A stretch of 64,000 bases of DNA. It comes from Saccharothrix sp. S26. GTDB taxonomy: Bacteria > Actinomycetota > Actinomycetes > Mycobacteriales > Pseudonocardiaceae. The notes beneath the pieces were generated by a model. That model made no database searches and was not told the origin of the DNA. It saw nothing but the letters and a program-made list of their open reading frames with translations. A program made the position numbers and the translations under genes. The stretch covers positions 1-64,000 of the forward strand of contig NZ_JAJUWT010000031.1 in assembly GCF_021390395.1 (NCBI RefSeq), written 5' to 3'. Of this stretch, positions 1-64,000 are shown one piece after another. Position 1 is the first letter of the stretch; every line of letters begins with the position of its first letter.

Positions 1-15
1 GGCGTTACTGTGCAC

Positions 16-78
16 GGGAGGACCTCCGTGTGCCGATGGGATGCGTCAGACACATCCACTCCGCCCGGAGGTCCTCCC
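16..78. repeat. 13-bp perfect inverted repeat
   Basis: GGGAGGACCTCCG at 16-28 is the exact reverse complement of CGGAGGTCCTCCC at 66-78, with 37 bases between. On the + strand the right arm contains a strong Shine-Dalgarno (GGAGG) just before an ATG at 79, so the hairpin could hide that site. It could equally be a terminator for a gene ending left of the window. No U-run follows it. Confidence 0.6.
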
Positions 79-114
79 ATGTTCAACCCGACACGCCGTC
101 AACAACCTGATTAG
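79..114 (+). other. possible 11-codon mini-ORF behind a strong RBS
   Basis: ATG at 79, TAG at 112-114, encoding MFNPTRRQQPD. GGAGG at 67-71 sits about 7 bases upstream. No gene follows on the + strand, because the kinase gene converges on it, so a leader-peptide role has no visible target. It may be chance. Real translation is unproven. Confidence 0.2.
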
Positions 115-128
115 TCACTACAGCTAGG

Positions 129-1739
129 TCACGCCTTGCCCATCGGGTCTTCCTTGTCGATGAGCAGGTACTCGCCCTGCCACTCCAGGGCGACCAGCTT
201 GCGCTCCCGGCTGACCGTGCCGTCCTTCATGGTGTAGGTCAGCACGACCTCGTAGGCGTACGACGAGTTCTCCTTCATCTCGTCGAGGCTGACCGACTTG
301 ACCCGGTCCCACCAGGCCCGGAAGCCGTCGAGCCCGCCGCTGCTGCCCTTCATCTTCGCGCTCAGCCGGCTGAAACCGCCGTCCACGTCCTCCGGCATCA
401 CGGCGAAGTAGTCGCGGATCGCCTGCTGCTGCTGCGCGACCGTGGGCGAGGTGGTGACCTTGACCGGTGGGCCGACCGGCTTCTTCGACGGCGTCACCGA
501 CGCCTCGCCGCCCGCTTCCTGCGCCGTGCTCGTCGTGGAGGGGCCCGCCTGGTTGTTCGGCGTGCCCTCACCGTTGGAGAGGATGCTCGCCAACAGGATG
601 CCCACGACGGCCGCGGCCGCGATGGCCAGCGCGGTGATCGCCGCCGACCGCTTGCTCCTGATCGGACCGCCGGACGGTCTGGACGCGCCGACCGGACGGG
701 CGGGCGGGGGGTTGTGGCCGGCCTGCCCGTGGGCCACCGGTGGCGGGGTCGGGGCGGGCGCCACCCTCGTCGCGGAGTGCGGCGGGGTGTTCGGCGTGGC
801 GGGCGGGCTGTTCTGGGCCGCCGGGGCCAACGCCCGGGTCGGCGGGGTCTGCACGGGCGCGCCCTGCCACGACGGCGGGTGGGTCTGCGGCAGCGCCACC
901 GGGAACTCCGGTGCGGCCCGCCCGGCGGCCACCGCGGCCAGCGCCTCGCGGGCCTCGGCCATCGTCGGCCGGTCCTCGGGCTCGGCGCGCAGCAGGCGCA
1001 TCAGCAGCGCGGTCAGCGGACCGGCCTGCTTCGGCGGCACCACCTTGCCCGACGCGACCTGGTGCAGCAGGGCGATGGTGTTCTCGTTCAGGCCGAACGG
1101 CGGCGCGCCCTCGATCGCCGCGTACAGCGTCGAGCCCAGCGAGAACACGTCCGACGGCGGGCCCGGGTCGTACCCCTTGGCCACCTCGGGCGCGAGGTAG
1201 GCGGGCGTGCCCGCGAGCATCCCGGTCGCGGTGACCGTGACGTCGCCGGTGGCCCGCGAGATGCCGAAGTCGGTGATCTTCACCGTGCCGTCGTTGCCGA
1301 GCAGGATGTTGCCCGGCTTGATGTCGCGGTGCACGATCCCCGCGTTGTGCGCGGCGGCCAGCGCGGAGGCGACCTGCGAGCCGATCGAGGCCACGTCGCG
1401 GGGCGGCAGCGTGCCGCGCTCCGACAGGGCCGTGGACAGGCTCTTGGACGGCAGGTACTCCATCACCAGCCACGGCTGGCCGTCGTCCTCCGCCACGTCG
1501 TAGACCGCGATCGCGTGCGGGTGTTGCAGGCGGGCGGCGATCCGGCCCTCGCGCATGGCGCGGCGCTTGGCCTCGTCCGTGTCGGACTCGGCCAAGCCGG
1601 GCTGGAGCAGCAGCTGCTTGACCGCGACCGTGCGGTGCAGTCGCTCGTCGTGCGCCTGCCAGACGATGCCCATCGCACCGCTGCCGATCCGCCGGCCAAG
1701 TCGGTAGCGGCCGGCAACCAGGCGGCCATCGTCGCTCAC
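129..1739 (-). CDS. membrane Ser/Thr protein kinase with NTF2-like outer domain
   Basis: PknB-type eukaryotic-like kinase of 536 residues starting at GTG. The N-terminal catalytic domain has the glycine loop (GSGAMGIVW), the Lys of VAVKQ, the catalytic loop HRDIKPGNILL and DFGIS. A Pro-rich linker leads to one membrane helix at about 365-386. The outer part (about 438-536) reads like a small NTF2-like fold (AIRDYFAVMPED...GFRAWWDRV). PASTA repeats are absent, so the ligand is unlikely to be muropeptide. It lies just downstream of a second kinase in the same direction. The outer domain resembles those of the membrane proteins at 4661-5446 and 5609-6514, which suggests a common sensing or substrate set. 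Substrates are unknown. Confidence 0.93.
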   Translation of the reverse strand: MSDDGRLVAGRYRLGRRIGSGAMGIVWQAHDERLHRTVAVKQLLLQPGLAESDTDEAKRRAMREGRIAARLQHPHAIAVYDVAEDDGQPWLVMEYLPSKSLSTALSERGTLPPRDVASIGSQVASALAAAHNAGIVHRDIKPGNILLGNDGTVKITDFGISRATGDVTVTATGMLAGTPAYLAPEVAKGYDPGPPSDVFSLGSTLYAAIEGAPPFGLNENTIALLHQVASGKVVPPKQAGPLTALLMRLLRAEPEDRPTMAEAREALAAVAAGRAAPEFPVALPQTHPPSWQGAPVQTPPTRALAPAAQNSPPATPNTPPHSATRVAPAPTPPPVAHGQAGHNPPPARPVGASRPSGGPIRSKRSAAITALAIAAAAVVGILLASILSNGEGTPNNQAGPSTTSTAQEAGGEASVTPSKKPVGPPVKVTTSPTVAQQQQAIRDYFAVMPEDVDGGFSRLSAKMKGSSGGLDGFRAWWDRVKSVSLDEMKENSSYAYEVVLTYTMKDGTVSRERKLVALEWQGEYLLIDKEDPMGKA

Positions 1740-1850
1740 GGCGTGCTCCCAGTAGCTGCTAGGGCTTCATTCAGTGGCGAACGACAAGACGCCACTAGGA
1801 CAAGAACGTTGCGTCACCCGAACGGGTTCGGCACCACCTTACGAGGTCCA

Positions 1851-3197
1851 CTAACCGCCCGGCTTCACCGTGGGGGGTTGTGAGGGCGGCGTGGTGGTCG
1901 TGGTGGTCGTGGTGGTGGTCGTCGTGGTCGTCGTCGTGGTGGTGGGCGGCGGCGTGGTCGTCGTGGTCGTCGTGGTGGTCGTCGGCACGGTCGTCGTGGT
2001 CGGGTCGACCGTGACGGTCTGCGTCTCCACGGTCGTCGTCGGGGCCTGGGTCGTGGTCGTGGTGGTCGGCGTGGCCGAGGCCGAGCTCGACCCGCCCGCC
2101 GGCGGCGTGACCGGCTCCTTCCCGCCGAACCAGTCCAGCGCCACGGCCAGGAAGCCGAGCAGCAGCACGGCGCCCAGCACCACGGCGGCGATCACCAGCG
2201 GCCGGTTGTTCGACCGCTGCGGGGGCGGTGCGACCGGCGTCGCGCCACCCGTGGAACGCGGACCGGGCCGCACCACGCGGGTGCGGTCGGCGTCCAGGAC
2301 GGTCGTGGCGCCCGCGGGGGCCGGCGCCAACCCCGGCGCGCCCGCGGCCGGCAGCAGGCCGGTGAGGCTGGGGTTGCGCCCGTGCGCGACCGCGCTGAGC
2401 ATGTCGCGGGCCTGCGCCATGGTCGGCCGGTCGGCTGGGTCGTAGTTGAGCAGCCGCAGCAGCACGTCGGTCAACGGGTGGTCGACCGTCGGCGGGTTGA
2501 TCCGACCCGCCGCGACGGCGTGCAGCACGCCCAGGGTGTTCTCCGACAGCCCGAACGGCGGCTCGCCCTCGACCGCCGCGTACAGCGTCGAGCCGAGCGA
2601 GAACACGTCCGAGGCGGGCGTCGGGTCCTGGCCGCGCGCGATCTCCGGGGCCAGGTAGGCGGGGGTGCCCGCGATCAGGCCGGTCTTGGTGACCGTGACG
2701 TCGTCGCTGGCCCGGGAGATGCCGAAGTCGGTGATCTTCACCAGGCCGTTGTCGGCCAGCAGCACGTTGCCGGGCTTGACGTCGCGGTGCACGATCCCGG
2801 CGGCGTGCGCGGCGGCCAGCGCGGCGGCGGCCTGCATGCCGATCTGGGCCACCTCGACCGGGTCGAGCGGACCGTGCTCGGCCATCGTGTCGGCCAGGCT
2901 GTAGGACGGCAGGTACTCCATGACCAGGCACGGAGCGCCGTTCTCCTCCACGACGTCGTAGACGGCGATGGCGTTGGGGTGGTGCAGCTTGGCGGCGATG
3001 CGGCCCTCGCGCATGGCGCGCTGGATCGCCTCGTCCTGCTCGCGCTCGTCCAGGCTCGGCGCCAGCAGCAGCTGCTTGATCGCCACGATCCGGCCCAGGC
3101 GCTCGTCCTGGGCACGCCACACGATGCCCATCGCACCGCTGCCGATCCGGTCCAGGAACCGGTAGCGCTCGGCGATGACGCGACCGTCGTTGCTCAC
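1851..3197 (-). CDS. membrane Ser/Thr protein kinase with poly-Thr tail
   Basis: 448-residue PknB-type kinase, GTG start (SNDGRVIAERYRFLDRIG). The catalytic core is close to that of the next gene: GSGAMGIVW loop, VAIKQ Lys, HRDVKPGNVLL, DFGIS. A linker runs to a single membrane helix near 332-353. The roughly 90-residue outer tail is almost only Thr and Pro, with runs of ten or more Thr, and has no folded sensor. Such tails are typical O-glycosylation regions, so it may act as a wall-anchored stalk (inference). The tail is encoded by a GGT/GGTC-type simple repeat on the + strand, which is prone to length change. The two kinases look like an old tandem duplication whose outer parts diverged. 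Confidence 0.93.
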   Translation of the reverse strand: MSNDGRVIAERYRFLDRIGSGAMGIVWRAQDERLGRIVAIKQLLLAPSLDEREQDEAIQRAMREGRIAAKLHHPNAIAVYDVVEENGAPCLVMEYLPSYSLADTMAEHGPLDPVEVAQIGMQAAAALAAAHAAGIVHRDVKPGNVLLADNGLVKITDFGISRASDDVTVTKTGLIAGTPAYLAPEIARGQDPTPASDVFSLGSTLYAAVEGEPPFGLSENTLGVLHAVAAGRINPPTVDHPLTDVLLRLLNYDPADRPTMAQARDMLSAVAHGRNPSLTGLLPAAGAPGLAPAPAGATTVLDADRTRVVRPGPRSTGGATPVAPPPQRSNNRPLVIAAVVLGAVLLLGFLAVALDWFGGKEPVTPPAGGSSSASATPTTTTTTQAPTTTVETQTVTVDPTTTTVPTTTTTTTTTTPPPTTTTTTTTTTTTTTTTTTPPSQPPTVKPGG

Positions 3198-3573
3198 CGG
3201 ACCACCTCGCTGGGGCGCTGCGTGACCGCGGCAAGGGCAGCAGGTCTCACGCTCGGGCTCCTCGTCGTGCGGATCGGTGCGCGGAACAGGCTAGGCCACC
3301 GCTCGCCCGCAGAGCCTACCTCGGCCGTGACGACGCCTTTCGAGCCGTTGCGCAGGTCACGTGAGCCGAGGGGTGACCGGGAAGGGATACCGGATACCGG
3401 CCCGTAAGGACACCCGTTTGCACGAAGATCGCCAGGATTGGGGCCGAACGGGCTAACTGCCCGGTGCGGCACCCGTTCGGGTGATCCGATCGGTGCGCCC
3501 CGCCCGCACGGACAGGGCGGACCCGCCGCTCGGTCGCGCCGAGCGGCGGTGTGGCGGGACGGCGGTGCGGAGG
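3198..3573. other. intergenic region upstream of kinase 2
   Basis: 376 bases without a convincing gene. It holds a terminator-like hairpin at 3523-3549 and, near 3384-3399, a tandem GATACCG repeat that could lie in the leftward kinase promoter. ORFs in both directions here have no RBS or recognisable product. Confidence 0.5.
3523..3549 (-). terminator. 11-bp stem-loop terminator
   Basis: CCGCCGCTCGG (3523-3533), loop TCGCG, CCGAGCGGCGG (3539-3549). It lies about 25 bases beyond the stop of the leftward gene at 3574. There is no U-tract, as is common in actinomycetes. Confidence 0.55.
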
Positions 3574-4503
3574 TCAGTTGGCCGGAGCGAAGAAGTCGAA
3601 CCCGCCGAGGGGGTTCAGGATCTTGCCCAGGTCGAGGTCCAGGTCGATGCCGGAGCCCTCACCGGGGGACGGCGTGGTGCTCGGGGTGGACGAGGACGGC
3701 GGCGTGGAGGACGACGGCGTGGAAGACGACGGCGGCTGCGAGCTGCTGCTCGGCGGCGGAGGCGTCGTGGTGCTCGTCGTGGGCGCGGGGGTCGTCGTCT
3801 GCGGGCTGCTGGAGCTCGGCGGCTGCGTGGTCGTGCTCGTCGGCGCCTGCTGCTGGGCCTGCGGCTGCGTCGTGGTCGTCGTCTGCTGCGTGGCGGGGCG
3901 CGGCGCGCGCTGGGTCGTCGTCTCCGGCGTCTGCTCGGGCGTCGTGGTGGTGGTCTCGGCCTGCGTCTGCTGCGCCTGCTGCTGGGCGGCCGCGGCGGCG
4001 AGGTCCTTGGTGAGCGTGTTGGTGGCGCGGGCCGCGGGGCGGGCGTCGAAGCGCACCTCCGCCAGCGGGCGCTCGTCCGGGGACGACATCAGGTTGGTCG
4101 CGGTGAACGCGACGGTGCCCGCGAGCACCACGCCGCCACTGGCCATCGCCACGAGCTTCGGCACGGAGAACCCGCCGCCGCGCTCCTCCTCACCGGCGCG
4201 CCCCTCGCGGCGCAGCAGCTCGGTGACGTGCAGCTCGCGGCCCGAGAGGTTCGCCGCGCCGGCCGCGAGGACGGCCGCCGGGAAGCGCACGGTCTCCTCG
4301 TCGTCGGTGTGCCCGGGGTGCCGCCCGGCCCGGGCGCCGGTCGCGCCGAGCGCGCCGCGGGAGCCGGTGGTCCGGTCGCCTGCTTCGCCGGTGGTGATCC
4401 GGGGGATCGGCTGCGTCTCCGCCTCGCGCCTGGCGAGCAGGTCGGCCACCGACAGCTTGACTGTCGAGCCATCCTGCCGACGGCGTTTGTCGTCGTTCGA
4501 CAC
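3574..4503 (-). CDS. single-pass membrane protein with Ser/Thr/Pro-rich outer tail
   Basis: 309 residues from a GTG at 4503 (SNDDKRRRQDG), chosen because GGGAAAGG lies upstream and the longer frame adds unlike residues. A basic N-terminus carries the short motif KLSVADLLARREAET, a cytoplasmic sequence common in actinomycete membrane proteins. A membrane helix lies around 140-160 (ASGGVVLAGTVAFTATNL). Then comes a helical stretch with QQQAQQTQ and a long Thr/Ser/Pro/Gln-rich segment ending in DLDLGKILNPLGGFDFFAPAN. No enzyme domain is seen. It sits among two kinases and two similarly built proteins, so a kinase substrate or partner is possible (inference). Confidence 0.75.
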   Translation of the reverse strand: MSNDDKRRRQDGSTVKLSVADLLARREAETQPIPRITTGEAGDRTTGSRGALGATGARAGRHPGHTDDEETVRFPAAVLAAGAANLSGRELHVTELLRREGRAGEEERGGGFSVPKLVAMASGGVVLAGTVAFTATNLMSSPDERPLAEVRFDARPAARATNTLTKDLAAAAAQQQAQQTQAETTTTTPEQTPETTTQRAPRPATQQTTTTTQPQAQQQAPTSTTTQPPSSSSPQTTTPAPTTSTTTPPPPSSSSQPPSSSTPSSSTPPSSSTPSTTPSPGEGSGIDLDLDLGKILNPLGGFDFFAPAN

Positions 4504-4660
4504 CGATGGACACCTTTCCCGGAGTGGCGTTGCGCTACTGACCGGGACCATGGATACCGAATCGTGACCGTCTTCGTAACCCCTTTGAGTGAAGTTTCCT
4601 ACGAGATCAGGGGTTACTTGAACACAGGGTGAACAGTTCCCGCTTGATCGCTACTCAGAG

Positions 4661-5446
4661 TCAACGACGCTGGGCCGATAGAACCTCGGTCGCCACGATG
4701 CGCGGGACGCTCGTGTCGGTCAACCGGAAAAGCTGCTCGACGCGCAGCCACCGACCGGTCCGCTCCTGCATCGACACCACCGCGACCACCGCGCCGTCCG
4801 GCCGCAGTGAGGTCGACTCGATCGTGATCGCCTGCACGTGGCCCCACGACGCGACGAAGTCCCGCGCGCTGCCGCCGAGCAGCTCGGGCGACAGCATCCG
4901 GGACGCCTCGGCGGGCCGGGCAGGCAGCAGCTCGAAGAACCGCCGCACGATGTCCACCTGCGGTTGCGGGCCGACGTCGACCTGGCGCGGCGGCACCATC
5001 ACCGGCGACTCCAGCGGCACGTCGACGACCGGCGGCGCGGCCTGCCGGGCCGCGGCGGGCACCTGCTCGGGCCGCTCTCCGGCCAGTTCCGCCGACAGCA
5101 GGTCCGGGCGCAGCGCGGACGACCCGGTGATCGAGCCGGGCGGCTCGACCAGCGGCTGGTCGGGTCCACCGGGGCGGTTGCCCGCCAGCACCGAGGCGGC
5201 CGCGATCGAGGCGAGCAGCACGATCGCCCCGGTGGTCACACCGGCGAGCTTCGCCGTGCGGGTGGGGCGCCTGCCGGACGGCACCGGGTCGTGCTCCTCG
5301 CGCGGCGGATCGCCGGCCGGGCCGTGGGTGGTGGCCTGCTCGCGGGTCCGGACCCGCGCCGGCGACGGCTGCTTCCTGATCAGCTCCGCCACCGTGACCG
5401 AACCCGCGCGGTTGTGCCTGCGACCGCTCGTCGTAGGGCGCTGCAC
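4661..5446 (-). CDS. single-pass membrane protein with NTF2-like outer domain
   Basis: 261 residues from GTG at 5446 (QRPTTSGRRHNRAG). The N-terminus has the motif SVTVAELIRKQ, matching the neighbour's SVADLLARRE. A membrane helix follows (AGVTTGAIVLLASIAAASVL), then a Pro-rich spacer and a C-terminal part of about 100 residues beginning VDIVRRFFELLPARPAEASR. That part parallels the outer domain of the kinase at 129-1739 in length and pattern: helix, Leu-Pro, then beta strands with an Arg/Lys-rich end. No catalytic residues can be named. Probably a surface sensor-like or regulatory protein, with function unknown. Confidence 0.75.
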   Translation of the reverse strand: MQRPTTSGRRHNRAGSVTVAELIRKQPSPARVRTREQATTHGPAGDPPREEHDPVPSGRRPTRTAKLAGVTTGAIVLLASIAAASVLAGNRPGGPDQPLVEPPGSITGSSALRPDLLSAELAGERPEQVPAAARQAAPPVVDVPLESPVMVPPRQVDVGPQPQVDIVRRFFELLPARPAEASRMLSPELLGGSARDFVASWGHVQAITIESTSLRPDGAVVAVVSMQERTGRWLRVEQLFRLTDTSVPRIVATEVLSAQRR

Positions 5447-5608
5447 TGGCGACTCCCTCGGTCGTCTCGTCGCCAGCACTCGTACCGTGGTGGACCAGCG
5501 AGAAGCCAGCTCAGCGTGGGAGTTCACTCGTTCGTGGCGGCCAGTGGTCGAAACCCGTCGCTCGATCGGACGAAGGGCTACGGAACGACGCCCACCCGGG
5601 GTGCGGGT

Positions 5609-6514
5609 TCAGGCGCCGGCGGCCGGCCGTTCGGCATCGATCAGCGGCACGCCGCGGGTGGTGAACACCAGCTCGCGCCTCTCCAGCGTCCGCGACCCGT
5701 CCTCGCGGGTCACCTCCAGCGTGCTGACCGTGATGCCGCGCGTCGCGTCGACGGTGATCTCGCGCACCTCGATCAGCGACACGTCGGCGAACTCGTGCGA
5801 GACCAGCACCTCGCCCGCCAGCCGGAACGTGTCCGACACCAGCGACATCGCGCTATCGGAGTTGGTCGCGACGCCTTCGTAGAACAGCTCGGTGTGCTCC
5901 GCGATGGTCTCCGCGTCCACGATCGGCTGCGCGCCCGGGGGCACCGCGGTGACCAGCACGGGCGCCTGGGGCCCCGGCGTGCCCGCGGGGCGGTCGATCG
6001 CGGAGCCGCGATCCGGCGTGGCCCGCTCACCGCCGGTGGCGGCCACGATGCCGTTCGCCAGGGCCTCGGCGGGCTGGCGGTGCGGCGTCGTCGGCGGCGG
6101 CGCGGCCGGGGTGGGGGTGGGGAAGCCGCTGAGCAGCGGCACGTCGGTCGGGTAACCGGGCAGGCCGATGCGCTCGGTCGGGCCGTTGGTGCCGACCAGG
6201 CTGGACGCCGCGACCGCCAGGCCGACCAGCACGCCCGCCGACGACAGCACGGCGAACCAGGCGGCCAGCTTCCACGTCCGGGGCGGTGTCACGGACGCGG
6301 GCACGAGCCCGATGTTGAACTTGCGCAACCCCATGGCGTCGGTGTCGACGAACGGGTCCGGCGGTGGAGGTGGCGCGGGCGGTGGTGCGGGCACCAGCGG
6401 CACCGGCGCGCCGCCGAGCGGTGTGTGCTCCAGCTCCCCGCCCATGGGCAGCCAGATCGCCGCCCCGTCCTCAAGCCGATGCCGGCCCGACCGCTCCGGT
6501 TCCCCGATGTCCAT
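5609..6514 (-). CDS. single-pass membrane protein, third member of the set
   Basis: 301 residues, ATG start. The cytoplasmic part (about 100 residues) is Pro-rich with PPPAPPPPPDPF. A membrane helix (LAAWFAVLSSAGVLVGLAVAA) follows, then a linker and a C-terminal domain of roughly 100 residues (ETIAEHTELFYEGVATNSD...) that again looks NTF2-like: a helix followed by strands such as GITVSTLEVTRED. Same strand as both kinases but separated by more than 80 bases from each neighbour, so separate promoters are likely. Function not recognised. Confidence 0.75.
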   Translation of the reverse strand: MDIGEPERSGRHRLEDGAAIWLPMGGELEHTPLGGAPVPLVPAPPPAPPPPPDPFVDTDAMGLRKFNIGLVPASVTPPRTWKLAAWFAVLSSAGVLVGLAVAASSLVGTNGPTERIGLPGYPTDVPLLSGFPTPTPAAPPPTTPHRQPAEALANGIVAATGGERATPDRGSAIDRPAGTPGPQAPVLVTAVPPGAQPIVDAETIAEHTELFYEGVATNSDSAMSLVSDTFRLAGEVLVSHEFADVSLIEVREITVDATRGITVSTLEVTREDGSRTLERRELVFTTRGVPLIDAERPAAGA

Positions 6515-6724
6515 GCTGTGCAGACCCCTCCCGCCCCCCGACCTGACGGCCCTCGCGGTTTCTCACCCTGCTGGGTCGAACTCACCGGGTGGGTTCCAGT
6601 GGCGCGGGGAAGTGGGGGTGGGACGTCGAGGACCCCGCCGCTGCCTCAGCGTAGGTGCAGGGTGCACGTAGAGCTGCGCAGATCAGCCTTGTGGGGCTGA
6701 TCGACACACGTAAGAGTGAACCTT

Positions 6725-7039
6725 TCAGCTGCCGCTGTTCAGCTTCTTCCTGGTGCCCTGGAGGGCGTTGGTGGCGGCCAGGCCGGCGCCGCCCGCGATC
6801 AGCGCGCCGATGATGTCGCCCGAGACGCCGTCGCCCGAGGTGATCAGCAGGCCGACGAGCGCGATGATCGTCGTCACCCCGGCGAGGGTCCACCGGCTGC
6901 GCACGTACTGGGCGATGGGCGCGCCCGCGGCGCGCTTGGACTTGGCGGCGGAACCCAGCATCGCGAGGTACCCGTCGTGCGCCAGCGCGGCGAGCACACC
7001 CAGGATCGCGATGAGGCCCGTGATGAGACCGATGACCAT
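6725..7039 (-). CDS. small two-pass membrane protein
   Basis: 104 residues. I start at ATG 7039 ([19 protein letters not shown]) because it opens directly into a hydrophobic helix, while the longer frame adds non-conserved residues overlapping the divergent gene's upstream region. The second hydrophobic block is [17 protein letters not shown], followed by a Gly/Ala-rich helix ([18 protein letters not shown]) and a basic tail (GTRKKLNSG). No family is recognised. It is divergent from the deacetylase at 7104. Confidence 0.7.
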
Positions 7040-7103
7040 GACAACAGTGTGCCCGCGCGCAAACCCGCTGGACCATCCGTGATCGCCCTGATATCTCCCC
7101 GGG

Positions 7104-8165
7104 ATGGAGGTCTTCTGGCACGACGCCTGCCTGGAGCACGACACCGGCACGGGGCTGTGGGAGCTGCCCGGCCGGTGGGACTGGCTCGACGCGCCCGAAC
7201 CGCACCCGGAGAACGCGGCCCGGCTGCGCACGTTCCGGCACGCGCTGCGGCACGGCCCGGTCGCGCCGCACCTGTCGTGGTCGACGGGCCGGTTCGCCGA
7301 CGACGAGGAGCTCGCCCGCGTGCACACCCCGTCCTACCTGGCCGGACTGCGCGCCGCGTGCGAGCGCCGCACCGCCGTCGAGGTCAACACCGTCGTCGGC
7401 CCCGGCTCGTGGGACGCGATCCGCGCCGCCGCGGGCACGGCGCTGGCGGCGCACGACGCGGTCGCCACCGGCCGCACGCGCCTGGCCTACGCCCTGGTCC
7501 GCCCGCCCGGCCACCACGCCCAGCCGGACCTGGCCGACGGGTACTGCCTGGTCAACAACGCCGCGCTGGTCGCCGAGACGGCCCGGCGCGCGGGCCGTCG
7601 GGTCGCCGTCCTGGACTGGGACGTGCACCACGGCAACGGCACGCAGGAGGTGTTCCGCGACACCGACGACGTGCTCACGGTGTCGGTGCACATGCGGCAC
7701 GGCCCGTGGGGCGCCAACCACGCCCAGACCGGCGCGCCGGCCGAGTCGAGCCCCTCGAACATCAACGTCGAGCTGTCCCTGGGCGCGGGCGACGAGGCCT
7801 ACCGGCGGGCGCTGGCGGAGATCGCGTTCCCGGCGCTGGCCGAGTTCGGCGCGGACTTCCTGGTCTGCGCGTCCGGCTTCGACGGGTCGGCGTTCGACCC
7901 GAACGGCAGGCACAACCTCACCGCCGCCGGCTACCGGTGGATCGGCCGGGCGGTGTCGGGGCTGGGCCTGCCGACCGTGCTCACGCAGGAGGGCGGCTAC
8001 CTGCGCGGCTACGCGGCCCTGTGCCTGCACGCGCTGGTGGAGGGCCTGCTCGACCTGGACCTGCTGGAGGACCCGCTGGCCTACGTGCCGGACGACACCC
8101 AGCTGGTGGCCGCCGACCTGGCCGAGGCCAGGGCCGCGCTCACCGGCTGGGCGTTCGCCCGCTGA
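7104..8165 (+). CDS. histone deacetylase-like zinc amidohydrolase
   Basis: 353 residues. It matches the arginase/deacetylase fold seen in AcuC, HDAC-like amidohydrolases and acetylpolyamine amidohydrolases. Visible marks are [10 protein letters not shown] (tandem His of the charge relay), [11 protein letters not shown] (zinc-binding Asp and His), SVHMRHG, and FDGSAFDP (second zinc Asp). The Tyr motif appears as [10 protein letters not shown]. It removes acyl groups from Lys or polyamines, and the substrate cannot be told from sequence. There is no clear Shine-Dalgarno before the ATG, so the message may be leaderless. Confidence 0.9.
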
Positions 8166-8186
8166 CCGACCGGGTCCGGGGCACCC

Positions 8187-8465
8187 CTACCGGCCGAGGT
8201 GGCCGCGGCCCAGCTTGAGCAGGATCATCGCCAGGTCGCGGCCGTCCGGGCCGAGCTCCTTGTACCGGTTGATCACGTCGATCTCCCGGTTGTGCACGAT
8301 CCGGGTGCCGCCGGCGGCCATCCGCGCCGCGCCGATGATCTTGGAGACCTCGACCCGCCGCTTGACCAGCCGCAGCAGCTCCGCGTCCAGGTGGTCGATC
8401 TCCTGGCGCAGCGCGTCGATGTCCGGGTTGGTGTCGGTCTCCGGGGCGGTTTCGGTGCTGTTCAT
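8187..8465 (-). CDS. chorismate mutase, AroQ type
   Basis: 92 residues, all-helical AroQ-delta type like M. tuberculosis Rv0948c. It converts chorismate to prephenate for Phe/Tyr synthesis. The core is IDALRQEIDHLDAELLRLVKRR (Arg and Lys of the active site), then VSKIIGAARMAAGG and a C-terminal helix. There is no signal peptide and no prephenate dehydratase fusion. In the family this short enzyme is nearly inactive alone and is switched on by DAHP synthase. RBS GAGAGG lies 8 bases before ATG. Upstream lies a Phe/Tyr-codon leader peptide and mutually exclusive hairpins (8512-8618), so it is probably controlled by transcription attenuation. Confidence 0.92.
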   Translation of the reverse strand: MNSTETAPETDTNPDIDALRQEIDHLDAELLRLVKRRVEVSKIIGAARMAAGGTRIVHNREIDVINRYKELGPDGRDLAMILLKLGRGHLGR

Positions 8466-8511
8466 CGTGACGACCTCTCGACTCTGGTTGGAGTCCCAGC
8501 CCTGGCAGCAG

Positions 8512-8618
8512 CGAAGCCCCGGGGTCCGAGGACTCCGGGGCTTCGTGGTGGCTTGTCGGCGCTAGCGGTCCACGGGAGCCGGAGTCCGGTTCCCGTAAAA
8601 AAACTCGAAGTGGGCCAT
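8512..8618 (-). promoter_or_regulatory. predicted phenylalanine attenuator of chorismate mutase
   Basis: Reading leftward: an 18-codon leader ORF (8618-8562), then a hairpin at 8545-8512 (CGAAGCCCCGG ... CCGGGGCTTCG) just before the chorismate mutase start at 8465. GGACTCCGG at 8587-8579, immediately after the Phe/Tyr codons, is the exact complement of CCGGAGTCC at 8538-8530 inside the terminator hairpin. That gives the classic choice between antiterminator and terminator. The terminator lacks a U-run, which is usual in high-GC attenuators but lowers certainty. Confidence 0.7.
8562..8618 (-). CDS. Phe/Tyr leader peptide of chorismate mutase
   Basis: 18-residue peptide MAHFEFFYGNRTPAPVDR, ATG at 8618, TAG at 8562-8564. 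The control codons are TTC GAG TTT TTT TAC. TTT is very rare in this GC-rich genome, so two in a row are a strong sign of selection for slow decoding when charged Phe-tRNA is scarce. GAGG lies 9 bases upstream as RBS. A ribosome stalled there would free the following GGACTCCGG segment to pair with the terminator arm and allow transcription of chorismate mutase. Confidence 0.7.
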   Translation of the reverse strand: MAHFEFFYGNRTPAPVDR

Positions 8619-8681
8619 GCGCACCGCCTCATCATGCCACAGCCCCGGGCTGTCGGTGCCACCCGGTAACGTGGACAGGCG

Positions 8682-11009
8682 ATGAGCGCCTTGTTCGACT
8701 TGCCCTCAAGTCCCCCCGCCTCCCGGCCGAGCGGTTCCCGCTCGGCGCGGCTGCTCGAAGACCTGAACCCGTCCCAGCGCCGGGCCGTCGAGCACTCGGG
8801 CGCCCCGCTGCTGGTCGTCGCGGGTGCGGGCTCGGGCAAGACCCGCGTGCTCACCCGACGCATCGCCTACCTGCTCGCCGAGCGCGACGTGCACCCCGGC
8901 GAGGTCATGGCGATCACCTTCACCAACAAGGCCGCCGCCGAGATGAAGGAACGCGTCGCCGACCTGGTCGGCGCGCGGGCCCGCTCGATGTGGGTGTCCA
9001 CGTTCCACTCGATGTGCGTGCGGGTGATGCGCCGCGAGGCCAAGACCCTCGGCATGTCGTCCAACTTCTCGATCTACGACTCCGACGACACCCGCCGGCT
9101 CATCACGCTGGTGGCGCGCGACCTCGACCTGGACCCCAAGCGCTACCCGGCGCGCACGCTGGCGATCCACATCTCGAACCTGAAGAACGAGCTGGTCGAC
9201 GCCGCCACCGCCAAGGAGCGCGCGGCCAACGACCTGGAGCGCCGCGTCGCCGAGGTCTACGAGGGCTACCAGCGCAGGCTCGGCGACTCGAACTCGCTCG
9301 ACTTCGACGACCTGATCATGCGGACCGTCGAGCTGCTGCAGAACCACCCGGACGTGGCCGAGCACTACCACCGCCGGTTCCGGCACGTGCTGGTCGACGA
9401 GTACCAGGACACCAACCACGCCCAGTACACCCTGGTCCGGGAGCTGATCGGCACGGGCGCCGACGGCGTGCCGCCGGGCGAGCTGTGCGTGGTGGGCGAC
9501 GCCGACCAGTCCATCTACGCCTTCCGCGGCGCCACGATCCGCAACATCGTGGAGTTCGAGCGGGACTACCCGCAGGCCACCACGATCCTGCTGGAGCAGA
9601 ACTACCGGTCCACGCAGACGATCCTGAGCGCGGCGAACGCGGTCATCTCGCGCAACCCCAACCGCCGGGACAAGCGGCTGTGGAGCGACCTGGGCGACGG
9701 CGAGAAGATCGTCGGCTACGTCGCCGACAACGAGCACGACGAGGCGCAGTTCGTCGCGAACGAGATCGACCGGCTGGTCGACAGCGGCGAGGCGAACAAC
9801 GGCGAGATCGCCGTGTTCTACCGCACCAACAACCAGTCGCGCGTGTTCGAGGAGATCTTCATCCGCCTCGGCCTGCCCTACAAGGTGGTCGGCGGCGTCC
9901 GGTTCTACGAGCGGCGCGAGGTGCGCGACGCGCTGGCCTACCTGCGGGCGTTGTCCAACCCCGACGACACGGTGTCGCTGCGGCGCATCCTCAACGTGCC
10001 CAAGCGGGGCATCGGCGAACGCGCGGAGGCGTGCGTGTCGCTGCACGCCGAGCGCGAGCGGATCGGCTTCGCGGCGGCGTTGCGCGACGCGGTGGCGGGC
10101 AAGGTGGCGCTGCTCAACCCGCGGTCGCGCAACGCGATCGCCGGCTTCGTCGAGATGATGGACGAGCTGGGCGAGCTGGTCGAGCGCGGCGACGACGTGG
10201 CCGACATCCTGGAAGCGGTGCTGGAGAAGACCGCCTACCGGGCCGAGCTGGAGGCCAGCGAGGACCCGCAGGACCACACCCGGGTCGAGAACCTGAACGA
10301 GCTGGTCACCGTGGCCCGCGAGTTCACCGACCTCGGCACGGCGGTCCCCGTGCCCGATGAGGACGAGGGGCTGCCCGCCGAGGGTTCGCTGGCCGCGTTC
10401 CTGGAGCGGGTGTCGCTGGTCGCGGACGCCGACTCGGTGCCCGACGCGGAGTCCGACGGCGTGGTCACGCTGATGACGCTGCACACCGCCAAAGGCCTGG
10501 AGTACCCGGTGGTGTTCTGCACCGGCTGGGAGGACGGCGTCTTCCCGCACCTGCGGGCCCTGGGCGACCCGACGGAGCTGGCCGAGGAACGCCGCCTGGC
10601 CTACGTGGGCATCACGCGCGCCCAGCAGCGGCTGTACCTGTCGCGGGCGCTGGTGCGCTCGGCGTGGGGCCAGCCGTCGGCGAACCCGGCGTCGCGGTTC
10701 CTGGACGAGATCCCGGCCGACCTGCTCGACTGGCGGCGGGTGGAGCCCAAGCGCACCGCGCCGTCCGCGCCGACGTCGTGGAGCCGCGGTTCGGGTCCGT
10801 CGCGGCCGGCGCCGACGAACGCGGCGTGGAAGGACACGCCCGCGCTCAAGCTGGACGTGGGCGACCGGGTGAGCCACGACAAGTACGGGCTCGGCCGCGT
10901 GGTGGCCGTGGACGGCTCGGGGCCCCGGGCGACGGCCACGATCGACTTCGGCGGCGCGGGGACGGTGCGGCTGATGCTCATCGGCGGCGTGCCCCTCGTG
11001 AAGCTCTGA
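8682..11009 (+). CDS. pcrA: ATP-dependent DNA helicase UvrD/PcrA
   Basis: 775-residue superfamily 1A 3'-5' helicase, equivalent to mycobacterial UvrD1, acting in nucleotide excision repair and in clearing replication blocks. Motifs in order: Q motif LNPSQRRAVEH, Walker A GAGSGKTR, motif Ia TFTNKAAAEM, DEYQDTN (Walker B), GDADQSIYAFRGA, motif IV LEQNYRST, motif V TLHTAKGLEYP and motif VI RLAYVGITRAQ. The C-terminus holds the small Tudor-like RNA polymerase-binding domain (GDRVSHDKYGLGRVVAVDG). A TAACGT -10-like box at about 8662 lies so close to the ATG that the message may be leaderless. Divergent from the chorismate mutase leader. Confidence 0.96.
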   Translation: MSALFDLPSSPPASRPSGSRSARLLEDLNPSQRRAVEHSGAPLLVVAGAGSGKTRVLTRRIAYLLAERDVHPGEVMAITFTNKAAAEMKERVADLVGARARSMWVSTFHSMCVRVMRREAKTLGMSSNFSIYDSDDTRRLITLVARDLDLDPKRYPARTLAIHISNLKNELVDAATAKERAANDLERRVAEVYEGYQRRLGDSNSLDFDDLIMRTVELLQNHPDVAEHYHRRFRHVLVDEYQDTNHAQYTLVRELIGTGADGVPPGELCVVGDADQSIYAFRGATIRNIVEFERDYPQATTILLEQNYRSTQTILSAANAVISRNPNRRDKRLWSDLGDGEKIVGYVADNEHDEAQFVANEIDRLVDSGEANNGEIAVFYRTNNQSRVFEEIFIRLGLPYKVVGGVRFYERREVRDALAYLRALSNPDDTVSLRRILNVPKRGIGERAEACVSLHAERERIGFAAALRDAVAGKVALLNPRSRNAIAGFVEMMDELGELVERGDDVADILEAVLEKTAYRAELEASEDPQDHTRVENLNELVTVAREFTDLGTAVPVPDEDEGLPAEGSLAAFLERVSLVADADSVPDAESDGVVTLMTLHTAKGLEYPVVFCTGWEDGVFPHLRALGDPTELAEERRLAYVGITRAQQRLYLSRALVRSAWGQPSANPASRFLDEIPADLLDWRRVEPKRTAPSAPTSWSRGSGPSRPAPTNAAWKDTPALKLDVGDRVSHDKYGLGRVVAVDGSGPRATATIDFGGAGTVRLMLIGGVPLVKL

Positions 11010-11052
11010 GGCGCGCTCAGCCGCCGTTCGTCGTCTTGCGCGTGTAGAGGTG

Positions 11053-11080
11053 ACCGGTCGACCCCTGGAGGTCGACCGGT
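11053..11080 (+). terminator. hairpin after pcrA
   Basis: 11-bp perfect stem ACCGGTCGACC / GGTCGACCGGT around CCTGGA, 44 bases beyond the pcrA stop, extendable by flanking GGTGA/TTCACC. No U-run. Confidence 0.65.
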
Positions 11081-11089
11081 GTTCACCCG

Positions 11090-11336
11090 AACGTGGCCGA
11101 ATTCCCGCGCAACCCGAATCGGGTCCGTGCGTCTCTAGAGGTGTCACAAGCGGGAAGGCCGGGTCATTCGGGGTGAACCGGCCGGAGGGAGCCGCTTGAC
11201 GGCAGCAGGGGGGCCTACGGGGGTAGGCAGGACGCGGGAGCCGTGTCGGGGCGGCGACCGTGCGAGGGGATCACCTTCGGGGGGCGGTTCCACACAGTGG
11301 AAGGGCCGGGCTGCTCAGCAGCCCGGCCCTTCTTTT
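11090..11336 (+). ncRNA. candidate structured RNA between pcrA and the M23 gene
   Basis: About 250 bases with no ORF on either strand, lying after one hairpin terminator (pcrA) and ending in a second, canonical one. It contains several complementary blocks, for example GCCTAC-GGGG-GTAGGC around 11213-11229. Since pcrA already has its own terminator, a second strong terminator implies an independent + strand transcript. I could not match it to a known riboswitch, and its orientation is wrong for a leader of the M23 gene. The start is not defined. Confidence 0.3.
11300..11336 (+). terminator. intrinsic terminator with U-tract
   Basis: 15-bp stem with arms 11300-11314 and 11318-11332 and a TCA loop, followed by TTTT at 11333-11336. 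The T-run lies on the + side, so it stops rightward transcription between pcrA and the converging peptidase gene. Confidence 0.8.
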
Positions 11337-11360
11337 GCGCTGTCGACGAGCCCGATCGGC

Positions 11361-12161
11361 TCAGACGCTGATGCCCTTGGAGTTCAGCCAGCTCAGCGGG
11401 TTGATCTTCTTGCCGTCCGGGTTCCAGACCTCGAAGTGCAGGTGCGGGCCGGTGGAGAAGCCGCGGTTGCCCATGCGGGCGATCTGCTCGCCCGCCAGGA
11501 CCCGCTGGCCCTTCTCGACGGAGTAGGTGTCCACGTGGCCGTAGACGGTGGTGGAGCCGTCGGCGTGCTGGACCTTGACCCAGAGGCCAAAACCACTTGC
11601 CGGACCGGCCTCGACCACGACACCATCCGCGGCGGACAGGATCGGCGTGCCGATGGGGCCCGCGATGTCGATGCCGTAGTGCATCTCGCCCCAGCGGCCA
11701 CCCCACCCGGAGGTGAACTGGCCCGCGGCGGGACGGGCGAACTTGGGTCGACGCGCCTCGGCCTCTTCGGCCTCGCGGGTCTCGGTGATGTGCTGGCTCT
11801 TGACGAGCTTCTGCGCCTCGGCGGCGGGGTCGACCGTCTTGGCGACGGGCAGGACCTGCGGGGAGGCGGGGCCGGTGCCACCGACGCCGAACGCGGCGGC
11901 GCCGTCGGCGGCGGCGTTCGCGAGCGGGGTGACCTCGTCGGCCTGCGACGGCGACTCGGAGCCCAGCGCGTGCAGCGTCTGCCCTGCGCCTGCGGCGGCG
12001 AACGCGCCGACGGCGACCGCGGCGACCACGATCCGTCCGCGCAGCGCCGAGGGCGGGGGCGGGAGCCGGTGCGTGCTCACCGTGCGCGTCGAAGCGCGGT
12101 CTACCGCTTCTTCGAGCACAGCAGAACTCGTATGGCCGCCGGGGGAGCGGTGTTGAGACAA
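11361..12161 (-). CDS. M23 family peptidoglycan endopeptidase
   Basis: 266 residues, counterpart of Rv0950c by synteny. An N-terminal membrane or signal segment (IVVAAVAVGAFAAAGAG, about 45-62) is followed by a linker with a charged helix and the LytM/M23 domain. Zinc and catalytic motifs are HYGIDIAGPIGTPI (His, Asp) and HLHFEVW (HxH). The domain cleaves peptide crosslinks of peptidoglycan outside the membrane, or acts as an amidase activator if degenerate. Here the residues look intact. Its upstream region has a GTCAC direct repeat with 11-base spacing (12254-12269) that resembles MtrA sites of actinobacterial wall-hydrolase genes. Confidence 0.9.
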   Translation of the reverse strand: MSQHRSPGGHTSSAVLEEAVDRASTRTVSTHRLPPPPSALRGRIVVAAVAVGAFAAAGAGQTLHALGSESPSQADEVTPLANAAADGAAAFGVGGTGPASPQVLPVAKTVDPAAEAQKLVKSQHITETREAEEAEARRPKFARPAAGQFTSGWGGRWGEMHYGIDIAGPIGTPILSAADGVVVEAGPASGFGLWVKVQHADGSTTVYGHVDTYSVEKGQRVLAGEQIARMGNRGFSTGPHLHFEVWNPDGKKINPLSWLNSKGISV

Positions 12162-12253
12162 AACCTGGCCTTCCGTCTTCGGGGAGTCCGGTCGGACTAC
12201 CGGGCGGGGGATCCCGGTTGAGCCGGTCGGGGTACCGGCTCGGCGTCCTGCTT

Positions 12254-12269
12254 GTGACCAGACCGTGAC
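12254..12269 (-). promoter_or_regulatory. possible MtrA site upstream of M23 peptidase
   Basis: On the coding strand: GTCAC, six bases, GTCAC. This tandem repeat with 11-base period lies 93-108 bases before the start codon. MtrA of Corynebacterium, Mycobacterium and Streptomyces binds paired GTnAC-type repeats and controls wall peptidases. The match is by eye. Confidence 0.4.
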
Positions 12270-12328
12270 AACGGACCGGGGGAAGATAACGGCGCGGAGC
12301 CCTTAAGGGCAATCCCCGAGGGCGATGA

Positions 12329-13372
12329 CTACCGTTTAGCGGTCAGTGGGACACCCTCGCGTATGACCGGTGACTCACGGTCATGATCCGGCGCGGAAAA
12401 CCCCTCGGGTACAGGCACGATGGGGTGTACCGGGTTGTCATCTGAACGTGTGATGGCGGTCACGATGAGGCGAAGTGCGCGTGAATCAATCGGTAGCGAA
12501 AGGTGACCTGAATCACGTATCCGGTGCTCCTCGACGACCAACGCGGGGTGCTCCAACCGGGCGTTCCGCTGCGGCACGACCACCTGGTCCATCTCGCTCC
12601 ACACCACGACGAACCGCGTGCGGCACGGTCGGGACGGTCCGGCCAATTCGGACAACAGGTCCGACCCCGGCCTCAACTGCCTGGTCAGCGACGTGGGCGC
12701 CAGGTAAGCGGTCAGCGTGCCCTGGTGCGGGGTGCCCAGGGTGACCAGCGTGCGCACCCGCGCGTCCCCGCCGAGCCGCTGCACGTAATAACGGGCGATG
12801 AGACCACCCAACGAGTGCCCGACCACGTGCACGTGGTCGGACCCGGTCTCCGCGCAGATCCGCTCGACGTGCTCCCCGAGCAGCGCCGCCGACCGCCGGA
12901 CGTCCCCCGCCACCGCGGTCAGCACGCTGTAGTTCACCGCGTGCACCAGGCCGAAGCCACGCCTCCGCAGCGCCCCCGACAGCACTGCGAAGGCGGACCG
13001 GTTGTCCCCGATGCCGTGCACCAGCACGATGGGGGTGCCCGCGGTCTCCATCGACGAAACCACGAGGCCCCGCTGGCGGGGCGACAGGTGGTCGGTGCGG
13101 TAGGCGCGCAGGTGCCCGTCCGGCTTCACCCGCTCCTCCACCACGCCCCACGGGTAGAGCACGGTGCGCGCGGCGAGCCAGGCGGCCTCCACGGCGACGC
13201 CGCGCACCCCGCCGGGCGAAGCGGCCGCCCGGAGCAGGCCGCCCGCGAGGCCCACGGCCTCCTCGGCGACACCCAGCCCGGCGTCCACGCCGGAGCCGAC
13301 CCGGTCGGCCCAGGTCCGCACGAGCCGCCGCGCCGCGTCGCCCACAGGGCCGAAGGTAAGTGATGCCCCCAC
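12329..13372 (-). CDS. alpha/beta-hydrolase, lipase-like
   Basis: 347 residues. The fold is read from LVHGIGDNRSAF (oxyanion region), the nucleophile elbow GHSLGGLIARYY with catalytic Ser, Asp in WSEMDQVVVP and His in DSGHLSL. It resembles triacylglycerol lipases and esterases that often act on acyl lipids at the membrane. No cleavable signal peptide is obvious, and the N-terminus has an Ala/Gly-rich amphipathic helix. It is divergent from the membrane protein at 13457 with 84 bases between. The substrate is unknown. Confidence 0.85.
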   Translation of the reverse strand: MGASLTFGPVGDAARRLVRTWADRVGSGVDAGLGVAEEAVGLAGGLLRAAASPGGVRGVAVEAAWLAARTVLYPWGVVEERVKPDGHLRAYRTDHLSPRQRGLVVSSMETAGTPIVLVHGIGDNRSAFAVLSGALRRRGFGLVHAVNYSVLTAVAGDVRRSAALLGEHVERICAETGSDHVHVVGHSLGGLIARYYVQRLGGDARVRTLVTLGTPHQGTLTAYLAPTSLTRQLRPGSDLLSELAGPSRPCRTRFVVVWSEMDQVVVPQRNARLEHPALVVEEHRIRDSGHLSLPIDSRALRLIVTAITRSDDNPVHPIVPVPEGFSAPDHDRESPVIREGVPLTAKR

Positions 13373-13456
13373 CGGGCAGCAGTACCCGATGCCGGATGTT
13401 CACAACCGCGACCGGCCGACCGTCGCCACCGGCCCCGCTTTGCTAGCGTCCGACCG

Positions 13457-15088
13457 GTGACCCGAACCGCTGAACCGGTCTCAACGGCCCCCACGAGACT
13501 GCGGACGGCGGTGGGGGTGGCCGCGGCGGGCGCGCTGCTCACCGCGGTGGCCCCGGCCGTCGGTGTGGTCGACGGCTCCGCGCCGCCCGCGTTCACCTCC
13601 TGGCCGTTGCTGGCGCCGCTCGCCCTGCTGCCCACGGCCCTGGCCGCGCTGTTCCTGGTCCGCGGTCAGGTGCTCACCGCCGCCGCGGCCCTCGTCGCGC
13701 CCGCCGTGTTCGCCGTCGGCCGGTTGCTCGGCGACCTCCAGCTGCTCGTCGACCCCGTCGACGCGGCACGCCCCGAGCTGCTGCGCCTGACGAGCCTGCA
13801 CCCGCCCGCCCCCGCGACGGGCCTGTGGCTGCTGCTGGCCGGGCACGTCCTGCTCGTCGCGGCGGGCGCGCTGGCGACCCTCGGCGCGGAACCGGACGTG
13901 CGCAGCGAGCGGGCGAGCTTCGCCCTGCCCGCCACGGCGGGCGCGGTCGCGGGCCTCGGCCTGTTCACCGCGCCGTTCACCTCGTCCGACGCCCTGATCC
14001 CGGCCCGCGGCGCGGTCGACTCACCCACGCTGCCGATGCTCGGCGGCCTCGTGCTCACGCTGGCCGCGCCCGCGCTGGCCGTCCTCGCCGCCAGCGCCAC
14101 CACCCGGGAGGCGCGCCAGGGCGGGCTGCTCGGCCTCGCCGCCGTGCTGCTGTCCGTCGCGCTGCCGCCGGTCGTCACCGCCTTCGCGGTCGACGCCGCG
14201 GGCCCGGCCGTCGGGCCGTTCCTGGTCCTGGCCGCCGCCGTCGCGCTCGCCCGGCCCCAGCGGGCCGTGGAGAACCGCGAGGACACCGGGCCGCACGACG
14301 TCGAACTGCCGGGCCGACGCCGCCTGCACGTCATCGCCGCCGTGCTGGGCCTGGTCGCCGCCGCGGCCGCCGCCGTGGGCGCGTCGACCGACCTGCTGGT
14401 GCTGCCCGACGGTTCCTCGCCGCCCGCCGACTACGCGGCGCGCCTGCTCTGGCCCGCCGCCGTCGCCACCGGCGCGCTCGCCGCCGCGCTGTTGGCCAAG
14501 GCCGCCGTGCGACCGGCGTTCACCGTCGTCACGGCCACCGTCCCGCTGGGCGCGGCGGTCGCGCTCGACGCCGTCTTCGCCGCGACCAAGGTCGACGTCG
14601 TGCAGCCGGGCGTCGGCGTCTGGTTCACCGCGGGCTCGCTCGTCGCCGCGGCGGCCGCCGCCGTCACCGCCGCCCTGGCCGGCGCGGTCGAGCGGGACGA
14701 GGTGGGCACGGCCACGACCGAACCGCCGCTGCCCCTGGTCGCCGCCACCCTGATCGCGGTGCTGCTCGCGCTCGGCGCGTTCGCGCTGCCCGTGCTGCAG
14801 GCGCCGGACTACGTGCCGATCGGGGCGTTCGGGCTGCGCGTCGGCTCGTTCGGCCTCCTCGTGGCGCTGCTCGCGGTCGTGGTCGCCGGGGTCGTCGCGC
14901 TCAAGGCCCGGCCGGGCCGCGGCGCGGCGCTGCTGCTCGGTGCGGCGGTCGTGACGGCGGTCCGCGCCTGGGAGTACCCGCTCACCGCGGCCCGCGCCGC
15001 CGAGGCCGCGCCCGGACCGGGGCTCTGGCTCGCCGCCGCCGCGACCGCCGCGTTCATCGTGGCGGGCGCGCTGCGGACCGCGCGCTGA
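13457..15088 (+). CDS. polytopic membrane protein
   Basis: 543 residues starting at GTG, very rich in Ala/Leu/Val, with roughly 14 predicted membrane helices, for example AAVGVAAAGALLTAVAPAVG and LIAVLLALGAFALPVL. There is a hydrophilic loop around 275-290 (RAVENREDTGPHDVELPGRR). It occupies the usual slot upstream of sucC in related genomes. No transporter signature, Walker motif or conserved charged residue in a helix is evident to me. Function unknown. Confidence 0.8.
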   Translation: MTRTAEPVSTAPTRLRTAVGVAAAGALLTAVAPAVGVVDGSAPPAFTSWPLLAPLALLPTALAALFLVRGQVLTAAAALVAPAVFAVGRLLGDLQLLVDPVDAARPELLRLTSLHPPAPATGLWLLLAGHVLLVAAGALATLGAEPDVRSERASFALPATAGAVAGLGLFTAPFTSSDALIPARGAVDSPTLPMLGGLVLTLAAPALAVLAASATTREARQGGLLGLAAVLLSVALPPVVTAFAVDAAGPAVGPFLVLAAAVALARPQRAVENREDTGPHDVELPGRRRLHVIAAVLGLVAAAAAAVGASTDLLVLPDGSSPPADYAARLLWPAAVATGALAAALLAKAAVRPAFTVVTATVPLGAAVALDAVFAATKVDVVQPGVGVWFTAGSLVAAAAAAVTAALAGAVERDEVGTATTEPPLPLVAATLIAVLLALGAFALPVLQAPDYVPIGAFGLRVGSFGLLVALLAVVVAGVVALKARPGRGAALLLGAAVVTAVRAWEYPLTAARAAEAAPGPGLWLAAAATAAFIVAGALRTAR

Positions 15089-15354
15089 ATCGGTCATCCA
15101 AAACCCGGCCCGCCGGGGCGTGGTGATCGACCTCACCACCTCTATGACGGAGTTCACGGGCGTGGGGTGCGGTGGAGTCCGGGCTGGTCGATAGTGTCTT
15201 GCGAAGCCGCGTCGAGCCGGTCCCCCACGGCTGTGCCGGCGTTCCAGGTGATGCCTGGTACGTGTGGGCACCAGGCTCCAGCCTGGAGCGCCGGACCTGG
15301 AGTGGACCGCACGACATGACGCGGTGTCCGACACCGACGTCGCAGGAGACCCGA

Positions 15355-16524
15355 GTGGACCTGTACGAGTACCAGGCGAAGGACCTCTTCGCCGCCCACG
15401 ACGTCCCGGTACTTCCGGGCGACGTGGCGAGCACCCCCGCCGAGGCCAAGGCCATCGCCGAGCGCTTCGGCCAGACCGTCGTGGTCAAGGCCCAGGTCAA
15501 GACGGGTGGCCGGGGCAAGGCGGGCGGCGTGAAGCTCGCCGAGACCCCGGACGAGACCGAGGCCAAGGCCGAGGCGATCCTCGGGCTGGACATCAAGGGG
15601 CACGTCGTTCACCGCGTGCTGGTGACCCCCGCGTCCGACATCGCCGAGGAGTACTACTTCTCCTTCCTCCTCGACCGCGCCAACCGCACCTTCCTGGCCA
15701 TGGCCAGCGTCGAGGGCGGCATGGACATCGAAGAGGTCGCCGCCACCAAGCCCGAGGCCCTGGCCAAGGTGCCGGTGGACGCGATCAAGGGCGTCGACCG
15801 CGCCAAGGCCGACGAGATCGTGGCCGCCGCGAAGTTCCCCGCCGAGGTGGCCGACCAGGTCGCCGACGTCATCGTGAAGCTCTGGGAGACCTTCGTCTCC
15901 GAGGACGCCACGCTGGTCGAGGTCAACCCGCTGGTCCGCGACCCCGAGGGCAAGATCGTCGCGCTCGACGGCAAGGTCACCCTCGACGAGAACGCCTCGT
16001 TCCGCCACCCCGGCCACGAGGCGCTGGTGGACAAGCAGGCCGAGGACCCGCTGGAGGCCAAGGCCAAGGCCAAGGGCCTCAACTACGTCAAGCTCGACGG
16101 CCAGGTCGGCATCATCGGCAACGGCGCCGGGCTCGTCATGTCCACGTTGGACGTCGTGGCGTACGCCGGTGAGAAGCACAACGGCGTCAAGCCCGCGAAC
16201 TTCCTCGACATCGGCGGCGGCGCGTCGGCCGAGGTCATGGCCAACGGCCTGGACATCATCCTGCACGACCCCGACGTGCGTTCGGTCTTCGTGAACGTCT
16301 TCGGCGGCATCACCGCGTGCGACGCGGTCGCCAACGGCATCGTGGCCGCGCTGGGCATCCTGGGCGACGAGGCCAAGAAGCCGCTCGTGGTCCGCCTGGA
16401 CGGCAACAACGTGGAGGAGGGCCGCCGGATCCTCGCCGAGGCCAACCACCCGCTGGTCACCGTGGTGGACACAATGGACAACGCGGCCGACAAGGCCGCC
16501 GAGCTCGCGGCTGCGGGGGTCTGA
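15355..16524 (+). CDS. sucC: succinyl-CoA ligase beta subunit
   Basis: 389 residues. The GTG at 15355 is preceded by CAGGAG and gives the family start [19 protein letters not shown]. The ATP-grasp domain contains [20 protein letters not shown], metal-binding EVNPLV, and the C-terminal CoA-ligase part [15 protein letters not shown] with DIGGGAS. With SucD it makes ATP or GTP from succinyl-CoA in the TCA cycle. It lies 2 bases upstream of sucD, so the two are co-translated. A 266-base upstream region contains its promoter, with GATAGTGT near 15190 as a possible -10 area. Confidence 0.97.
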
Positions 16525-16526
16525 CG

Positions 16527-17417
16527 ATGGCTATCTTCATCACCAAGGACAGCAAGGTCATCGTCCAGGGCATGACCGGCGCCGAGGGCACCAAGCACAC
16601 CAAGCGGATGCTGGCCTCCGGCACGAACATCGTCGGCGGCGTGAACCCGCGCAAGGCCGGCGAGAAGGTCGACTTCGACGGCAACGTCCTGCCGGTGTTC
16701 GGCACCGTGGCCGAGGCCATGGAGGCCACCGGCGCCGACGTCACCGTGATCTTCGTGCCGCCGGCGTTCGCCAAGGCGGCCGTGATCGAGGCGATCGACG
16801 CGGGCATCGGCCTGGCCGTCGTGATCACCGAGGGCATCCCGGTGCACGACACCGCCGCGTTCTGGGCGCACGCCGTGGCGACCGGCAACAAGACCCGGAT
16901 CATCGGCCCGAACTGCCCGGGCCTGATCAGCCCCGGGCAGTCCAACGCGGGCATCATCCCGGCCAACATCTCCGGCCCGGGCAAGATCGGCCTGGTCTCG
17001 AAGTCGGGCACGCTGACCTACCAGATGATGTACGAGCTGCGCGACTTCGGCTTCTCCACCGCCATCGGCATCGGCGGCGACCCGATCATCGGCACCACCC
17101 ACATCGACGCGCTGGCGGCCTTCGAGGCCGACCCGGAGACCGCGGCGATCGTGATGATCGGCGAGATCGGCGGCGACGCCGAGGAGCGGGCCGCCGCCTA
17201 CATCAAGGAGAACGTCACCAAGCCGGTCGTCGGCTACGTGGCGGGCTTCACCGCGCCCGAGGGCAAGACGATGGGCCACGCGGGCGCCATCGTGTCCGGC
17301 TCGGCCGGCACCGCCCAGGCCAAGAAGGAAGCCCTGGAGGCGGCGGGCGTCAAGGTCGGCAAGACGCCGAGCGAGACGGCCGCCATCATGCGGGAGATCA
17401 TGGGTTCGATCGGCTGA
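16527..17417 (+). CDS. sucD: succinyl-CoA ligase alpha subunit
   Basis: 296 residues, ATG two bases after sucC. The CoA-binding Rossmann domain is [19 protein letters not shown]. The ligase domain has the phospho-His motif [14 protein letters not shown] and the stretch [14 protein letters not shown]. It partners SucC in the TCA cycle. A 15-bp hairpin at 17441-17474 ends the operon. Confidence 0.97.
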
Positions 17418-17440
17418 CGCCGATCCGTTCGGGCACTGAG

Positions 17441-17474
17441 CCGAGGGCCACCTCCTCCGGGAGGTGGCCCTCGG
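17441..17474 (+). terminator. 15-bp stem-loop after sucCD
   Basis: CCGAGGGCCACCTCC (17441-17455), loop TCCG, GGAGGTGGCCCTCGG (17460-17474), 23 bases past the sucD stop. No U-run follows. Confidence 0.8.
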
Positions 17475-17601
17475 TGCGCATGCGGACGAGTCAATGCGCA
17501 CATTGGGGGGAACCACGGGAGTCCGGTCGTCGTCGGAGAGTGTGCATCGGCTAGCGTTCTGTCGACCCGAAATCAGTTCCGCAGGTGGAGGAGACCGCAT
17601 C

Positions 17602-18261
17602 ATGTCCCAGCCGTACGGCGCCCCTCAGCAGCCGCCGGGTCCGGCGCAGCCGGCGGTGGGTGTGAACCTGAACCTCATCCTTCCGCTGGTCGCCGCCGGT
17701 CTGGCGCTCATCGCGTACCTGCTCGCGTTCGCCGACGACGTGCCGTCCTCGGAGTACCTGTACGCGGCGGGCGCGCTCGCCGGCCTGTCCGTGCTGCCGA
17801 AGGCGCCGAAGGGCCTGCTGTACGCGGCCGTGCCGTTCGCGCTGATCCCCACGCTGGGGCTGCTCCAGGGCCTGATCACCACCGAGGCCGACGTCCAGGG
17901 CATGCAGATCGTGCTGCTGATCGTGTCGCTGCTGCTGACCGCGGCCGTCGTGCTGACCCTGCTGCTGGAGACCGGCGTCGTGAAGCTCCAGCCGAAGACC
18001 GCCAACGTCTACGGCCAGCCGGGCGGGTGGAACCCGCACTCCGGCGCGTTCCCGCAGCAGGGCCAGCAGCCGCAGCAGTTCGGCCCGCCGTCCGGCCAGT
18101 TCGGCCAGCAGGCCCCGCCGCCGCAGGCCCAGCAGCCGAACCAGCCGCAGCCGACGTCCTACATGCCGCAGCCCGGCCAGTTCGGCCAGCCGGGCCAGCC
18201 CGGCCAGCAGCCCGGCCAGGGCACGCCGCCCGGCGGGTTCGGCGGACCGCAGCAGGGCTGA
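17602..18261 (+). CDS. DUF5336 membrane protein, 34 kDa antigen-like
   Basis: 219 residues. ATG at 17602 is preceded by GGTGGAGGAG. Four hydrophobic helices (for example LNLILPLVAAGLALIAYLL, QIVLLIVSLLLTAAVVLTLL) lie between a short Pro/Gln N-terminus and a Gln/Pro/Gly-rich cytoplasmic tail (QQGQQPQQFGPP, QFGQPGQPGQQ). Layout and position between sucD and perM match Rv0954, the 34 kDa antigenic protein, which has been linked to the divisome. Exact role unknown. Confidence 0.88.
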   Translation: MSQPYGAPQQPPGPAQPAVGVNLNLILPLVAAGLALIAYLLAFADDVPSSEYLYAAGALAGLSVLPKAPKGLLYAAVPFALIPTLGLLQGLITTEADVQGMQIVLLIVSLLLTAAVVLTLLLETGVVKLQPKTANVYGQPGGWNPHSGAFPQQGQQPQQFGPPSGQFGQQAPPPQAQQPNQPQPTSYMPQPGQFGQPGQPGQQPGQGTPPGGFGGPQQG

Positions 18262-18272
18262 GCACGTCGGGG

Positions 18273-18306
18273 GAGGGGTGGCGCCGCGCTGACGGCGCCA
18301 CCCCTC
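18273..18306 (+). terminator. 13-bp stem-loop terminator
   Basis: GAGGGGTGGCGCC (18273-18285) pairs with GGCGCCACCCCTC (18294-18306), directly after the DUF5336 gene, followed by TTCG. Confidence 0.75.
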
Positions 18307-18363
18307 TTCGCGTGTCCGGCGCGTCTCGCCCGAACGGCTCACCGCTACTGGGACAGTGGGAGG

Positions 18364-19869
18364 ATGTCGGTGCAGCAAACGACCTCGCACGGCGTCGTGG
18401 CGGACTCCGTCCGCCCACCCGAGTTCTCCCGCGCCGAACGGGTGCGCGTGCTCACGATGACCGCCGCCGGGTCGGTGGTCATCGGCTACGCCGGGGTGGC
18501 GGCGCTGCTCGCGCTGATCTCCTCGACGGCCGCGCACGCCTCGTTCTCCACCACCGGCGTGCTCACCGCCGCCGCGCCGGGCTGGCTGGTCGCCCACCAC
18601 GTGCCGCTGCGCTTCGACGGCGGGCAGCTCGGCCTGCTGCCGCTGCTGCCGACCGCGCTGGTGATGCTGCTGGTGTACCGGGCGGCGGCGGGCGCGGCGG
18701 ACCGGCTGGGGCTGTTCGAGCCGTTGCAGGCGCGGTCGGTGGTGTTCAGCATCGCCGGGGCGCACGCCGCGGTGGGCGGCCTGATCGCGTTCCTGATGGG
18801 TGACGAGGGCCCGGTCCGGGCCACGCCCGCGGTGGCGTTCTTCGGGTGCGCGGTGGTGTCCGGGGTGGCCGCGGTCGCGGGCGTCGCGCAGCGCTGCGGC
18901 CTGGTGGAGGTCGTGTTCGAGCGGGTCGACCCGGTGGCGCGGCGAGGGTTGCGCGCGGGCGCGATGGCGTTGTTCGCGCTGGCGGCGGCGGGCGCTTCGG
19001 TGCTGGCGCTGGGGTTGGCGTTCTCGTGGTCCACGACCGCGGTGCTGTTCGACCAGAGCGGCGGCACCGTCGGCACCGGCCTGGGCATCTGGCTGCTGTG
19101 CCTGGCGTACCTGCCGAACGCCGTGGTCGGCGCGCTGTCGTACGTGGTGGGCGCGGGGTTCTCGATCGGCTCGGTGGTGGTGGGGCCGCTGGAGTTCGCC
19201 GCCGGCCCGGTGCCCGCCGTGCCGCTGCTGGCCGCGTTGCCGCAGGAGCAGGCGGGCTACCTGCCGCTGGTGCTCGTGCTGCCGGGCGTGATCGGCGTGC
19301 TGGTCGGGTTCTCGTTGCGCGACGCGGCCGCGACGCCCCGGGCGAGGGTGCGCGCGGTGCTGGTCGCGGCGGTGACCGCGGGCGTCGGCACGCTGGTGCT
19401 GGCGGCGGTGGCCGGTGGCGCGCTGGGCGGCGGGGTGTTCAACCCGGTCACGATCCCGGCCGGGCTGCTGGCCGTGCTCACGTTCGGGTGGACGACCGTG
19501 CCGGGCGCGGTGGTGGCCTGGTTCGCCGGGCCGAGGCCGCCGCGCGTGGTGACGCCCGAGCCCGTTGCCGCGGAAGAGCCCGACGAGGGCGACTCCGACG
19601 ACTCCGGCGTCTCCGATGACGAAGTCGAGTACGACGAGGAAGCGGAAGAGTACGAGGACGAGGTCGAAGAAGAAGAGGACGACGAGGACGACGAGTTCGA
19701 CCACGAGCTGGACGAGTACGACGACCTCGACGAGCTCGAAGATCCGGAGGAGTTCGAGGACGACTCCGAGCCCGAGCCCGACGAGCCGGGTGACGACTCG
19801 GACGACTCCGGCGACTCCGACGACGTGGACCCGGAGCCGGACCCGGACCTGGCCGACAAGCCCCGCTAG
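18364..19869 (+). CDS. perM: cell division protein PerM
   Basis: 501 residues. About ten membrane helices span residues 35-390 (for example LTMTAAGSVVIGYAGVAALLAL). A strongly acidic C-terminal tail of about 100 residues follows, almost all Asp/Glu/Ser (EEYEDEVEEEEDDEDDEFD). Synteny with Rv0955 (sucD-DUF5336-perM-purN) identifies it as the DUF6350/PerM protein that supports division under magnesium limitation by stabilising FtsB in mycobacteria. The long acidic tail might bind Mg2+ or basic partners (inference). Confidence 0.88.
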   Translation: MSVQQTTSHGVVADSVRPPEFSRAERVRVLTMTAAGSVVIGYAGVAALLALISSTAAHASFSTTGVLTAAAPGWLVAHHVPLRFDGGQLGLLPLLPTALVMLLVYRAAAGAADRLGLFEPLQARSVVFSIAGAHAAVGGLIAFLMGDEGPVRATPAVAFFGCAVVSGVAAVAGVAQRCGLVEVVFERVDPVARRGLRAGAMALFALAAAGASVLALGLAFSWSTTAVLFDQSGGTVGTGLGIWLLCLAYLPNAVVGALSYVVGAGFSIGSVVVGPLEFAAGPVPAVPLLAALPQEQAGYLPLVLVLPGVIGVLVGFSLRDAAATPRARVRAVLVAAVTAGVGTLVLAAVAGGALGGGVFNPVTIPAGLLAVLTFGWTTVPGAVVAWFAGPRPPRVVTPEPVAAEEPDEGDSDDSGVSDDEVEYDEEAEEYEDEVEEEEDDEDDEFDHELDEYDDLDELEDPEEFEDDSEPEPDEPGDDSDDSGDSDDVDPEPDPDLADKPR

Positions 19870-19897
19870 GCAACGCCTAGGCTGCTCTTGAGCTGCT

Positions 19898-20560
19898 GTG
19901 ACAGTCCCCAGCAAGGAGAGCACGCTGAGCGCCGCGACCACACTCCGGCTTCCCGTCCCCGCCAGGGTCGTCGTCCTCGTCTCCGGTTCCGGCACCCTGT
20001 TGCAGGCGTTGCTGGACGCGGCGGCCGACCCCGGATACCCGGTCGAGGTGGTGGCCGTCGGCGCGGACCGCGACGGCATCGAGGGCCTGAGCCGCGCCGA
20101 GCGCGCCGGTGTCCCCGCCTTCGCGGTGAAGCTGCGCGACCACGCCGACCGCGACGCCTGGGACGCCGCGCTGGCCGACGCCGTCGAGGCGCACCGGCCC
20201 GACCTGGTGGTCTCCGCCGGGTTCATGAAGATCCTCGGACCCGCCTTCCTGGCCCGCTTCGGCGGCCGGATGGTCAACACCCACCCCGCGCTGCTGCCCG
20301 CCTTCCCCGGCGCGCACGGCGTCCGCGACGCCGTCGACTACGGCGTGAAGGTGAGCGGCGCGACCGTGCACCTGGTGGACGGCGGGGTGGACACCGGGCC
20401 GATCCTGGCCCAGGAAGCGGTCGTCGTCGCCGATGACGACGACGTCGAAAGCCTGCACGAGCGCATCAAGGTGGTGGAGCGGCGACTGCTGGTCGACGTG
20501 GTCGCCCGCCTGGCCCGCGAGGGCTGCACCGTGAACGGACGAAAGGTGAGCATCCCGTGA
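19898..20560 (+). CDS. purN: phosphoribosylglycinamide formyltransferase
   Basis: 220 residues as drawn from GTG 19898. It transfers a formyl group from 10-formyl-THF to GAR in purine synthesis. Motifs are [27 protein letters not shown], the catalytic segment [15 protein letters not shown] (Asn, His), and DTGPILAQ with Asp. The start is uncertain: GTG 19898 lacks an RBS, but AAGGAG (19913-19918) sits six bases before an in-frame CTG at 19925 that would give a 211-residue protein. The stop overlaps the purH start (GTGA). Confidence 0.95.
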
Positions 20561-22140
20561 CCACTCCTGCCGAGAGGCGACCGGTTCGCCGGGCCCTGAT
20601 CGGGGTTTCCGACAAGTCGGGGCTGCTGGAACTGGCCACCGGCCTGCACGCGGCCGGAGTCGAGATCGTCTCCACCGGCGGCACGGCGCGCGCGCTGGCC
20701 GACGCGGGCGTGCCCGTCACGCCGGTCGAGCAGGTCACCGGGTTCCCGGAGGCGCTGGACGGCCGGGTGAAGACGCTGCACCCCGGCGTGCACGCGGGCC
20801 TGCTCGCCGACACGCGCCGCCCCGCGCACGTGGAGAAGCTGCGAGAGCTGGGCATCGAGCCGTTCGACCTGCTCGTGGTGAACCTGTACCCGTTCACGCA
20901 GACCGTGGCGTCGGGCGCGTCGCCGGACGAGTGCGTGGAGCAGATCGACATCGGCGGGCCGGCCATGGTGCGCGCGTCGGCCAAGAACCACGCCAGCGTG
21001 GCCGTCGTCGTGGACCCGTCGCGGTACTCGTGGGTGTTGGAGCAGGTCAAGGCCGGTGGCTTCACCCTGGCCGACCGGCAAGGGCTGGCCGTGGACGCGT
21101 TCCGGCACACCGCGTCCTACGACGTGGCCGTGGCGTCGTGGCTGGGCAACGTGGTCGCGCCGGACGACGAGGGCTCCGGCTTCCCCGGCTGGGTCGGCGC
21201 GACGTGGAACCGCAAGCAGGTGCTGCGCTACGGCGAGAACCCGCACCAGCGGGCCGCGTTGTACACGCAGGGCGACGGGCGCTCCGGGCTGGCGACCGCC
21301 GAGCAGCTGCACGGCAAGGAGATGTCCTACAACAACTTCGTGGACGCCGACGCGGCGTGGCGCGCGGCGTGGGACCACGAGCTGCCGTGCGTGGCGATCA
21401 TCAAGCACGCCAACCCGTGCGGCATCGCGGTGTCCCGGGTGGACGGTCCGGGCGCGATCGCCGAGGCGCACCGCAACGCGCACGCGTGCGACCCGGTGAG
21501 CGCGTTCGGCGGCGTGATCGCGGTCAACCGCGAGGTGACCGTGGAGATGGCCGAGCAGGTCGCGGAGATCTTCACCGAGGTGATCATCGCCCCGTCCTAC
21601 GCCGACGGCGCGGTGGACGTGCTCACGCGCAAGAAGAACATCCGCATCCTGGTCGCGCCGGCGCCCGAGCGCGGCGGCGTGGAGCTGCGCGCGGTGTCGG
21701 GCGGGCTGTTGGTGCAGACGTCGGACACCATCGAGGCCGAGGGCGACGACCCGGCCAAGTGGACGTTGGCGTGCGGCACGCCGTTGGACGAGGAGGGCAT
21801 GGCCGACCTGGCGTTCGTGTGGCGGGCGTGCCGGGCGGTGAAGTCGAACGCGATCCTGCTCGCCTCCGGCGGCGCGACCGTCGGCGCGGGCATGGGTCAG
21901 GTCAACCGGGTCGACGCGGCCCGGCTGGCGGTGGCGCGCGCCGGTGACCGGGCACGGGGTTCGGTGGCCGCGTCGGACGCGTTCTTCCCGTTCCCGGACG
22001 GGCTGGAGGTGCTGGTGCAGGCCGGTGTGCGGGCGATCGTGCAGCCCGGTGGCTCGGTGCGTGACGCGGAGGTGATCGCGGCGGCGGAGGCGGCCGGCGC
22101 GACCGTGTACCTGACCGGCACGCGGCACTTCGCGCACTAG
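20557..22140 (+). CDS. purH: bifunctional AICAR transformylase/IMP cyclohydrolase
   Basis: 527 residues, last two steps of IMP synthesis. The N-terminal IMP cyclohydrolase is MGS-like: [42 protein letters not shown]. The C-terminal transformylase has [14 protein letters not shown], the Lys-His motif [12 protein letters not shown] and [14 protein letters not shown]. The GTG start shares bases with the purN stop, so translation is coupled. An inverted repeat at 22152-22190 terminates it. Confidence 0.97.
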
Positions 22141-22151
22141 GTTCCACACTT

Positions 22152-22190
22152 CGAGGGGGGCTCTTCGCCGAGTGCGAGGAGCCCCCCTCG
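22152..22190. terminator. 12-bp bidirectional stem-loop
   Basis: CGAGGGGGGCTC (22152-22163) pairs with GAGCCCCCCTCG (22179-22190). It lies between the purH stop (22140) and the stop of the convergent gene (22193), so it can serve both. Confidence 0.8.
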
Positions 22191-22192
22191 CG

Positions 22193-22942
22193 TTACTCGG
22201 AGGTCAGCTCCTCAGCCGCTTTGACGGCCACGGCCTCGGCGTCCTCGAGGGGGAAGCCCGAGTCGGTGAAGAAGCCCTTGTCGTGGCCCTGGTAGCGGAT
22301 GTTCCACACCACCGTGCCCTTGCGGACCAGCAGGTTGACCTCGGTGAGGTCGGCGGGCGAGGCCGGGATGAGGATCATCGACTCGTCGCCGATGCCGAGG
22401 GGCTTGGCCTGCTCGCCGGTGGCGTAGGAGGTGAAGCTCGCGTAGTTGTCGTGCGCCTGGTCGACGTTGCGGTCCTGCTTGTCGGAGAACGTGGTGAAGT
22501 CGTAGACGAGGAAGCTGAGGCGGCGCGTGTTCCGGCCGTCCTTGCCCTTGGTCTGCTCCCAGGCGCAGTGGGTCTGCTTCATGCCTTTCTTGGCGTCGGT
22601 CGGTGCCTGGACGAGGCGGAAGCTGCTGACGTGCGCCTGCGCCTTCACCTCGTCGCTGAGCGCGCACTGGGCGATGGGCTCCGCGCCGGGGCCGCCGCCG
22701 GGTTCGTCGAGGTAGTCGAGGTACATCGTGCCGACCACGCCGGCGAGGACGAGCACGACGACGCCGATCACGATGCCGACGACCAGCCCGGTCCGCTTCT
22801 TGCGCGGCGGCGGGCCGTACCCGGCGGGTGGCTGCTGGTAGCCCTGCGGCGGGAAGCCGGGTGGCGGTGGGCCGTGGCCGGGCTGGGGTTGTGGCTGGTG
22901 GGGCCACTGCTGCGGGTTCTGCGGGTGCTGAGGTGCGTTCAC
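22193..22942 (-). CDS. single-pass membrane protein with Pro/Gln-rich N-terminus
   Basis: 249 residues from GTG 22942, preceded by GGGGGGAACC. The first 45 residues are Pro/Gln-rich (QWPHQPQPQPGHGPPP). A basic stop (RKKR) and one membrane helix (TGLVVGIVIGVVVLVLAGVVGTM, about 48-72) follow. The outer domain of about 175 residues has two Cys (IAQCALSDEV, THCAWEQT) that may pair, like DUF3558-type lipoprotein domains of actinomycetes. It is divergent from the SOS mutasome operon. Function unknown. Confidence 0.8.
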   Translation of the reverse strand: MNAPQHPQNPQQWPHQPQPQPGHGPPPPGFPPQGYQQPPAGYGPPPRKKRTGLVVGIVIGVVVLVLAGVVGTMYLDYLDEPGGGPGAEPIAQCALSDEVKAQAHVSSFRLVQAPTDAKKGMKQTHCAWEQTKGKDGRNTRRLSFLVYDFTTFSDKQDRNVDQAHDNYASFTSYATGEQAKPLGIGDESMILIPASPADLTEVNLLVRKGTVVWNIRYQGHDKGFFTDSGFPLEDAEAVAVKAAEELTSE

Positions 22943-23013
22943 GGTTCCCCCCGTGGTGCGATCGGTGCGCGCGGAGCAGTCTGCCGGCCACCCGATCGGG
23001 GACACCGCCGGCA

Positions 23014-23042
23014 TTGACAGCGGGTGGTTGCTTCGCGATAAG
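23014..23042 (+). promoter_or_regulatory. promoter of the mutasome operon
   Basis: TTGACA at 23014-23019, 17 bases, then GATAAG at 23037-23042. The LexA operator begins 14 bases downstream, where it would cover the transcription start. Confidence 0.6.
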
Positions 23043-23055
23043 ATCACCGTGTCGT

Positions 23056-23071
23056 TCGAACAGGTGTTCGA
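23056..23071. promoter_or_regulatory. LexA operator (SOS box)
   Basis: TCGAACAGGTGTTCGA is a perfect 6-4-6 palindrome matching the actinobacterial SOS box TCGAAC-N4-GTTCGA. It lies 72 bases before the imuA' start, so the operon should be derepressed by DNA damage. Confidence 0.9.
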
Positions 23072-23142
23072 CAGACAGGTCGCCGAACTTCCCACGGCGA
23101 TCCGCGCACAGGGGTGCGCGCGGATCAGTGGGAGGAGGGCGG

Positions 23143-23877
23143 GTGTCCAGGTCGGCAACGGCGACGCTGACCGCGCTCGGGGTAGGCGCGGCGGGCGAGC
23201 TGACCACGGCACCGGCTCAGGCCCTGCCGGTTCGCGGGGAACTGGCAGGGCTCCTCCCGTGGGGCGGCCTGCGGCGGGGCAGCACGGTGTCGGTGCGCGG
23301 GTCGACATCGTTGCTGCTCGCGCTGATGGCCGCGGCGACAGGCGAAGGGTGCTGGGCGGCCGTGGTCGGCCTGCCGCGGTGCGGGGCACTGGCGGCGGCC
23401 GAGTTGGGCGTGGCCGTCCATCGACTCGCCCTGGTCCCCGAACCTGGCCGGGACCAGGGCGAGGTCGAGAAGACCGTGGCCGCCCTGCTGGACGGCTTCG
23501 ACCTGGTGGCGCTGGCCACCCCGGTCACCGCGGCGACCTCGCGCAAGCTCTCCGCCAGGGCCCGGCACCGCAAGGCGGTCCTGCTGCCGTTCGCCGTCCC
23601 GTGGCCCGGCTCCGACGTGGAGCTGACGGCGACCTCCACCCGGTGGACGGGCCTGCACACCGGCCACGGCCTGCTGACCTCCCGCACCGTGACCGTCGAA
23701 GCGACCGGCCGAGGCGCGGCCACCCGCCCCCGCCGAACCACCCTGGTCCTGCCAGGCGATAACGAAACCCCACGTCCGGGCCTGGTGTCCCTGCCATCCA
23801 CCACCCCATCGCCGCCCGGCAACTCACCGCTCCCCGTCGCCGGCCCGTCGTCGTCCGCCACCCCCCGGGCGGTGTGA
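23143..23877 (+). CDS. imuA': ImuA' mutasome protein
   Basis: 244 residues from GTG 23143, preceded by GGGAGGAGGG. RecA-like scaffold: the region LPWGGLRRGSTVSVRGSTSLLLALMAAATGE is in the place of a Walker A, but no full P-loop GKT is present. ALVPEPGRDQGEV and LPFAVPWPGSDVELTATST follow. In mycobacteria ImuA' works with ImuB to bring the error-prone polymerase DnaE2 to stalled forks. The Pro/Ser-rich C-terminus is likely disordered. First gene of the LexA-controlled operon, three bases upstream of imuB. Confidence 0.88.
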   Translation: MSRSATATLTALGVGAAGELTTAPAQALPVRGELAGLLPWGGLRRGSTVSVRGSTSLLLALMAAATGEGCWAAVVGLPRCGALAAAELGVAVHRLALVPEPGRDQGEVEKTVAALLDGFDLVALATPVTAATSRKLSARARHRKAVLLPFAVPWPGSDVELTATSTRWTGLHTGHGLLTSRTVTVEATGRGAATRPRRTTLVLPGDNETPRPGLVSLPSTTPSPPGNSPLPVAGPSSSATPRAV

Positions 23878-23880
23878 GGC

Positions 23881-25497
23881 GTGACCGTTCCCCATTCCGC
23901 CGAAGAGGTGAACCCCCTGTACACGCTCGCCGTCTGGTGCCCCGACTGGCCGGTGGTGGCAGCCGCCGCCGAAGCCTCGCTCCCCCCACAACTGCCCGCT
24001 GCCGTCGTCGGGGCGGGCGAGGTCGTCACCTGCTCGGCGGTCGCCCGTGCCGAAGGGGTGCGGCGCGGGATGAGGCGGCGCGCGGCGCAGGGGCAGTGCC
24101 CCGAGCTGGCCGTCTTCGAGTACGACGAGGTGCGTGACGCCCGGCTCTTCGAGCCCGTCGCGACGGCGGTGGAGGAGCTCGCGCCCGGCATCGAGGTGGT
24201 CCGGCCGGGGCTCGTGGTCGTCGCGGCCAAGGGGCCCGTCGGGTACTTCGGGTCCGCCGAGTCGGCCGCCGAGCGCCTGGTCGACCACATCGCGGTCCAC
24301 ACCGGGGTCGAGGCGCAGGTCGGGTTCGCCGACGGGCTGTTCGCGTCCACCCTGGCCGCGCACCGCGGGGTGGTCGTGCCGCCCGGCCGGACCCGCGACT
24401 TCCTCGCGCCGCTGGGCATCCACGAACTCGACCAGCCCGCCGAGCGCCGGGAGGACCGGGCCGCGCTGGTCGACCTGCTGCGCCGCCTCGGCCTGCGCAC
24501 CCTGGGCGCGTTCGCCGCCGTGCCCGAGCGCGACGTCGCCACCCGCTTCGGCCGCGCCGCCGTGCTGGCCCACCGGCTGGCCGCCGGGCTGGAGGAACGT
24601 CCCCGGTCACGCCGACAACCGCCACCTGAGCTGTCGGTCACCCGGGAGCTCGACCCGCCGGTCGACCGGGTCGACGCGGCGGCGTTCGCGGCCAAGGCCC
24701 TCGCCGAACGCCTGCACGCGCACCTCGCCGACCGCGGCCTGGCCTGCACCCGCCTCGGCATCCGGGCCACCACCGAGAACGGCGAGGAGCTGCACCGGGT
24801 GTGGCGCTGCGCCGAGCCGCTCACCCCGCAGGGCATCGCGGACCGCGTCCGCTGGCAGCTCGACGGCTGGCTCACCCGCGGCCGCCTCGACCGGACCGGG
24901 CCCACCGCCGCCATCCACCTGCTGCGCCTGGACCCCGAAGAGGTGGTCGACGCCACCGCGCTGCAACTGGGCCTGTGGCCGGGCGCGGGCCGGGACCAGG
25001 GCGAGGCGGCCGAACGCGCGGCGCGCGCGATGGTGCACGTCCAGGGCCTGCTCGGGCCGGACGCCGTGCTCACCCCCGTGCTCGGCGGCGGGCGTGGCCC
25101 GGTCGAACGGGTGCGGCTGGTGCCGTGGGGCGACGAGCGCGTCCCGGCGGCCGACCCCGACCAGCCGTGGCCGGGGCAGTTGCCCGCGCCGTCGCCCGCC
25201 ACGGTGTTCGCCGAGCCCGGACCGGTCGCGCTGCTGGACTCCTCCGGCGCGGACGTCGTGGTCACCGGCTACGCCGAGCTGGTCGTGCGGCCGCACCGGA
25301 TCGTGCACGGCGGCCGGACGCGGCAGGTCGTGGCGTGGTCGGGGCCGTGGCCGGTGGACGAGCGCTGGTGGGACGCGGAGAACGCGATGCGCGGAGCCCG
25401 GTTGCAGGTGCTGGGAGCCGCGGCGGACGGCGAGGAACAAGCGTTCCTGCTGATCCGCGCGGGTGGCAAGTGGGCCGTGGAAGGGGTGTACGACTGA
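23881..25497 (+). CDS. imuB: ImuB, Y-family polymerase-like adaptor
   Basis: 538 residues from GTG 23881. An alternative GTG lies 10 codons on, at NPLYTLAVWCPDWPVVAA. The Y-family fold is recognisable, but the catalytic carboxylates are missing: CPDWPVVAAAAE replaces the first DxDxF site and VRPGLVVVAAKGPVG replaces the SxDE site. This is typical of ImuB, which is a non-catalytic hub binding the beta clamp, ImuA' and DnaE2. A helix-hairpin-helix region follows (LLRRLGLRTLGAFAAVPERD). The stop shares bases with the next small ORF (ATGA). Confidence 0.93.
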   Translation: MTVPHSAEEVNPLYTLAVWCPDWPVVAAAAEASLPPQLPAAVVGAGEVVTCSAVARAEGVRRGMRRRAAQGQCPELAVFEYDEVRDARLFEPVATAVEELAPGIEVVRPGLVVVAAKGPVGYFGSAESAAERLVDHIAVHTGVEAQVGFADGLFASTLAAHRGVVVPPGRTRDFLAPLGIHELDQPAERREDRAALVDLLRRLGLRTLGAFAAVPERDVATRFGRAAVLAHRLAAGLEERPRSRRQPPPELSVTRELDPPVDRVDAAAFAAKALAERLHAHLADRGLACTRLGIRATTENGEELHRVWRCAEPLTPQGIADRVRWQLDGWLTRGRLDRTGPTAAIHLLRLDPEEVVDATALQLGLWPGAGRDQGEAAERAARAMVHVQGLLGPDAVLTPVLGGGRGPVERVRLVPWGDERVPAADPDQPWPGQLPAPSPATVFAEPGPVALLDSSGADVVVTGYAELVVRPHRIVHGGRTRQVVAWSGPWPVDERWWDAENAMRGARLQVLGAAADGEEQAFLLIRAGGKWAVEGVYD

Positions 25498-25703
25498 TGA
25501 GCGGTGACTTTCCCGAGCCGGACCGGCGTGGTCTGGCCGAGTGGCTGCACGACCGCGCCGCGTCCGACCGGCGTGACGTGCCGGAGCAGCGCGGTGGACC
25601 GGCCTACGTGGTGAGCTCCGGCCGGCTCCCGGCGCGACTGCCGCCACCCGCGCCGGAACTGTCGATCCCGACGCCCCGCCGAGCACCGGACGACCCGCGC
25701 TGA
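25497..25703 (+). CDS. small protein between imuB and dnaE2
   Basis: 68 residues. ATG at 25497 overlaps the imuB stop, and its TGA at 25701-25703 overlaps the dnaE2 ATG, so both junctions are ATGA. This implies strict translational coupling and makes it a real gene. It is hydrophilic: DFPEPDRRGLAEWLHDRAAS is a probable amphipathic helix, followed by a Pro-rich tail (LPARLPPPAPELSIP). No family is recognised. By position it could be a fourth mutasome part or a clamp/polymerase-binding peptide (inference). Confidence 0.8.
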   Translation: MSGDFPEPDRRGLAEWLHDRAASDRRDVPEQRGGPAYVVSSGRLPARLPPPAPELSIPTPRRAPDDPR

Positions 25704-28700
25704 TGGGCTGGAACAACCCGCCGGTCCGGTGGTCGGAGCTGGAGAGCGCGCTGTCGGGCAAGCCCGCGCCACCCGACGGTGGCGACAGCCCGGCGTGGAC
25801 GCACCGCCGCGAGCGCTACGAGGCCCCGTCCGACTTCGCGGTCAAGGTGGACGAGCTCGGCTCGACGCGTGCCCGCGTGCCGTACGTCGAGCTGCACTGC
25901 CACTCCAACTTCAGCTTCCTCGACGGCGCGAGCCACCCGGAGGAGCTGGTGGAGGCGGCGCAGCAGCTCGGGCTCGACGGGCTGGCGTTGACCGACCATG
26001 ACGGCATGTACGGCGTGGTCCGGTTCGCCGAGGCCGCCAAGGAGCTCGGCGTGCGCACGGTGTTCGGCACGGAGCTGAGCCTCGGGCTGGGCGCGCCGCA
26101 GAACGGTGTGCCCGACCCGGAGGGCGAGCACCTGCTCCTGCTGGCGACCAACCGCGACGGCTACCACGCGTTGTGCCGCACGATCACCACCGGCCAGCTC
26201 GCGGACGGCAGCGAGAAGGGGCGGCCGGTGTACCGGCTGGAGGAGGTCGTCGCGGACACCCGCGACGACTGCGTCGTGCTCACCGGCTGCCGCAAGGGCG
26301 CGGTGCGGCGGGCGTTGGCGCGGGAGGGGCCGGAGGCGGCGTTCGCGCAACTGCGCAGGCTGGTCGACCTGTACGGGGCCGACCGGGTGTTCGTGGAGCT
26401 GACCGACCACGGCTACCCCGAGGACGGCCCGCGCAACGACCTGCTCTGGGGCATGGCGCACGACCTGGGGTTGCCGACCGTGGCGACGAACGCCGTGCAC
26501 TACGCGGTGCCCGCGCGCGGCCGGCTGGCGGCGGCGATGGCGGCGGTGCGGGCGAGGCGCAGCCTGGACGAGATGGCGGGCTGGCTGCCGCCCGGCCGCA
26601 CGGCGTGCCTGCGGTCGGGGGAGGAGATGGCCCGCCGGTTCGCCCGGTTCCCCGGCGCGGTGCACCGCTCGGCCGTGCTCGGCCTGCAGTGCCAGTTCGA
26701 CCTCAGGCTGATCGCGCCGCAACTGCCGCCGTTCGACGTGCCGCCGGGGCACGACGAGAACAGCTACCTGCGTGAGCTGACCTACGAGGGCGCGGCCCGC
26801 CGGTACCGCTCGATCGGCGAGAACCCCAGGGCGTACCGGCAGATCGAGCACGAGCTGAAGGTCATCGAGAAGCTGAACTTCCCCGGCTACTTCCTCGTCG
26901 TGCACGACATCGTCTCGTTCTGCCGGCGCAACGACATCCTCTGCCAGGGCCGCGGCTCGGCCGCGAACTCCGCGGTCTGCTACGCCCTGGGCATCACCAA
27001 CGTCGACGCGGTCCGCTTCGACCTGCTCTTCGAGCGGTTCCTGGCCCCGGCCCGCGACGGCCCGCCCGACATCGACCTCGACATCGAGTCCGACCGCCGC
27101 GAGGAGGTCATCCAGTACGTCTACCGCAAGTACGGGCGTCGGCACGCCGCTCAGGTCGCCAACGTCATCAGCTACCGCGGCCGGTCGGCGATCCGGGACG
27201 TGGCGCGGGCACTCGGCTACTCGGTCGGCCAGCAGGACGCGTGGAGCAAGCAGATCGACCGCTGGGGACCGTTGCGCTCCGCGGTGGAGGAGGGCGGCAT
27301 CCCCGGCCCGGTGCTGGAACTGGCCGCCGAGCTGGAGAACTTCCCGCGGCACCTGGGCATCCACTCCGGCGGCATGGTCATCTGCGACCGGCCGGTCAGC
27401 GAGGTGTGTCCGGTCGAGAAGGGCCGGATGACCGACCGCACGGTGTTGCAGTGGGACAAGGACGACTGCGCCTCCATCGGGTTGGTGAAGTTCGACCTGC
27501 TCGGCCTGGGCATGCTGTCGGCGTTGCACTACGCGATCGACCTGGTGCGCGAGCACGAGGGCGTCGAGGTCGACATCGGCGACCTCGACCTGAACGACCA
27601 GCGCGTCTACGAGATGCTCCAGCGCGCCGATTCGGTGGGCGTGTTCCAGGTGGAGAGCCGGGCCCAGATGGCGACCCTGCCCCGGCTCAAGCCGCGGACG
27701 TTCTACGACCTGGTGGTGGAGGTCGCGCTGATCCGCCCCGGCCCGATCCAGGGCGGCTCGGTGCACCCCTACATCCGCCGCCGCAACGGCAAGGAGCAGT
27801 GGGACTACGACCACCCCCTGCTGGAGGGCGCGCTCAAGAAGACCCTCGGCGTGCCGCTGTTCCAGGAGCAGCTCATGCAGATCGCCGTCGACGTGGCCGA
27901 CTTCAGCCCCGCCGAGGCCGACGAGCTGCGGCGCGCCATGGGCGCGAAACGCTCGACGCACCGCATGGAACGCCTCCGCGAGCGCTTCTACGAAGGGGCC
28001 AAGGCCAACGGCATCGACGACGAGCTGGCCGAGAAGATCTACGCGAAGCTGTTGGCGTTCGCCAACTTCGGCTTCCCGGAGAGCCACGCGCTCAGCTTCG
28101 CGCACCTCGTGTTCGTCAGCGCCTGGTTCAAGCTCTACCACCCGGCCGCGTTCTGCGCGGCGTTGCTGCGTGCTCAGCCCATGGGCTTCTACTCCCCTCA
28201 GTCGTTGGTCGCCGACGCCCGGCGGCACGGCGTGCGCGTGCTGGGGCCCGACGTGAACGCCAGCCTCGCCCACGCCACGCTCGAGCTGGTGGACGGCGAG
28301 CAGGCCGTGCGCATCGGCCTGGGCGGCATCCGGACCATTGGGCAAGGGGTCGCGGAAGAGGTCGTGGCACAACGGGAGTCGGGCGGTGGACCGTTCCGGG
28401 ACATGGCGGACTTCGGCAGCCGGGTCCGCCTGACCACCGCGCAGGTCGAGGCGTTGGCCACGGCCGGCGCGTTCGGCTGCTTCGGCCTGGACCGGCGCGC
28501 CGCCCTGTGGTCGGCGGGTGCCGTGGCGAGGATCCGCCCGGACCGCCTCCCCGGCACCGCGGTCGGCACCGAGGCACCCGCCCTGCCCGGCATGGACGAG
28601 GTCGAGCTGGCCGTGGCGGACGTGTGGGCGATGGGGTTGTCCCCGGACAGCTTCCCGACCGAGTTCGTGCGTGACCGGCTGACGGCCCTGGGTGCCCTGG

Positions 28701-29005
28701 CCACCGCGGACCTGGCCGCGGTGCCCGACGGCACCAGGGTGTTGATCGGCGGCGCGGTGACCCACCGACAACGCCCCGGCACGGCGGGCGGGGTCACGTT
28801 CCTCAACATCGAGGACGAGACCGGGATGGTCAACGTCGTGTGCACCACGGGCTTGTGGGCCCGCTACCGGAAGGTCGCCCGCACCAGCCCCGCGTTGTTG
28901 GTGCGGGGTGTGGTGGAGTCGGCGGAAGGCGTGATCAGCATTCGGGCCGAACGGTTGCAGCAGTTGGACTTGCGCATCCCGTCCCGATCGCGGGACTTTC
29001 GTTGA
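25703..29005 (+). CDS. dnaE2: error-prone DNA polymerase DnaE2
   Basis: 1100-residue C-family polymerase alpha paralogue for translesion synthesis and damage-induced mutagenesis. The N-terminal PHP domain begins YVELHCHSNFSFLDGASHPEE. The polymerase active site has the Asp cluster PPDIDLDIESDRREEV, RGSAANSAVCYALG and GMLSALHYAIDL. The finger/thumb part includes PLFQEQLMQIAVDVADFS and ANFGFPESHALSFAHL. An OB-fold lies near the C-terminus (FLNIEDETGMVNVVC). Length is normal for DnaE2. It ends the operon imuA'-imuB-68aa-dnaE2 controlled by the LexA box at 23056. Confidence 0.96.
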   Translation: MGWNNPPVRWSELESALSGKPAPPDGGDSPAWTHRRERYEAPSDFAVKVDELGSTRARVPYVELHCHSNFSFLDGASHPEELVEAAQQLGLDGLALTDHDGMYGVVRFAEAAKELGVRTVFGTELSLGLGAPQNGVPDPEGEHLLLLATNRDGYHALCRTITTGQLADGSEKGRPVYRLEEVVADTRDDCVVLTGCRKGAVRRALAREGPEAAFAQLRRLVDLYGADRVFVELTDHGYPEDGPRNDLLWGMAHDLGLPTVATNAVHYAVPARGRLAAAMAAVRARRSLDEMAGWLPPGRTACLRSGEEMARRFARFPGAVHRSAVLGLQCQFDLRLIAPQLPPFDVPPGHDENSYLRELTYEGAARRYRSIGENPRAYRQIEHELKVIEKLNFPGYFLVVHDIVSFCRRNDILCQGRGSAANSAVCYALGITNVDAVRFDLLFERFLAPARDGPPDIDLDIESDRREEVIQYVYRKYGRRHAAQVANVISYRGRSAIRDVARALGYSVGQQDAWSKQIDRWGPLRSAVEEGGIPGPVLELAAELENFPRHLGIHSGGMVICDRPVSEVCPVEKGRMTDRTVLQWDKDDCASIGLVKFDLLGLGMLSALHYAIDLVREHEGVEVDIGDLDLNDQRVYEMLQRADSVGVFQVESRAQMATLPRLKPRTFYDLVVEVALIRPGPIQGGSVHPYIRRRNGKEQWDYDHPLLEGALKKTLGVPLFQEQLMQIAVDVADFSPAEADELRRAMGAKRSTHRMERLRERFYEGAKANGIDDELAEKIYAKLLAFANFGFPESHALSFAHLVFVSAWFKLYHPAAFCAALLRAQPMGFYSPQSLVADARRHGVRVLGPDVNASLAHATLELVDGEQAVRIGLGGIRTIGQGVAEEVVAQRESGGGPFRDMADFGSRVRLTTAQVEALATAGAFGCFGLDRRAALWSAGAVARIRPDRLPGTAVGTEAPALPGMDEVELAVADVWAMGLSPDSFPTEFVRDRLTALGALATADLAAVPDGTRVLIGGAVTHRQRPGTAGGVTFLNIEDETGMVNVVCTTGLWARYRKVARTSPALLVRGVVESAEGVISIRAERLQQLDLRIPSRSRDFR

Positions 29006-29292
29006 GCTTGCGGAGCACGTGCTCGTTGCCGCCTGCTCACCTGCCGCGTCTGCTCACCGGCTGTCTGCTGCTCGTCTGCTGTCTGCTGCTCGCCGTTTGC
29101 CGCCTCGCGCCTCGCGCCTCCTCGTCGACTTGGGCTGCGGCTCCCCGCCTTATGGTTGCGTGCCGTCCGTTTTTCGTTCGCGCCGTCTGTCAGGTGTGCT
29201 GGGGTCTCCTTTCTGGCGATTGTTGAGAAGTCGCCAACTTTTTGCGCTCGGCCAACCCGTTGCGGCTCGCCGCTGCCCGGTTTGGTCGGGCT
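29006..29292. other. gene-free low-complexity stretch after dnaE2
   Basis: A repetitive run of CTGCTCGTCTGCTGTCTG-like units around 29020-29110 leads into a more T-rich segment with a terminator at 29214-29243. ORFs here have no RBS and only low-complexity products. It forms the left flank of a mobile-element graveyard. Confidence 0.5.
29214..29243 (+). terminator. intrinsic terminator with U-tract
   Basis: TGGCGA (29214-29219) pairs with TCGCCA (29231-29236), followed by ACTTTTT. The nearest rightward gene is dnaE2, 210 bases upstream. Confidence 0.5.
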
Positions 29293-29418
29293 CGATTTGA
29301 CATGGGGCCCTTACGGGCACTCCAGGCAGGCCAAAGCCGGGCAGGCCTGGCGGATAAAGCGCCCGCCAAGCCTGCCCGGCTTCGACCAGCCTAAAGCACC
29401 CGAACCCATGTCAAATCG
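29293..29418. repeat. 126-bp nested palindrome (MITE/REP-like)
   Basis: The outer 14-bp arms CGATTTGACATGGG (29293-29306) and CCCATGTCAAATCG (29405-29418) are perfect inverted repeats. Inside is a near-continuous stem, AAGCCGGGCAGGC + TGGCGG against CCGCCA + GCCTGCCCGGCTT (29334-29382), around an 8-10 base loop. No coding capacity. The right arm recurs as a partial copy at 30150-30179. Confidence 0.7.
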
Positions 29419-29437
29419 GGCCTCGGTGGGTGGTGGC

Positions 29438-29515
29438 GGGTCCGTTGAGGGCGGGTTGGGCGAGTTGGGGGCGGGCGGGTTGGTGGGTGGGTTGGTGGGA
29501 AGGTTTGTGGGGAGG
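29438..29515 (+). other. G-rich tract with quadruplex-forming pattern
   Basis: Repeated GGG runs separated by 1-6 bases (GGGCGGGTTGGGCGAGTTGGG, then GGGGGCGGGCGGG and several GGTGGG units). This meets the usual G-quadruplex motif several times over. Non-coding, next to the IS remnant. Confidence 0.5.
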
Positions 29516-29538
29516 CGGTGAGCCAGGGCAGGGTGCGT

Positions 29539-30142
29539 TCAACGACCCAGCTTCGTGAGGACGGGTGGTCGTGGGCATTGTCGGCGTGCAGTTTGTGAGG
29601 GGTGCGGCGGCGGGGCCCCCTCGGGACCGGATCGCCGGGATGGTGCGAACGAGGGTTTGAGGCCGTGGCAGTCGTTGATGGTCGCGCCCGGCACCGCCAC
29701 GGCGAGCGGGAGGCCGCTGTGGTCGGTCAGGATGTGGTGCTTGGAACTGGGTTTGCCCCGGTCGACCGGGTTGCGGCGACGAAGTCGCCCTCTTTTTCCG
29801 GCCCGCACGGTGGCCGTGTCGACCGCCGTGCGGGACCAGTCCACCAGACCCCTGCCGTCCAGTTCGTCCGGCACGGCGCGGTGCAGCCGCCGCACAACCC
29901 CGCCTCGGTCCAGGCCAGACACCGGCGGTGCGCGAGTAGGCACGCTCACCCGAACGAGGGCGGTAGGTGCCGCCAGGCGCAGCCGCTGGTCAACACGAAC
30001 ACGATCGCGGTGAACACCGCCCGGTCGTTCACCGGAGTCATCCCGCCGCCCTGACGACGCGGCGTGAACGGCGGGATCAACGGCGCGACCAGCTCCCACA
30101 ACTCATCGGGCACCAGACGTGAAGCCAACTCGTCCACGAACA
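29539..30142 (-). pseudogene. broken IS5-family transposase
   Basis: The leftward reading frame starts near 30142 with LVPDELWELVAPLIPPF and NDRAVFTAIVFVLTSGCAWRHLPP, the N-terminal DUF4096 part of IS5-group transposases. It stops around 29946, and the protein continues in another frame with LVDWSRTAVDTATVRAG (first DDE Asp), NPVDRGKPSSKHHILTD and LPLAVAVPGATINDCHG. It then decays before the second Asp and the YREK-type Glu. At least one frameshift and a C-terminal deletion mean it cannot make active transposase. Terminal inverted repeats are not visible. Confidence 0.85.
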
Positions 30143-30149
30143 CGCTCTG

Positions 30150-30179
30150 AAGCACCCGAACCCAGGTCAAATCGGGCCT
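30150..30179 (+). repeat. second copy of the palindrome's right arm
   Basis: AAGCACCCGAACCCAGGTCA (first 20 bases) continuing to ATCGGGCCT matches 29394-29423 with one mismatch, same orientation. The two copies bracket the transposase remnant. Confidence 0.7.
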
Positions 30180-30224
30180 TGGTTGGCTGGTTCCGGGTCC
30201 GGTGGGGCGAGTCGGTGGGTGGGG

Positions 30225-30788
30225 TTAGGCGTCGGTTTTGGTGTAGGTGGTGAAGATGACGCCCGTGTCGAAGGTTCTCGTGGTGGCTTTGGTGAAGCGG
30301 GTGGTGGGGAAGTCGCCGGCGAAGAGGGGGATCCCCTTGCCTAGCACGATCGGGTGGATTTTCAGGATCAGTTCGTCGATTTCCGGTAGCAAGGTGGCGG
30401 CGAGGCGGCCTCCGCCGCACAGCCAGATGCCCAGGCCCGGTTCTTGTTTCAGGTCGCGAACCTTCGGCAGGGGGTCGGCGATCACCTCGACGTCGTCCGG
30501 TGTGGTGGTGAGCCTGGTGGAGACGACGTATTGGCGCAGATGTGGATAAGGGCTCGGTAGGCCGCCGGGGACTTGGTAGGTGGCGCGGCCCATGAGGATC
30601 GTGTCGAAGGTCTTGTTCTCGGCGTCGATGCCCATGGCCTCGCGGGCCTGGGCGGGCAGGGTGTCGGGGTACTCCTCGTACAGGGCGGTCATGTGGTCGC
30701 CTTCGAAGAGGAAGTCGCCGAAGCCGCCCTTCGGGTCGGCGATGAAGCCGTCGAGCGAGGTGGCGGTGAAGTAGGTCAGGGTTCGCAT
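30225..30788 (-). CDS. RibD C-terminal/DHFR-like reductase
   Basis: 187 residues. Dihydrofolate-reductase fold protein of the RibD-C family: RTLTYFTATSLDGFIADPKG at the N-terminus, TILMGRATYQV, YVVSTRL, IWLCGGGRLAATLLPEIDEL (NADPH-binding Gly loop) and HPIVLGKGIPLF. These are usually NADPH-dependent reductases of unknown substrate and are not true DHFR. It is divergent from a TetR gene with about 75 bases between, which probably regulates it. Confidence 0.9.
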   Translation of the reverse strand: MRTLTYFTATSLDGFIADPKGGFGDFLFEGDHMTALYEEYPDTLPAQAREAMGIDAENKTFDTILMGRATYQVPGGLPSPYPHLRQYVVSTRLTTTPDDVEVIADPLPKVRDLKQEPGLGIWLCGGGRLAATLLPEIDELILKIHPIVLGKGIPLFAGDFPTTRFTKATTRTFDTGVIFTTYTKTDA

Positions 30789-30807
30789 GGTGAGGCTCCT
30801 TTGGGGT

Positions 30808-30836
30808 TCAGTACCACTCTGACTGTAGTACTATGG
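30808..30836. promoter_or_regulatory. possible operator between reductase and TetR
   Basis: AGTAC, 13 bases, GTACT: an interrupted palindrome within the divergent promoter region around 30810-30832. It could bind the adjacent TetR. Weak evidence. Confidence 0.35.
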
Positions 30837-30864
30837 TTGGAGTGGTTGTCAAGGAGGGATCTTG

Positions 30865-31452
30865 GTGCGTAACCCGAACAGGCGTATTGCGTTGGTCAAC
30901 GCGGCCATCGAGGTGTTGGCGCGAGAGGGTGCGCGGGGGTTGACGTTTCGCGCCGTCGACCAGGAGGCGGGGGTGCCCAACGGGACGGCGTCGAACTACT
31001 TCGCCAACCGGGACGACTTGTTGCGACAGGTCGGGGAGCACATCCACGTGCGGCTCTCACCCGACGCGCAGCAGTTGGCGGAGACGATGTCCGGACCGCC
31101 CGACAAGAGCCTCGTGGTCCGGTTGCTGCAAGAGCTGCTGGAGCGCCTCCAGGTCGACCGCACGGGTTACCTGGCGCTGCTGGAGCTGAGGTTGGAGGCG
31201 ACCAGGCGCCCCGAACTCCAGGCTGCGCTGACGAAGACGATCAGCGAGAACCTGGAGCAGAACGTCCGCTTCCACCTGGACGCGGGGCTGCCCGGTGACC
31301 GCACCACGGTGGTGTCGCTCTACCTGGCGATGAGCGGCCTGATGGTGGAGCGGTTGACGTTGCCCGAAGTGCTGCCCGAGGACCAGATGGCGGAGGTGAT
31401 CACGGCACTGGTCGACCGGGCGCAGGTCAGCGGTCCAGCGGACCGCCGATGA
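30865..31452 (+). CDS. TetR family transcriptional regulator
   Basis: 195 residues from GTG 30865 (a TTG three bases earlier is possible), with AAGGAGG well placed at 30851-30857. The N-terminal HTH runs RRIALVNAAIEVLAREGARGLTFRAVDQEAGVPNGTASNYFANRDDLL. The rest is the helical ligand-binding part. It likely represses the divergent reductase and itself. Its 3' end overlaps the convergent DUF3017 gene by 26 bases. Confidence 0.9.
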   Translation: MRNPNRRIALVNAAIEVLAREGARGLTFRAVDQEAGVPNGTASNYFANRDDLLRQVGEHIHVRLSPDAQQLAETMSGPPDKSLVVRLLQELLERLQVDRTGYLALLELRLEATRRPELQAALTKTISENLEQNVRFHLDAGLPGDRTTVVSLYLAMSGLMVERLTLPEVLPEDQMAEVITALVDRAQVSGPADRR

Positions 31453-31729
31453 TGGTCATCGCCACGAAGATCACGGCGACGCCCAGGCCCGAGTAGAGCA
31501 GGGCGTCCACGCTGCGGCCCCGGATGGCGATCAGGCCCGCCTGCTCATCGGTCACCAGCACGCGCAGCAGCGCGGCGATGAGCAGGGCGAGCCCGATCAG
31601 GACCGCGCCCTGCCGCCAGTGGTACTGCACGATCCGGAGCAGGCCCAGGCCGACCACCGCGAGCACCAGCACGAACGGCAGGTGCTTGCCCGCCGCGGAC
31701 CGCCAGCGCTGTTCCGGCAACAACTCCAC
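31427..31729 (-). CDS. DUF3017 membrane protein
   Basis: 100 residues, GTG start. Three hydrophobic helices: HLPFVLVLAVVGLGLLRIVQ, GAVLIGLALLIAALLRVLV and LLYSGLGVAVIFVAMTIIGG. DUF3017 is nearly always found just after folD in actinomycetes, as here (10 bases downstream). Role unknown. Confidence 0.88.
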   Translation of the reverse strand: MELLPEQRWRSAAGKHLPFVLVLAVVGLGLLRIVQYHWRQGAVLIGLALLIAALLRVLVTDEQAGLIAIRGRSVDALLYSGLGVAVIFVAMTIIGGPLDR

Positions 31730-31739
31730 CGCTTCCGCC

Positions 31740-32588
31740 TCAGGCCGTTCGCTCGGCTGCCTCGACCGTGTTGGTCAGCAGCATCGCAATGGTCATCGGG
31801 CCCGCGCCACCCGGGATCGGCGCGAGGAAACCCGCCACCTCGGCCACGTCCGGGTGAACGTCGCCCACCAGGCCGGCCTCGGTGCGCGTGATGCCGACGT
31901 CGACCACGGCGGCACCGGGCTTGACCATGTCGGCGGTGATCAGGCCGGGGCTGCCGGCGCCCGCGACGACGATGTCCGCCCGCCGCACCTCGGCCGCCAG
32001 GTCCTTGGTGCCGGTGTGGCACAACGTCACGGTGGCGTTCTCCGAGCGCCGGGTCAGCAGCAGCCCGATCGGCCGGCCGACCGTCACGCCGCGACCCACC
32101 ACGGTGACGTTCGCGCCCGACAGCGGCACGTCGTAACGGCGCAGCAGCTCGACCACGCCGCGGGGCGTGGCGGGCAGCGGGGCCTCGTCGCCGAGCACCA
32201 GCTTGCCCAGGTTGACCGGGTGCAGGCCGTCACCGTCCTTGCGCGGGTCGATGCGCTCCAGGATCGGGTTCGGGTCGAGGTGCTTGGGCAGCGGCAACTG
32301 CACGATGTAAGCGGTGCACGCGGGGTCGGCGTTGAGCTCGTCGATGACCTCTTCGAGCTGCGCCTGCGTGGTGTCGGCGGGCAGGTCGCGGCGGATCGAC
32401 GTGATGCCGACCTTCTCGCACGCCAGGTGCTTGCCCCGCACGTACGAGTGCGAGCCCGGGTCGTCGCCGACCAGCACGGTCGCCAGCCCCGGCGTCACCC
32501 CCCGCTCGCGCAACGCGCCGACCCGCGCCCGCAGGTCTTCGAAGATCGCGTCCCGGGTGGCCCTGCCGTTGAGGATCGTCGCAGTCAC
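31740..32588 (-). CDS. folD: methylene-THF dehydrogenase/cyclohydrolase
   Basis: 282 residues from GTG 32588 ([18 protein letters not shown]), matching the family N-terminus better than the ATG three codons upstream. It interconverts 5,10-methylene-THF and 10-formyl-THF, the latter feeding PurN and PurH. Motifs are [14 protein letters not shown] (catalytic Lys in SYVRGKH), QLPLPKHLD, the NADP-binding [16 protein letters not shown], and NPGG replaced by [10 protein letters not shown]. It lies 16 bases after the DMT transporter gene, so probably one operon. Confidence 0.96.
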
Positions 32589-32604
32589 GTGCCTCATCCT
32601 CTCA

Positions 32605-33555
32605 TCACCGCCGACCGGGCAGCGCGGCGACCACCACCGCGAGCAGCGTCAACGCCGTGCCGACCAACGCGAGCACGGACACCTGCCCACCTGCGGCGGG
32701 AGCGACGACGTCCACCGCGAGCGCGCCGACGAGCTGCCCGGCCACCTGGCACAGCCCGACCAGCAGCACGCCCAGCCACCGCACCGCCAGCACAGCCGAG
32801 CCGATGGTGCAGATCCCGAGCGCGCCGCCCGCGTAGAACCACGGCTCGCTCGGCGCGGTCGAGGGCAGCCCGCGCGCCGCCACGTCGATCGCGCACACGA
32901 CGAGCAGCACCACCGTCCCGGTGCCGAAGTTGATCAGCGTGGTGACGCGCGTGCTCCGCGCCGCCTCGCGCACCAGCCCGTTCACCGCCTGCTGCCAGCC
33001 CAGCCCGATCCCGGCCACCGCGGGCAGCAGCGCGAGCCACAACGCCGACGAGTCGCCCGCCTCGTCCGACACCGCCACCGCGACCGCCACCACGGCCAAC
33101 GCCGCACCGGCCACCCGCGTCCAGGTCAACGGCACCCGCCCGGCCGGCCCGACCCCGGCCCGGTCCACCAGCAGGCTGCTCACCGCCTGCGCGCCCACCG
33201 CCGCCACGGTGAACACCGCCACGCCCAGCGCCGCGATCGTCAACCCCTGCGTGGACACGAAGAGCGCGCCGCAGGCCCCGCCCAGGCACTGCCACCAGCG
33301 GATCCGCCCCGCGCGCAACGACGACCACAGCCGACCCAGCCCGGCCCGCCCCGCGGCCGTCGTCGGCACGCCGAGCGCCAACAGCAGGAACCCGCCGCCG
33401 AACGACACCAGCGCGGCCAGGAACCCGTCGCCGAACGCGTGCCCCAACCCGCCGTTCAACCGCCCCTGAACCGCAAGGAACGTCCCACCGACGAACGCGA
33501 GCAACCCACCGACCAGCCGAACCCGATCACCCAACGCGCGCTGCCTCCCGGTCAC
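32605..33555 (-). CDS. DMT family transporter, two DUF606/YdcZ repeats
   Basis: 316 residues with about ten membrane helices in two similar halves, each opening with a short helix pair ([45 protein letters not shown]). The fused double DUF606 layout is typical of actinomycete YdcZ-like exporters. The substrate is unknown. The start overlaps the upstream MFS gene by 29 bases. Confidence 0.85.
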
Positions 33556-34735
33556 GCACCCGGCTCGCCAGCAGCGCGCCGAGCAGCGCCGCCGCCGTGC
33601 TGGCCCCGGCCGCCGCGGCCGGCCCGAAGTGGTCCAGCAGCGACCCTGCCACGGGCAGCGCCAACGCCGAACCCGCGGTGGTGAACGTCCCCATCCAGCC
33701 GAACGCCTCGGCCTTGCGGTCCTGCGGCGCGAGCCCGCTGATCCGCTGGTTGTTGGCCGCGATGGCGGGCGCGATCGCCATGCCGCCCACCCCCAGCACC
33801 GAGCCGATCAACCACGCCGACGACGGGTCCGTCACCGGCGGCAGCACCAGCACCAGGGGTGCGACGCCCAGGGCCATCAACAGCATCCGCCGGGTGAACC
33901 TGGCCTGCCCGGCGAGCCCGCCCGCGATCAGCCCGCCGACCACGGACCCGATGCCCCACACGGCCGTCAGCACACCGGCCATCGCGGGTGTGCCCAGGTC
34001 GCGCGCCCACGCGATGATCACCATGTCGATCGACACCAGCGACGCCACCAGGAACAGCGCCGTCAGCAACGCCAGGACCAGCGAACCGTCCCGCAGCAGC
34101 GTCCGCCCGCCGGGCGCGACCTCCCGCTCCTGCGGCCGGTCCACCCCCGCCCGGCGCAACGCACCGCCGAACCCCACCGCGCCCAGCACGGCCAGCGCAC
34201 CGCACAGCCACAGCGCGACCTGCGCGTTCCACACCGCCACCACGGTCGCCGCCAGCGCCGGCCCGACGACGTACATGACCTCCTGCATCGACGCCTCGAC
34301 GGTGAACACCGCCGACTGCGCGGGCCCCGTCGCCAACCGGGGGAAGCTCGCCCGGCTCATCGCCGTCACCGGCGGCGTGGACAGCCCGGTCAGGAACCCC
34401 ACCACCACCGCCACCGGCCACGCCCCACCGGGCAGGACGGCGGGCAGCAGGCCGAGGACGGCGATGCCCACGCCGTAACCCGCCGACGTGACCAGCAGCA
34501 ACCGGCCCGCCGGGCTGCGGTCCGCCGCACGTCCCCGCAACGGCCCCGCCACGCCCATGCCCAGCGTCAACGCGCCGCCGACCACGCCCGCGAGCGCGTA
34601 CGACCCGGTCCACCCGGCTATCAGGAACGACACCGCCAGCGGTGTGGCCGGCAGGTGGATGCGGCCGATCATCGACCACAGCAGCAGCCAGGGCAGGTGC
34701 GGTATCGCGGCGAGTTCCCGGTACGGACGGAGCAC
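33527..34735 (-). CDS. MFS transporter
   Basis: 402 residues, 12 hydrophobic helices. Loop 2-3 has GMGVAGPLRGRAADRSPAGRLLL, a variant of the MFS signature GxLaDrxGrr. No N- or C-terminal extra domains. It resembles drug/metabolite exporters, but the substrate cannot be assigned. First gene of the leftward MFS-DMT-folD-DUF3017 group. Confidence 0.88.
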   Translation of the reverse strand: MLRPYRELAAIPHLPWLLLWSMIGRIHLPATPLAVSFLIAGWTGSYALAGVVGGALTLGMGVAGPLRGRAADRSPAGRLLLVTSAGYGVGIAVLGLLPAVLPGGAWPVAVVVGFLTGLSTPPVTAMSRASFPRLATGPAQSAVFTVEASMQEVMYVVGPALAATVVAVWNAQVALWLCGALAVLGAVGFGGALRRAGVDRPQEREVAPGGRTLLRDGSLVLALLTALFLVASLVSIDMVIIAWARDLGTPAMAGVLTAVWGIGSVVGGLIAGGLAGQARFTRRMLLMALGVAPLVLVLPPVTDPSSAWLIGSVLGVGGMAIAPAIAANNQRISGLAPQDRKAEAFGWMGTFTTAGSALALPVAGSLLDHFGPAAAAGASTAAALLGALLASRVRDREAARVG

Positions 34736-34844
34736 GCTGACACTCTGCCTGGGCGCACCGGCGAACCGATGCCGAATTTCGGTGGGAACCCGCGGGGCTC
34801 CGTTAGCGTCAGCACCTCTGGAGAGCGCTCACGAGGGGACCGCT

Positions 34845-35348
34845 GTGACCGATCCGACAGGACGACGGGCCGAGCTGGAGGCGCGGAACGCGGCCATGCG
34901 CGAGCAGGTCGACTCCCTCTTGGCCGAGCTGAAGGACAAGACCGCGCAGCTGCGCGAGACCCAGGCGCAGGCCATGGCGATCACGGCGACCGCGGTGTCC
35001 AAGGACGGCGCGGTCCGCGCCACCGTCGACTCGGCGGGCGCGCTGACGTCGCTGGAGTTCTCCGCGAACGCCTTCGAGCGCACCACCCCGGACAAGCTGG
35101 CGCGACTGGCCACCGAGACCGTGCGGCAGGCCGTGGCGCAGGCGCGGACCCGGCTGAACGAGGTCCTCGCGCCCGCTCAGCAGGGGCCGAGCATCGACCT
35201 GTCGGAGATGCTGCCCGGCGTGCCGTCGTTGGCCGACCTCATCCCCCAACCGCCCGCGGTGCCGGAGCCGTCGACGCGTCCGCGCCGGCCCGCGCCGCCC
35301 TCCGACGATGACGACGGCGACAGCATCATGGACAGGAGTGGCTGGTGA
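34845..35348 (+). CDS. YbaB/EbfC-like protein of the toxin locus
   Basis: 167 residues from GTG 34845. An N-terminal coiled coil (RRAELEARNAAMREQVDSLLAELKDKTAQL) leads to a YbaB-type beta hairpin/helix (SKDGAVRATVDSAGALTSLEF) and a second helix (LATETVRQAVAQARTRLNEV). The C-terminal tail is Pro-rich and acidic (PPSDDDDGDSIMD). YbaB-like proteins regularly precede WXG100 and large toxin genes in Pseudonocardiales, where they are thought to act as chaperones or secretion partners. The stop overlaps the next start (GTGA). Confidence 0.85.
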   Translation: MTDPTGRRAELEARNAAMREQVDSLLAELKDKTAQLRETQAQAMAITATAVSKDGAVRATVDSAGALTSLEFSANAFERTTPDKLARLATETVRQAVAQARTRLNEVLAPAQQGPSIDLSEMLPGVPSLADLIPQPPAVPEPSTRPRRPAPPSDDDDGDSIMDRSGW

Positions 35349-35656
35349 GCGGCTTCGACGTCAGCGTGTCGGGCCTGCGCAGGGGCGCGGGCCAGTTCGG
35401 CGCGGCCGGTGACGCGCTGGACGGCGTGTTGCAGGCGTTGAACTCGGCGTTGCAGGCCGAGGGGCAGTGCTGGGGCGGCGACGAGTCCGGGCAGGCGTTC
35501 GCCAAGCAGTACGTGCCGAACTCGCAGGCGACGTTGGAGGCCTTCGGCAACCTCGCCCGGGCCTTGGCCGACATCCGCACCGGCGTGGAGCAGACCGCCG
35601 ATGCCTACGAGGGTTCCGACCAGGGCAACGCGACCGGGATCTCCCGGACTTACTGA
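35345..35656 (+). CDS. WXG100-like type VII secretion protein
   Basis: 103 residues, GTG start overlapping the previous stop. Two helices are joined by a turn with CWGGDESGQAF, a variant of Trp-X-Gly. The start GFDVSVSGLRRGAGQFGAAGD and the C-terminal VEQTADAYEGSDQGNA fit the ESX/WXG100 pattern (Yxxx[DE] appears as YEGSD). It probably pairs with the N-terminal helical part of the giant protein that follows 11 bases later and guides it to a type VII machine, which is not encoded in this window. Confidence 0.85.
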   Translation: MSGFDVSVSGLRRGAGQFGAAGDALDGVLQALNSALQAEGQCWGGDESGQAFAKQYVPNSQATLEAFGNLARALADIRTGVEQTADAYEGSDQGNATGISRTY

Positions 35657-35667
35657 GGGGCACTGCG

Positions 35668-38600
35668 GTGGGCATCGAGATCCCGAGCGAGGTCACGTGG
35701 CTCTTCCCGATCGTGGTCGGGCAGAGCTGGCCGGAGGGTGACGAGACGGCGCTGCGGCGGATGGCCGACGCCTACCGCACGGCCGCGCAGGGCGTGAAGT
35801 CGGTCATCGACGACGGCAACGGCGCGGCGTCGACCGTGTACGCGAGCCAGACCGGCGAGGCCGTCAAGGCGTTCGAGGAGTACTGGAAGAAGTTCGCCGA
35901 CGGCGACGACTCGTACCTGCCGAAGCTGCAGAAGATCTGCGAGCAGCTGGCCGAGAGCTGCGACAACACCGCGTTGGAGGTGGAGTACACCAAGCTGTCG
36001 ATCATCGCGTCGCTGATCGCGCTGGCGATCGAGATCGCCGCGCTGATCGCCGCGGCGTTCGGCACGTTCGGCGCGTCGACGGCGGGCATCCCGATCGCGC
36101 AGCAGGCGACGCGGCTGATCGTGCAGTTCACGTTCCGGCAGTTGATCATCGCGATCCTCAAGGAGGTCGCGATCTCGGTCGGCATCGACGCGGCCATCCA
36201 GGCGGTGCAGGTGGCGCGCGGCGACCGCGAGTCGTGGGACTGGGGCAAGACGACCGAGGCGGCGGTCTCCGGCGCGGTGTCCGGTCTGGTCGGCGGCGTG
36301 TCGGGCGGGCTGAAGTTCGAGGGCGGCGGGCTGGCCGGGCAGGTGGCCGCCGGCGCGACGCGGGGTGCGGTCGAGGGCGCGGTGTCCACGGTGGGCACGG
36401 CGGCGGTGATGGGGCAGGACATCTCGGCGCGCGACGTGCTGATGGGCGCGTCGGCGGGCGCGGTGTCCGGCGGGATCGGCGGGGCGAAGGACGGCATCTC
36501 CGTCGAGCCGCCGCGGATCAACCCCGGCGGCCCGGACGGCGGACCGCCCAACCTCGGACCTGCGCCGGGCGGCGTTCCCGGTGGTGCGCCGGGCGGGGTG
36601 CCCGGTGGCGCGACGCCCGCCGGTCCGCCGGTGAGCCGTGACGGCTTGAACCGCCCGCCCGCGGGCACGACGGCGGCGTCGTCGGTGGCCGCGCCGCCCG
36701 CGCCGGGGCCCAGGGTCAGCGCGCCGCCTTCGGTCGGCGGGGACTCTTCGCCGGGCGGGTCGTCGTCCCCCGCGGCTCCTTCGACCTTCGGCGGGGCACC
36801 TGGTGGCACGACCGGTGGGCGCGGCGGTGCTTCGGTGCCGACGTCGCCGGTCGGTGGTGGGGCCGGGCCGTCCATCGGCAGCCGGTTGGGCACGGCTCCC
36901 AGCGCTCCGACCCCGGCCGCCGCTCCCGGTGGCGCGGCACCTGCCGCGACTCCGGGCGGTTCCGCCGCGCGGCCGCCCGGCGGGATGCCGGCCGGCGGGC
37001 CGGTGCCGGGCGGGGCGTCGTTCATCCCTGGTCCGGCCGGTTCGCCGACCGGGGCCGGCACTGCCTCCCCCGCCGCCGGCGCGACGCCCCAGGGTGGGCC
37101 TGGTCTCCGGCCGGGCGGCGGGATGCCGACTTCGATGCCCGGTGGAGCGGCTGCGGGTGGGGCTGTCCCGGGCGGAGCCTCGTTCGGTGGCAGCACCGCC
37201 GGCCCCGCCCACGGCGGAACGGCGGCCGGTGGGCCGACGCCTGGCGGGTCGCTGCCCGGTGGCCCCACGCACGGCGGAACGGTGACCGGTGGGCCGACGC
37301 CCGGCGGATCGACCCCTGGCGGGTCGCTGCCCGGTGGATCCGCTCACGGTGGGTCGACGCCCGGTGGGTCGACGCCTGGCGGACCGACGCCCGGTGGGTC
37401 GCTGCCCGGTGGGTCGACGCCGGGCGGGTCGACGCCTGGTGGACTGACGCCCGGTGGGCCTACGCCTGGCACAGGTGTGCCGGGCAGCGGTGCCACGCCT
37501 GGTGGTTCGGTGCCTGGTGCTTCGCCGCTTGGTGGCCCGACGCCCGGTGGTGCGGTGCCGGGAACCGGTGTGCCCGGCGGACCGGTGTCCGGTGGGGCTG
37601 TGCCTGGCGGTGGGGTTCCCGGTGGTGCGCCCGTTGGCGGGCCGGTGCCGGGTGGTGCGCCCGTGGGCGGGACTGCCGGTGGGCCGGTGGCGGGCGGTGT
37701 GATCCCCGGTGGGATGCCGGTCGGTGGCGCGGCTCCGGGCGGGCCGGCGGCCGGTTCCGCACCGGTGAGCGGTTCGACGCCGGGAGCCGCGCACCCGGCT
37801 GCCGGCGGGAACGGTCCGGCACCGGCGGCTGGGACTCCGGCGGCCGGGGCTCCGATCGCCGGCGCGGCTGGTGGTGCGCCGGCCGGTGGTGGTGCGCCGG
37901 GTGGACGCGGGCCGGTCGCGCCTGCGGCCAACGGGTTCGCGCCCGAGGCGTCTGCCTCTCCGCCCGCTCGGAACGACGCCGTGGCGGCCAGTTCCCTGAC
38001 CGGGATGCCGGTCGAGTCGTTGCCGGCGACCGGTCCCGTCACGATGCCTGAACAACGCGGCCCCGCGGCGCCGCACACCCCGATGCCCCAGCCGGGCTCC
38101 TTCGGGCCTCAGCCCGGCGGGTTCGGACCGCAGCCGGGCAGTTCCGCGCCGGTCCGGCCCGACGCTGCGGCACCGGCACGTGCGCCGGAACCCGCCGCAC
38201 GCCCCGTCGCAGCGCCGCCCACGGCCCCGATCCGCACCGACGGGCCCGCACCGGCGGCCCGGGGCGGTGACAGCCCGACGCCGTCCGTCGACAGCCCCGC
38301 GGCCGACGGGCCCAAGCCGGACGGCACGCCGACCGACGGCACGCCGACCGACAGCACGCCGACCGACAGCACGCCGCCAGTGGACGGCCCTGACGGCACC
38401 GACGGCCCGGACACGCCGGACCGCCCGGAGACCCCGTCGGACCTGGTCGGCGAGCCGGGTGACGAGCACTCACCGGCGTCCAGCCACGAGTGGCCCGCCG
38501 AGACCCCCACCGACGCGACCGCCGACACCGGCACGACCGCCGACACCGACCCGTTCCCCCACAAGAACGTCTGGAACCAGCCCGCGGGCGTCGTGCCCGG

Positions 38601-41600
38601 CTTCTCCCACGACGGCGACTACGTCTCCGTCCACGAGAGCACCGGCCCCACCGACCAGTCCGTCGGCACGTACGACCAGCGCGCCGCCGCCCTCATCGAG
38701 CCGACCTACCAGCCCTACGGCCCGTACGGCGACTACCAGTCGTTCCGCGACGCCCACTCCAAGCCCGACGGCAGCATCGCCTGGCCGCCGAACCAGGGCG
38801 CGGACGGCCCGCGGGTGGTGGTGGAGCTGCCCGCCGGCACCGTGCTGGACCGGTTCGGCAGCCCCAACGGCGACTTCCTGTCCCCGTTGCGCCCGGACGG
38901 CCAGGCGTACGGGTTCGGCGAGCGCGCGATCATGCCGGACAGCCTCGGCAAGGGCTACCACGTCTACGTCCTGGACGCCCCGCTGACCGTCGAGCTGGCC
39001 CCGGTCGCGCCCGCGTTCGACCAGAACGGTGGCGCGCGCCAGCTCCAGCCGGTCCTCGACGCGGCCCTCGCGGACCCGAACACGGGCCAGATGAGCGTCC
39101 AGCGCCTGATCGACCTGGGCGTGCTGCACGAGGTGGACGTGCCACCGGCCGACGGCCGCGTGCTGCCGCCCGACTTCGGCACGTTCGACCGCGACGGCAA
39201 CGTCCGCACCCCGGACCCGGTCACCGTGGCCGAGGCGCGCAACGGCGCGTTCGACGACTACACCCCGGCCGACCCGCCCGCGAGCCTGACGCCCAACCCC
39301 GACCTCGGCCCGGTCGCGCACCAGGGACCGATCCCGATCGGCGAGGTGTCCCAGCGCGTCGACCAGGCGATCCGCAACAGCCAGGTCACCGACGCGGGCG
39401 TCGCGCTGCACACCGAGGACCGCCTGCGCGACCTGTCGAGCCGCATCCCGGCCACCGACGGCCACGCCGTGCTGGACATCCACACCGACGGCGACGGCGT
39501 CCGCATCGGCGACACCCACTACACCCGCGCCGAGCTGGTCGAGCTGATCGGCAACCACCCCGACCTCGCCGACCGCACGATCGTGCTCGTCGGCTGCGAC
39601 GCGGGCGCGGGCGGTGAGAACAGCCTGGCCGCGCACGTCGCCCGGGAGACCGGCCAGCGGGTCATCGCGCCGGACAACCTGGCCTGGTCCGACCGCGACG
39701 GCAACCTCTACAGCAGCTCACCCGACCCGTCCGGTGGGCCGAAGCTCCCGCCGGACGGCGGCTGGCACGCGTTCGAGCCCGACGGCACGCACGCGCCCGT
39801 CGGCGAGCACGGCATGCCGCCCGGCCACGAGCCCAAGGGCGACCTGGCGACCGACGGCCAGGAGCACCGCGGCCGGCTCGACATCGAGCCGCAGGTCCAG
39901 CAGCCGTGGACGGCTCCCGAGACCACGCACGAGCAGCACGTCCGGCTGCGCGACGACCAGTCGTTCTTCCGCGGCGGCCAGGACCTGCCCGCCGACACCC
40001 GGATCACGATCCGCGGCGAGGACGGCCAGGTCCGCACGGTCGTGCACGTGGACGCCGACGGCAAGGTCCACGTCGACGCCATCGCGCCCAACACCCGCCA
40101 CGGCGACAACCCCGAGGTCCGCCACCCCGCGCCGAACGCCCACTACCGCGTCGAGCTCGGCCACCGGCACGACGTCTTCGTCGCCAACGCCGACGGCACC
40201 CGCCAGACCACCCAGGACACCATCAAGATCGGCGACCGGGTCGTCGCGATCGACCGCGCGGTGATCATCGAGCCGATCCCCGAGCCCGCCAACGGCCGCC
40301 TGACCGTCGACCGGGACCACCCGCTGGCCCCGCGCCCGGACGAGGCGTTCACCGCGCGCACCGACCTCCCGCCGAACACGCGGATGGAGGTCCACGACAC
40401 CGACGGCACCTACCGCGGCACGGTCCAGACCGACGCCGACGGCAAGCCGAGGTGGGTGGCCGCACCGGACTACCTGTCCACCGACGTGCGCAACCCGGAG
40501 GTCCAGCACACCTCGCAGGGCACGAACTACAACATCGACCGCGGCCCGCTGCACCAGGAGTTCACCACCGACGCCCACGGCCACCCGCAGCACGCCGTCG
40601 AGCGCACCGAGCCGCCCACCACCAGGCAGCACCCGGTCACCGGCGTGGGGCAGGGCGAGCCGTTCAGCCGTCCCGGCCAGGTGCACGACCCGAGCACCGA
40701 GTACCTGGTCACCGACGAGCACGGCCAGCGCCGCGGCCGGTTCCTCACCGACGAGTCGGGCCACGTGGTCTTCGAGGACACCCACTCGGGCCAGCGCAGC
40801 CGGGTCAACGCCGAGATCACCCACGCCCCGCCGACCGCCCAGGTCACCTCCGACGGCTTCTACGGCCTCGGCAAGGCCCTCAACCCGACCCAGACCTGGC
40901 CGACGCCCGCCAACGGCGAGGTGAAGCTGGCCGTGCAGCGGACGAAGACCGACGACGGGTACGCGTACTCGGTGAAGGTCGTCAGCGGCGACACCAGCGG
41001 CTGGACGCCGGAGCAGCGCGCCGCGGCCACCCGCCCGTTCAGCAACGCCGACCCGTTCGCCGCCCGCCCCGACCTGCCGCCGAACACCCGGTTCGTGCTG
41101 GACGACCACAAGAAGCAGGGCTACGGCACGTTCCAGACCGGGCCGGACGGCACGACCTCGCACGTGCACACGTTCCGGCCGTTCAGCCCGGACCTGAACA
41201 ACCCGCTGCCCAACGCGGTGCTGGTCGCCGACAACGACGCGTGGCGCGGTCGCACGAACGGCGACGGCGACACGGTCGCCACGACCGGTCGGCCGGACCT
41301 GAGGTCCGGCGGCGCGATCCGGCGCGACGGCGGCGCGCAGTTGGAGGTGGGCAACCACGGCGAGGTCGACGCGGACGGCAAGAAGCTCTCCGACGGCGGC
41401 CACCACCAGGGCAACGAGACCGGCGGGCCCGGCGAGGCGGCGAACCAGTCGAGCCAGCAGCGCGACCAGAACCAGGGCAACGGGCGCCCGGCGTTCGTGA
41501 CCGCCGAGACGTGGCACCGCATGGAGCGGGACCGCGCGAAGTTCCTGAGGTCCGGCGGTACGGTCGAGATGATCGACACGTTCGCCCTGCGCGACCCGCT

Positions 41601-41724
41601 CCAGCGCCACCCTCACACCTACCAGACGCGGTGGCGTGTGACGCTCGCCGACGGCACGACCGAGATCTACGTCAGGAGCTACCCGAATGAGCACAACGCA
41701 GCCCTCTGGCCGGCCGACTTCTGA
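35668..41724 (+). CDS. 2018-residue polymorphic toxin with internal TNT domain
   Basis: GTG start 35668. Helical WXG/LXG-like N-terminus (about 1-110: WLFPIVVGQSWPEGDETAL), a hydrophobic segment (about 110-190), then about 600 residues of Gly/Pro/Thr repeats (GGSTPGG type). A TNT domain (about 965-1130) keeps LDRFGS (Arg1062, Phe1070), YHVY (His1098) and NGGARQ (Gln1125), matching the NAD-glycohydrolase residues of CpnT. Next is a block with LDIHTDGD (His1272) and VLVGCDAG (Cys1310), a possible caspase/C80-like self-protease. Four degenerate repeats (about 1430-1900, for example DLPPNTRMEVHDTDG) precede a short C-terminal tip (IDTFALRDPLQRHPHTYQT) of unknown function. The 3' end overlaps the immunity-like gene by 38 bases. 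Confidence 0.85.
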   Translation: MGIEIPSEVTWLFPIVVGQSWPEGDETALRRMADAYRTAAQGVKSVIDDGNGAASTVYASQTGEAVKAFEEYWKKFADGDDSYLPKLQKICEQLAESCDNTALEVEYTKLSIIASLIALAIEIAALIAAAFGTFGASTAGIPIAQQATRLIVQFTFRQLIIAILKEVAISVGIDAAIQAVQVARGDRESWDWGKTTEAAVSGAVSGLVGGVSGGLKFEGGGLAGQVAAGATRGAVEGAVSTVGTAAVMGQDISARDVLMGASAGAVSGGIGGAKDGISVEPPRINPGGPDGGPPNLGPAPGGVPGGAPGGVPGGATPAGPPVSRDGLNRPPAGTTAASSVAAPPAPGPRVSAPPSVGGDSSPGGSSSPAAPSTFGGAPGGTTGGRGGASVPTSPVGGGAGPSIGSRLGTAPSAPTPAAAPGGAAPAATPGGSAARPPGGMPAGGPVPGGASFIPGPAGSPTGAGTASPAAGATPQGGPGLRPGGGMPTSMPGGAAAGGAVPGGASFGGSTAGPAHGGTAAGGPTPGGSLPGGPTHGGTVTGGPTPGGSTPGGSLPGGSAHGGSTPGGSTPGGPTPGGSLPGGSTPGGSTPGGLTPGGPTPGTGVPGSGATPGGSVPGASPLGGPTPGGAVPGTGVPGGPVSGGAVPGGGVPGGAPVGGPVPGGAPVGGTAGGPVAGGVIPGGMPVGGAAPGGPAAGSAPVSGSTPGAAHPAAGGNGPAPAAGTPAAGAPIAGAAGGAPAGGGAPGGRGPVAPAANGFAPEASASPPARNDAVAASSLTGMPVESLPATGPVTMPEQRGPAAPHTPMPQPGSFGPQPGGFGPQPGSSAPVRPDAAAPARAPEPAARPVAAPPTAPIRTDGPAPAARGGDSPTPSVDSPAADGPKPDGTPTDGTPTDSTPTDSTPPVDGPDGTDGPDTPDRPETPSDLVGEPGDEHSPASSHEWPAETPTDATADTGTTADTDPFPHKNVWNQPAGVVPGFSHDGDYVSVHESTGPTDQSVGTYDQRAAALIEPTYQPYGPYGDYQSFRDAHSKPDGSIAWPPNQGADGPRVVVELPAGTVLDRFGSPNGDFLSPLRPDGQAYGFGERAIMPDSLGKGYHVYVLDAPLTVELAPVAPAFDQNGGARQLQPVLDAALADPNTGQMSVQRLIDLGVLHEVDVPPADGRVLPPDFGTFDRDGNVRTPDPVTVAEARNGAFDDYTPADPPASLTPNPDLGPVAHQGPIPIGEVSQRVDQAIRNSQVTDAGVALHTEDRLRDLSSRIPATDGHAVLDIHTDGDGVRIGDTHYTRAELVELIGNHPDLADRTIVLVGCDAGAGGENSLAAHVARETGQRVIAPDNLAWSDRDGNLYSSSPDPSGGPKLPPDGGWHAFEPDGTHAPVGEHGMPPGHEPKGDLATDGQEHRGRLDIEPQVQQPWTAPETTHEQHVRLRDDQSFFRGGQDLPADTRITIRGEDGQVRTVVHVDADGKVHVDAIAPNTRHGDNPEVRHPAPNAHYRVELGHRHDVFVANADGTRQTTQDTIKIGDRVVAIDRAVIIEPIPEPANGRLTVDRDHPLAPRPDEAFTARTDLPPNTRMEVHDTDGTYRGTVQTDADGKPRWVAAPDYLSTDVRNPEVQHTSQGTNYNIDRGPLHQEFTTDAHGHPQHAVERTEPPTTRQHPVTGVGQGEPFSRPGQVHDPSTEYLVTDEHGQRRGRFLTDESGHVVFEDTHSGQRSRVNAEITHAPPTAQVTSDGFYGLGKALNPTQTWPTPANGEVKLAVQRTKTDDGYAYSVKVVSGDTSGWTPEQRAAATRPFSNADPFAARPDLPPNTRFVLDDHKKQGYGTFQTGPDGTTSHVHTFRPFSPDLNNPLPNAVLVADNDAWRGRTNGDGDTVATTGRPDLRSGGAIRRDGGAQLEVGNHGEVDADGKKLSDGGHHQGNETGGPGEAANQSSQQRDQNQGNGRPAFVTAETWHRMERDRAKFLRSGGTVEMIDTFALRDPLQRHPHTYQTRWRVTLADGTTEIYVRSYPNEHNAALWPADF

Positions 41725-42163
41725 GCAGCGCCACGACGAGCTGCTCCAGCACATCGGGGGCATGCTGCTGGACGCTGCTCCGGAGGGTTTCCGGCGGATC
41801 GACCTGCTGGTGCGGATGACCGTGGCGGTGCAGGACGCGGCGCTGACGGTGTACATGCCCGACCGCGGCACGCCCGAGGTGATGCCGCCGGAAGGGCTCA
41901 ACGCCGCGTTCCAGGAGATGCGCCAGGTGCTCTACCAGCCGGGTCGCGGCACGTGGTTCTCCGCGCGGTGCGTGGTCAACGCGCCGGTCAGCATCGACAT
42001 CACCTACAACTTCGACCACGACCCCCAGTTCACCCCGCCCGTGCCGGCCGCCGACTTCGCCCGTGACCTCCAGGTCTTCCCCCGCGACGAGGCCTTCATC
42101 CCCGACTGGCTGCGCGCCAAGCTGGTCGAGGCGAGCGAGACGACCGAGGAGCAGAACGCATGA
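41687..42163 (+). CDS. immunity-like protein of the toxin locus
   Basis: 158 residues, ATG start inside the end of the giant toxin gene. One alpha/beta domain: HDELLQHIGGMLLDAAPEGFRR, strands around VQDAALTVYMPD, then MRQVLYQPGRGTWFSARC and PDWLRAKLVE. It resembles YezG/DUF600-type immunity proteins by pattern (inference). The same domain forms the first 140 residues of each of the next two proteins. Position and overlap make it the best candidate for the cognate immunity protein. The stop overlaps the next start (ATGA). Confidence 0.75.
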   Translation: MSTTQPSGRPTSEQRHDELLQHIGGMLLDAAPEGFRRIDLLVRMTVAVQDAALTVYMPDRGTPEVMPPEGLNAAFQEMRQVLYQPGRGTWFSARCVVNAPVSIDITYNFDHDPQFTPPVPAADFARDLQVFPRDEAFIPDWLRAKLVEASETTEEQNA

Positions 42164-43662
42164 CCGCGCCGCAGCTGGACGTCGAGGACCAGAACGCGAT
42201 CCTCGGCTCCGTCACCACCCTGCTGGTGCAGCGCCTGCCCGGTGACTGGGAGCAGTTGTTCGTCGACTTCCGCATGGTGGGCCGCTACCTGGAGACGCAG
42301 GTGTCGGGGCTGACCATGTACGGCTCGTCGTTCGACTGGGAGCTGCCGCCGGAGGCGCTGCCGTTCTTCGTGCAGTTGCGCGACGGCATGGCGCGGCCGG
42401 GTCACGGCACGTGGTTCACGCTGAAGTTCCACCTCGTGCACCCCGACACGTACTCGGCGGAGTTCGACCGGGACGGCGAGCCGGACTGGACGCAGCCGCC
42501 CGCGCCCCAGCACTACGCCGAAGAGCTGGAGATCTACCCGCGCGACGACGACGCGGTCCCGGCGTGGCTGCGCGAGCGCGCGGGCCTGGGCCCGGCGCGG
42601 GGCGCGGTGATCGCCGCGCCGCTGTTCGACGGGCCGGACCCGGCGGTGCACGCCCGGCCCGCCGTGCACCCGCAGGAGCTGGACGACGTGCTGGCCTACC
42701 TGGAGAACGCGCCGGTCGTGCTGGCCGCGCGGTCCTACGGCCCGGACGCGCTCGAGCCGGGCGCCACGCCGTCCGTGCCGCTGTCCTTCCACACCGACGG
42801 CACCTGGGTGTGGCCCGGCGGGGTGGCGTACTACCTGCGCAACCACCACCTGCCGCCCGTGCCGCAGCTGGTCCAGCACATCCGGGACAACGGCTACGCC
42901 GTGCCGCCGGTCGACCCCGAGGCCGAGCGGGCGGCCGCCGCCGTGGCCACCGGGCAGGCCGAGGGCGCGCCGCTGCCCGAGCACCGGCCGCGCGTGATCA
43001 CCGAGGCCGACCAGCGCGCGCTCGACCACCTCAAGGAGCGGCTGGACCACTTCGGCGTGGCCGAGTCCGAGTACGGGATCGTGGAGCCGAAGGCCGACGC
43101 GTTCGTGATCGAGCCCGCGCCGGGACCGTCCGGCTGGCAGGTCCAGTTCTGGGACGCCGACCGCGGCCCGCACGGCCGGCCGCGCGTGTACGAGCACGCG
43201 GTGGACGCGGCGAAGGTGCTGCTGGCCGAGCTGCTGTGGCGGGCGGACCTGGACCGGACGCGCGCGGCGGCGGACACGGGCGCGCTGGTGCTGCCGGTCG
43301 CGGACATCCAGCCGCTGCCCGACGAGCCGCCGCTGTCGTTGTTCCGCGACCGCGAGAACGCGGTCGTGCCGGTCGGCGTCGAGCTGGACCGGTTCGGGGC
43401 CGAGGTGGGCAACCTCGTCTACGCCTCGGGCACCCCGTTCGGTCAGCGGTCGCTGCCACCGGATTGGCTGAACCGCCGCTACCACGTGTACCGGGTGCAG
43501 AAGCCGGTGCCGGCGCTTAAGGGCGTCGCGGTGCCGTGGTTCGGGCAGCCCGGCGGTGGCACGGGCTACTTCCTCGCCCGTTCGGTGCGCGACCTGCTCG
43601 CCGACGGCAGCCTGGTCGAGGTGCCCGCCGGGGACGCTCGGCAACCGCAACCGGGCGTCTAG
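42160..43662 (+). CDS. immunity-like domain fused to TNT-like domain
   Basis: 500 residues. Residues 1-140 repeat the fold of the preceding small protein (LPGDWEQLFVDFRMVGRYL; PGHGTWFTLKFHL; VPAWLRERAG). Then come a domain with FHTDGTWVWPGGVAYYLR (about 150-260), a helical/beta domain (about 285-375) and a C-terminal TNT domain (about 390-495). The TNT part keeps LDRFG (Arg411) and YHVY (His442), but where CpnT has Tyr it has Leu (GNLVY), and the essential Gln of QPGGGxQ is Gly (QPGGGTGY). It may therefore be catalytically dead. Part of the tight cluster, with a four-base overlap upstream. Confidence 0.85.
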   Translation: MTAPQLDVEDQNAILGSVTTLLVQRLPGDWEQLFVDFRMVGRYLETQVSGLTMYGSSFDWELPPEALPFFVQLRDGMARPGHGTWFTLKFHLVHPDTYSAEFDRDGEPDWTQPPAPQHYAEELEIYPRDDDAVPAWLRERAGLGPARGAVIAAPLFDGPDPAVHARPAVHPQELDDVLAYLENAPVVLAARSYGPDALEPGATPSVPLSFHTDGTWVWPGGVAYYLRNHHLPPVPQLVQHIRDNGYAVPPVDPEAERAAAAVATGQAEGAPLPEHRPRVITEADQRALDHLKERLDHFGVAESEYGIVEPKADAFVIEPAPGPSGWQVQFWDADRGPHGRPRVYEHAVDAAKVLLAELLWRADLDRTRAAADTGALVLPVADIQPLPDEPPLSLFRDRENAVVPVGVELDRFGAEVGNLVYASGTPFGQRSLPPDWLNRRYHVYRVQKPVPALKGVAVPWFGQPGGGTGYFLARSVRDLLADGSLVEVPAGDARQPQPGV

Positions 43663-43736
43663 GCACGGTCGCGTGGCGTCATTACTCCGTTCGGCTCAGC
43701 GGGGTGCCGTGCGGGCACGGGGAGTCGCGGGGGAAG

Positions 43737-46433
43737 ATGTTGCACGTGTCCGAGCTGAAGCCGCTGAACCCGACCGAGCAGGATGCGCTGGTCAAGCAGA
43801 TCGGCCTGACGCTGATGCGGGCCGCGCCGGAGGAGTGGCGGCACGTGACCGCGGAGTACCGCGCGACCGGCCGGTACTTCGAGCTGGCCGCCGAGGTGCG
43901 CACGGCTGACGGCGCGCTGCGCGCCTGGTCGCCGCCCCAGGAGGTGGCCGGCCTGTTCTCGCGGTTGCGCGCGGGCATGTACCGGGAGGGCCGGGGCAGC
44001 TGGTCCAACGCCCGGTACCAGCTGGACCACCCGTCCAGCTACAACCTGGACTTCGACCGCGCCGAACCGTCCTGGACGACGCCACCGCCGCCGCAGGCGT
44101 ACCTGGACGAGATGCGGTTCTTCCCGCGCACGGACGAGAACGTGCCGGACTGGCTGCGCCGTCGCCTCCAGCAGGCGCCGCCACCGCCGCCGCCCGTCGA
44201 CCCGCCGCAACCTCCGCGCGCGTTCCGCACGGCTCGCGTGTTCGACGGGGCCGGTCCCGGCGGTCGGCCGTCGGTGAACCGGCCGCCGGTCGCCGAAGCC
44301 GACCTCGACCTGCTGCTGAGCTACCTCGACCGCGCGCCGGTCGCGGTGATCGGGCGCGGGTTCGACGCCGACGTGCTCAACCCGGACGCGCCGGCGGTGG
44401 TGCCGGTGGCGTTCCAGACCGACGGCCTGTGGATCTGGCCCGCCGCGGTCGGCTACTACCTGCGCGCCTACGGCGTGCCGCCGGAGCCGGAGCTGGTGGA
44501 GCGGGCCAAGGCGCTGGACTTCGTGCTGCCCGAGGTGACCGAGGAGTCGCGGGTCGCCGCCGCGGCGAACCTGGGCGCGCCCGCCGCGCCGCAGGGCACC
44601 GAGCTGCCGGTCGCCCCGGTCCCGCCCGCGCCGGTCGAGCCGCCCGCCGAGGTGGGCGCGACCGTGGCCGTGCCGCTGCCCGAACCGCACGACGAGCCGC
44701 GGCCCGCGGCGGAACCGGTCGCGCCGGCGGACGTCGAGGAGACCGCGAACCTCACCGAGCTGAAGCCGGACGTCATCGAGTACGCCCAGGAGGGCCCGCC
44801 GTACCGGGTGCGGTTCGAAGAGGACGGTCCGGTGATCGACGAGCGGTACCGGCGCGAGTCCTACGCCGACGGCATGGACCTGTTCGCGCCGGCCGCGTAC
44901 GAGCGCGAGCTGAACGACACCCAGACCTGGAACCCGTTCACCGACGAGGAACCGGAACCCGAGGCCGTCGAGCGGCCCGCGGAGCCGTCGCACGAGCAGC
45001 ACCAGCACGAGCCGCTCGACGAGCGCCCGCACGACCAGCACGAGCACGACGAGCACGAGCGGCGGGACGAGCCGGAGCCGCGGCCCGCGCCGGAGCAGGC
45101 GCTCGAACCCGAGTCGCGCCACTCCGCCGCCGAGGCGGAGGTCACCGCCGAGTTCGAGGTCGACCAGGCCCGGCTCTACGCGCCGGAACGCGACGACGAG
45201 CCGTTCGACGCGCACGAGGACACCCGGTTCGACGACCACGAGAGCCAGGCGTTCACCGAGCCGGACGAGCCGCTGTTCGCCGAGCAGTCCCGTGACGACG
45301 AGCCGGAGCCCCGGTTCACCGACCACGACCGGCACGACCACGAGCACGAGCAGCACGACCACGAGCAGCACGAGCACGCCCGGCACGACCACGACGAGCA
45401 GGAGCCGCACGACCACGACGACCACGTCCGCGAAGAGCACGCCCGCGAGGAGCACCACGACGAGCCCGCCGGCCGGCCGCAGTTCGCCGAGCAGGTGCCG
45501 CCGCCGTTCGCGGACCAGGCGACCCAGTTCGCCGAGGCCGTGCAGCCGTTCGACGACGTGAGCCCGGCCGTGCCGCCGGCGCCGCCGCTGGCCCCGCCGC
45601 CGCCCGCCCAGCCGCCGCGGCCGGTCGAGCCGCGCCAGGTCACGCCGGAGGAGGAGCGCGAGCTGTCCGGCATCCGCCGCGCGCTGGACGAGCTGGACGT
45701 GCCGCCCGCCGCCTACCGGTTCGGCGAGCCCGCCGACCGCGCCTGGCTGCTGCGCACCGAGGGCCCGGACTGGGAGGTGTCGTGGTTCGACCACGGCCCC
45801 ACCAACCCGATCCGCTTCGACCGGCTGGACGACGCCGCCGCGTACCTGGTCGGCAAGCTGGTGCTGACCAACCGCCGCGTGCCGCGGCCGGCACCGATGC
45901 CCCCGCCGCCACCGCAGCGACCCCGCCCGCCGATGACCAACGGCTTCCGCGAGGAGCCGCCGCGCCGTCCCGCGCCGCCGCAGCGACCCCCGGTCGAGCC
46001 GCCCGCGCCGGTCGGGCCGCAACCGCAGCCGCAGCCCGGTGGCGTCACGACGTCCGCGCAGGAGCCCAAGCCGCAGCGGTCGTGGCCGATCAACCCGATG
46101 AACGGCGAACCGCCGCTGACCCTGTTCCGGCACAAGAAGATGGTCGAGCTGCCCGCCGGCATGGAGGTGGACCGCTTCGGCGAGGGCGAGGGCAACCTCG
46201 TCTACGCGGCGGGCACGCCGTTCGCGCAGCGCTCGCTGGTGCCGTCGTGGATCAACCGCCCGTACCACGTGTACCGGCTGCGCCGACCGGTCGAGGCGCT
46301 GACCGGCGTGGCCGTGCCGTGGTTCGAGCAGCCCGGCGGCGGCACGGCCTACCTGATGCCGAAGACGATCGACGACATGATCGCCGACGGCGTGCTGGTC
46401 GAGGTCGCGGGCCAGGAGCCCCCGGGCCACTAG
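43737..46433 (+). CDS. longer paralogue: immunity-like plus TNT-like domain
   Basis: 898 residues from ATG 43737 (GTG 43746 fits the GGGGGAAG RBS spacing better). Same order as the preceding protein: immunity-like 1-150 (MRAAPEEWRHVTAEYRATGRYFEL), FQTDGLWIWPAAVGYYLR domain, a roughly 300-residue acidic and His-rich insertion (HDRHDHEHEQHDHEQHEH) that could bind metal, a second small domain, a Pro-rich linker and TNT at the C-terminus. TNT retains DRFG (Arg813) and YHVY, but again has GNLVY and QPGGGTAY, that is, no catalytic Gln. Its stop overlaps the convergent pentapeptide gene by four bases. Confidence 0.82.
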   Translation: MLHVSELKPLNPTEQDALVKQIGLTLMRAAPEEWRHVTAEYRATGRYFELAAEVRTADGALRAWSPPQEVAGLFSRLRAGMYREGRGSWSNARYQLDHPSSYNLDFDRAEPSWTTPPPPQAYLDEMRFFPRTDENVPDWLRRRLQQAPPPPPPVDPPQPPRAFRTARVFDGAGPGGRPSVNRPPVAEADLDLLLSYLDRAPVAVIGRGFDADVLNPDAPAVVPVAFQTDGLWIWPAAVGYYLRAYGVPPEPELVERAKALDFVLPEVTEESRVAAAANLGAPAAPQGTELPVAPVPPAPVEPPAEVGATVAVPLPEPHDEPRPAAEPVAPADVEETANLTELKPDVIEYAQEGPPYRVRFEEDGPVIDERYRRESYADGMDLFAPAAYERELNDTQTWNPFTDEEPEPEAVERPAEPSHEQHQHEPLDERPHDQHEHDEHERRDEPEPRPAPEQALEPESRHSAAEAEVTAEFEVDQARLYAPERDDEPFDAHEDTRFDDHESQAFTEPDEPLFAEQSRDDEPEPRFTDHDRHDHEHEQHDHEQHEHARHDHDEQEPHDHDDHVREEHAREEHHDEPAGRPQFAEQVPPPFADQATQFAEAVQPFDDVSPAVPPAPPLAPPPPAQPPRPVEPRQVTPEEERELSGIRRALDELDVPPAAYRFGEPADRAWLLRTEGPDWEVSWFDHGPTNPIRFDRLDDAAAYLVGKLVLTNRRVPRPAPMPPPPPQRPRPPMTNGFREEPPRRPAPPQRPPVEPPAPVGPQPQPQPGGVTTSAQEPKPQRSWPINPMNGEPPLTLFRHKKMVELPAGMEVDRFGEGEGNLVYAAGTPFAQRSLVPSWINRPYHVYRLRRPVEALTGVAVPWFEQPGGGTAYLMPKTIDDMIADGVLVEVAGQEPPGH

Positions 46434-47023
46434 CCCACGCGCAGCCCGTGCGCCGCGGCGAACGCGACGGCGGTGTCCAGGTCCACCCGTGCCCCGCGCA
46501 GGGTGGCCTGGACGAGCCTGTCGGCGTCCAGCCGCGCCCCGCGCAGGTCCGCGCCCTCCAACCGGCAGCCGCGCAGCCGCGCGCCGGTCAGGTCGGCGTC
46601 ACGCAGGTCCGCGTCGCGCAGGTCGGCGTCGGCGAGGTTCGCCTCGCGCAGCCGCAGCCCGCGCAGCGACGCCTCGCGCAGCACCGCGCCGGACAGCCCG
46701 GCGAGCGTGAGATCGGTCTCGGTCAACGTGATCGGCCGCAGCACGCAGTCCGCGAACACCGACCCCAGCCACGAGCACGACGTGAACCGCGCCGACGCCA
46801 GCACCGCCCCGGTGAACCGGCAGGAGCGGAACGCGGTCGCCTTGTGCGCGGACTCGCCCAGGTCGGCGCGGTCGAACGTGCAGTCGGTGAACGTGCAGTT
46901 GGCCGTGGTCGCCCCGCGCAGGTCGGCTTCGGTGAAGTCGCACCCGACGAACGAGCGACCCTCCCACTGCTGCCCGTACAAGACCGCGTCGGTGTAGTCC
47001 TCGCCGATGATGTCCACTGTCAC
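46430..47023 (-). CDS. pentapeptide-repeat protein
   Basis: 197 residues, GTG start. Nearly the whole chain follows the A(D/N)LXX pattern (ADLRGATTANCTFTDCTFDRAD; ANLADADLRDADLRDADL), forming a right-handed quadrilateral beta-helix of about 30 repeats. MfpA/Qnr-type members protect DNA gyrase, but most have unknown targets, and no gyrase-specific loop can be picked out here. It is convergent with the toxin cluster and upstream-divergent from mdh. Confidence 0.9.
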   Translation of the reverse strand: MTVDIIGEDYTDAVLYGQQWEGRSFVGCDFTEADLRGATTANCTFTDCTFDRADLGESAHKATAFRSCRFTGAVLASARFTSCSWLGSVFADCVLRPITLTETDLTLAGLSGAVLREASLRGLRLREANLADADLRDADLRDADLTGARLRGCRLEGADLRGARLDADRLVQATLRGARVDLDTAVAFAAAHGLRVG

Positions 47024-47109
47024 ACCTTGTCATCGTCGCCCAGTTGGTAACCTCCGACCTGCCGGGCAACCCGCCCGGTGCGCGGTCCCGGAGTAGAGAC
47101 CGCCGCTGA

Positions 47110-48162
<1,053 letters not shown>

Positions 48163-48173
48163 GCCGCACACCG

Positions 48174-48202
48174 CGGGAGGGCCGCCGCCGGTGGCCCTCC
48201 CG
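48174..48202 (+). terminator. 10-bp stem-loop after mdh
   Basis: CGGGAGGGCC (48174-48183) pairs with GGCCCTCCCG (48193-48202), beginning 12 bases after the mdh stop. Confidence 0.75.
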
Positions 48203-48217
48203 TGGCATGTTGGGTGC

Positions 48218-49027
48218 ATGGACTCCTGGCCCGTGCCGACCCCGAACCTGCCCTCCGACGTGCACCCGGCGCTCGCCGCCACCGCGCTCGCCGCGTCGGC
48301 CGCCTACGGCCGGGCCAGGCGGGAGTTCACCCGCGCGCAGCTGCGGGAGGAGATCGCCGACGGCGCGGACGGCACGCCGACCATGCGGGTGGACGCGATC
48401 GTGGAGGCCGCGATCGCCGAGGCCGCGGCGGCGGCGGGCGCGAACCTGCTGTCCGAGGAGGCCGGCTTCCTCGACCACGGTTCGGCCGCGACGCTCGTGA
48501 TCGACCCGGTGGACGGCTCCGCGAACGCCGCCATGGGCGTGCCGCTGTCGTGCTTCGCGGGTGCGCTGGTGATCGACGACCAGCCGGTCGAGGCGCTCAC
48601 CGTGTGGTTCGACACCGGCCGGGCCTGGTCGGCCCACGCGGGCAGGCCCACGCCCTACCGCACCACCGGCCGCACCGCCCTCAAGAGGGCTTCGGTCTGC
48701 CTGATGCGGCCCAAGCGCGGCCACGAGGCGGCTTGGACGCGCGTGGCGAACGAGGCCGAACGCGTCCGCATCCTCGCCACCACGTGTCTGGAGGCGGTCC
48801 TGGTCGCCGAGGGCGCGGTGGACGCGTTCGCCGACCCCGGCTCGGACACCCACCGCCTGATGGACCTCATCGCCGCCCTCGTCACGGTGCCCGCCGCCGG
48901 GGGAGCGCTGCTCGACCTGCGCGGCCGGCCGCTCACCTTCGACCTCGACCTGTCCCGCCGCTGGTCCGGCATCGCCGCGGCCACGCCCGCCCTGGCCGAC
49001 GACCTGATCACCACCATCCTGGGCTGA
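48218..49027 (+). CDS. inositol monophosphatase-like phosphatase
   Basis: 269 residues from ATG 48218. Starting earlier would run into the mdh terminator. The Mg-dependent FIG superfamily is shown by LLSEEAGF (Glu-Glu metal ligands), DPVDGSANAAMGVPLSCF (the DPxDGTxN signature with Ser for Thr) and GSDTHRLMDLIAA near the C-terminus in place of the usual WDxAA. The substrate could be inositol phosphate, a sugar bisphosphate or 3'-phosphoadenosine phosphate. The altered third motif leaves this open. Confidence 0.88.
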   Translation: MDSWPVPTPNLPSDVHPALAATALAASAAYGRARREFTRAQLREEIADGADGTPTMRVDAIVEAAIAEAAAAAGANLLSEEAGFLDHGSAATLVIDPVDGSANAAMGVPLSCFAGALVIDDQPVEALTVWFDTGRAWSAHAGRPTPYRTTGRTALKRASVCLMRPKRGHEAAWTRVANEAERVRILATTCLEAVLVAEGAVDAFADPGSDTHRLMDLIAALVTVPAAGGALLDLRGRPLTFDLDLSRRWSGIAAATPALADDLITTILG

Positions 49028-49052
49028 CACCGCTCCCAGGTGGCCGTTTCGC

Positions 49053-49958
49053 TCAGCCGCGGTACCACCGGGCGGTCCGCTCGATCGCCTGCTCGTGCGG
49101 CGTCACGGTGAACGGCCCGAACGCGGCCTCGAACGCGGAGTGGTCCACCACCCACGGCGCGGTCCGCTGGTGGTCCATCTCGCCCGAGCCGCGCAACCGC
49201 TTGTCGAACAGCGCGGCCACCGCGACGGCGAACGCGGGCAGCCGCAGGGGCTCGCGGTCGTTGCCGAGCACCCGGCCGGCCAGCGCCACGAACTCCCGCA
49301 CGGTCACCGTCTCGGCGGCGGGCGTATGCCACACCCCGCCGTCGGCGCGCTCGTCGTCGCCCAGCAGGATCTGAGCCCGTGCCGTGTCACCCAGGTAGGC
49401 GAATGTGTGCGGCTGGTCCAGCGGCCAGAACCACATCGCCGACCGGCCCGCTGCCATCGGCTTGAGCACCAGCTCGCCGGGCAGCGAGCCCGTGCCGCCC
49501 GGCCCGTAGTAGTCCGACGACCGGCCCGTGGCCACGGGCACCTCCGCCGACCGCAAGCGCTTGCCCAGCTCGCTGCGCAGGCGCTCCTTCGCACCCGCCG
49601 GCCGTTCCGGCGCGTCCTCCCGCAACGGGCCCGACACCGGCCCGTACGCGTACAGGTTGTCCGCGTAGACGATCTTCGCGCCCACGGCCTCCGCCGCCGC
49701 GATCGCGTTCTCCACCATCGTCGGCAGCCTCGCGGCCCAGTCGGGGTACGGCACGTTGGCCGCCAGGTGGATCACCGACGCGCCCTCGACGGCATCGAGC
49801 GTCGACGCCCGGTCCATCAGGTCGGCCCGAACGTCCTGCGCGCCCTCCGGAACTCCACCTGAACGTGTGACGGCGCGAACCTCCCGGCCCTCCGCCACCA
49901 ACTGCCGGGTGATCTCCCGCCCGATACCCCGCCCCGCACCCAGCACGACTACCGTCAT
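49053..49958 (-). CDS. NAD(P)-dependent epimerase-like oxidoreductase
   Basis: 301 residues. N-terminal VVVLGAGRGIGREITRQLVAEG (Gly-rich Rossmann), VIHLAANVPYP, YADNLYAYGPVSGPL (Tyr in place) and SSDYYGPGG: extended SDR of the epimerase/dehydratase group. The catalytic YxxxK is degenerate, as in NmrA-like and atypical members. It is paired divergently with a TetR gene across overlapping palindromes at 49989-50013 and is probably repressed by it. The substrate is unknown. Confidence 0.88.
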   Translation of the reverse strand: MTVVVLGAGRGIGREITRQLVAEGREVRAVTRSGGVPEGAQDVRADLMDRASTLDAVEGASVIHLAANVPYPDWAARLPTMVENAIAAAEAVGAKIVYADNLYAYGPVSGPLREDAPERPAGAKERLRSELGKRLRSAEVPVATGRSSDYYGPGGTGSLPGELVLKPMAAGRSAMWFWPLDQPHTFAYLGDTARAQILLGDDERADGGVWHTPAAETVTVREFVALAGRVLGNDREPLRLPAFAVAVAALFDKRLRGSGEMDHQRTAPWVVDHSAFEAAFGPFTVTPHEQAIERTARWYRG

Positions 49959-49988
49959 GACGCCCCCTCGTGTGAAGCTCTCACTGTT

Positions 49989-50013
49989 GTTAGAGGTTCT
50001 AACAGAAGTTAGA
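49989..50013. promoter_or_regulatory. overlapping TetR-type operator dyads
   Basis: GTTAGA-GGT-TCTAAC (49989-50003) is a perfect palindrome. The TCTAAC half also pairs with GTTAGA at 50008-50013 across AGAA. Three half-sites in 25 bases between the divergent epimerase and TetR starts fit binding of TetR dimers to control both genes. Confidence 0.75.
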
Positions 50014-50037
50014 GTGGGTTTGTCAAGGAGGGCAGCA

Positions 50038-50736
50038 GTGGTCAACGTCCGCCGGGAGCGGTACCGCGAGGACACGAAAGCCGAGGCCAAGCGCATCGCG
50101 CTGGAGCAGTTGGCCGAACTCGGGGTGGCCGGGATCTCGGTCAACGCCATCGCCAAGCGCATGGGCGTGACGGGTCCGGCGCTCTACCGGTACTTCAAGG
50201 GGCGCGACGACCTGCTCAACGAGCTGATCCGCGACGCGTGGCGCGACCTCGCGGAGGCCGCGGAGGCGGCGGTCGCGGCCTCCGCGGGCGAGTCTTCACC
50301 TGATCGGGTGCGTGCGTTCGGTGAGGCGTTCCGGACGTGGGCCGTCACCCAGCCGCACCGCTACCTGCTGCTGTTCGGCACGCCGCTGCCGGGCTACCAC
50401 GCGCCGGAGGACACGGTCCTCTTGGCGCACCGCACGATGAGCGCGTTGCTCGGCGTCCTGCCGCGCGAGGGCGGGGCCGCGGCCGGACCGTCCACGTTGG
50501 ACGACCAGCTCGTGGCCTGGGCCGGCTCGCGCGGCGAGGGGGACGTGCCCCCCGCCGTGCTGCTCACCGCCATGCGTGCGTTCACCAGGCTGCACGGCGT
50601 GCTCAGCCTGGAGGTCTCCGGCCAGTTCGGGCCCATGGGGATCGACCCGGCGCTGCTCTACCGCGCCGAGGTCGAGTCCTTGATCCTGGGTGATTCGGAG
50701 GCCCGCGGCTCGACCAGGCTGTCGGGGCCGGGGTAG
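50038..50736 (+). CDS. TetR family regulator
   Basis: 232 residues from GTG 50038, with AAGGAGG at about 50025. HTH: KRIALEQLAELGVAGISVNAIAKRMGVTGPALYRYFKGRDDLL. The C-terminal TetR_C_13-like domain has FRTWAVTQPHRYLLLFGTPLPGY, found in many actinomycete repressors. Likely repressor of the divergent epimerase. Its last 79 bases overlap the convergent DUF1918 gene. Confidence 0.92.
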   Translation: MVNVRRERYREDTKAEAKRIALEQLAELGVAGISVNAIAKRMGVTGPALYRYFKGRDDLLNELIRDAWRDLAEAAEAAVAASAGESSPDRVRAFGEAFRTWAVTQPHRYLLLFGTPLPGYHAPEDTVLLAHRTMSALLGVLPREGGAAAGPSTLDDQLVAWAGSRGEGDVPPAVLLTAMRAFTRLHGVLSLEVSGQFGPMGIDPALLYRAEVESLILGDSEARGSTRLSGPG

Positions 50737-50882
50737 ACCAGCCCTTCGTGGCCGTCGGAGAAGCGGACCCGATACGGGGGCGCACCTTCCGGGCCGCGCA
50801 CTTCGAGGATCTCGCCGACCGTCTCGTCGAGGCCCACCGCGCGGCTGTGGATGTGCAACCGGTCGCCTACTGTCGCGTGCAT
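50658..50882 (-). CDS. DUF1918 protein
   Basis: 74 residues from ATG 50882 with GGAGGTG upstream. The SH3-like core HATVGDRLHIHSRAVG, GEILEVRGPEGAPPYRVRF and DGHEGLVYPGPD is the complete DUF1918 family, usually about 60 residues. Here a short tail reads into the 3' end of the TetR gene. These small proteins are widespread in actinomycetes, often stress-linked, with no known biochemical role. Confidence 0.9.
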   Translation of the reverse strand: MHATVGDRLHIHSRAVGLDETVGEILEVRGPEGAPPYRVRFSDGHEGLVYPGPDSLVEPRASESPRIKDSTSAR

Positions 50883-50949
50883 CTGCAACACCTCCGGTGC
50901 GTCACAGCGTAGGACTGTTCCGAAGGTACCGACAGCCTGGCATTTCCGC

Positions 50950-51345
50950 TCAGGCGCAGGCGTTGGACAGCTTGGCCACCCGGTCCAGCTTCTCCTGCGA
51001 CCAGGCCGCGATGTTGGCCGGGTTCAGGTCCTCCAGCGTCACCTGGCTCATGGTGTCCGAGACGCCGGTGATGGCGTCCTGGAGCGTGGTGTCGCCCGCC
51101 TTCGCGGCCAGCGCGTTCAGCTCCTCGGCCTTCTTCTGGGTCTCCTCCAGCGCCTTCTGCGGGTCGGTGGCGTCGGGCGTGAAGCCGGCCAGCTTGAGCG
51201 CTTCGACGCACAGCTGCGCCTTGTCCGCCGCCTGGCCGACCTGGTTGGCCGTGTCCGAGGCCTGCTGCACGGCCTCGCAACCGGACACCGCGGCCGCGAG
51301 TCCCATCGCCAGCAGGAGAGTGGCTAGCGGACGACCTGCGCGCAT
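50950..51345 (-). CDS. small lipoprotein with helical domain
   Basis: 131 residues. Lipoprotein signal peptide: MRAGRPLATLLLAMGLAAA followed by lipobox VSGC (Cys23). The mature part is predicted helical (ASDTANQVGQAADKAQLCVE; ETQKKAEELNALAAKAGD) with two further Cys, possibly disulphide-linked. No named family. Function unknown. Confidence 0.82.
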   Translation of the reverse strand: MRAGRPLATLLLAMGLAAAVSGCEAVQQASDTANQVGQAADKAQLCVEALKLAGFTPDATDPQKALEETQKKAEELNALAAKAGDTTLQDAITGVSDTMSQVTLEDLNPANIAAWSQEKLDRVAKLSNACA

Positions 51346-51383
51346 GAGGTGCTCCCGTTCTTCGTTGACCGTTTCGTCCGACT

Positions 51384-52337
51384 CTACCGACGCGCGTAGA
51401 GCCGACGCACCACGTCATCGATTTCCGGCTCGACCACCACCAGGTCGTGGACCTCGGCCCGGGCGGCCACGGCGGAGATCAACGCCGCCGCCGTGGTCTC
51501 GGCCCGGCGGAACGTGAGGTGCTGTCGCAAACCGTTGAGTTCCACCTTCGTCGCCGTCACGCCGGGCAGCCCGTCGAGGTCCGCCGGCCGTTCCAGGTCG
51601 ATCACCAGCACCCGTTCGGGCGCGACCTCGGCGCGCAACGCGTCCAGCGGCCCGTCCGCGAGCACCGTGCCGCGGTCGATCACCACGAGCCTCGGGCACA
51701 ACCGCTCGATGTCGTCCAGGTCGTGCGTGGTGAGCAACAGCGTCGTGCCGCGCCGCGCGTTGAGGTCGGACAGGAACTCCCGCAGCCGTTCCTTGGACTC
51801 CAGGTCGAGCCCGATCGTCGGCTCGTCCAGCACCAACAACTCCGGCCCGTGCAACAGCGACGCCGTGACCTCGCCCCGCATCCGCTGCCCCAACGACAAC
51901 TGCCGCACCGGCGTGTCCAGGAACGGGCCGAGCTCCAACAGCTCGACGCACTCCCGCAACCGGCTCGCGTGATCCCCGCGCGGCACCCGGTAGATCGCCC
52001 GCAACAACTCGAAGCTGTCCCGCAACGGCAGGTCCCACCACAGCTGGCTGCGCTGCCCGAACACCACGCCGATGCGCCGCGCCAACTCCCGCCTGCCCCG
52101 CGACGGGTCCACCCCGCACACCCGCACGTGCCCGGACGTCGGCACCAGGATCCCGGTCAGCATCTTGATGGTGGTCGACTTGCCCGCCCCGTTGGGCCCG
52201 ACGTACCCGACGGCCTCGCCCGCCGCCACGTCGAACCCGACGTCCTCGACCGCCCGCACCACCCGCCGTTCCCGCCGGAACCGGCCGACCTTCGTCGTCA
52301 CGGTGAACTCACGGCACAGCTCGCGCACCTCGATCAT
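51384..52337 (-). CDS. ABC transporter ATP-binding protein
   Basis: 317 residues. Walker A GPNGAGKSTTIK, Q-loop FGQRSQLWWDL, signature LSLGQRMRGEV, Walker B LLVLDEPTIGLD and switch His in LLTTHDLDD. The C-terminal extension of about 80 residues (PERVLVIDLERPADL onward) is seen in NatA-like ABC-2 exporters. The ATG overlaps the preceding permease stop by four bases, so the three genes form one operon. Confidence 0.95.
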   Translation of the reverse strand: MIEVRELCREFTVTTKVGRFRRERRVVRAVEDVGFDVAAGEAVGYVGPNGAGKSTTIKMLTGILVPTSGHVRVCGVDPSRGRRELARRIGVVFGQRSQLWWDLPLRDSFELLRAIYRVPRGDHASRLRECVELLELGPFLDTPVRQLSLGQRMRGEVTASLLHGPELLVLDEPTIGLDLESKERLREFLSDLNARRGTTLLLTTHDLDDIERLCPRLVVIDRGTVLADGPLDALRAEVAPERVLVIDLERPADLDGLPGVTATKVELNGLRQHLTFRRAETTAAALISAVAARAEVHDLVVVEPEIDDVVRRLYARR

Positions 52338-53131
52338 GACCCGGTCCCTCGGTAGTGCCGGACGGCGGTGCGCCAGACCACCCCGGCGACGACGGCCGCG
52401 ACCACCGCGACCACTGGCGAAACCCACCCCAGGAACCCCGGACCACCCAACGGGTCCGCCCGGCCCAGCAACGCCAGGCTGGGGTAGTAGGCGACGAACG
52501 CGCCGGGCACGACGAACGCGAAGAACCGTCGCAACCAGGGGCCGTAGACCGTGGCGGGGTAGGACGTGAAGGCGTTGCTGCCGTAGGTCACCGTGTTGGC
52601 CAACTCCTGGCCGTCCACGACCCAGAAGCACACCGCGTTGGCCGCCACCCAGATCGACGAGAAGATCACCGCCCCGCTGACCGGTGCCGCGACCACCAAC
52701 CACACGGCCCACCCCGACCACTGGATGTCGTTGTGGCTCAAGGCGTAGACCATCGAACCGACCCCGGCGACGATGCGCCCCACCTTCCTCAGGTGCAGGT
52801 CGGACGCCATCATCTGGGCCAACGTCCCGAGTGGCCGCAACAACAGCACGTCGAACGTCCCGGTGCGGATGTAAGTCGGCAACTCGTCCAACTGCCCGGC
52901 CACCATGTCCGCGATCCCGAACGCCGTGCCCGCGATCGCGTACATCAACACGACTTCCGCGACCGAGAACCCGCCCAACGCGCTGACCCGGTTGAACAGC
53001 ACCAGGATGATCGCCAACTCGGCCAACTGGTTGATGGCCTGCGCGACGCACTGCAGGGCGAACGACGTCCGGTAGGACATCTGCCCCCGCAACCGCGCCC
53101 CGACGAGCTTCAGGTAGACACCCTCAGCCAC
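52334..53131 (-). CDS. ABC-2 permease (DUF990 type), second subunit
   Basis: 265 residues, six membrane helices, for example FALQCVAQAINQLAELAIILVLF and VVAVVAAVVAGVVW. The cytoplasmic start YLKLVGARLRGQMSYRTSF is typical of DUF990 permeases. It forms a heterodimer with the neighbouring permease. It starts eight bases before the end of that gene and overlaps the ATPase start. Confidence 0.9.
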   Translation of the reverse strand: MAEGVYLKLVGARLRGQMSYRTSFALQCVAQAINQLAELAIILVLFNRVSALGGFSVAEVVLMYAIAGTAFGIADMVAGQLDELPTYIRTGTFDVLLLRPLGTLAQMMASDLHLRKVGRIVAGVGSMVYALSHNDIQWSGWAVWLVVAAPVSGAVIFSSIWVAANAVCFWVVDGQELANTVTYGSNAFTSYPATVYGPWLRRFFAFVVPGAFVAYYPSLALLGRADPLGGPGFLGWVSPVVAVVAAVVAGVVWRTAVRHYRGTGS

Positions 53132-53900
53132 CCTGCACCACCACCTTGCGCACCGCGCGGTTCAACACCAAGTGCCCCAAGGCAAGCACCACGGCAGCCC
53201 AGAACGCCTGCCTCGACAAGAACGGCCAAGGCGACCCGCGCTCCAAGAAAACGTCCACGGGCGCCTGCAACATCGCCGCGAACGGCGTCGACCAGACGAT
53301 CGGCAGCGCCCAGTCGGGGAAGAACGCGAGCGGCACCGCCAACCCGCACAACAACCACGTCAGTGCCGTGTAGAGCGCTTGGACACCCCGGTTGTCCAGC
53401 AGCCAGAACGTGGTCGCGTTGAGCAGGAAGCGCATCCCGAAGCTGACCGCCAACGCCAACCCCACGCTGACCGCGAACACGGGCAGCACACCGACCGAAG
53501 GCCACCGGAAGGGAAAGAACAGCGCCCCGAACACGACCGGCGGCCCAAACCTCACCAGCACCGCGAACCCGGCGCGCCCCACGTCCTCCGCGAACAGCGC
53601 CATCTGCAAGTGCCAAGGCCGGTACAGGTCGACCACCACATCACCACTGCGCACCCGCTCGGCCAACTGCCCGTCCCCCCACAGCACCACCACCGCCATG
53701 AGCCCTTGCCCGAGCCACACATACGTAGCCGCCGCCGCCACGTCATAACCGGCGATGTCACCCTGCCCGACAGCGGCCATCAACACGGCCAACCTGAGCA
53801 GCCCGAACGCGACGTTCGTCGCCATCCCGGCGACCATCGCTCGCCGATAAGTGGAATACCTGCGAAACCCCGCCAGCGCCAGCACCACGTAAGCGCGCAC
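53124..53900 (-). CDS. ABC-2 permease (DUF990 type), first subunit
   Basis: 258 residues. Six helices with the N-terminal segment AGFRRYSTYRRAMVAGMATN, VYLWLGQG-like loop (ATYVWLGQGLMAVVVLWGD) and RSGDVVVDLYRPWHLQM, a hallmark of this family. First gene of the leftward ABC exporter operon. The exported compound is unknown. Confidence 0.9.
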   Translation of the reverse strand: MRAYVVLALAGFRRYSTYRRAMVAGMATNVAFGLLRLAVLMAAVGQGDIAGYDVAAAATYVWLGQGLMAVVVLWGDGQLAERVRSGDVVVDLYRPWHLQMALFAEDVGRAGFAVLVRFGPPVVFGALFFPFRWPSVGVLPVFAVSVGLALAVSFGMRFLLNATTFWLLDNRGVQALYTALTWLLCGLAVPLAFFPDWALPIVWSTPFAAMLQAPVDVFLERGSPWPFLSRQAFWAAVVLALGHLVLNRAVRKVVVQGG

Positions 53901-54049
53901 GTCTGTTCACCCTACGAACCACCGCAACCAATTAACCCCACCCAACCCCCACCCCCGCCATCCACAACGGACCCGCAGCGCACCCGCCGAGGCCCCACGT
54001 CGAATCGAGCCGGCCCAACCACCGAGTCGCCGTACTCACCCCCGGGCCC

Positions 54050-54358
54050 TCACCGCTTCGCCGCCAACACCCCATCCAGCAACCCCGGGAACAACGCATC
54101 CAAGTCATCCCTGCGCAGCGAACTGATCCGCGACGTCCCCTGCGGCCGAACGCGAACCACCCCCGCCTCCCGCAACGTCCGCAAGTGGTGCGTGAGGGTC
54201 GACGCCGTCACCCCCAACGGCAGCACCCCGCACGAGATCCCCTCCTCGTGCTCCGCCAACGCCCGCACGATCTGGAGCCGCACCGGGTCGGCCAGTGCCT
54301 GGAGCACCGACGCGATCCGGATCTCGTCCCGCTCCGGGTGTGCGAGCAAGGTGGTCAT
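54050..54358 (-). CDS. ArsR family regulator
   Basis: 102 residues from ATG 54358 (an ATG three codons upstream is possible). Winged HTH: IASVLQALADPVRLQIVRALAEHEEG, VTASTLTHHLRTLREAGVVRVRPQG (recognition helix). The metal-binding Cys pair ELCVC is absent, with only one Cys in GISCGVLPLG. It is therefore likely a non-metal sensor, controlling the divergent MFS exporter through the sites at 54367-54405. Confidence 0.9.
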   Translation of the reverse strand: MTTLLAHPERDEIRIASVLQALADPVRLQIVRALAEHEEGISCGVLPLGVTASTLTHHLRTLREAGVVRVRPQGTSRISSLRRDDLDALFPGLLDGVLAAKR

Positions 54359-54366
54359 AACGCCCA

Positions 54367-54405
54367 TACTACGAGACGCATCAAACTTCGATGACTGCCG
54401 TAGTA
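54367..54405. promoter_or_regulatory. operator region between ArsR and MFS genes
   Basis: TACTACG (54367-54373) and CGTAGTA (54399-54405) form an outer inverted repeat. Inside, CATC-AAACTTC-GATG (54379-54393) is an ArsR-like dyad. The nested arrangement in the short divergent promoter fits autoregulation and control of the exporter. Confidence 0.6.
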
Positions 54406-54443
54406 CGATCCCTGTCGAACCACCACTCGATCGGGGGGCAGCC

Positions 54444-55679
54444 ATGCCGGAACCACGAGCACCACTCACAGCACACCGTTCCGCCCGCACCTACCTCCTC
54501 GCCGCCGGTGCGTTCGCCATCGGCACGAGCGGGTACATCGTCTCGGGCGTGCTGCCCGCCGTGAGCGAGGAACTGCACGTCTCGCACGCCACCGCCGGCC
54601 AACTGCTCACCGCGTTCGCCATCGCCTACGCGATCTCGTCCCCGCTCCTCGCCGCCCTCACCGGCCGCTGGGAACGCCGCACCCTCCTCGTGGTCGCCCT
54701 CGCCGTCGCCGCCCTCGGCAACCTGCTGGCCGCCGTCGCCCCGAACTACCCGCTCCTCCTGGTCGCCCGCGTGATCAGCGCCTTGGGCGCGGCCGTCTAC
54801 ACACCTGCCGCGACCCTCGTCGCCACCGTCCTGACCCCGCCGGAGCACCGCGGCCGCGCCGTCGCCCTCGTCTTCGGCGGGTTGACGTTCTCGCTGGTCC
54901 TGGGCGTGCCCGCGGGCAACGTGCTCGGCGAACCCCTGGGCTACCAGGGCGTGTTCGCGCTGATCGCCGCGGTCTGCACCCTCGCCGCCGTCGCGGTCCG
55001 GCTGTGGCTGCCCCGCGTCGACGCCCCGCCGGTCGTCAGCCTGCGCCGGCGCTTCGCCCCCGCCGCCGACCGGCGCGTGCTGATGGTCCTCGGCCTGACC
55101 GTGCTCGCGTGCCTGGCCGTGTTCAGCGTCTTCAACTACATCGCACCGCTGCTGACCGAGACCGCGCACGTCGAAGGCGCGACCATCGGCGTCCTGCTCG
55201 TCGCCTACGGCCTGGGCTCGGTGCTGGGCAACTGGGCCGCCGGCCGCCTCACGGACCGCTTCGACACGCGCAAGCTGCTGGTCGTGCTGTTCAGCTGCTT
55301 CACCGTCGTGCTGGCCACGTTGCCCCTCACCACGACCACGCCCGTCTCAGCCGCGGTCGCGCTGTTCGTGTGGGGTGCGCTCACCTGGTCGGCCAACCCG
55401 CCGATCCAGAGCTGGCTGATCGAGCTCGCGCCCGCCAACAGCGGCCTGCTGCTGTCGCTCAACGCGTCCGCGATCTACCTCGGCGTGGGCCTGTCCGGCG
55501 TCCTGGGCGGCTTGGTGATCAGCTCGTTCGGCCTGCTCCCGCTCGCGCCGATCGCCGCGCTCCTCGCCCTCGTGGCCCTCGTGATGCTGGTCTTCGCCCT
55601 CAAGCCCGAACCGCCTCACGAGCCACCGAACGCGCTCGTGGTCACCTCTCCCGCACCGGGTTCGGCCGCCAGGCAGTGA
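54444..55679 (+). CDS. MFS drug-type exporter
   Basis: 411 residues from ATG 54444 (GGGGG upstream). Twelve helices of the DHA1/AraJ-like type: FAIGTSGYIVSGVLPAVSEEL, LLAALTGRWERRTLLV (MFS signature A), and motif C-like ALVFGGLTFSLVLGVPAGN in helix 5. Probably exports an antibiotic or sugar-like compound. It is divergent from the ArsR regulator. The 3' end overlaps the kinase pseudogene on the other strand. Confidence 0.92.
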   Translation: MPEPRAPLTAHRSARTYLLAAGAFAIGTSGYIVSGVLPAVSEELHVSHATAGQLLTAFAIAYAISSPLLAALTGRWERRTLLVVALAVAALGNLLAAVAPNYPLLLVARVISALGAAVYTPAATLVATVLTPPEHRGRAVALVFGGLTFSLVLGVPAGNVLGEPLGYQGVFALIAAVCTLAAVAVRLWLPRVDAPPVVSLRRRFAPAADRRVLMVLGLTVLACLAVFSVFNYIAPLLTETAHVEGATIGVLLVAYGLGSVLGNWAAGRLTDRFDTRKLLVVLFSCFTVVLATLPLTTTTPVSAAVALFVWGALTWSANPPIQSWLIELAPANSGLLLSLNASAIYLGVGLSGVLGGLVISSFGLLPLAPIAALLALVALVMLVFALKPEPPHEPPNALVVTSPAPGSAARQ

Positions 55680-56165
55680 GAGTAGTTCCGGTCGCCGTCC
55701 GCGAACGCCACGGCGGCGGGGCGGGGAGGCTTCACCCTGACCCCGCCGCCGATCTCGACCGACCCGGGGCCGCCGACCGCGCCGGAGTCACGCACCGCCC
55801 ACCACCACGTGCCCGCCGCGACGACCATGGCCAACACCGCCGCACCGATCACCTACGGCCAGCGCCTCGCCTCCTCACCAGACCTCGCCGGACCACGTCG
55901 GCCGGCGATCCGCCCGTGCACAGCTCCATGACGAGGTAGGGCGTGCCCTGCGGGGTGAAGTCGCCACCACGTGCGGGTGCCCGGACAACCGCGCCGCCGC
56001 GTGCGCCTCACGCAGGAACCGCCGCCGGTCCCGGTCGGTGCGCAACACCCGGTCATCGACCTTCACCGCGACCTCGCGATCGAGCTCGACCCGGCGGGCG
56101 CGGTAGACGGTGGCGAAACCACCCCGGCCCGGCGGCGTGAGATCGGCGAGACCCGGCAGCTGCAC
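55616..56165 (-). pseudogene. degraded Ser/Thr protein kinase
   Basis: From ATG 56165 the frame gives the kinase N-lobe: [22 protein letters not shown] (Gly loop and Lys) and [21 protein letters not shown] frameshift follows, since the next kinase sequence [20 protein letters not shown] is in another frame. The entire C-lobe (HRD, DFG) is deleted. A C-terminal relic with a membrane helix (GAAVLAMVVAAGTWWWAV) survives at 55616-55852. Clearly non-functional. Confidence 0.8.
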
Positions 56166-56174
56166 GCGGGGACT

Positions 56175-56690
56175 CTAACCCCCGACCGCTTCCTTCCCCG
56201 CCGCCTTCGCCGCCTTCTTGAACGCGCGGACCTCGGCCAACGTCTCCGCGCTCGTCACGTCGGCGATCGACCGCCGTGACCCTTCCTCCCCGTACGCGCC
56301 GGCCGCCTCGCGCCAGCCCTCCGGTGTCACGCCGAGCTGCTTGCCGAGCAACGCGACGAAGATGCGCGCCTTCTGGTCGCCGAACCCGGGCAACGCCTTC
56401 ACCCGCCGGAGCACTTCCTCGCCGTCCGGCTTGCCGGCCTTCCAGATGTTCGCCGCCTTGCCGTTGTAGTGCTCGATCACGTGCAGGGCCAACGCGTGCA
56501 CCCGCCGCGCCATCGACGCCCCGTACCGGTGGATCGCCGGCGGCTGCACGCACAGCTCCACGAACCGGTCCACCTCGGTCCGCGCGATCTTCTCGATGCT
56601 GAACCCCTCCATCCGATCCGCGATCTTCCGCGGCCCGGCGAACGCGTGCTCCATGGGGAACTGCTGGTCGCAACACACTGCTAAATGTAT
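56175..56690 (-). pseudogene. 5'-truncated HhH-GPD DNA-repair gene
   Basis: Coding sequence from DQQFPMEHAFAGPRKIADRM to the C-terminal FKKAAKAAGKEA is intact, including the HhH stretch ALPGFGDQKARIFVALLGKQLG. The usual start (LAQDPEADELL...LLLGML) is missing. Homology begins abruptly at about 56675, and upstream sequence is unrelated and AT-richer. The gene appears cut by insertion of the DUF4917 segment. A homologue of roughly 55% identity by eye lies intact at 57864-58448. Confidence 0.8.
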
Positions 56691-56697
56691 GACCCAC

Positions 56698-57747
56698 CTA
56701 AGCACGTCCGTCGTTCCATAGATGGACGGAACTTGCGTCGTAGAACTGCACCTCAAGGGCCGTTCCGCCTGGATGTTCCTCCCTGCGGTGTTCGCACAAC
56801 CCCTCGCCTTTGCGGATGATTGCGCTGTTGGTAGCGGAGTCCTCATCTCCGTAGATCGAGATCGCGAGCTTGCTGAGCTTCGACTTTGTGATCGCGCGGA
56901 GTATGTGGTCGTCGTTGTCGTCAAGCGAGTGACCGTAGATTGCCATTGTTCCGCCGCAGCTGCTCAGTGACCTCAGCGCTTTGGATAGGTAGGCACTGCG
57001 GTTAATCTTATCGACCTTCTGCGGCGATGTTCCTTCGGCCACGTACAAGGGGAATCGATTCTGAGTCAACTGCCGCCGCGCTTGGTCAATCAACGCGTCG
57101 GCGGTGCGTATCCACGTAACCTTGCGAAGGCCATCAGTGCCTACGTACAGATGTAGTGCCCCATGCAAGTAGTGAACAGTCTGGGTGTGTGGGTTATACA
57201 TATTCCACAGGACCGTGTCATCCCCGTCGATTCCGCTATCACGGAATCCGTCGTCTCTGCCCTTGCTGGGGAAGTCTGGTGGAAGATCTTGCATCAAGCT
57301 CCAATAGAGAAGCAAGTCGTAGCTCACTGTGTAGATCGCTTGGAAGCGATCAAGGAATCGCCTTGTAGATCGGTACTGAGTTTCGGAGATGTCGTATGGG
57401 CGATCTGGGTGCAGCCCGGCAATGGACTTGGCAAGTACCTCGCGAAGTTCTACCGACGCTCTATCGAGGCGTGCAAGCAGCGCCGGATCGACGTTATCGT
57501 CAAGCGCGCGTAGGACTCTGGCACTCGCTAGGAACGACCGCATAAGCGCCTCGAAGTCCGTCAGTCCGGTAGTGTTCATTACCTTGGCAACGTCGTCGGA
57601 GAGCAGCGAATCCGTCTTAGCTTTTTCGGCGAGCGCTCCATAGCTGAATCTGTGCGGGTCGAATGCCATGCTGAACCCGTTGCCGAGAAGTAGTCTCGGT
57701 TGCCTCGCGCCATCAAGCCAGGCCATGGCTTCATCAAAGGTCTGCAC
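56698..57747 (-). CDS. DUF4917 protein, SIR2-like
   Basis: 349 residues from GTG 57747 with GAGGAGG upstream. N-terminal LLLGNGFSMAFDPHRFSYGAL looks like the nucleotide-binding GAGxS loop of SIR2 proteins. Further marks are IYTVSYDLLLYWSLM, HYLHGALHLY and a C-terminal GGTMAIYGHSLDDNDDHIL. DUF4917 is, to my knowledge, grouped with SIR2-like folds, many of which are NAD-consuming antiphage effectors. GC content drops clearly below that of neighbours and rare codons are common, so it was recently acquired. It lies between two HhH-GPD homologues at the element's left edge. Confidence 0.8.
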   Translation of the reverse strand: MQTFDEAMAWLDGARQPRLLLGNGFSMAFDPHRFSYGALAEKAKTDSLLSDDVAKVMNTTGLTDFEALMRSFLASARVLRALDDNVDPALLARLDRASVELREVLAKSIAGLHPDRPYDISETQYRSTRRFLDRFQAIYTVSYDLLLYWSLMQDLPPDFPSKGRDDGFRDSGIDGDDTVLWNMYNPHTQTVHYLHGALHLYVGTDGLRKVTWIRTADALIDQARRQLTQNRFPLYVAEGTSPQKVDKINRSAYLSKALRSLSSCGGTMAIYGHSLDDNDDHILRAITKSKLSKLAISIYGDEDSATNSAIIRKGEGLCEHRREEHPGGTALEVQFYDASSVHLWNDGRA

Positions 57748-57863
57748 GGCGTCCTCCTCGTTGAGTCGCTGCCTGTGTCAAGGCATCGGCGAGGGCGCTC
57801 TGGCGTTACGCCGCACTAGCTAGCCCGTACGGACGTCACCCGTATGGAGTATCGAAGGGTCGC

Positions 57864-58448
57864 TTATAGATCTTTGCTGGCTTTGACTGCGGCCTTCGCC
57901 GACTTCTTGAAATCGCGCACCTCGCTCAACGACGCCCTGTCCCGGACATCCGCGACACTGCGCCGAGAGTCGACCTCACCGTAGGTCCCGGCTGCTTCAC
58001 GCCATCCTTCGGGCTGAATGTCGAGCTGCTTGCCGAGCAGGGCGAGAAAGATCCGCGCCTTCTGGTCGCCGTACCCAGGCAACTCTTTGAGGCGCTTCAA
58101 TACCGTCTTACCGTCAGGCTCATCCCGCGTCCAGATTCCAGCAGGATCGCCGTCGTAGTGCTCGATGAGGTACTGAGCGAGCGTCTGGAGCCGCTTGCCC
58201 ATTGAGCCGGGGAACCTATGGACGGCTGGAACCTCAGACATGACGGTGGCGAACTCCTCTTCACCTGCCTCTGCAATCCTGTGGACGCTCAGTTCACCCA
58301 TGCGGTCTGCGATGACCTTCGGTCCCTTGAACGCCTTTTCCATTGGAATTTGCTGATCTAGTAGCATTCCAAATAGCAAGGCGAGCGGGCTGGTGGAGAG
58401 CAGTTCGTCCGCTTCCGGGTCCTGGGCGAGGCACAGCTTCGGGGTCAT
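57864..58448 (-). CDS. HhH-GPD family DNA-repair-like protein
   Basis: 194 residues from ATG 58448 (ATG 58460 also possible). Complete family layout: LCLAQDPEADELLSTSPLAL, GMLLDQQIPMEKAF, VHRFPGSMGKRLQTL, and the hairpin ELPGYGDQKARIFLALLGKQL. The superfamily removes damaged bases from DNA, but this short group has no proven activity. The 5' part (around 58340-58380) is AT-richer than the rest. It lies next to the DUF4917 gene and replaces the truncated copy at 56175. Confidence 0.88.
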   Translation of the reverse strand: MTPKLCLAQDPEADELLSTSPLALLFGMLLDQQIPMEKAFKGPKVIADRMGELSVHRIAEAGEEEFATVMSEVPAVHRFPGSMGKRLQTLAQYLIEHYDGDPAGIWTRDEPDGKTVLKRLKELPGYGDQKARIFLALLGKQLDIQPEGWREAAGTYGEVDSRRSVADVRDRASLSEVRDFKKSAKAAVKASKDL

Positions 58449-58461
58449 GCCGGGAATCATC

Positions 58462-58617
58462 TCATGACGGCTCTCGTGGTGCTGTATTCGTTGGCACGAC
58501 AGCGCGGAGCGATGGCGTGGCGTCGATCGCCGTGCCCAGCTTGATCAAGCCGAGTGACCATGCGATCGTCACGGCCTTGACCTTCTGTTCGGCCATGCAC
58601 TTCCTCTTGGTGCTCAT
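58462..58617 (-). CDS. 51-residue hypothetical protein
   Basis: ATG 58617, TGA 58462-58464, two bases before the HhH-GPD upstream ATG. Basic N-terminus MSTKRKCMAEQKVKAVTIAW, then LGLIKLGTAID. Its place just downstream of repSA is where AICEs usually carry xis, but no excisionase HTH is recognisable. Coding nature is uncertain. Confidence 0.4.
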   Translation of the reverse strand: MSTKRKCMAEQKVKAVTIAWSLGLIKLGTAIDATPSLRAVVPTNTAPREPS

Positions 58618-58684
58618 GCGGGTGCCCGCGCTGGCGCAGCCAGCGCCTTGACTGAGGAGAAGGAAGTTTGAACCACGCCCCTAG

Positions 58685-60064
58685 TCAGGCTGCCGGGTCG
58701 TTGTTGGTCGGGCGGGGGATCGGCTTGAATCTGTGCTGCTCGCGGATCACCTCAGCCCACGCCTCTTCACCGGCGTTGATGTAGCCGGTGCCTGAGACTG
58801 CCCAGTCACCGATGCGCACGGTTGAGTGGTTGGGTGGAAGTGGGTCCAGTCCGGCAAGCTCTCGGGCTTGATCGGCTCGGAAGCGGGCTCGGTCGGTGCG
58901 CATCGTGCCCAGGGTGGTCGAGTAGCGGCGGCTCTTGGTCGAGAAGTGACCGCCGTAGCCGAGCATGTGAGCCCACTCGCGGAGCTTCAGGTGCGGGTGG
59001 GTCTCGTGGAGGTCCCAGCATGTTCTGATCATGTGGCGGGCGTGGTCGGTCAGACTTCGGATGCGGTCCAGGTGGGAGATGGTGCGGAACGGTCGATCCA
59101 CCGTTCCGGCTGTCTCGGCTCCCTTCGTGGCGTACTTCGCGATGTAGCGAGCGACCTTGGCATCGGTCCAGCCGTCGTCACCCTCGTAGTTGATTGGGCG
59201 CAGGTCTAGCTGGGTTCCCCAACGGATGGCGTGGGAGTGGACGCGCGCAGTCCGGGCCGCGCTGGTGATTGCTTCGCAAAGCATGTCCATGTCGGTGCTG
59301 GCCGGGGGTGGCTCGGCTGGTCCGCTCGGGCCGTCGAGGCGGATCACGGCGTGGAAGTGGACCAGTCCGCGCGACTGGTATTCGGCGACCTTGGCGTACT
59401 CCACGCGCAGCACTTTGGACAGGCGTGCGCGGGAGACGCCGAGTGCTTCGGCCAGGTGGCGGCGCAGGTAGACGGCGAACGTGTGCCACAGCTCTCCGGC
59501 CCGGTTGTTCCACAGCACCGCTCCGGCGTAGTCGTACGTGTCCGGGTCGATGGCCTGACCCAGTAGTGGATCATCCTCGTGGTGCCTGGCTCGACAGGAC
59601 GGGTCTTCGCGGCGAGGGTGGCAGGGACGTGCCTGACCAGTGGCGTCCACGGTGCGGTTGTGGACCGGGCCGAACGACGGCGCGGTGAATGTCGCGAATA
59701 CGCGTGGGTGGGTGGCCACTGAACCCAGCACGTCTCGGCCACCGGCAAGGCCCGACTTGATCAGGTGGAACGTGTCATCGGCGTATACCCGCGCGCACGC
59801 CTCGCACCTGCTTGCCCGGCGGTTGCCGCACGCGGTCAGCAGGTACTCGTTGGGCTCGTCCCACGTCGAGTAGGTCGAGAGGACCTCGCCGGTTGTCGCG
59901 TCCACTGTGGACGAAGTGCCGACCAGGCGGATCGGGGACGTGCAGCCGCGCGTGCTCGCGACCATGTCCTTCCAGCGGTGGAAGTCGTTCTTGTTCGCGG
60001 CACCCTGCGCCAAGAGGCGGAGGTAGGCAGGGATGTCGTCGGTGTCGAACTCCTGGCCGGTCAT
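58685..60064 (-). CDS. RepSA-type replication initiator
   Basis: 459 residues from ATG 60064, overlapping the upstream small ORF's stop (TGATG). HUH endonuclease signature: RGLVHFHAVIRLDG (His-hydrophobic-His, about residue 240) and the Tyr motif VARYIAKYATKGAE (about 315). Two Cys clusters (CGNRRASRCEAC; CHPRREDPSCRARH) may bind zinc. This is the rolling-circle initiator of pSAM2-like actinomycete integrative elements, nicking one strand at the double-strand origin. The usual partners xis, int and the FtsK-like transfer gene are not seen nearby. Confidence 0.9.
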   Translation of the reverse strand: MTGQEFDTDDIPAYLRLLAQGAANKNDFHRWKDMVASTRGCTSPIRLVGTSSTVDATTGEVLSTYSTWDEPNEYLLTACGNRRASRCEACARVYADDTFHLIKSGLAGGRDVLGSVATHPRVFATFTAPSFGPVHNRTVDATGQARPCHPRREDPSCRARHHEDDPLLGQAIDPDTYDYAGAVLWNNRAGELWHTFAVYLRRHLAEALGVSRARLSKVLRVEYAKVAEYQSRGLVHFHAVIRLDGPSGPAEPPPASTDMDMLCEAITSAARTARVHSHAIRWGTQLDLRPINYEGDDGWTDAKVARYIAKYATKGAETAGTVDRPFRTISHLDRIRSLTDHARHMIRTCWDLHETHPHLKLREWAHMLGYGGHFSTKSRRYSTTLGTMRTDRARFRADQARELAGLDPLPPNHSTVRIGDWAVSGTGYINAGEEAWAEVIREQHRFKPIPRPTNNDPAA

Positions 60065-60219
60065 CACGCGGCCTCTTGGTGGCGCTGAGGCCGTGGTTCG
60101 TCGGCCAGTCGGACGCCGAAGATGGCGTTGACGCGCTGCCAGCGTTCGTCGGTCCAGGCGGGGGTGGAGGCGGCTTGCTGCTCTGCCCACTCCCACATCT
60201 CGTCGGACGTTGACCCCAC
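60064..60219 (-). CDS. small protein coupled to repSA
   Basis: 51 residues from GTG 60219 preceded by GGGAAG. Sequence features: MWEWAEQQAASTPAWTDERW and a basic tail (PRPQRHQEAA). Its TGA overlaps the repSA ATG, so it is co-translated with the initiator. No family recognised. Probably an accessory or leader cistron of the rep operon. Confidence 0.6.
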   Translation of the reverse strand: MGSTSDEMWEWAEQQAASTPAWTDERWQRVNAIFGVRLADEPRPQRHQEAA

Positions 60220-60221
60220 GG

Positions 60222-60307
60222 GAACACTTCCCTTCACGGTGGGGAGCCGTGACAGGGCGGCACGAGGTGTGGGGATCTACCCCTGATGTGTGTGAAAGGA
60301 AGTGTTC
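60222..60307. repeat. 16-bp inverted repeat upstream of the rep operon
   Basis: GAACACTTCCCTTCAC (60222-60237) and GTGAAAGGAAGTGTTC (60292-60307) are complementary at 15 of 16 positions, with 54 bases between. The left arm overlaps the RBS of the rep operon. Could be an operator or part of a replication origin. Confidence 0.6.
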
Positions 60308-60400
60308 AAGCGGGTTCTCTGCGGCACCCCGTGAGGGCAGGCCCTCGTGCTGGTTTCAGGGATCATGTGCCGCATCGCTGGCCGTGGCCTGGTGTTGTGT

Positions 60401-60661
60401 TCAGCGCTGGTGAGTGCTCGTGCTGCGGTCGTCTGTCGAGGCTCCGGGTTGCGGATGCTGCTCGTGGTGGCGGGCCTGGATGGCGGCCACCGTGTCGGCG
60501 ATCTCTGCGGCTATCCGGCGGGCCTGTGCTCGGGCTCGGTGCCGTCGCCACAGGGCGTGGATGCCGCAGGTGAGGGCGTAAAGGGCCACGCATGACCAGA
60601 CGGCGCACGCGGCTACGTACATGCCGTAGGTGAGCAGGCCCTTCACGTCCTCCGGGGTCAT
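60401..60661 (-). CDS. small membrane protein of the element
   Basis: 86 residues. One long or two short membrane helices (TYGMYVAACAVWSCVALYALTCG) follow a short N-terminus, then a basic helix (HALWRRHRARAQARRIAAEIADTVAAI) and a hydrophilic tail. It resembles in build the small membrane spread proteins of AICEs, but no family match is certain. It starts four bases after the stop of the 88-residue ORF upstream. Confidence 0.65.
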   Translation of the reverse strand: MTPEDVKGLLTYGMYVAACAVWSCVALYALTCGIHALWRRHRARAQARRIAAEIADTVAAIQARHHEQHPQPGASTDDRSTSTHQR

Positions 60662-60665
60662 AGCG

Positions 60666-60932
60666 TCAGCCGGTGAACTCGGCGTGCTTGCCGTAGGCGT
60701 CGGTGCCCTGGCTCATCGCCAGCTCTTGGCACCGGGTGGCGAACTCGGTGGCGGCCTTGGCTAGGTTCCAGGCGAACGCGGCGGCCATCTTCAAGCCGTC
60801 CGGGTGGTTCGCCACCTGCACGGCGATCTGCGAATCACCCACTTCCGCGATCAGGTTCGGCTGTCCCGACGTCTGCTCGACCAGTGGGGCCGACGCGTGC
60901 TGTTCCGGGTGCGCCAGTACGTAGAAGGCCAT
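60666..60932 (-). CDS. 88-residue element-associated protein
   Basis: From ATG 60932 (AFYVLAHPEQHASAPLVEQT), following GGGAGTCTGGGA. Alpha/beta protein with SQIAVQVANHPDGLKMAAAF and a C-terminal helix. Proteins of this size and start are common beside XRE/TPR regulators in actinomycete elements. No function known. It is divergent from the regulator across the palindrome at 61010. Confidence 0.65.
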   Translation of the reverse strand: MAFYVLAHPEQHASAPLVEQTSGQPNLIAEVGDSQIAVQVANHPDGLKMAAAFAWNLAKAATEFATRCQELAMSQGTDAYGKHAEFTG

Positions 60933-61009
60933 TCCCAGACTCCCTCCGTCGTTGTCCTGATCACGACGATGCGGGACTTCTCGTGCTCGGTGCACCACGT
61001 TCGTGGATG

Positions 61010-61032
61010 GGATATCGGCATCACCGATATCC
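61010..61032. promoter_or_regulatory. perfect 9-5-9 palindrome, probable operator
   Basis: GGATATCGG-CATCA-CCGATATCC lies between the divergent 88-residue ORF and the XRE regulator. It is upstream of a TACACT -10-like box near 61057. Likely the regulator's own binding site. Confidence 0.7.
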
Positions 61033-61085
61033 GCAGGTCGGTGCGTGTCGGCGTGGCTACACTCGGGTTGAGGAGCAGGTCAGGG

Positions 61086-62489
61086 GTGGTGATGGGCGCA
61101 AGGCAGAACCGCCGGGACTGCCGGGGGTGCGGGGCTCGGCTGGCGGCTGACAACAGCACGTCGCACTGCTCGGCCTGCGCGCGGCGAGAGGCGCAGGTCG
61201 TTCACGCGCCAGAGAAACCGGTCGAGTTCTGGGCGACGCCGCAGTTCCGGGCGGCGTTCGCTTCTCGCCATTTCGGACGGGTTCTGAAGGCTTACCGGTA
61301 CGCCCACAACCCGCCGCTGACTCAGGCTCGGCTCGCGCGCTGGCTCTACATGTCGCAGCCGCAGGTGTCGCATCTGGAAGGCGAACGCACGCCCGCACCG
61401 AGCGACCTGGTGCGGCTCGAACGGTGGGCACGGGCGCTGAGGGTGCCTGAGGCACTGTTGTGGTTCCGGTTCACCTCGTCGCCGATCGTGGCGTCGGGCG
61501 AGCGGCGGGGCCGGTCGTTCGGATGGTTCACGGTGGGTGCGTCCGAGCCTGCTACGGATCGGGTCGTGGGGCCGCCGGACGTGGAGACGTTGCGGGCGAT
61601 GACGCGGACGTTCCGACTGCTCGACAACCGGTTCGGTGGTGGGCACGCGCGGTCTACGGTGAGTCAGTACCTGGTGGCTGAGGGCGTGCCGCTGCTGCGG
61701 GCCGGGCGGTTTCGGGATGGCGTGCGGCGGGAGCTGTCCGGGGCTGTTGCGGAGATGAACCAGCTCGCCGGGTGGATGGCGTACGACATGGGGGACGTCG
61801 AGGCCGGGCGCAAGCACCTGCGATTGGCGTTGCAGTTGTGCAAGGACGTGGGTGACGACGCTCTAGCTGCGGAGATGCTGGCCGGGATGAGTCATCACGC
61901 GGCGTTCTTCCGGTCGCCGTTGGTGGCGGTCGACCTGGCGCGTGGGGCTCGGGACAACGCTTCGCGGACCGGGCTCGGGGTGCTCCAGGCGGAAGCCGCG
62001 GTGATGGAGGCGCATGGGCTCGCGTTGCAGCACGACTCCAAGGGAGCGGTGGCGGCGCTGCGCGACGCTGAGGCGTTGTTCTCCGGAGCTGAGGGCTCGG
62101 TGGTGCCGGAGTGGCTGAGCTACTTCGACGCGGCGTACTTGGCGGCGAAGTTCGCGCACACCTTCCGGGATCTCGGGCGGCCGGATGAGGCCGAGGGGTT
62201 CGCTCGTCGGTCGTTGGAGATGACCGAGGGGTACGAGCGGGGGCGGCTGTTCAACACGGCGCTGCTCGCCTCGATCCTGGTCGATCAGCGGCGGGTCGAG
62301 GAAGCGGTTGAGGTCGGGTTCTCGGCGCTGAGGATGGCGGGCAACCTGAACTCGGTGCGGACGGTGAGATACCTCGCGGACGTGGCTGCTCGGCTGGCGC
62401 CCTTTAGACGGGAGCCGGCGGTTGAGGAGTTGCTGGTGGAGATGCGGGCTATGGGGATCGTCGGGTCAGCGGAAGGCCAGAACGTGTAG
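61086..62489 (+). CDS. XRE-family regulator with zinc ribbon and TPR domain
   Basis: 467 residues from GTG 61086, chosen because AGGAG lies 10 bases upstream. ATG 61092 is possible. The N-terminal CRGCGARLAADNSTSHCSAC has four Cys in zinc-ribbon spacing. The HTH follows (FGRVLKAYRYAHNPPLTQARLARWLYMSQPQVSHLE). The remaining roughly 320 residues are TPR-like helical repeats (MNQLAGWMAYDMGDVEAGRKHLRLAL; HGLALQHDSKGAVAALRDAEALF). It resembles peptide- or signal-responsive regulators of mobile elements. The 3' end overlaps the convergent NUDIX gene by 24 bases. Confidence 0.88.
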   Translation: MVMGARQNRRDCRGCGARLAADNSTSHCSACARREAQVVHAPEKPVEFWATPQFRAAFASRHFGRVLKAYRYAHNPPLTQARLARWLYMSQPQVSHLEGERTPAPSDLVRLERWARALRVPEALLWFRFTSSPIVASGERRGRSFGWFTVGASEPATDRVVGPPDVETLRAMTRTFRLLDNRFGGGHARSTVSQYLVAEGVPLLRAGRFRDGVRRELSGAVAEMNQLAGWMAYDMGDVEAGRKHLRLALQLCKDVGDDALAAEMLAGMSHHAAFFRSPLVAVDLARGARDNASRTGLGVLQAEAAVMEAHGLALQHDSKGAVAALRDAEALFSGAEGSVVPEWLSYFDAAYLAAKFAHTFRDLGRPDEAEGFARRSLEMTEGYERGRLFNTALLASILVDQRRVEEAVEVGFSALRMAGNLNSVRTVRYLADVAARLAPFRREPAVEELLVEMRAMGIVGSAEGQNV

Positions 62490-63023
62490 CAGGCCGATCT
62501 GCGCGGCGGCTCCGATGATCTCGCCGTTGGCGAGCATGTCCTTGATGTCGGCGAGGGGAATCCAGGCGACGCGCTCGGCCTCGTTGATGTCGGCCTGTTG
62601 GCCGGTGTCCTCGGCTCCGTGGCCCACGTAGATCAGGTTCTCGAAGTCGGCGGTGCCGGTGAGCGGCTGGAAGGTGGTCAGCAGCTCGACGCTGCGGGGC
62701 TTCCAACCGGTTTCCTCGATGGCCTCGCGCATGGCGCAGTCGGCGGGGTCTTCGTCCGGGTCGAGGTAGCCGCCGGGTAGTTCCCAGGTCCAGCGGTCCA
62801 TGATCCAGCGGTGGCGGTAGATCATGAGGACGTGTTCGCGGGCGTCGTCCAGGACAAGCGTCATCACGGCCTTGGGCATCCGCAGGACCCACTGCTCGAA
62901 GTGCACGCCGTCGGGTAGCTCTACGTGGGCGATGCTGACGTTGAGCTTGCGGGTGTCATCTACTAGGCGTTCGCCGTGGATAGTCCAGCGCGTCTGCTCG
63001 GACAACGGCCTTCCGGAGGTCAC
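62466..63023 (-). CDS. NUDIX hydrolase, Pif-like
   Basis: 185 residues from GTG 63023. NUDIX box: GGYLDPDEDPADCAMREAIEETGW matches Gx5Ex7REUxEExGU with Asp in place of the first Glu. The N-terminus RWTIHGERLVDDTRKLNVSIAHVELPDG is typical of copies on AICEs. In pSAM2 the NUDIX protein Pif blocks redundant transfer between carriers, so a similar immunity role is plausible (inference). It could also be an ADP-ribose type pyrophosphatase. No clear RBS, so possibly leaderless. Confidence 0.88.
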   Translation of the reverse strand: MTSGRPLSEQTRWTIHGERLVDDTRKLNVSIAHVELPDGVHFEQWVLRMPKAVMTLVLDDAREHVLMIYRHRWIMDRWTWELPGGYLDPDEDPADCAMREAIEETGWKPRSVELLTTFQPLTGTADFENLIYVGHGAEDTGQQADINEAERVAWIPLADIKDMLANGEIIGAAAQIGLLHVLAFR

Positions 63024-63030
63024 ACAGTTG

Positions 63031-63120
63031 GACAGTACCTGACAGTACTTCGAATTGGACACTGAAGTGGTCGGTCCACTCTGCATGTTGCGCATGCATG
63101 ACGGTACTATGCAAGCATAG
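63031..63120. promoter_or_regulatory. divergent control region with repeats and two palindromes
   Basis: Direct repeat GACAGTACCT/GACAGTACTT at 63031-63050. Palindrome TGCATG-TTGCG-CATGCA at 63082-63098. Palindrome CTATGC-AA-GCATAG at 63107-63120. It lies between the NUDIX gene and the ATPase gene, at least one of which it probably controls. Confidence 0.6.
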
Positions 63121-63155
63121 ATAGCACGAAACAGGTCAAGCGGAGGTGGGAGTCG

Positions 63156-64000
63156 ATGGTTTACATTGATAATCTGTACTTTGGTGCTGCTGACGCTGTC
63201 AATGACGTCGACTCTGACCCGGACCGGTTCATGCGGACGTATCTTGATCGATGGGATCTTCCAAGCTTGATCCTGGATCATAAGAAGTTTCTGATCCTTG
63301 GCCCGAAGGGGGCGGGCAAGAGTGCGGCCGCGCTGTATGTTTCGCTTAGATGGAAAAAAGAGCTGGGCGATCACGCCGTATTCGACACATTTGTCGATTT
63401 TGACGAACTGAATCGTACTCAAAGTCCTTTGACCGGGCTTGATAGCGGTTTGGTGTCAAAAGAAGTTAACTCGCCAACGGACATGGCTTGGCGACTCTTT
63501 CTTGGTGTGCGTCTCCTGGATTCTTTAGTTGAAGACCCGGCCTGTAGTCTCCATAATGACCCACAAGTTCAAAAATTCATTAAAGAGCTACGGCAAGCCG
63601 GACTGGCCTCTGACGACTATCCGCAGGTCCTGCGGCGTGTTCGGGAACGCAAAGGGGGTGTGTCCGTTCCTCGTATCGCTTCTATCGAATCAAAGTCAAC
63701 TGAGGCGGAAACCCTGAGTCCAGGTCAAGTCGCAGACGCGGTATTGGATCTTGTGATCTCGGCTATTACTCCAAATCGTCATTTACTGGCTATTGACGGA
63801 TTGGACAAGGCCATTGCGGACAATCCAGCATACTGGCAAACTGTGGCGGCGTTGGTTCGAGTCGTCGACGGTGTTAGGAGGCGTCTGCGAGGTTCTGGTA
63901 GCAAGCATATCTTCTTGCTAGTGATGTGTCGGAGTGACGTATTTAGGCGAGTTCGCTTTTCGGATTCCGCAAAAATTGCTGCCGACGGTGGCATCTATAT
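63156..64000 (+). CDS. P-loop ATPase, Sll1717-like (partial)
   Basis: Open from ATG 63156 (GGAGGTGGG upstream) to the window end, 281 codons with no stop. N-terminal YIDNLYFGAADAVNDVDSD, then Walker A FLILGPKGAGKSAAAL and a Walker B-like strand HLLAIDGLDKAI (about 209-220). This fits the Sll1717 family of P-loop ATPases, which are often found in defence islands and mobile DNA. GC is clearly lower than the core genome. The C-terminal effector part, if any, lies beyond the window. Confidence 0.8.
   Translation, partial: MVYIDNLYFGAADAVNDVDSDPDRFMRTYLDRWDLPSLILDHKKFLILGPKGAGKSAAALYVSLRWKKELGDHAVFDTFVDFDELNRTQSPLTGLDSGLVSKEVNSPTDMAWRLFLGVRLLDSLVEDPACSLHNDPQVQKFIKELRQAGLASDDYPQVLRRVRERKGGVSVPRIASIESKSTEAETLSPGQVADAVLDLVISAITPNRHLLAIDGLDKAIADNPAYWQTVAALVRVVDGVRRRLRGSGSKHIFLLVMCRSDVFRRVRFSDSAKIAADGGIY

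Follow-up and report, generated by a model that had tools for sequence, protein, structure and literature searches.

A probable leaderless leader-peptide attenuator with Phe and Tyr codons upstream of the aroQ chorismate mutase gene in Saccharothrix and other actinomycetes

The chorismate mutase gene aroQ of Saccharothrix sp. S26 is probably (we would say with a probability of roughly 85%) controlled by ribosome-mediated transcription attenuation, in which a leaderless leader peptide would sense charged tRNA-Phe and perhaps also tRNA-Tyr. Attenuation of this kind had been proposed in a first-pass annotation of the same DNA, and the reading is supported by conserved codons, by covarying and mutually exclusive helices and by the association of the leader with aroQ. 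The window, as used below, is the whole stretch of 64,000 nucleotides that was analysed; in it the leader and aroQ lie on the minus strand, where the order, read 5' to 3', is a CATGAT box, a leader ORF opening with GTG at 8624, a hairpin, the hexamer GAGAGG and the ATG of aroQ at 8465.

The controlled gene (8187–8465, minus strand) encodes a type II chorismate mutase of 92 amino acids. The annotation had placed an AroQ-type enzyme downstream of the leader, and this is borne out by the match of the product to Pfam PF01817 (CM_2; E 5e-10, 39.9 bits, above the cut-off of 27); the enzyme presumably belongs to the delta subclass. The likely Shine-Dalgarno sequence of aroQ, GAGAGG (8474–8479, minus strand), is invariant in 25 members of the genus. 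A UvrD/PcrA-like helicase gene (8682–11009) runs in the opposite direction to aroQ, and a histone-deacetylase-fold gene (7104–8165) converges on it.

The leader ORF (8562–8624, minus strand) consists of 20 codons followed by TAG (8564–8562), encodes VRMAHFEFFYGNRTPAPVDR and has a probable leaderless GTG start. Judged on coding capacity, it is a short upstream ORF enriched in codons for the end products Phe and Tyr, the regulatory codons being TTT TTT TAC (Phe Phe Tyr; codons 8–10, 8595–8603, minus strand), and it is these codons that point to tRNA-Phe, tRNA-Tyr or both as what would be sensed. The shorter frame of 18 codons that was originally described, with TTC GAG TTT TTT TAC, is present and extends from ATG 8618 to TAG 8562 on the minus strand, the annotation having named no strand. 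The pair of TTT codons had been called striking, and rightly so: together with the next T they make a run of seven, the sole run of at least seven T or A in the window, and the three neighbouring genes that were counted use TTC 31 times and TTT not at all. Of the 97 leaders described below, 88 use TTT for the first Phe of the motif, and some leaders retain just one Phe plus Tyr (FPYG, FSYG). We speculate that a near-constant TTT at the first Phe codon may give a sharper response.

The start of the leader is where the annotation has to be corrected. It had proposed an ATG start with a ribosome-binding site, and GAGG (8630–8627) is indeed found 8 nt before ATG 8618, yet the two go together in 4 of 25 genus loci; an NTG at codon 1 (8624) is kept in 25/25 and an ATG at codon 3 in 12/25. 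Start codons were surveyed in 177 loci, namely the 97 leaders and the 80 pattern loci described below, amongst which there are 22 repeats of an identical 100 nt. The distance from the end of a [CT]A...T hexamer to an in-frame NTG is 6 nt in 110 loci and 7 nt in 45, that is, in 155 of 177, and every other spacing occurs in 0–18 loci; after removal of identical sequences the box stands 6–7 nt before an NTG in 134 of 155. The box-spaced starts are GTG in 135 cases and ATG in 20. None of these 155 has AGGA, GGAG or GAGG 4–15 nt upstream, and over the full 15 nt preceding the start an SD-like site is present in 4/134, the window included. A –10-like box 6–7 nt before a start codon that has no Shine-Dalgarno sequence is the layout of leaderless actinomycete mRNAs. 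Because of the conserved box spacing and the near-absence of SD-like sites, we have moved the start of the leader to GTG 8624, which is probably leaderless, in preference to ATG 8618; a second start at ATG 8618 is conceivable in this strain. The –10-like hexamer of the window is CATGAT (8631–8636, minus strand), 6 nt before GTG 8624, and from the conserved box transcription is predicted to begin with the first base of the leader, at or next to 8624.

Three helices compete within the leader region, all on the minus strand. Segment 1, GGGAACCGG (8586–8594), is the 5' arm of hairpin 1:2, the 3' arm of which is CCGGCTCCC (8574–8582). Segment 2, GGACTCCGG (8579–8587), overlaps both of these arms and is the 5' side of an antiterminator, whose 3' side, segment 3 (CCGGAGTCC, 8530–8538), lies inside the 5' arm of the terminator-like hairpin 3:4 (CGAAGCCCCGGAGTCCTCGGACCCCGGGGCTTCG, 8512–8545, –26.5 kcal/mol). 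The helices 1:2, 2:3 and 3:4 are mutually exclusive and placed so that stalling of a ribosome on the leader would favour 2:3. The nine-base complement noted by the annotation is confirmed, GGACTCCGG at 8587–8579 matching exactly CCGGAGTCC at 8538–8530 in the 5' arm of the hairpin 8545–8512. As for the attenuator geometry read from it, the exact pairing stands; the antiterminator is longer than nine bases in the predicted fold (7+4+5 pairs), and the hairpin of the window has no U tract. The two conformers of the window are near balance (antiterminator –27.3 vs terminator –28.2 kcal/mol), and the fold of the 165-nt region has a z score of –3.35, with 0 of 200 shuffles equally stable. It should be noted that 166 of 5000 dinucleotide shuffles (3.3%) also yield an exact complement of at least nine bases between the leader and what follows it, so that the complement by itself is suggestive and one sequence would not decide. 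That frequency is what could be said for the ORF and the complementarity being accidental and the hairpin an ordinary terminator or a repeat; conservation, covariation, the association of the pattern with the gene and the swap test, all given below, contradict this, and we have rejected the chance and ordinary-terminator readings on leader conservation and arm swaps, with a residual probability close to nil.

The attenuation that we favour would proceed as follows. Transcription would start at GTG 8624 and, as the spacing of the box suggests, a ribosome would load at the 5' end of the RNA. Under a shortage of charged tRNA-Phe (or perhaps tRNA-Tyr), the ribosome would stall at TTT TTT TAC, codons 8–10, covering segment 1 partly or wholly and leaving segment 2 free; segment 2 would then pair with segment 3 once this has been transcribed, and the resulting antiterminator would block 3:4 and allow the polymerase to proceed into aroQ. 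When Phe and Tyr are ample, the ribosome would reach the TAG at 8564–8562 and cover part of segment 2, whereupon 3:4 would form and transcription would stop before aroQ. The folds predicted for the window were compared for different ribosome positions, given that the footprint of a ribosome extends about 15 nt ahead of the P site. If the empty A site is at codon 8 or 9, the fold of lowest energy before segment 4 has been transcribed is the antiterminator; when the ribosome stands at the Tyr codon a shorter antiterminator remains (–18.8 kcal/mol), and when it stands at the stop codon the antiterminator cannot form and the terminator alone is left. When no ribosome is present, the finished transcript has 1:2 and 3:4, and before completion it is the antiterminator, rather than 1:2, that is preferred. 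Once complete, the transcript takes up the terminator fold whichever of the tested ribosome states is imposed, so that antitermination must be kinetic, that is, a matter of timing.

The genus genomes all contain aroQ (25/25), and the leader precedes the main copy in 25/25; second aroQ-like paralogues in two of them (L026, L027) are without a leader. In the wider order, an aroQ match was obtained in 135 of 150 genomes, and 88 of the 133 non-genus genomes with aroQ were inspected, comprising the 28 best-scoring and 60 picked down the list for spread. The resulting 113 loci (25 from the genus and 88 others, with the paralogues L026 and L027 and the locus L028 outside the set) include 97, from 14 families, in which a properly placed short ORF upstream of aroQ matches F[FYSPLC][YF][GYV]. 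The same motif was found in 0/113 reverse complements and 2/2260 shuffles, a control that is not blind because the motif was fixed after the first loci had been inspected. By family, the motif is present in f1 in 42/42 loci, f8 12/19, f4 12/16, f16 8/8, f15 4/6, f2 5/5, f13 4/4, f5 3/3, f3 2/3, f11 1/2, f10 1/2, and f7, f9 and f12 1/1 each. The 16 misses are of several kinds: L076 and L097 have a leader just beyond the searched stretch, L069, L070, L075, L107 and L112 have variant leaders, and a clear leader is absent from the inspected sequence upstream of aroQ in L058–L063, L082, L095 and L114, with a differing upstream context, judged by eye, in L060, L061 and L063. Two of these loci, L058 and L059, share a GGTCTGTTTCACGGTGAA stretch upstream of aroQ where there is no F-F-Y leader, and L058 also has another short ORF; the GGTCTGTTTCACGGTGAA region is possibly a replacement regulator.

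The association holds in the reverse direction as well. A search with the leader DNA pattern TTTTTYTAYGGNNNCCGGNNNNCGGNNNCCGT alone, which makes no reference to aroQ, had at least 119 matches in named genomes, of which 80 were examined as loci; 13 of these 80 repeat loci of the set of 113. The matches include Saccharothrix, Lentzea, Amycolatopsis, Pseudonocardia, Prauserella, Mycobacterium and relatives, and further ones come from Blastococcus, Nakamurella, Rhodococcus sp. HNM0569 and others. Of the 80 loci examined, 78 have an aroQ-like frame in the same orientation no more than 700 nt away, and in the remaining two the sequence ends 111 and 146 nt after the start of the pattern; a DAHP synthase gene was found downstream in 0 of these 80. 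Typical actinomycete leader–aroQ DNA is also present in two records, L216 and L235, whose labels, Bacillus sp. AZ43 and Candidatus Melainabacteria, look wrong.

The helices were compared across relatives in alignment A2, made up of 51 of the 97 leaders, from 9 of the 14 families, hand-chosen for spread and similar spacing (families f3, f9, f10, f11 and f15 were omitted). In hairpin 1:2, 90.8% of cells are paired, with a covariation score of 0.238 against 0.079 for shuffled alignments and 43 double-changed cells against a shuffled mean of 12.3; one pair alone shows AU, UG, CG, UA and GC. In the antiterminator 2:3, 87.4% of cells are paired, the covariation score is 0.218 against 0.123, and there are 29 double-changed cells against a shuffled mean of 6.0. 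The covariation score was reached by 0 of 500 shuffles for 1:2 and for 2:3, and on a cruder measure, which simply counts the pairs in which both sides have changed, 5/500 and 13/500 shuffles did as well, respectively; as segment 2 belongs to both helices, the two tests are not independent. Sliding a helix by one column lowers pairing to 59.3% or 43.6% in 1:2 and to 69.5% or 47.3% in 2:3. The arm core of the terminator 3:4 is nearly invariant in relatives, so that covariation is uninformative for this helix and gives it no support; RNAalifold on A2 recovered 1:2 and 3:4. A G-rich stretch such as CCGGGG also recurs past the terminator (columns ~144–155 of A2), and could pair with the CCCCGG of segment 3.

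A swap test that is less open to relatedness was made by alignment-anchored exchange of the downstream arm between families. Leaders pair with their own arms at an average of –21.84 kcal/mol and with swapped ones at –18.12, and 3 of 3000 swaps were equally good; in a control using the start of the leader, 828 of 1000 were as good, meaning that there is no effect. In two of the nine families (f2 and f13) the trend is reversed, the arms pairing more stably with leader segments from other families than with those of their own leaders. An earlier and looser hairpin search mis-called several terminators and was replaced; in a swap test on those hairpins, with some arms mis-assigned, the fraction was 0.016 and the means for f3, f4, f5, f8 and f15 showed no advantage over swapped pairs. 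The relatives thus bear out what the annotation had asked of them, in that the codons and the pairing are both conserved (97/113 loci, covariation of 1:2 and 2:3, 3/3000 swaps).

It might be suggested that the peptide itself is active, through nascent-chain arrest or as a free small protein, and that FFYGxRxPxPV is kept for its amino acids, given that the peptide is well conserved across families. However, the residues after FFY sit on both arms of 1:2 and vary as RNA pairing requires, the N-terminal residues and the length vary, and the coevolution of segments 2 and 3 is a property of the RNA; we consider an active peptide very improbable.

The nature of the downstream hairpin deserves more caution. 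After GGGGC the window reads TTCGCTGCT; there is no T tract in the genus of the window, and a consensus terminator scan gave no terminator. In alignment A2, the 9 nt that follow the hairpin contain on average 3.7 T in f1 and 3.0 in f7, and 5.0–6.5 in f2, f4, f5, f8, f12, f13 and f16. In the fold predicted for the whole region, moreover, the GG of the aroQ Shine-Dalgarno sequence pairs with the leader GACC at 8570–8567, from which a translational share in control is possible. Attenuation could then act at the level of translation or be linked to Rho, stalling either altering access to the ribosome site of aroQ or shielding the RNA from Rho, and 3:4 would not be a terminator. The absence of a T tract in the genus and the pairing of the Shine-Dalgarno GG are consistent with this, and there are precedents: translation attenuation is mentioned for mycobacteria in the part of PMC13236596 that was available, and Streptomyces leaders have hairpins that lack a U stretch (PMC8079986, in the part available). 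Against it, 32 nt separate the end of the hairpin from the Shine-Dalgarno sequence, several other families have T-rich tails after the hairpin, the stretch that links hairpin and Shine-Dalgarno sequence differs amongst members of the genus, and some genus loci do not have the leader GACC. On balance, control through translation or Rho seems unlikely, if distinctly less so than an active peptide, and transcription attenuation remains the preferred reading.

The leader may have counterparts at another step of the pathway. A covariance model built from the 51 chorismate mutase leaders of A2 has matches at E ≤0.01 in 79 of 296 genomes of a sample of the class and in 24 of 149 of a sample of the phylum, and not all of the weak ones are leaders. 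In the genome of the window it finds one copy; the 11 weaker matches there were set aside, two being on the other strand of the leader site and nine falling in coding sequence or at gene ends that have hairpins. Amongst these nine, L162 has GFWYG at the apparent end of a longer frame. R1 matches without a gene match among L187–L211 were mostly terminator-like and were dropped. In a putative Streptomyces-like genus, f33, nine inspected leaders resemble MLTHPTFLFTYGNRPTGCHGRAA and precede aroQ (by eye and tblastn, with Pfam for one). The model also matches leaders that precede DAHP synthase genes in other families and classes (PF00793 and PF18152 in the four checked), and these contain Phe, Tyr and Trp codons, as in MQRNFWRFYGYRP and MKRYFWFFG. 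Trp occurs in 28 of 29 such leaders vs 10 of 97 chorismate mutase leaders, counts that are descriptive only, owing to relatedness and hand-picking; in one of those 10 Trp is adjacent to the F-F-Y core. The 29 were picked for an aromatic-rich ORF; L197 and L201, which also have Trp, were left out, and outside the 29 there are also L149, which is cut short, and L194, which has no aromatic-rich ORF. The DAHP synthase leader loci (L142, L147, L150–L153, L155, L158–L160, L172–L186, L190, L196, L199 and L200) have a terminator-like hairpin, and many have TATAGT ~7 nt before the start codon.

In the genome of the window, no aromatic leader was seen in the ~500 nt inspected upstream of the genes for type II DAHP synthase (L331) and PDT (L335), which may themselves be transcribed as leaderless mRNAs. 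Rfam at the gathering score gave no match in the window and 20 relative loci, the best sub-threshold match in the window being F6 (25.1 bits vs 46, plus strand), and none in five DAHP synthase leader loci tested. It is tempting, though with a little under an even chance of being right, to suggest an old actinobacterial family of aromatic attenuators that spans the phylum and has its sensor codons matched to the step controlled, Phe/Tyr for chorismate mutase and Phe/Tyr/Trp for DAHP synthase. The two groups of leaders may be related by common descent or may have converged.

If the attenuator operates as proposed, there would be Phe/Tyr-sensing control at the aromatic branch point in many actinomycetes, including antibiotic-producing genera and mycobacteria. 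The near-constant rare TTT and a switch balanced at –27.3 and –28.2 kcal/mol would lend themselves to clean tests in organisms that have leaderless mRNAs and, should the DAHP synthase leaders prove to have the same ancestry, a single RNA design would have been adapted to two steps of the pathway through its choice of codons. As far as we found, an attenuator is undescribed for this aroQ gene; the class of mechanism is old and leaderless leaders are known. In the openly licensed literature, to the extent of the matches listed and the parts of the papers available, we found no report of a leader at an actinomycete chorismate mutase gene, and the word chorismate is absent from the main text of the papers checked on actinomycete or bacterial attenuation and small ORFs, PMC8079986 included. 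A comparative survey of 2005, in the part available, reported that operons for Phe and Tyr showed no conserved RNA structure (PMC1262725).

How does the aroQ leader compare with the systems that are known? The pheL leader of E. coli has its own ribosome site and a long Phe run, whereas the leader here is probably leaderless and has an F-F-Y core. The leader of aroR–aroF was reportedly described by Neshat et al. in 2014, and the Cys-rich leaderless sORF attenuators of mycobacteria are said to go back to Canestrari in 2020. E. coli pheL–pheA is similar to the arrangement here in that a leader peptide precedes a chorismate mutase gene under the control of Phe-charged tRNA; the E. coli enzyme is a fused CM-PDT and AroQ here is short and stand-alone, the likeness resting on the description in the portion of PMC11802643 available. 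In C. glutamicum, the aroR leader, which contains Phe-Tyr-Phe, precedes aroF (DAHP synthase), and transcription rises under Phe limitation, Tyr being without effect (PMC11802643 and PMC4046766, in part). By that description aroR too is an actinomycete leader peptide with Phe/Tyr codons, although it controls DAHP synthase and the leader here chorismate mutase. The leu, ilv and trp leaders of Streptomyces lividans are transcribed without a 5' UTR, as ours probably is, and some of their hairpins have no U stretch; they serve other amino acids, and none of the eight named in the available part of that paper is for Phe (PMC8079986). The Cys-rich leaderless sORF attenuators of mycobacteria and the ilvB1 attenuator of Mtb belong to the same order and are likewise mediated by a uORF, but, in the parts of the sources at hand, they respond to Cys or branched-chain amino acids, unlike the Phe/Tyr codons of the aroQ leader (PMC13236596, PMC9094748).
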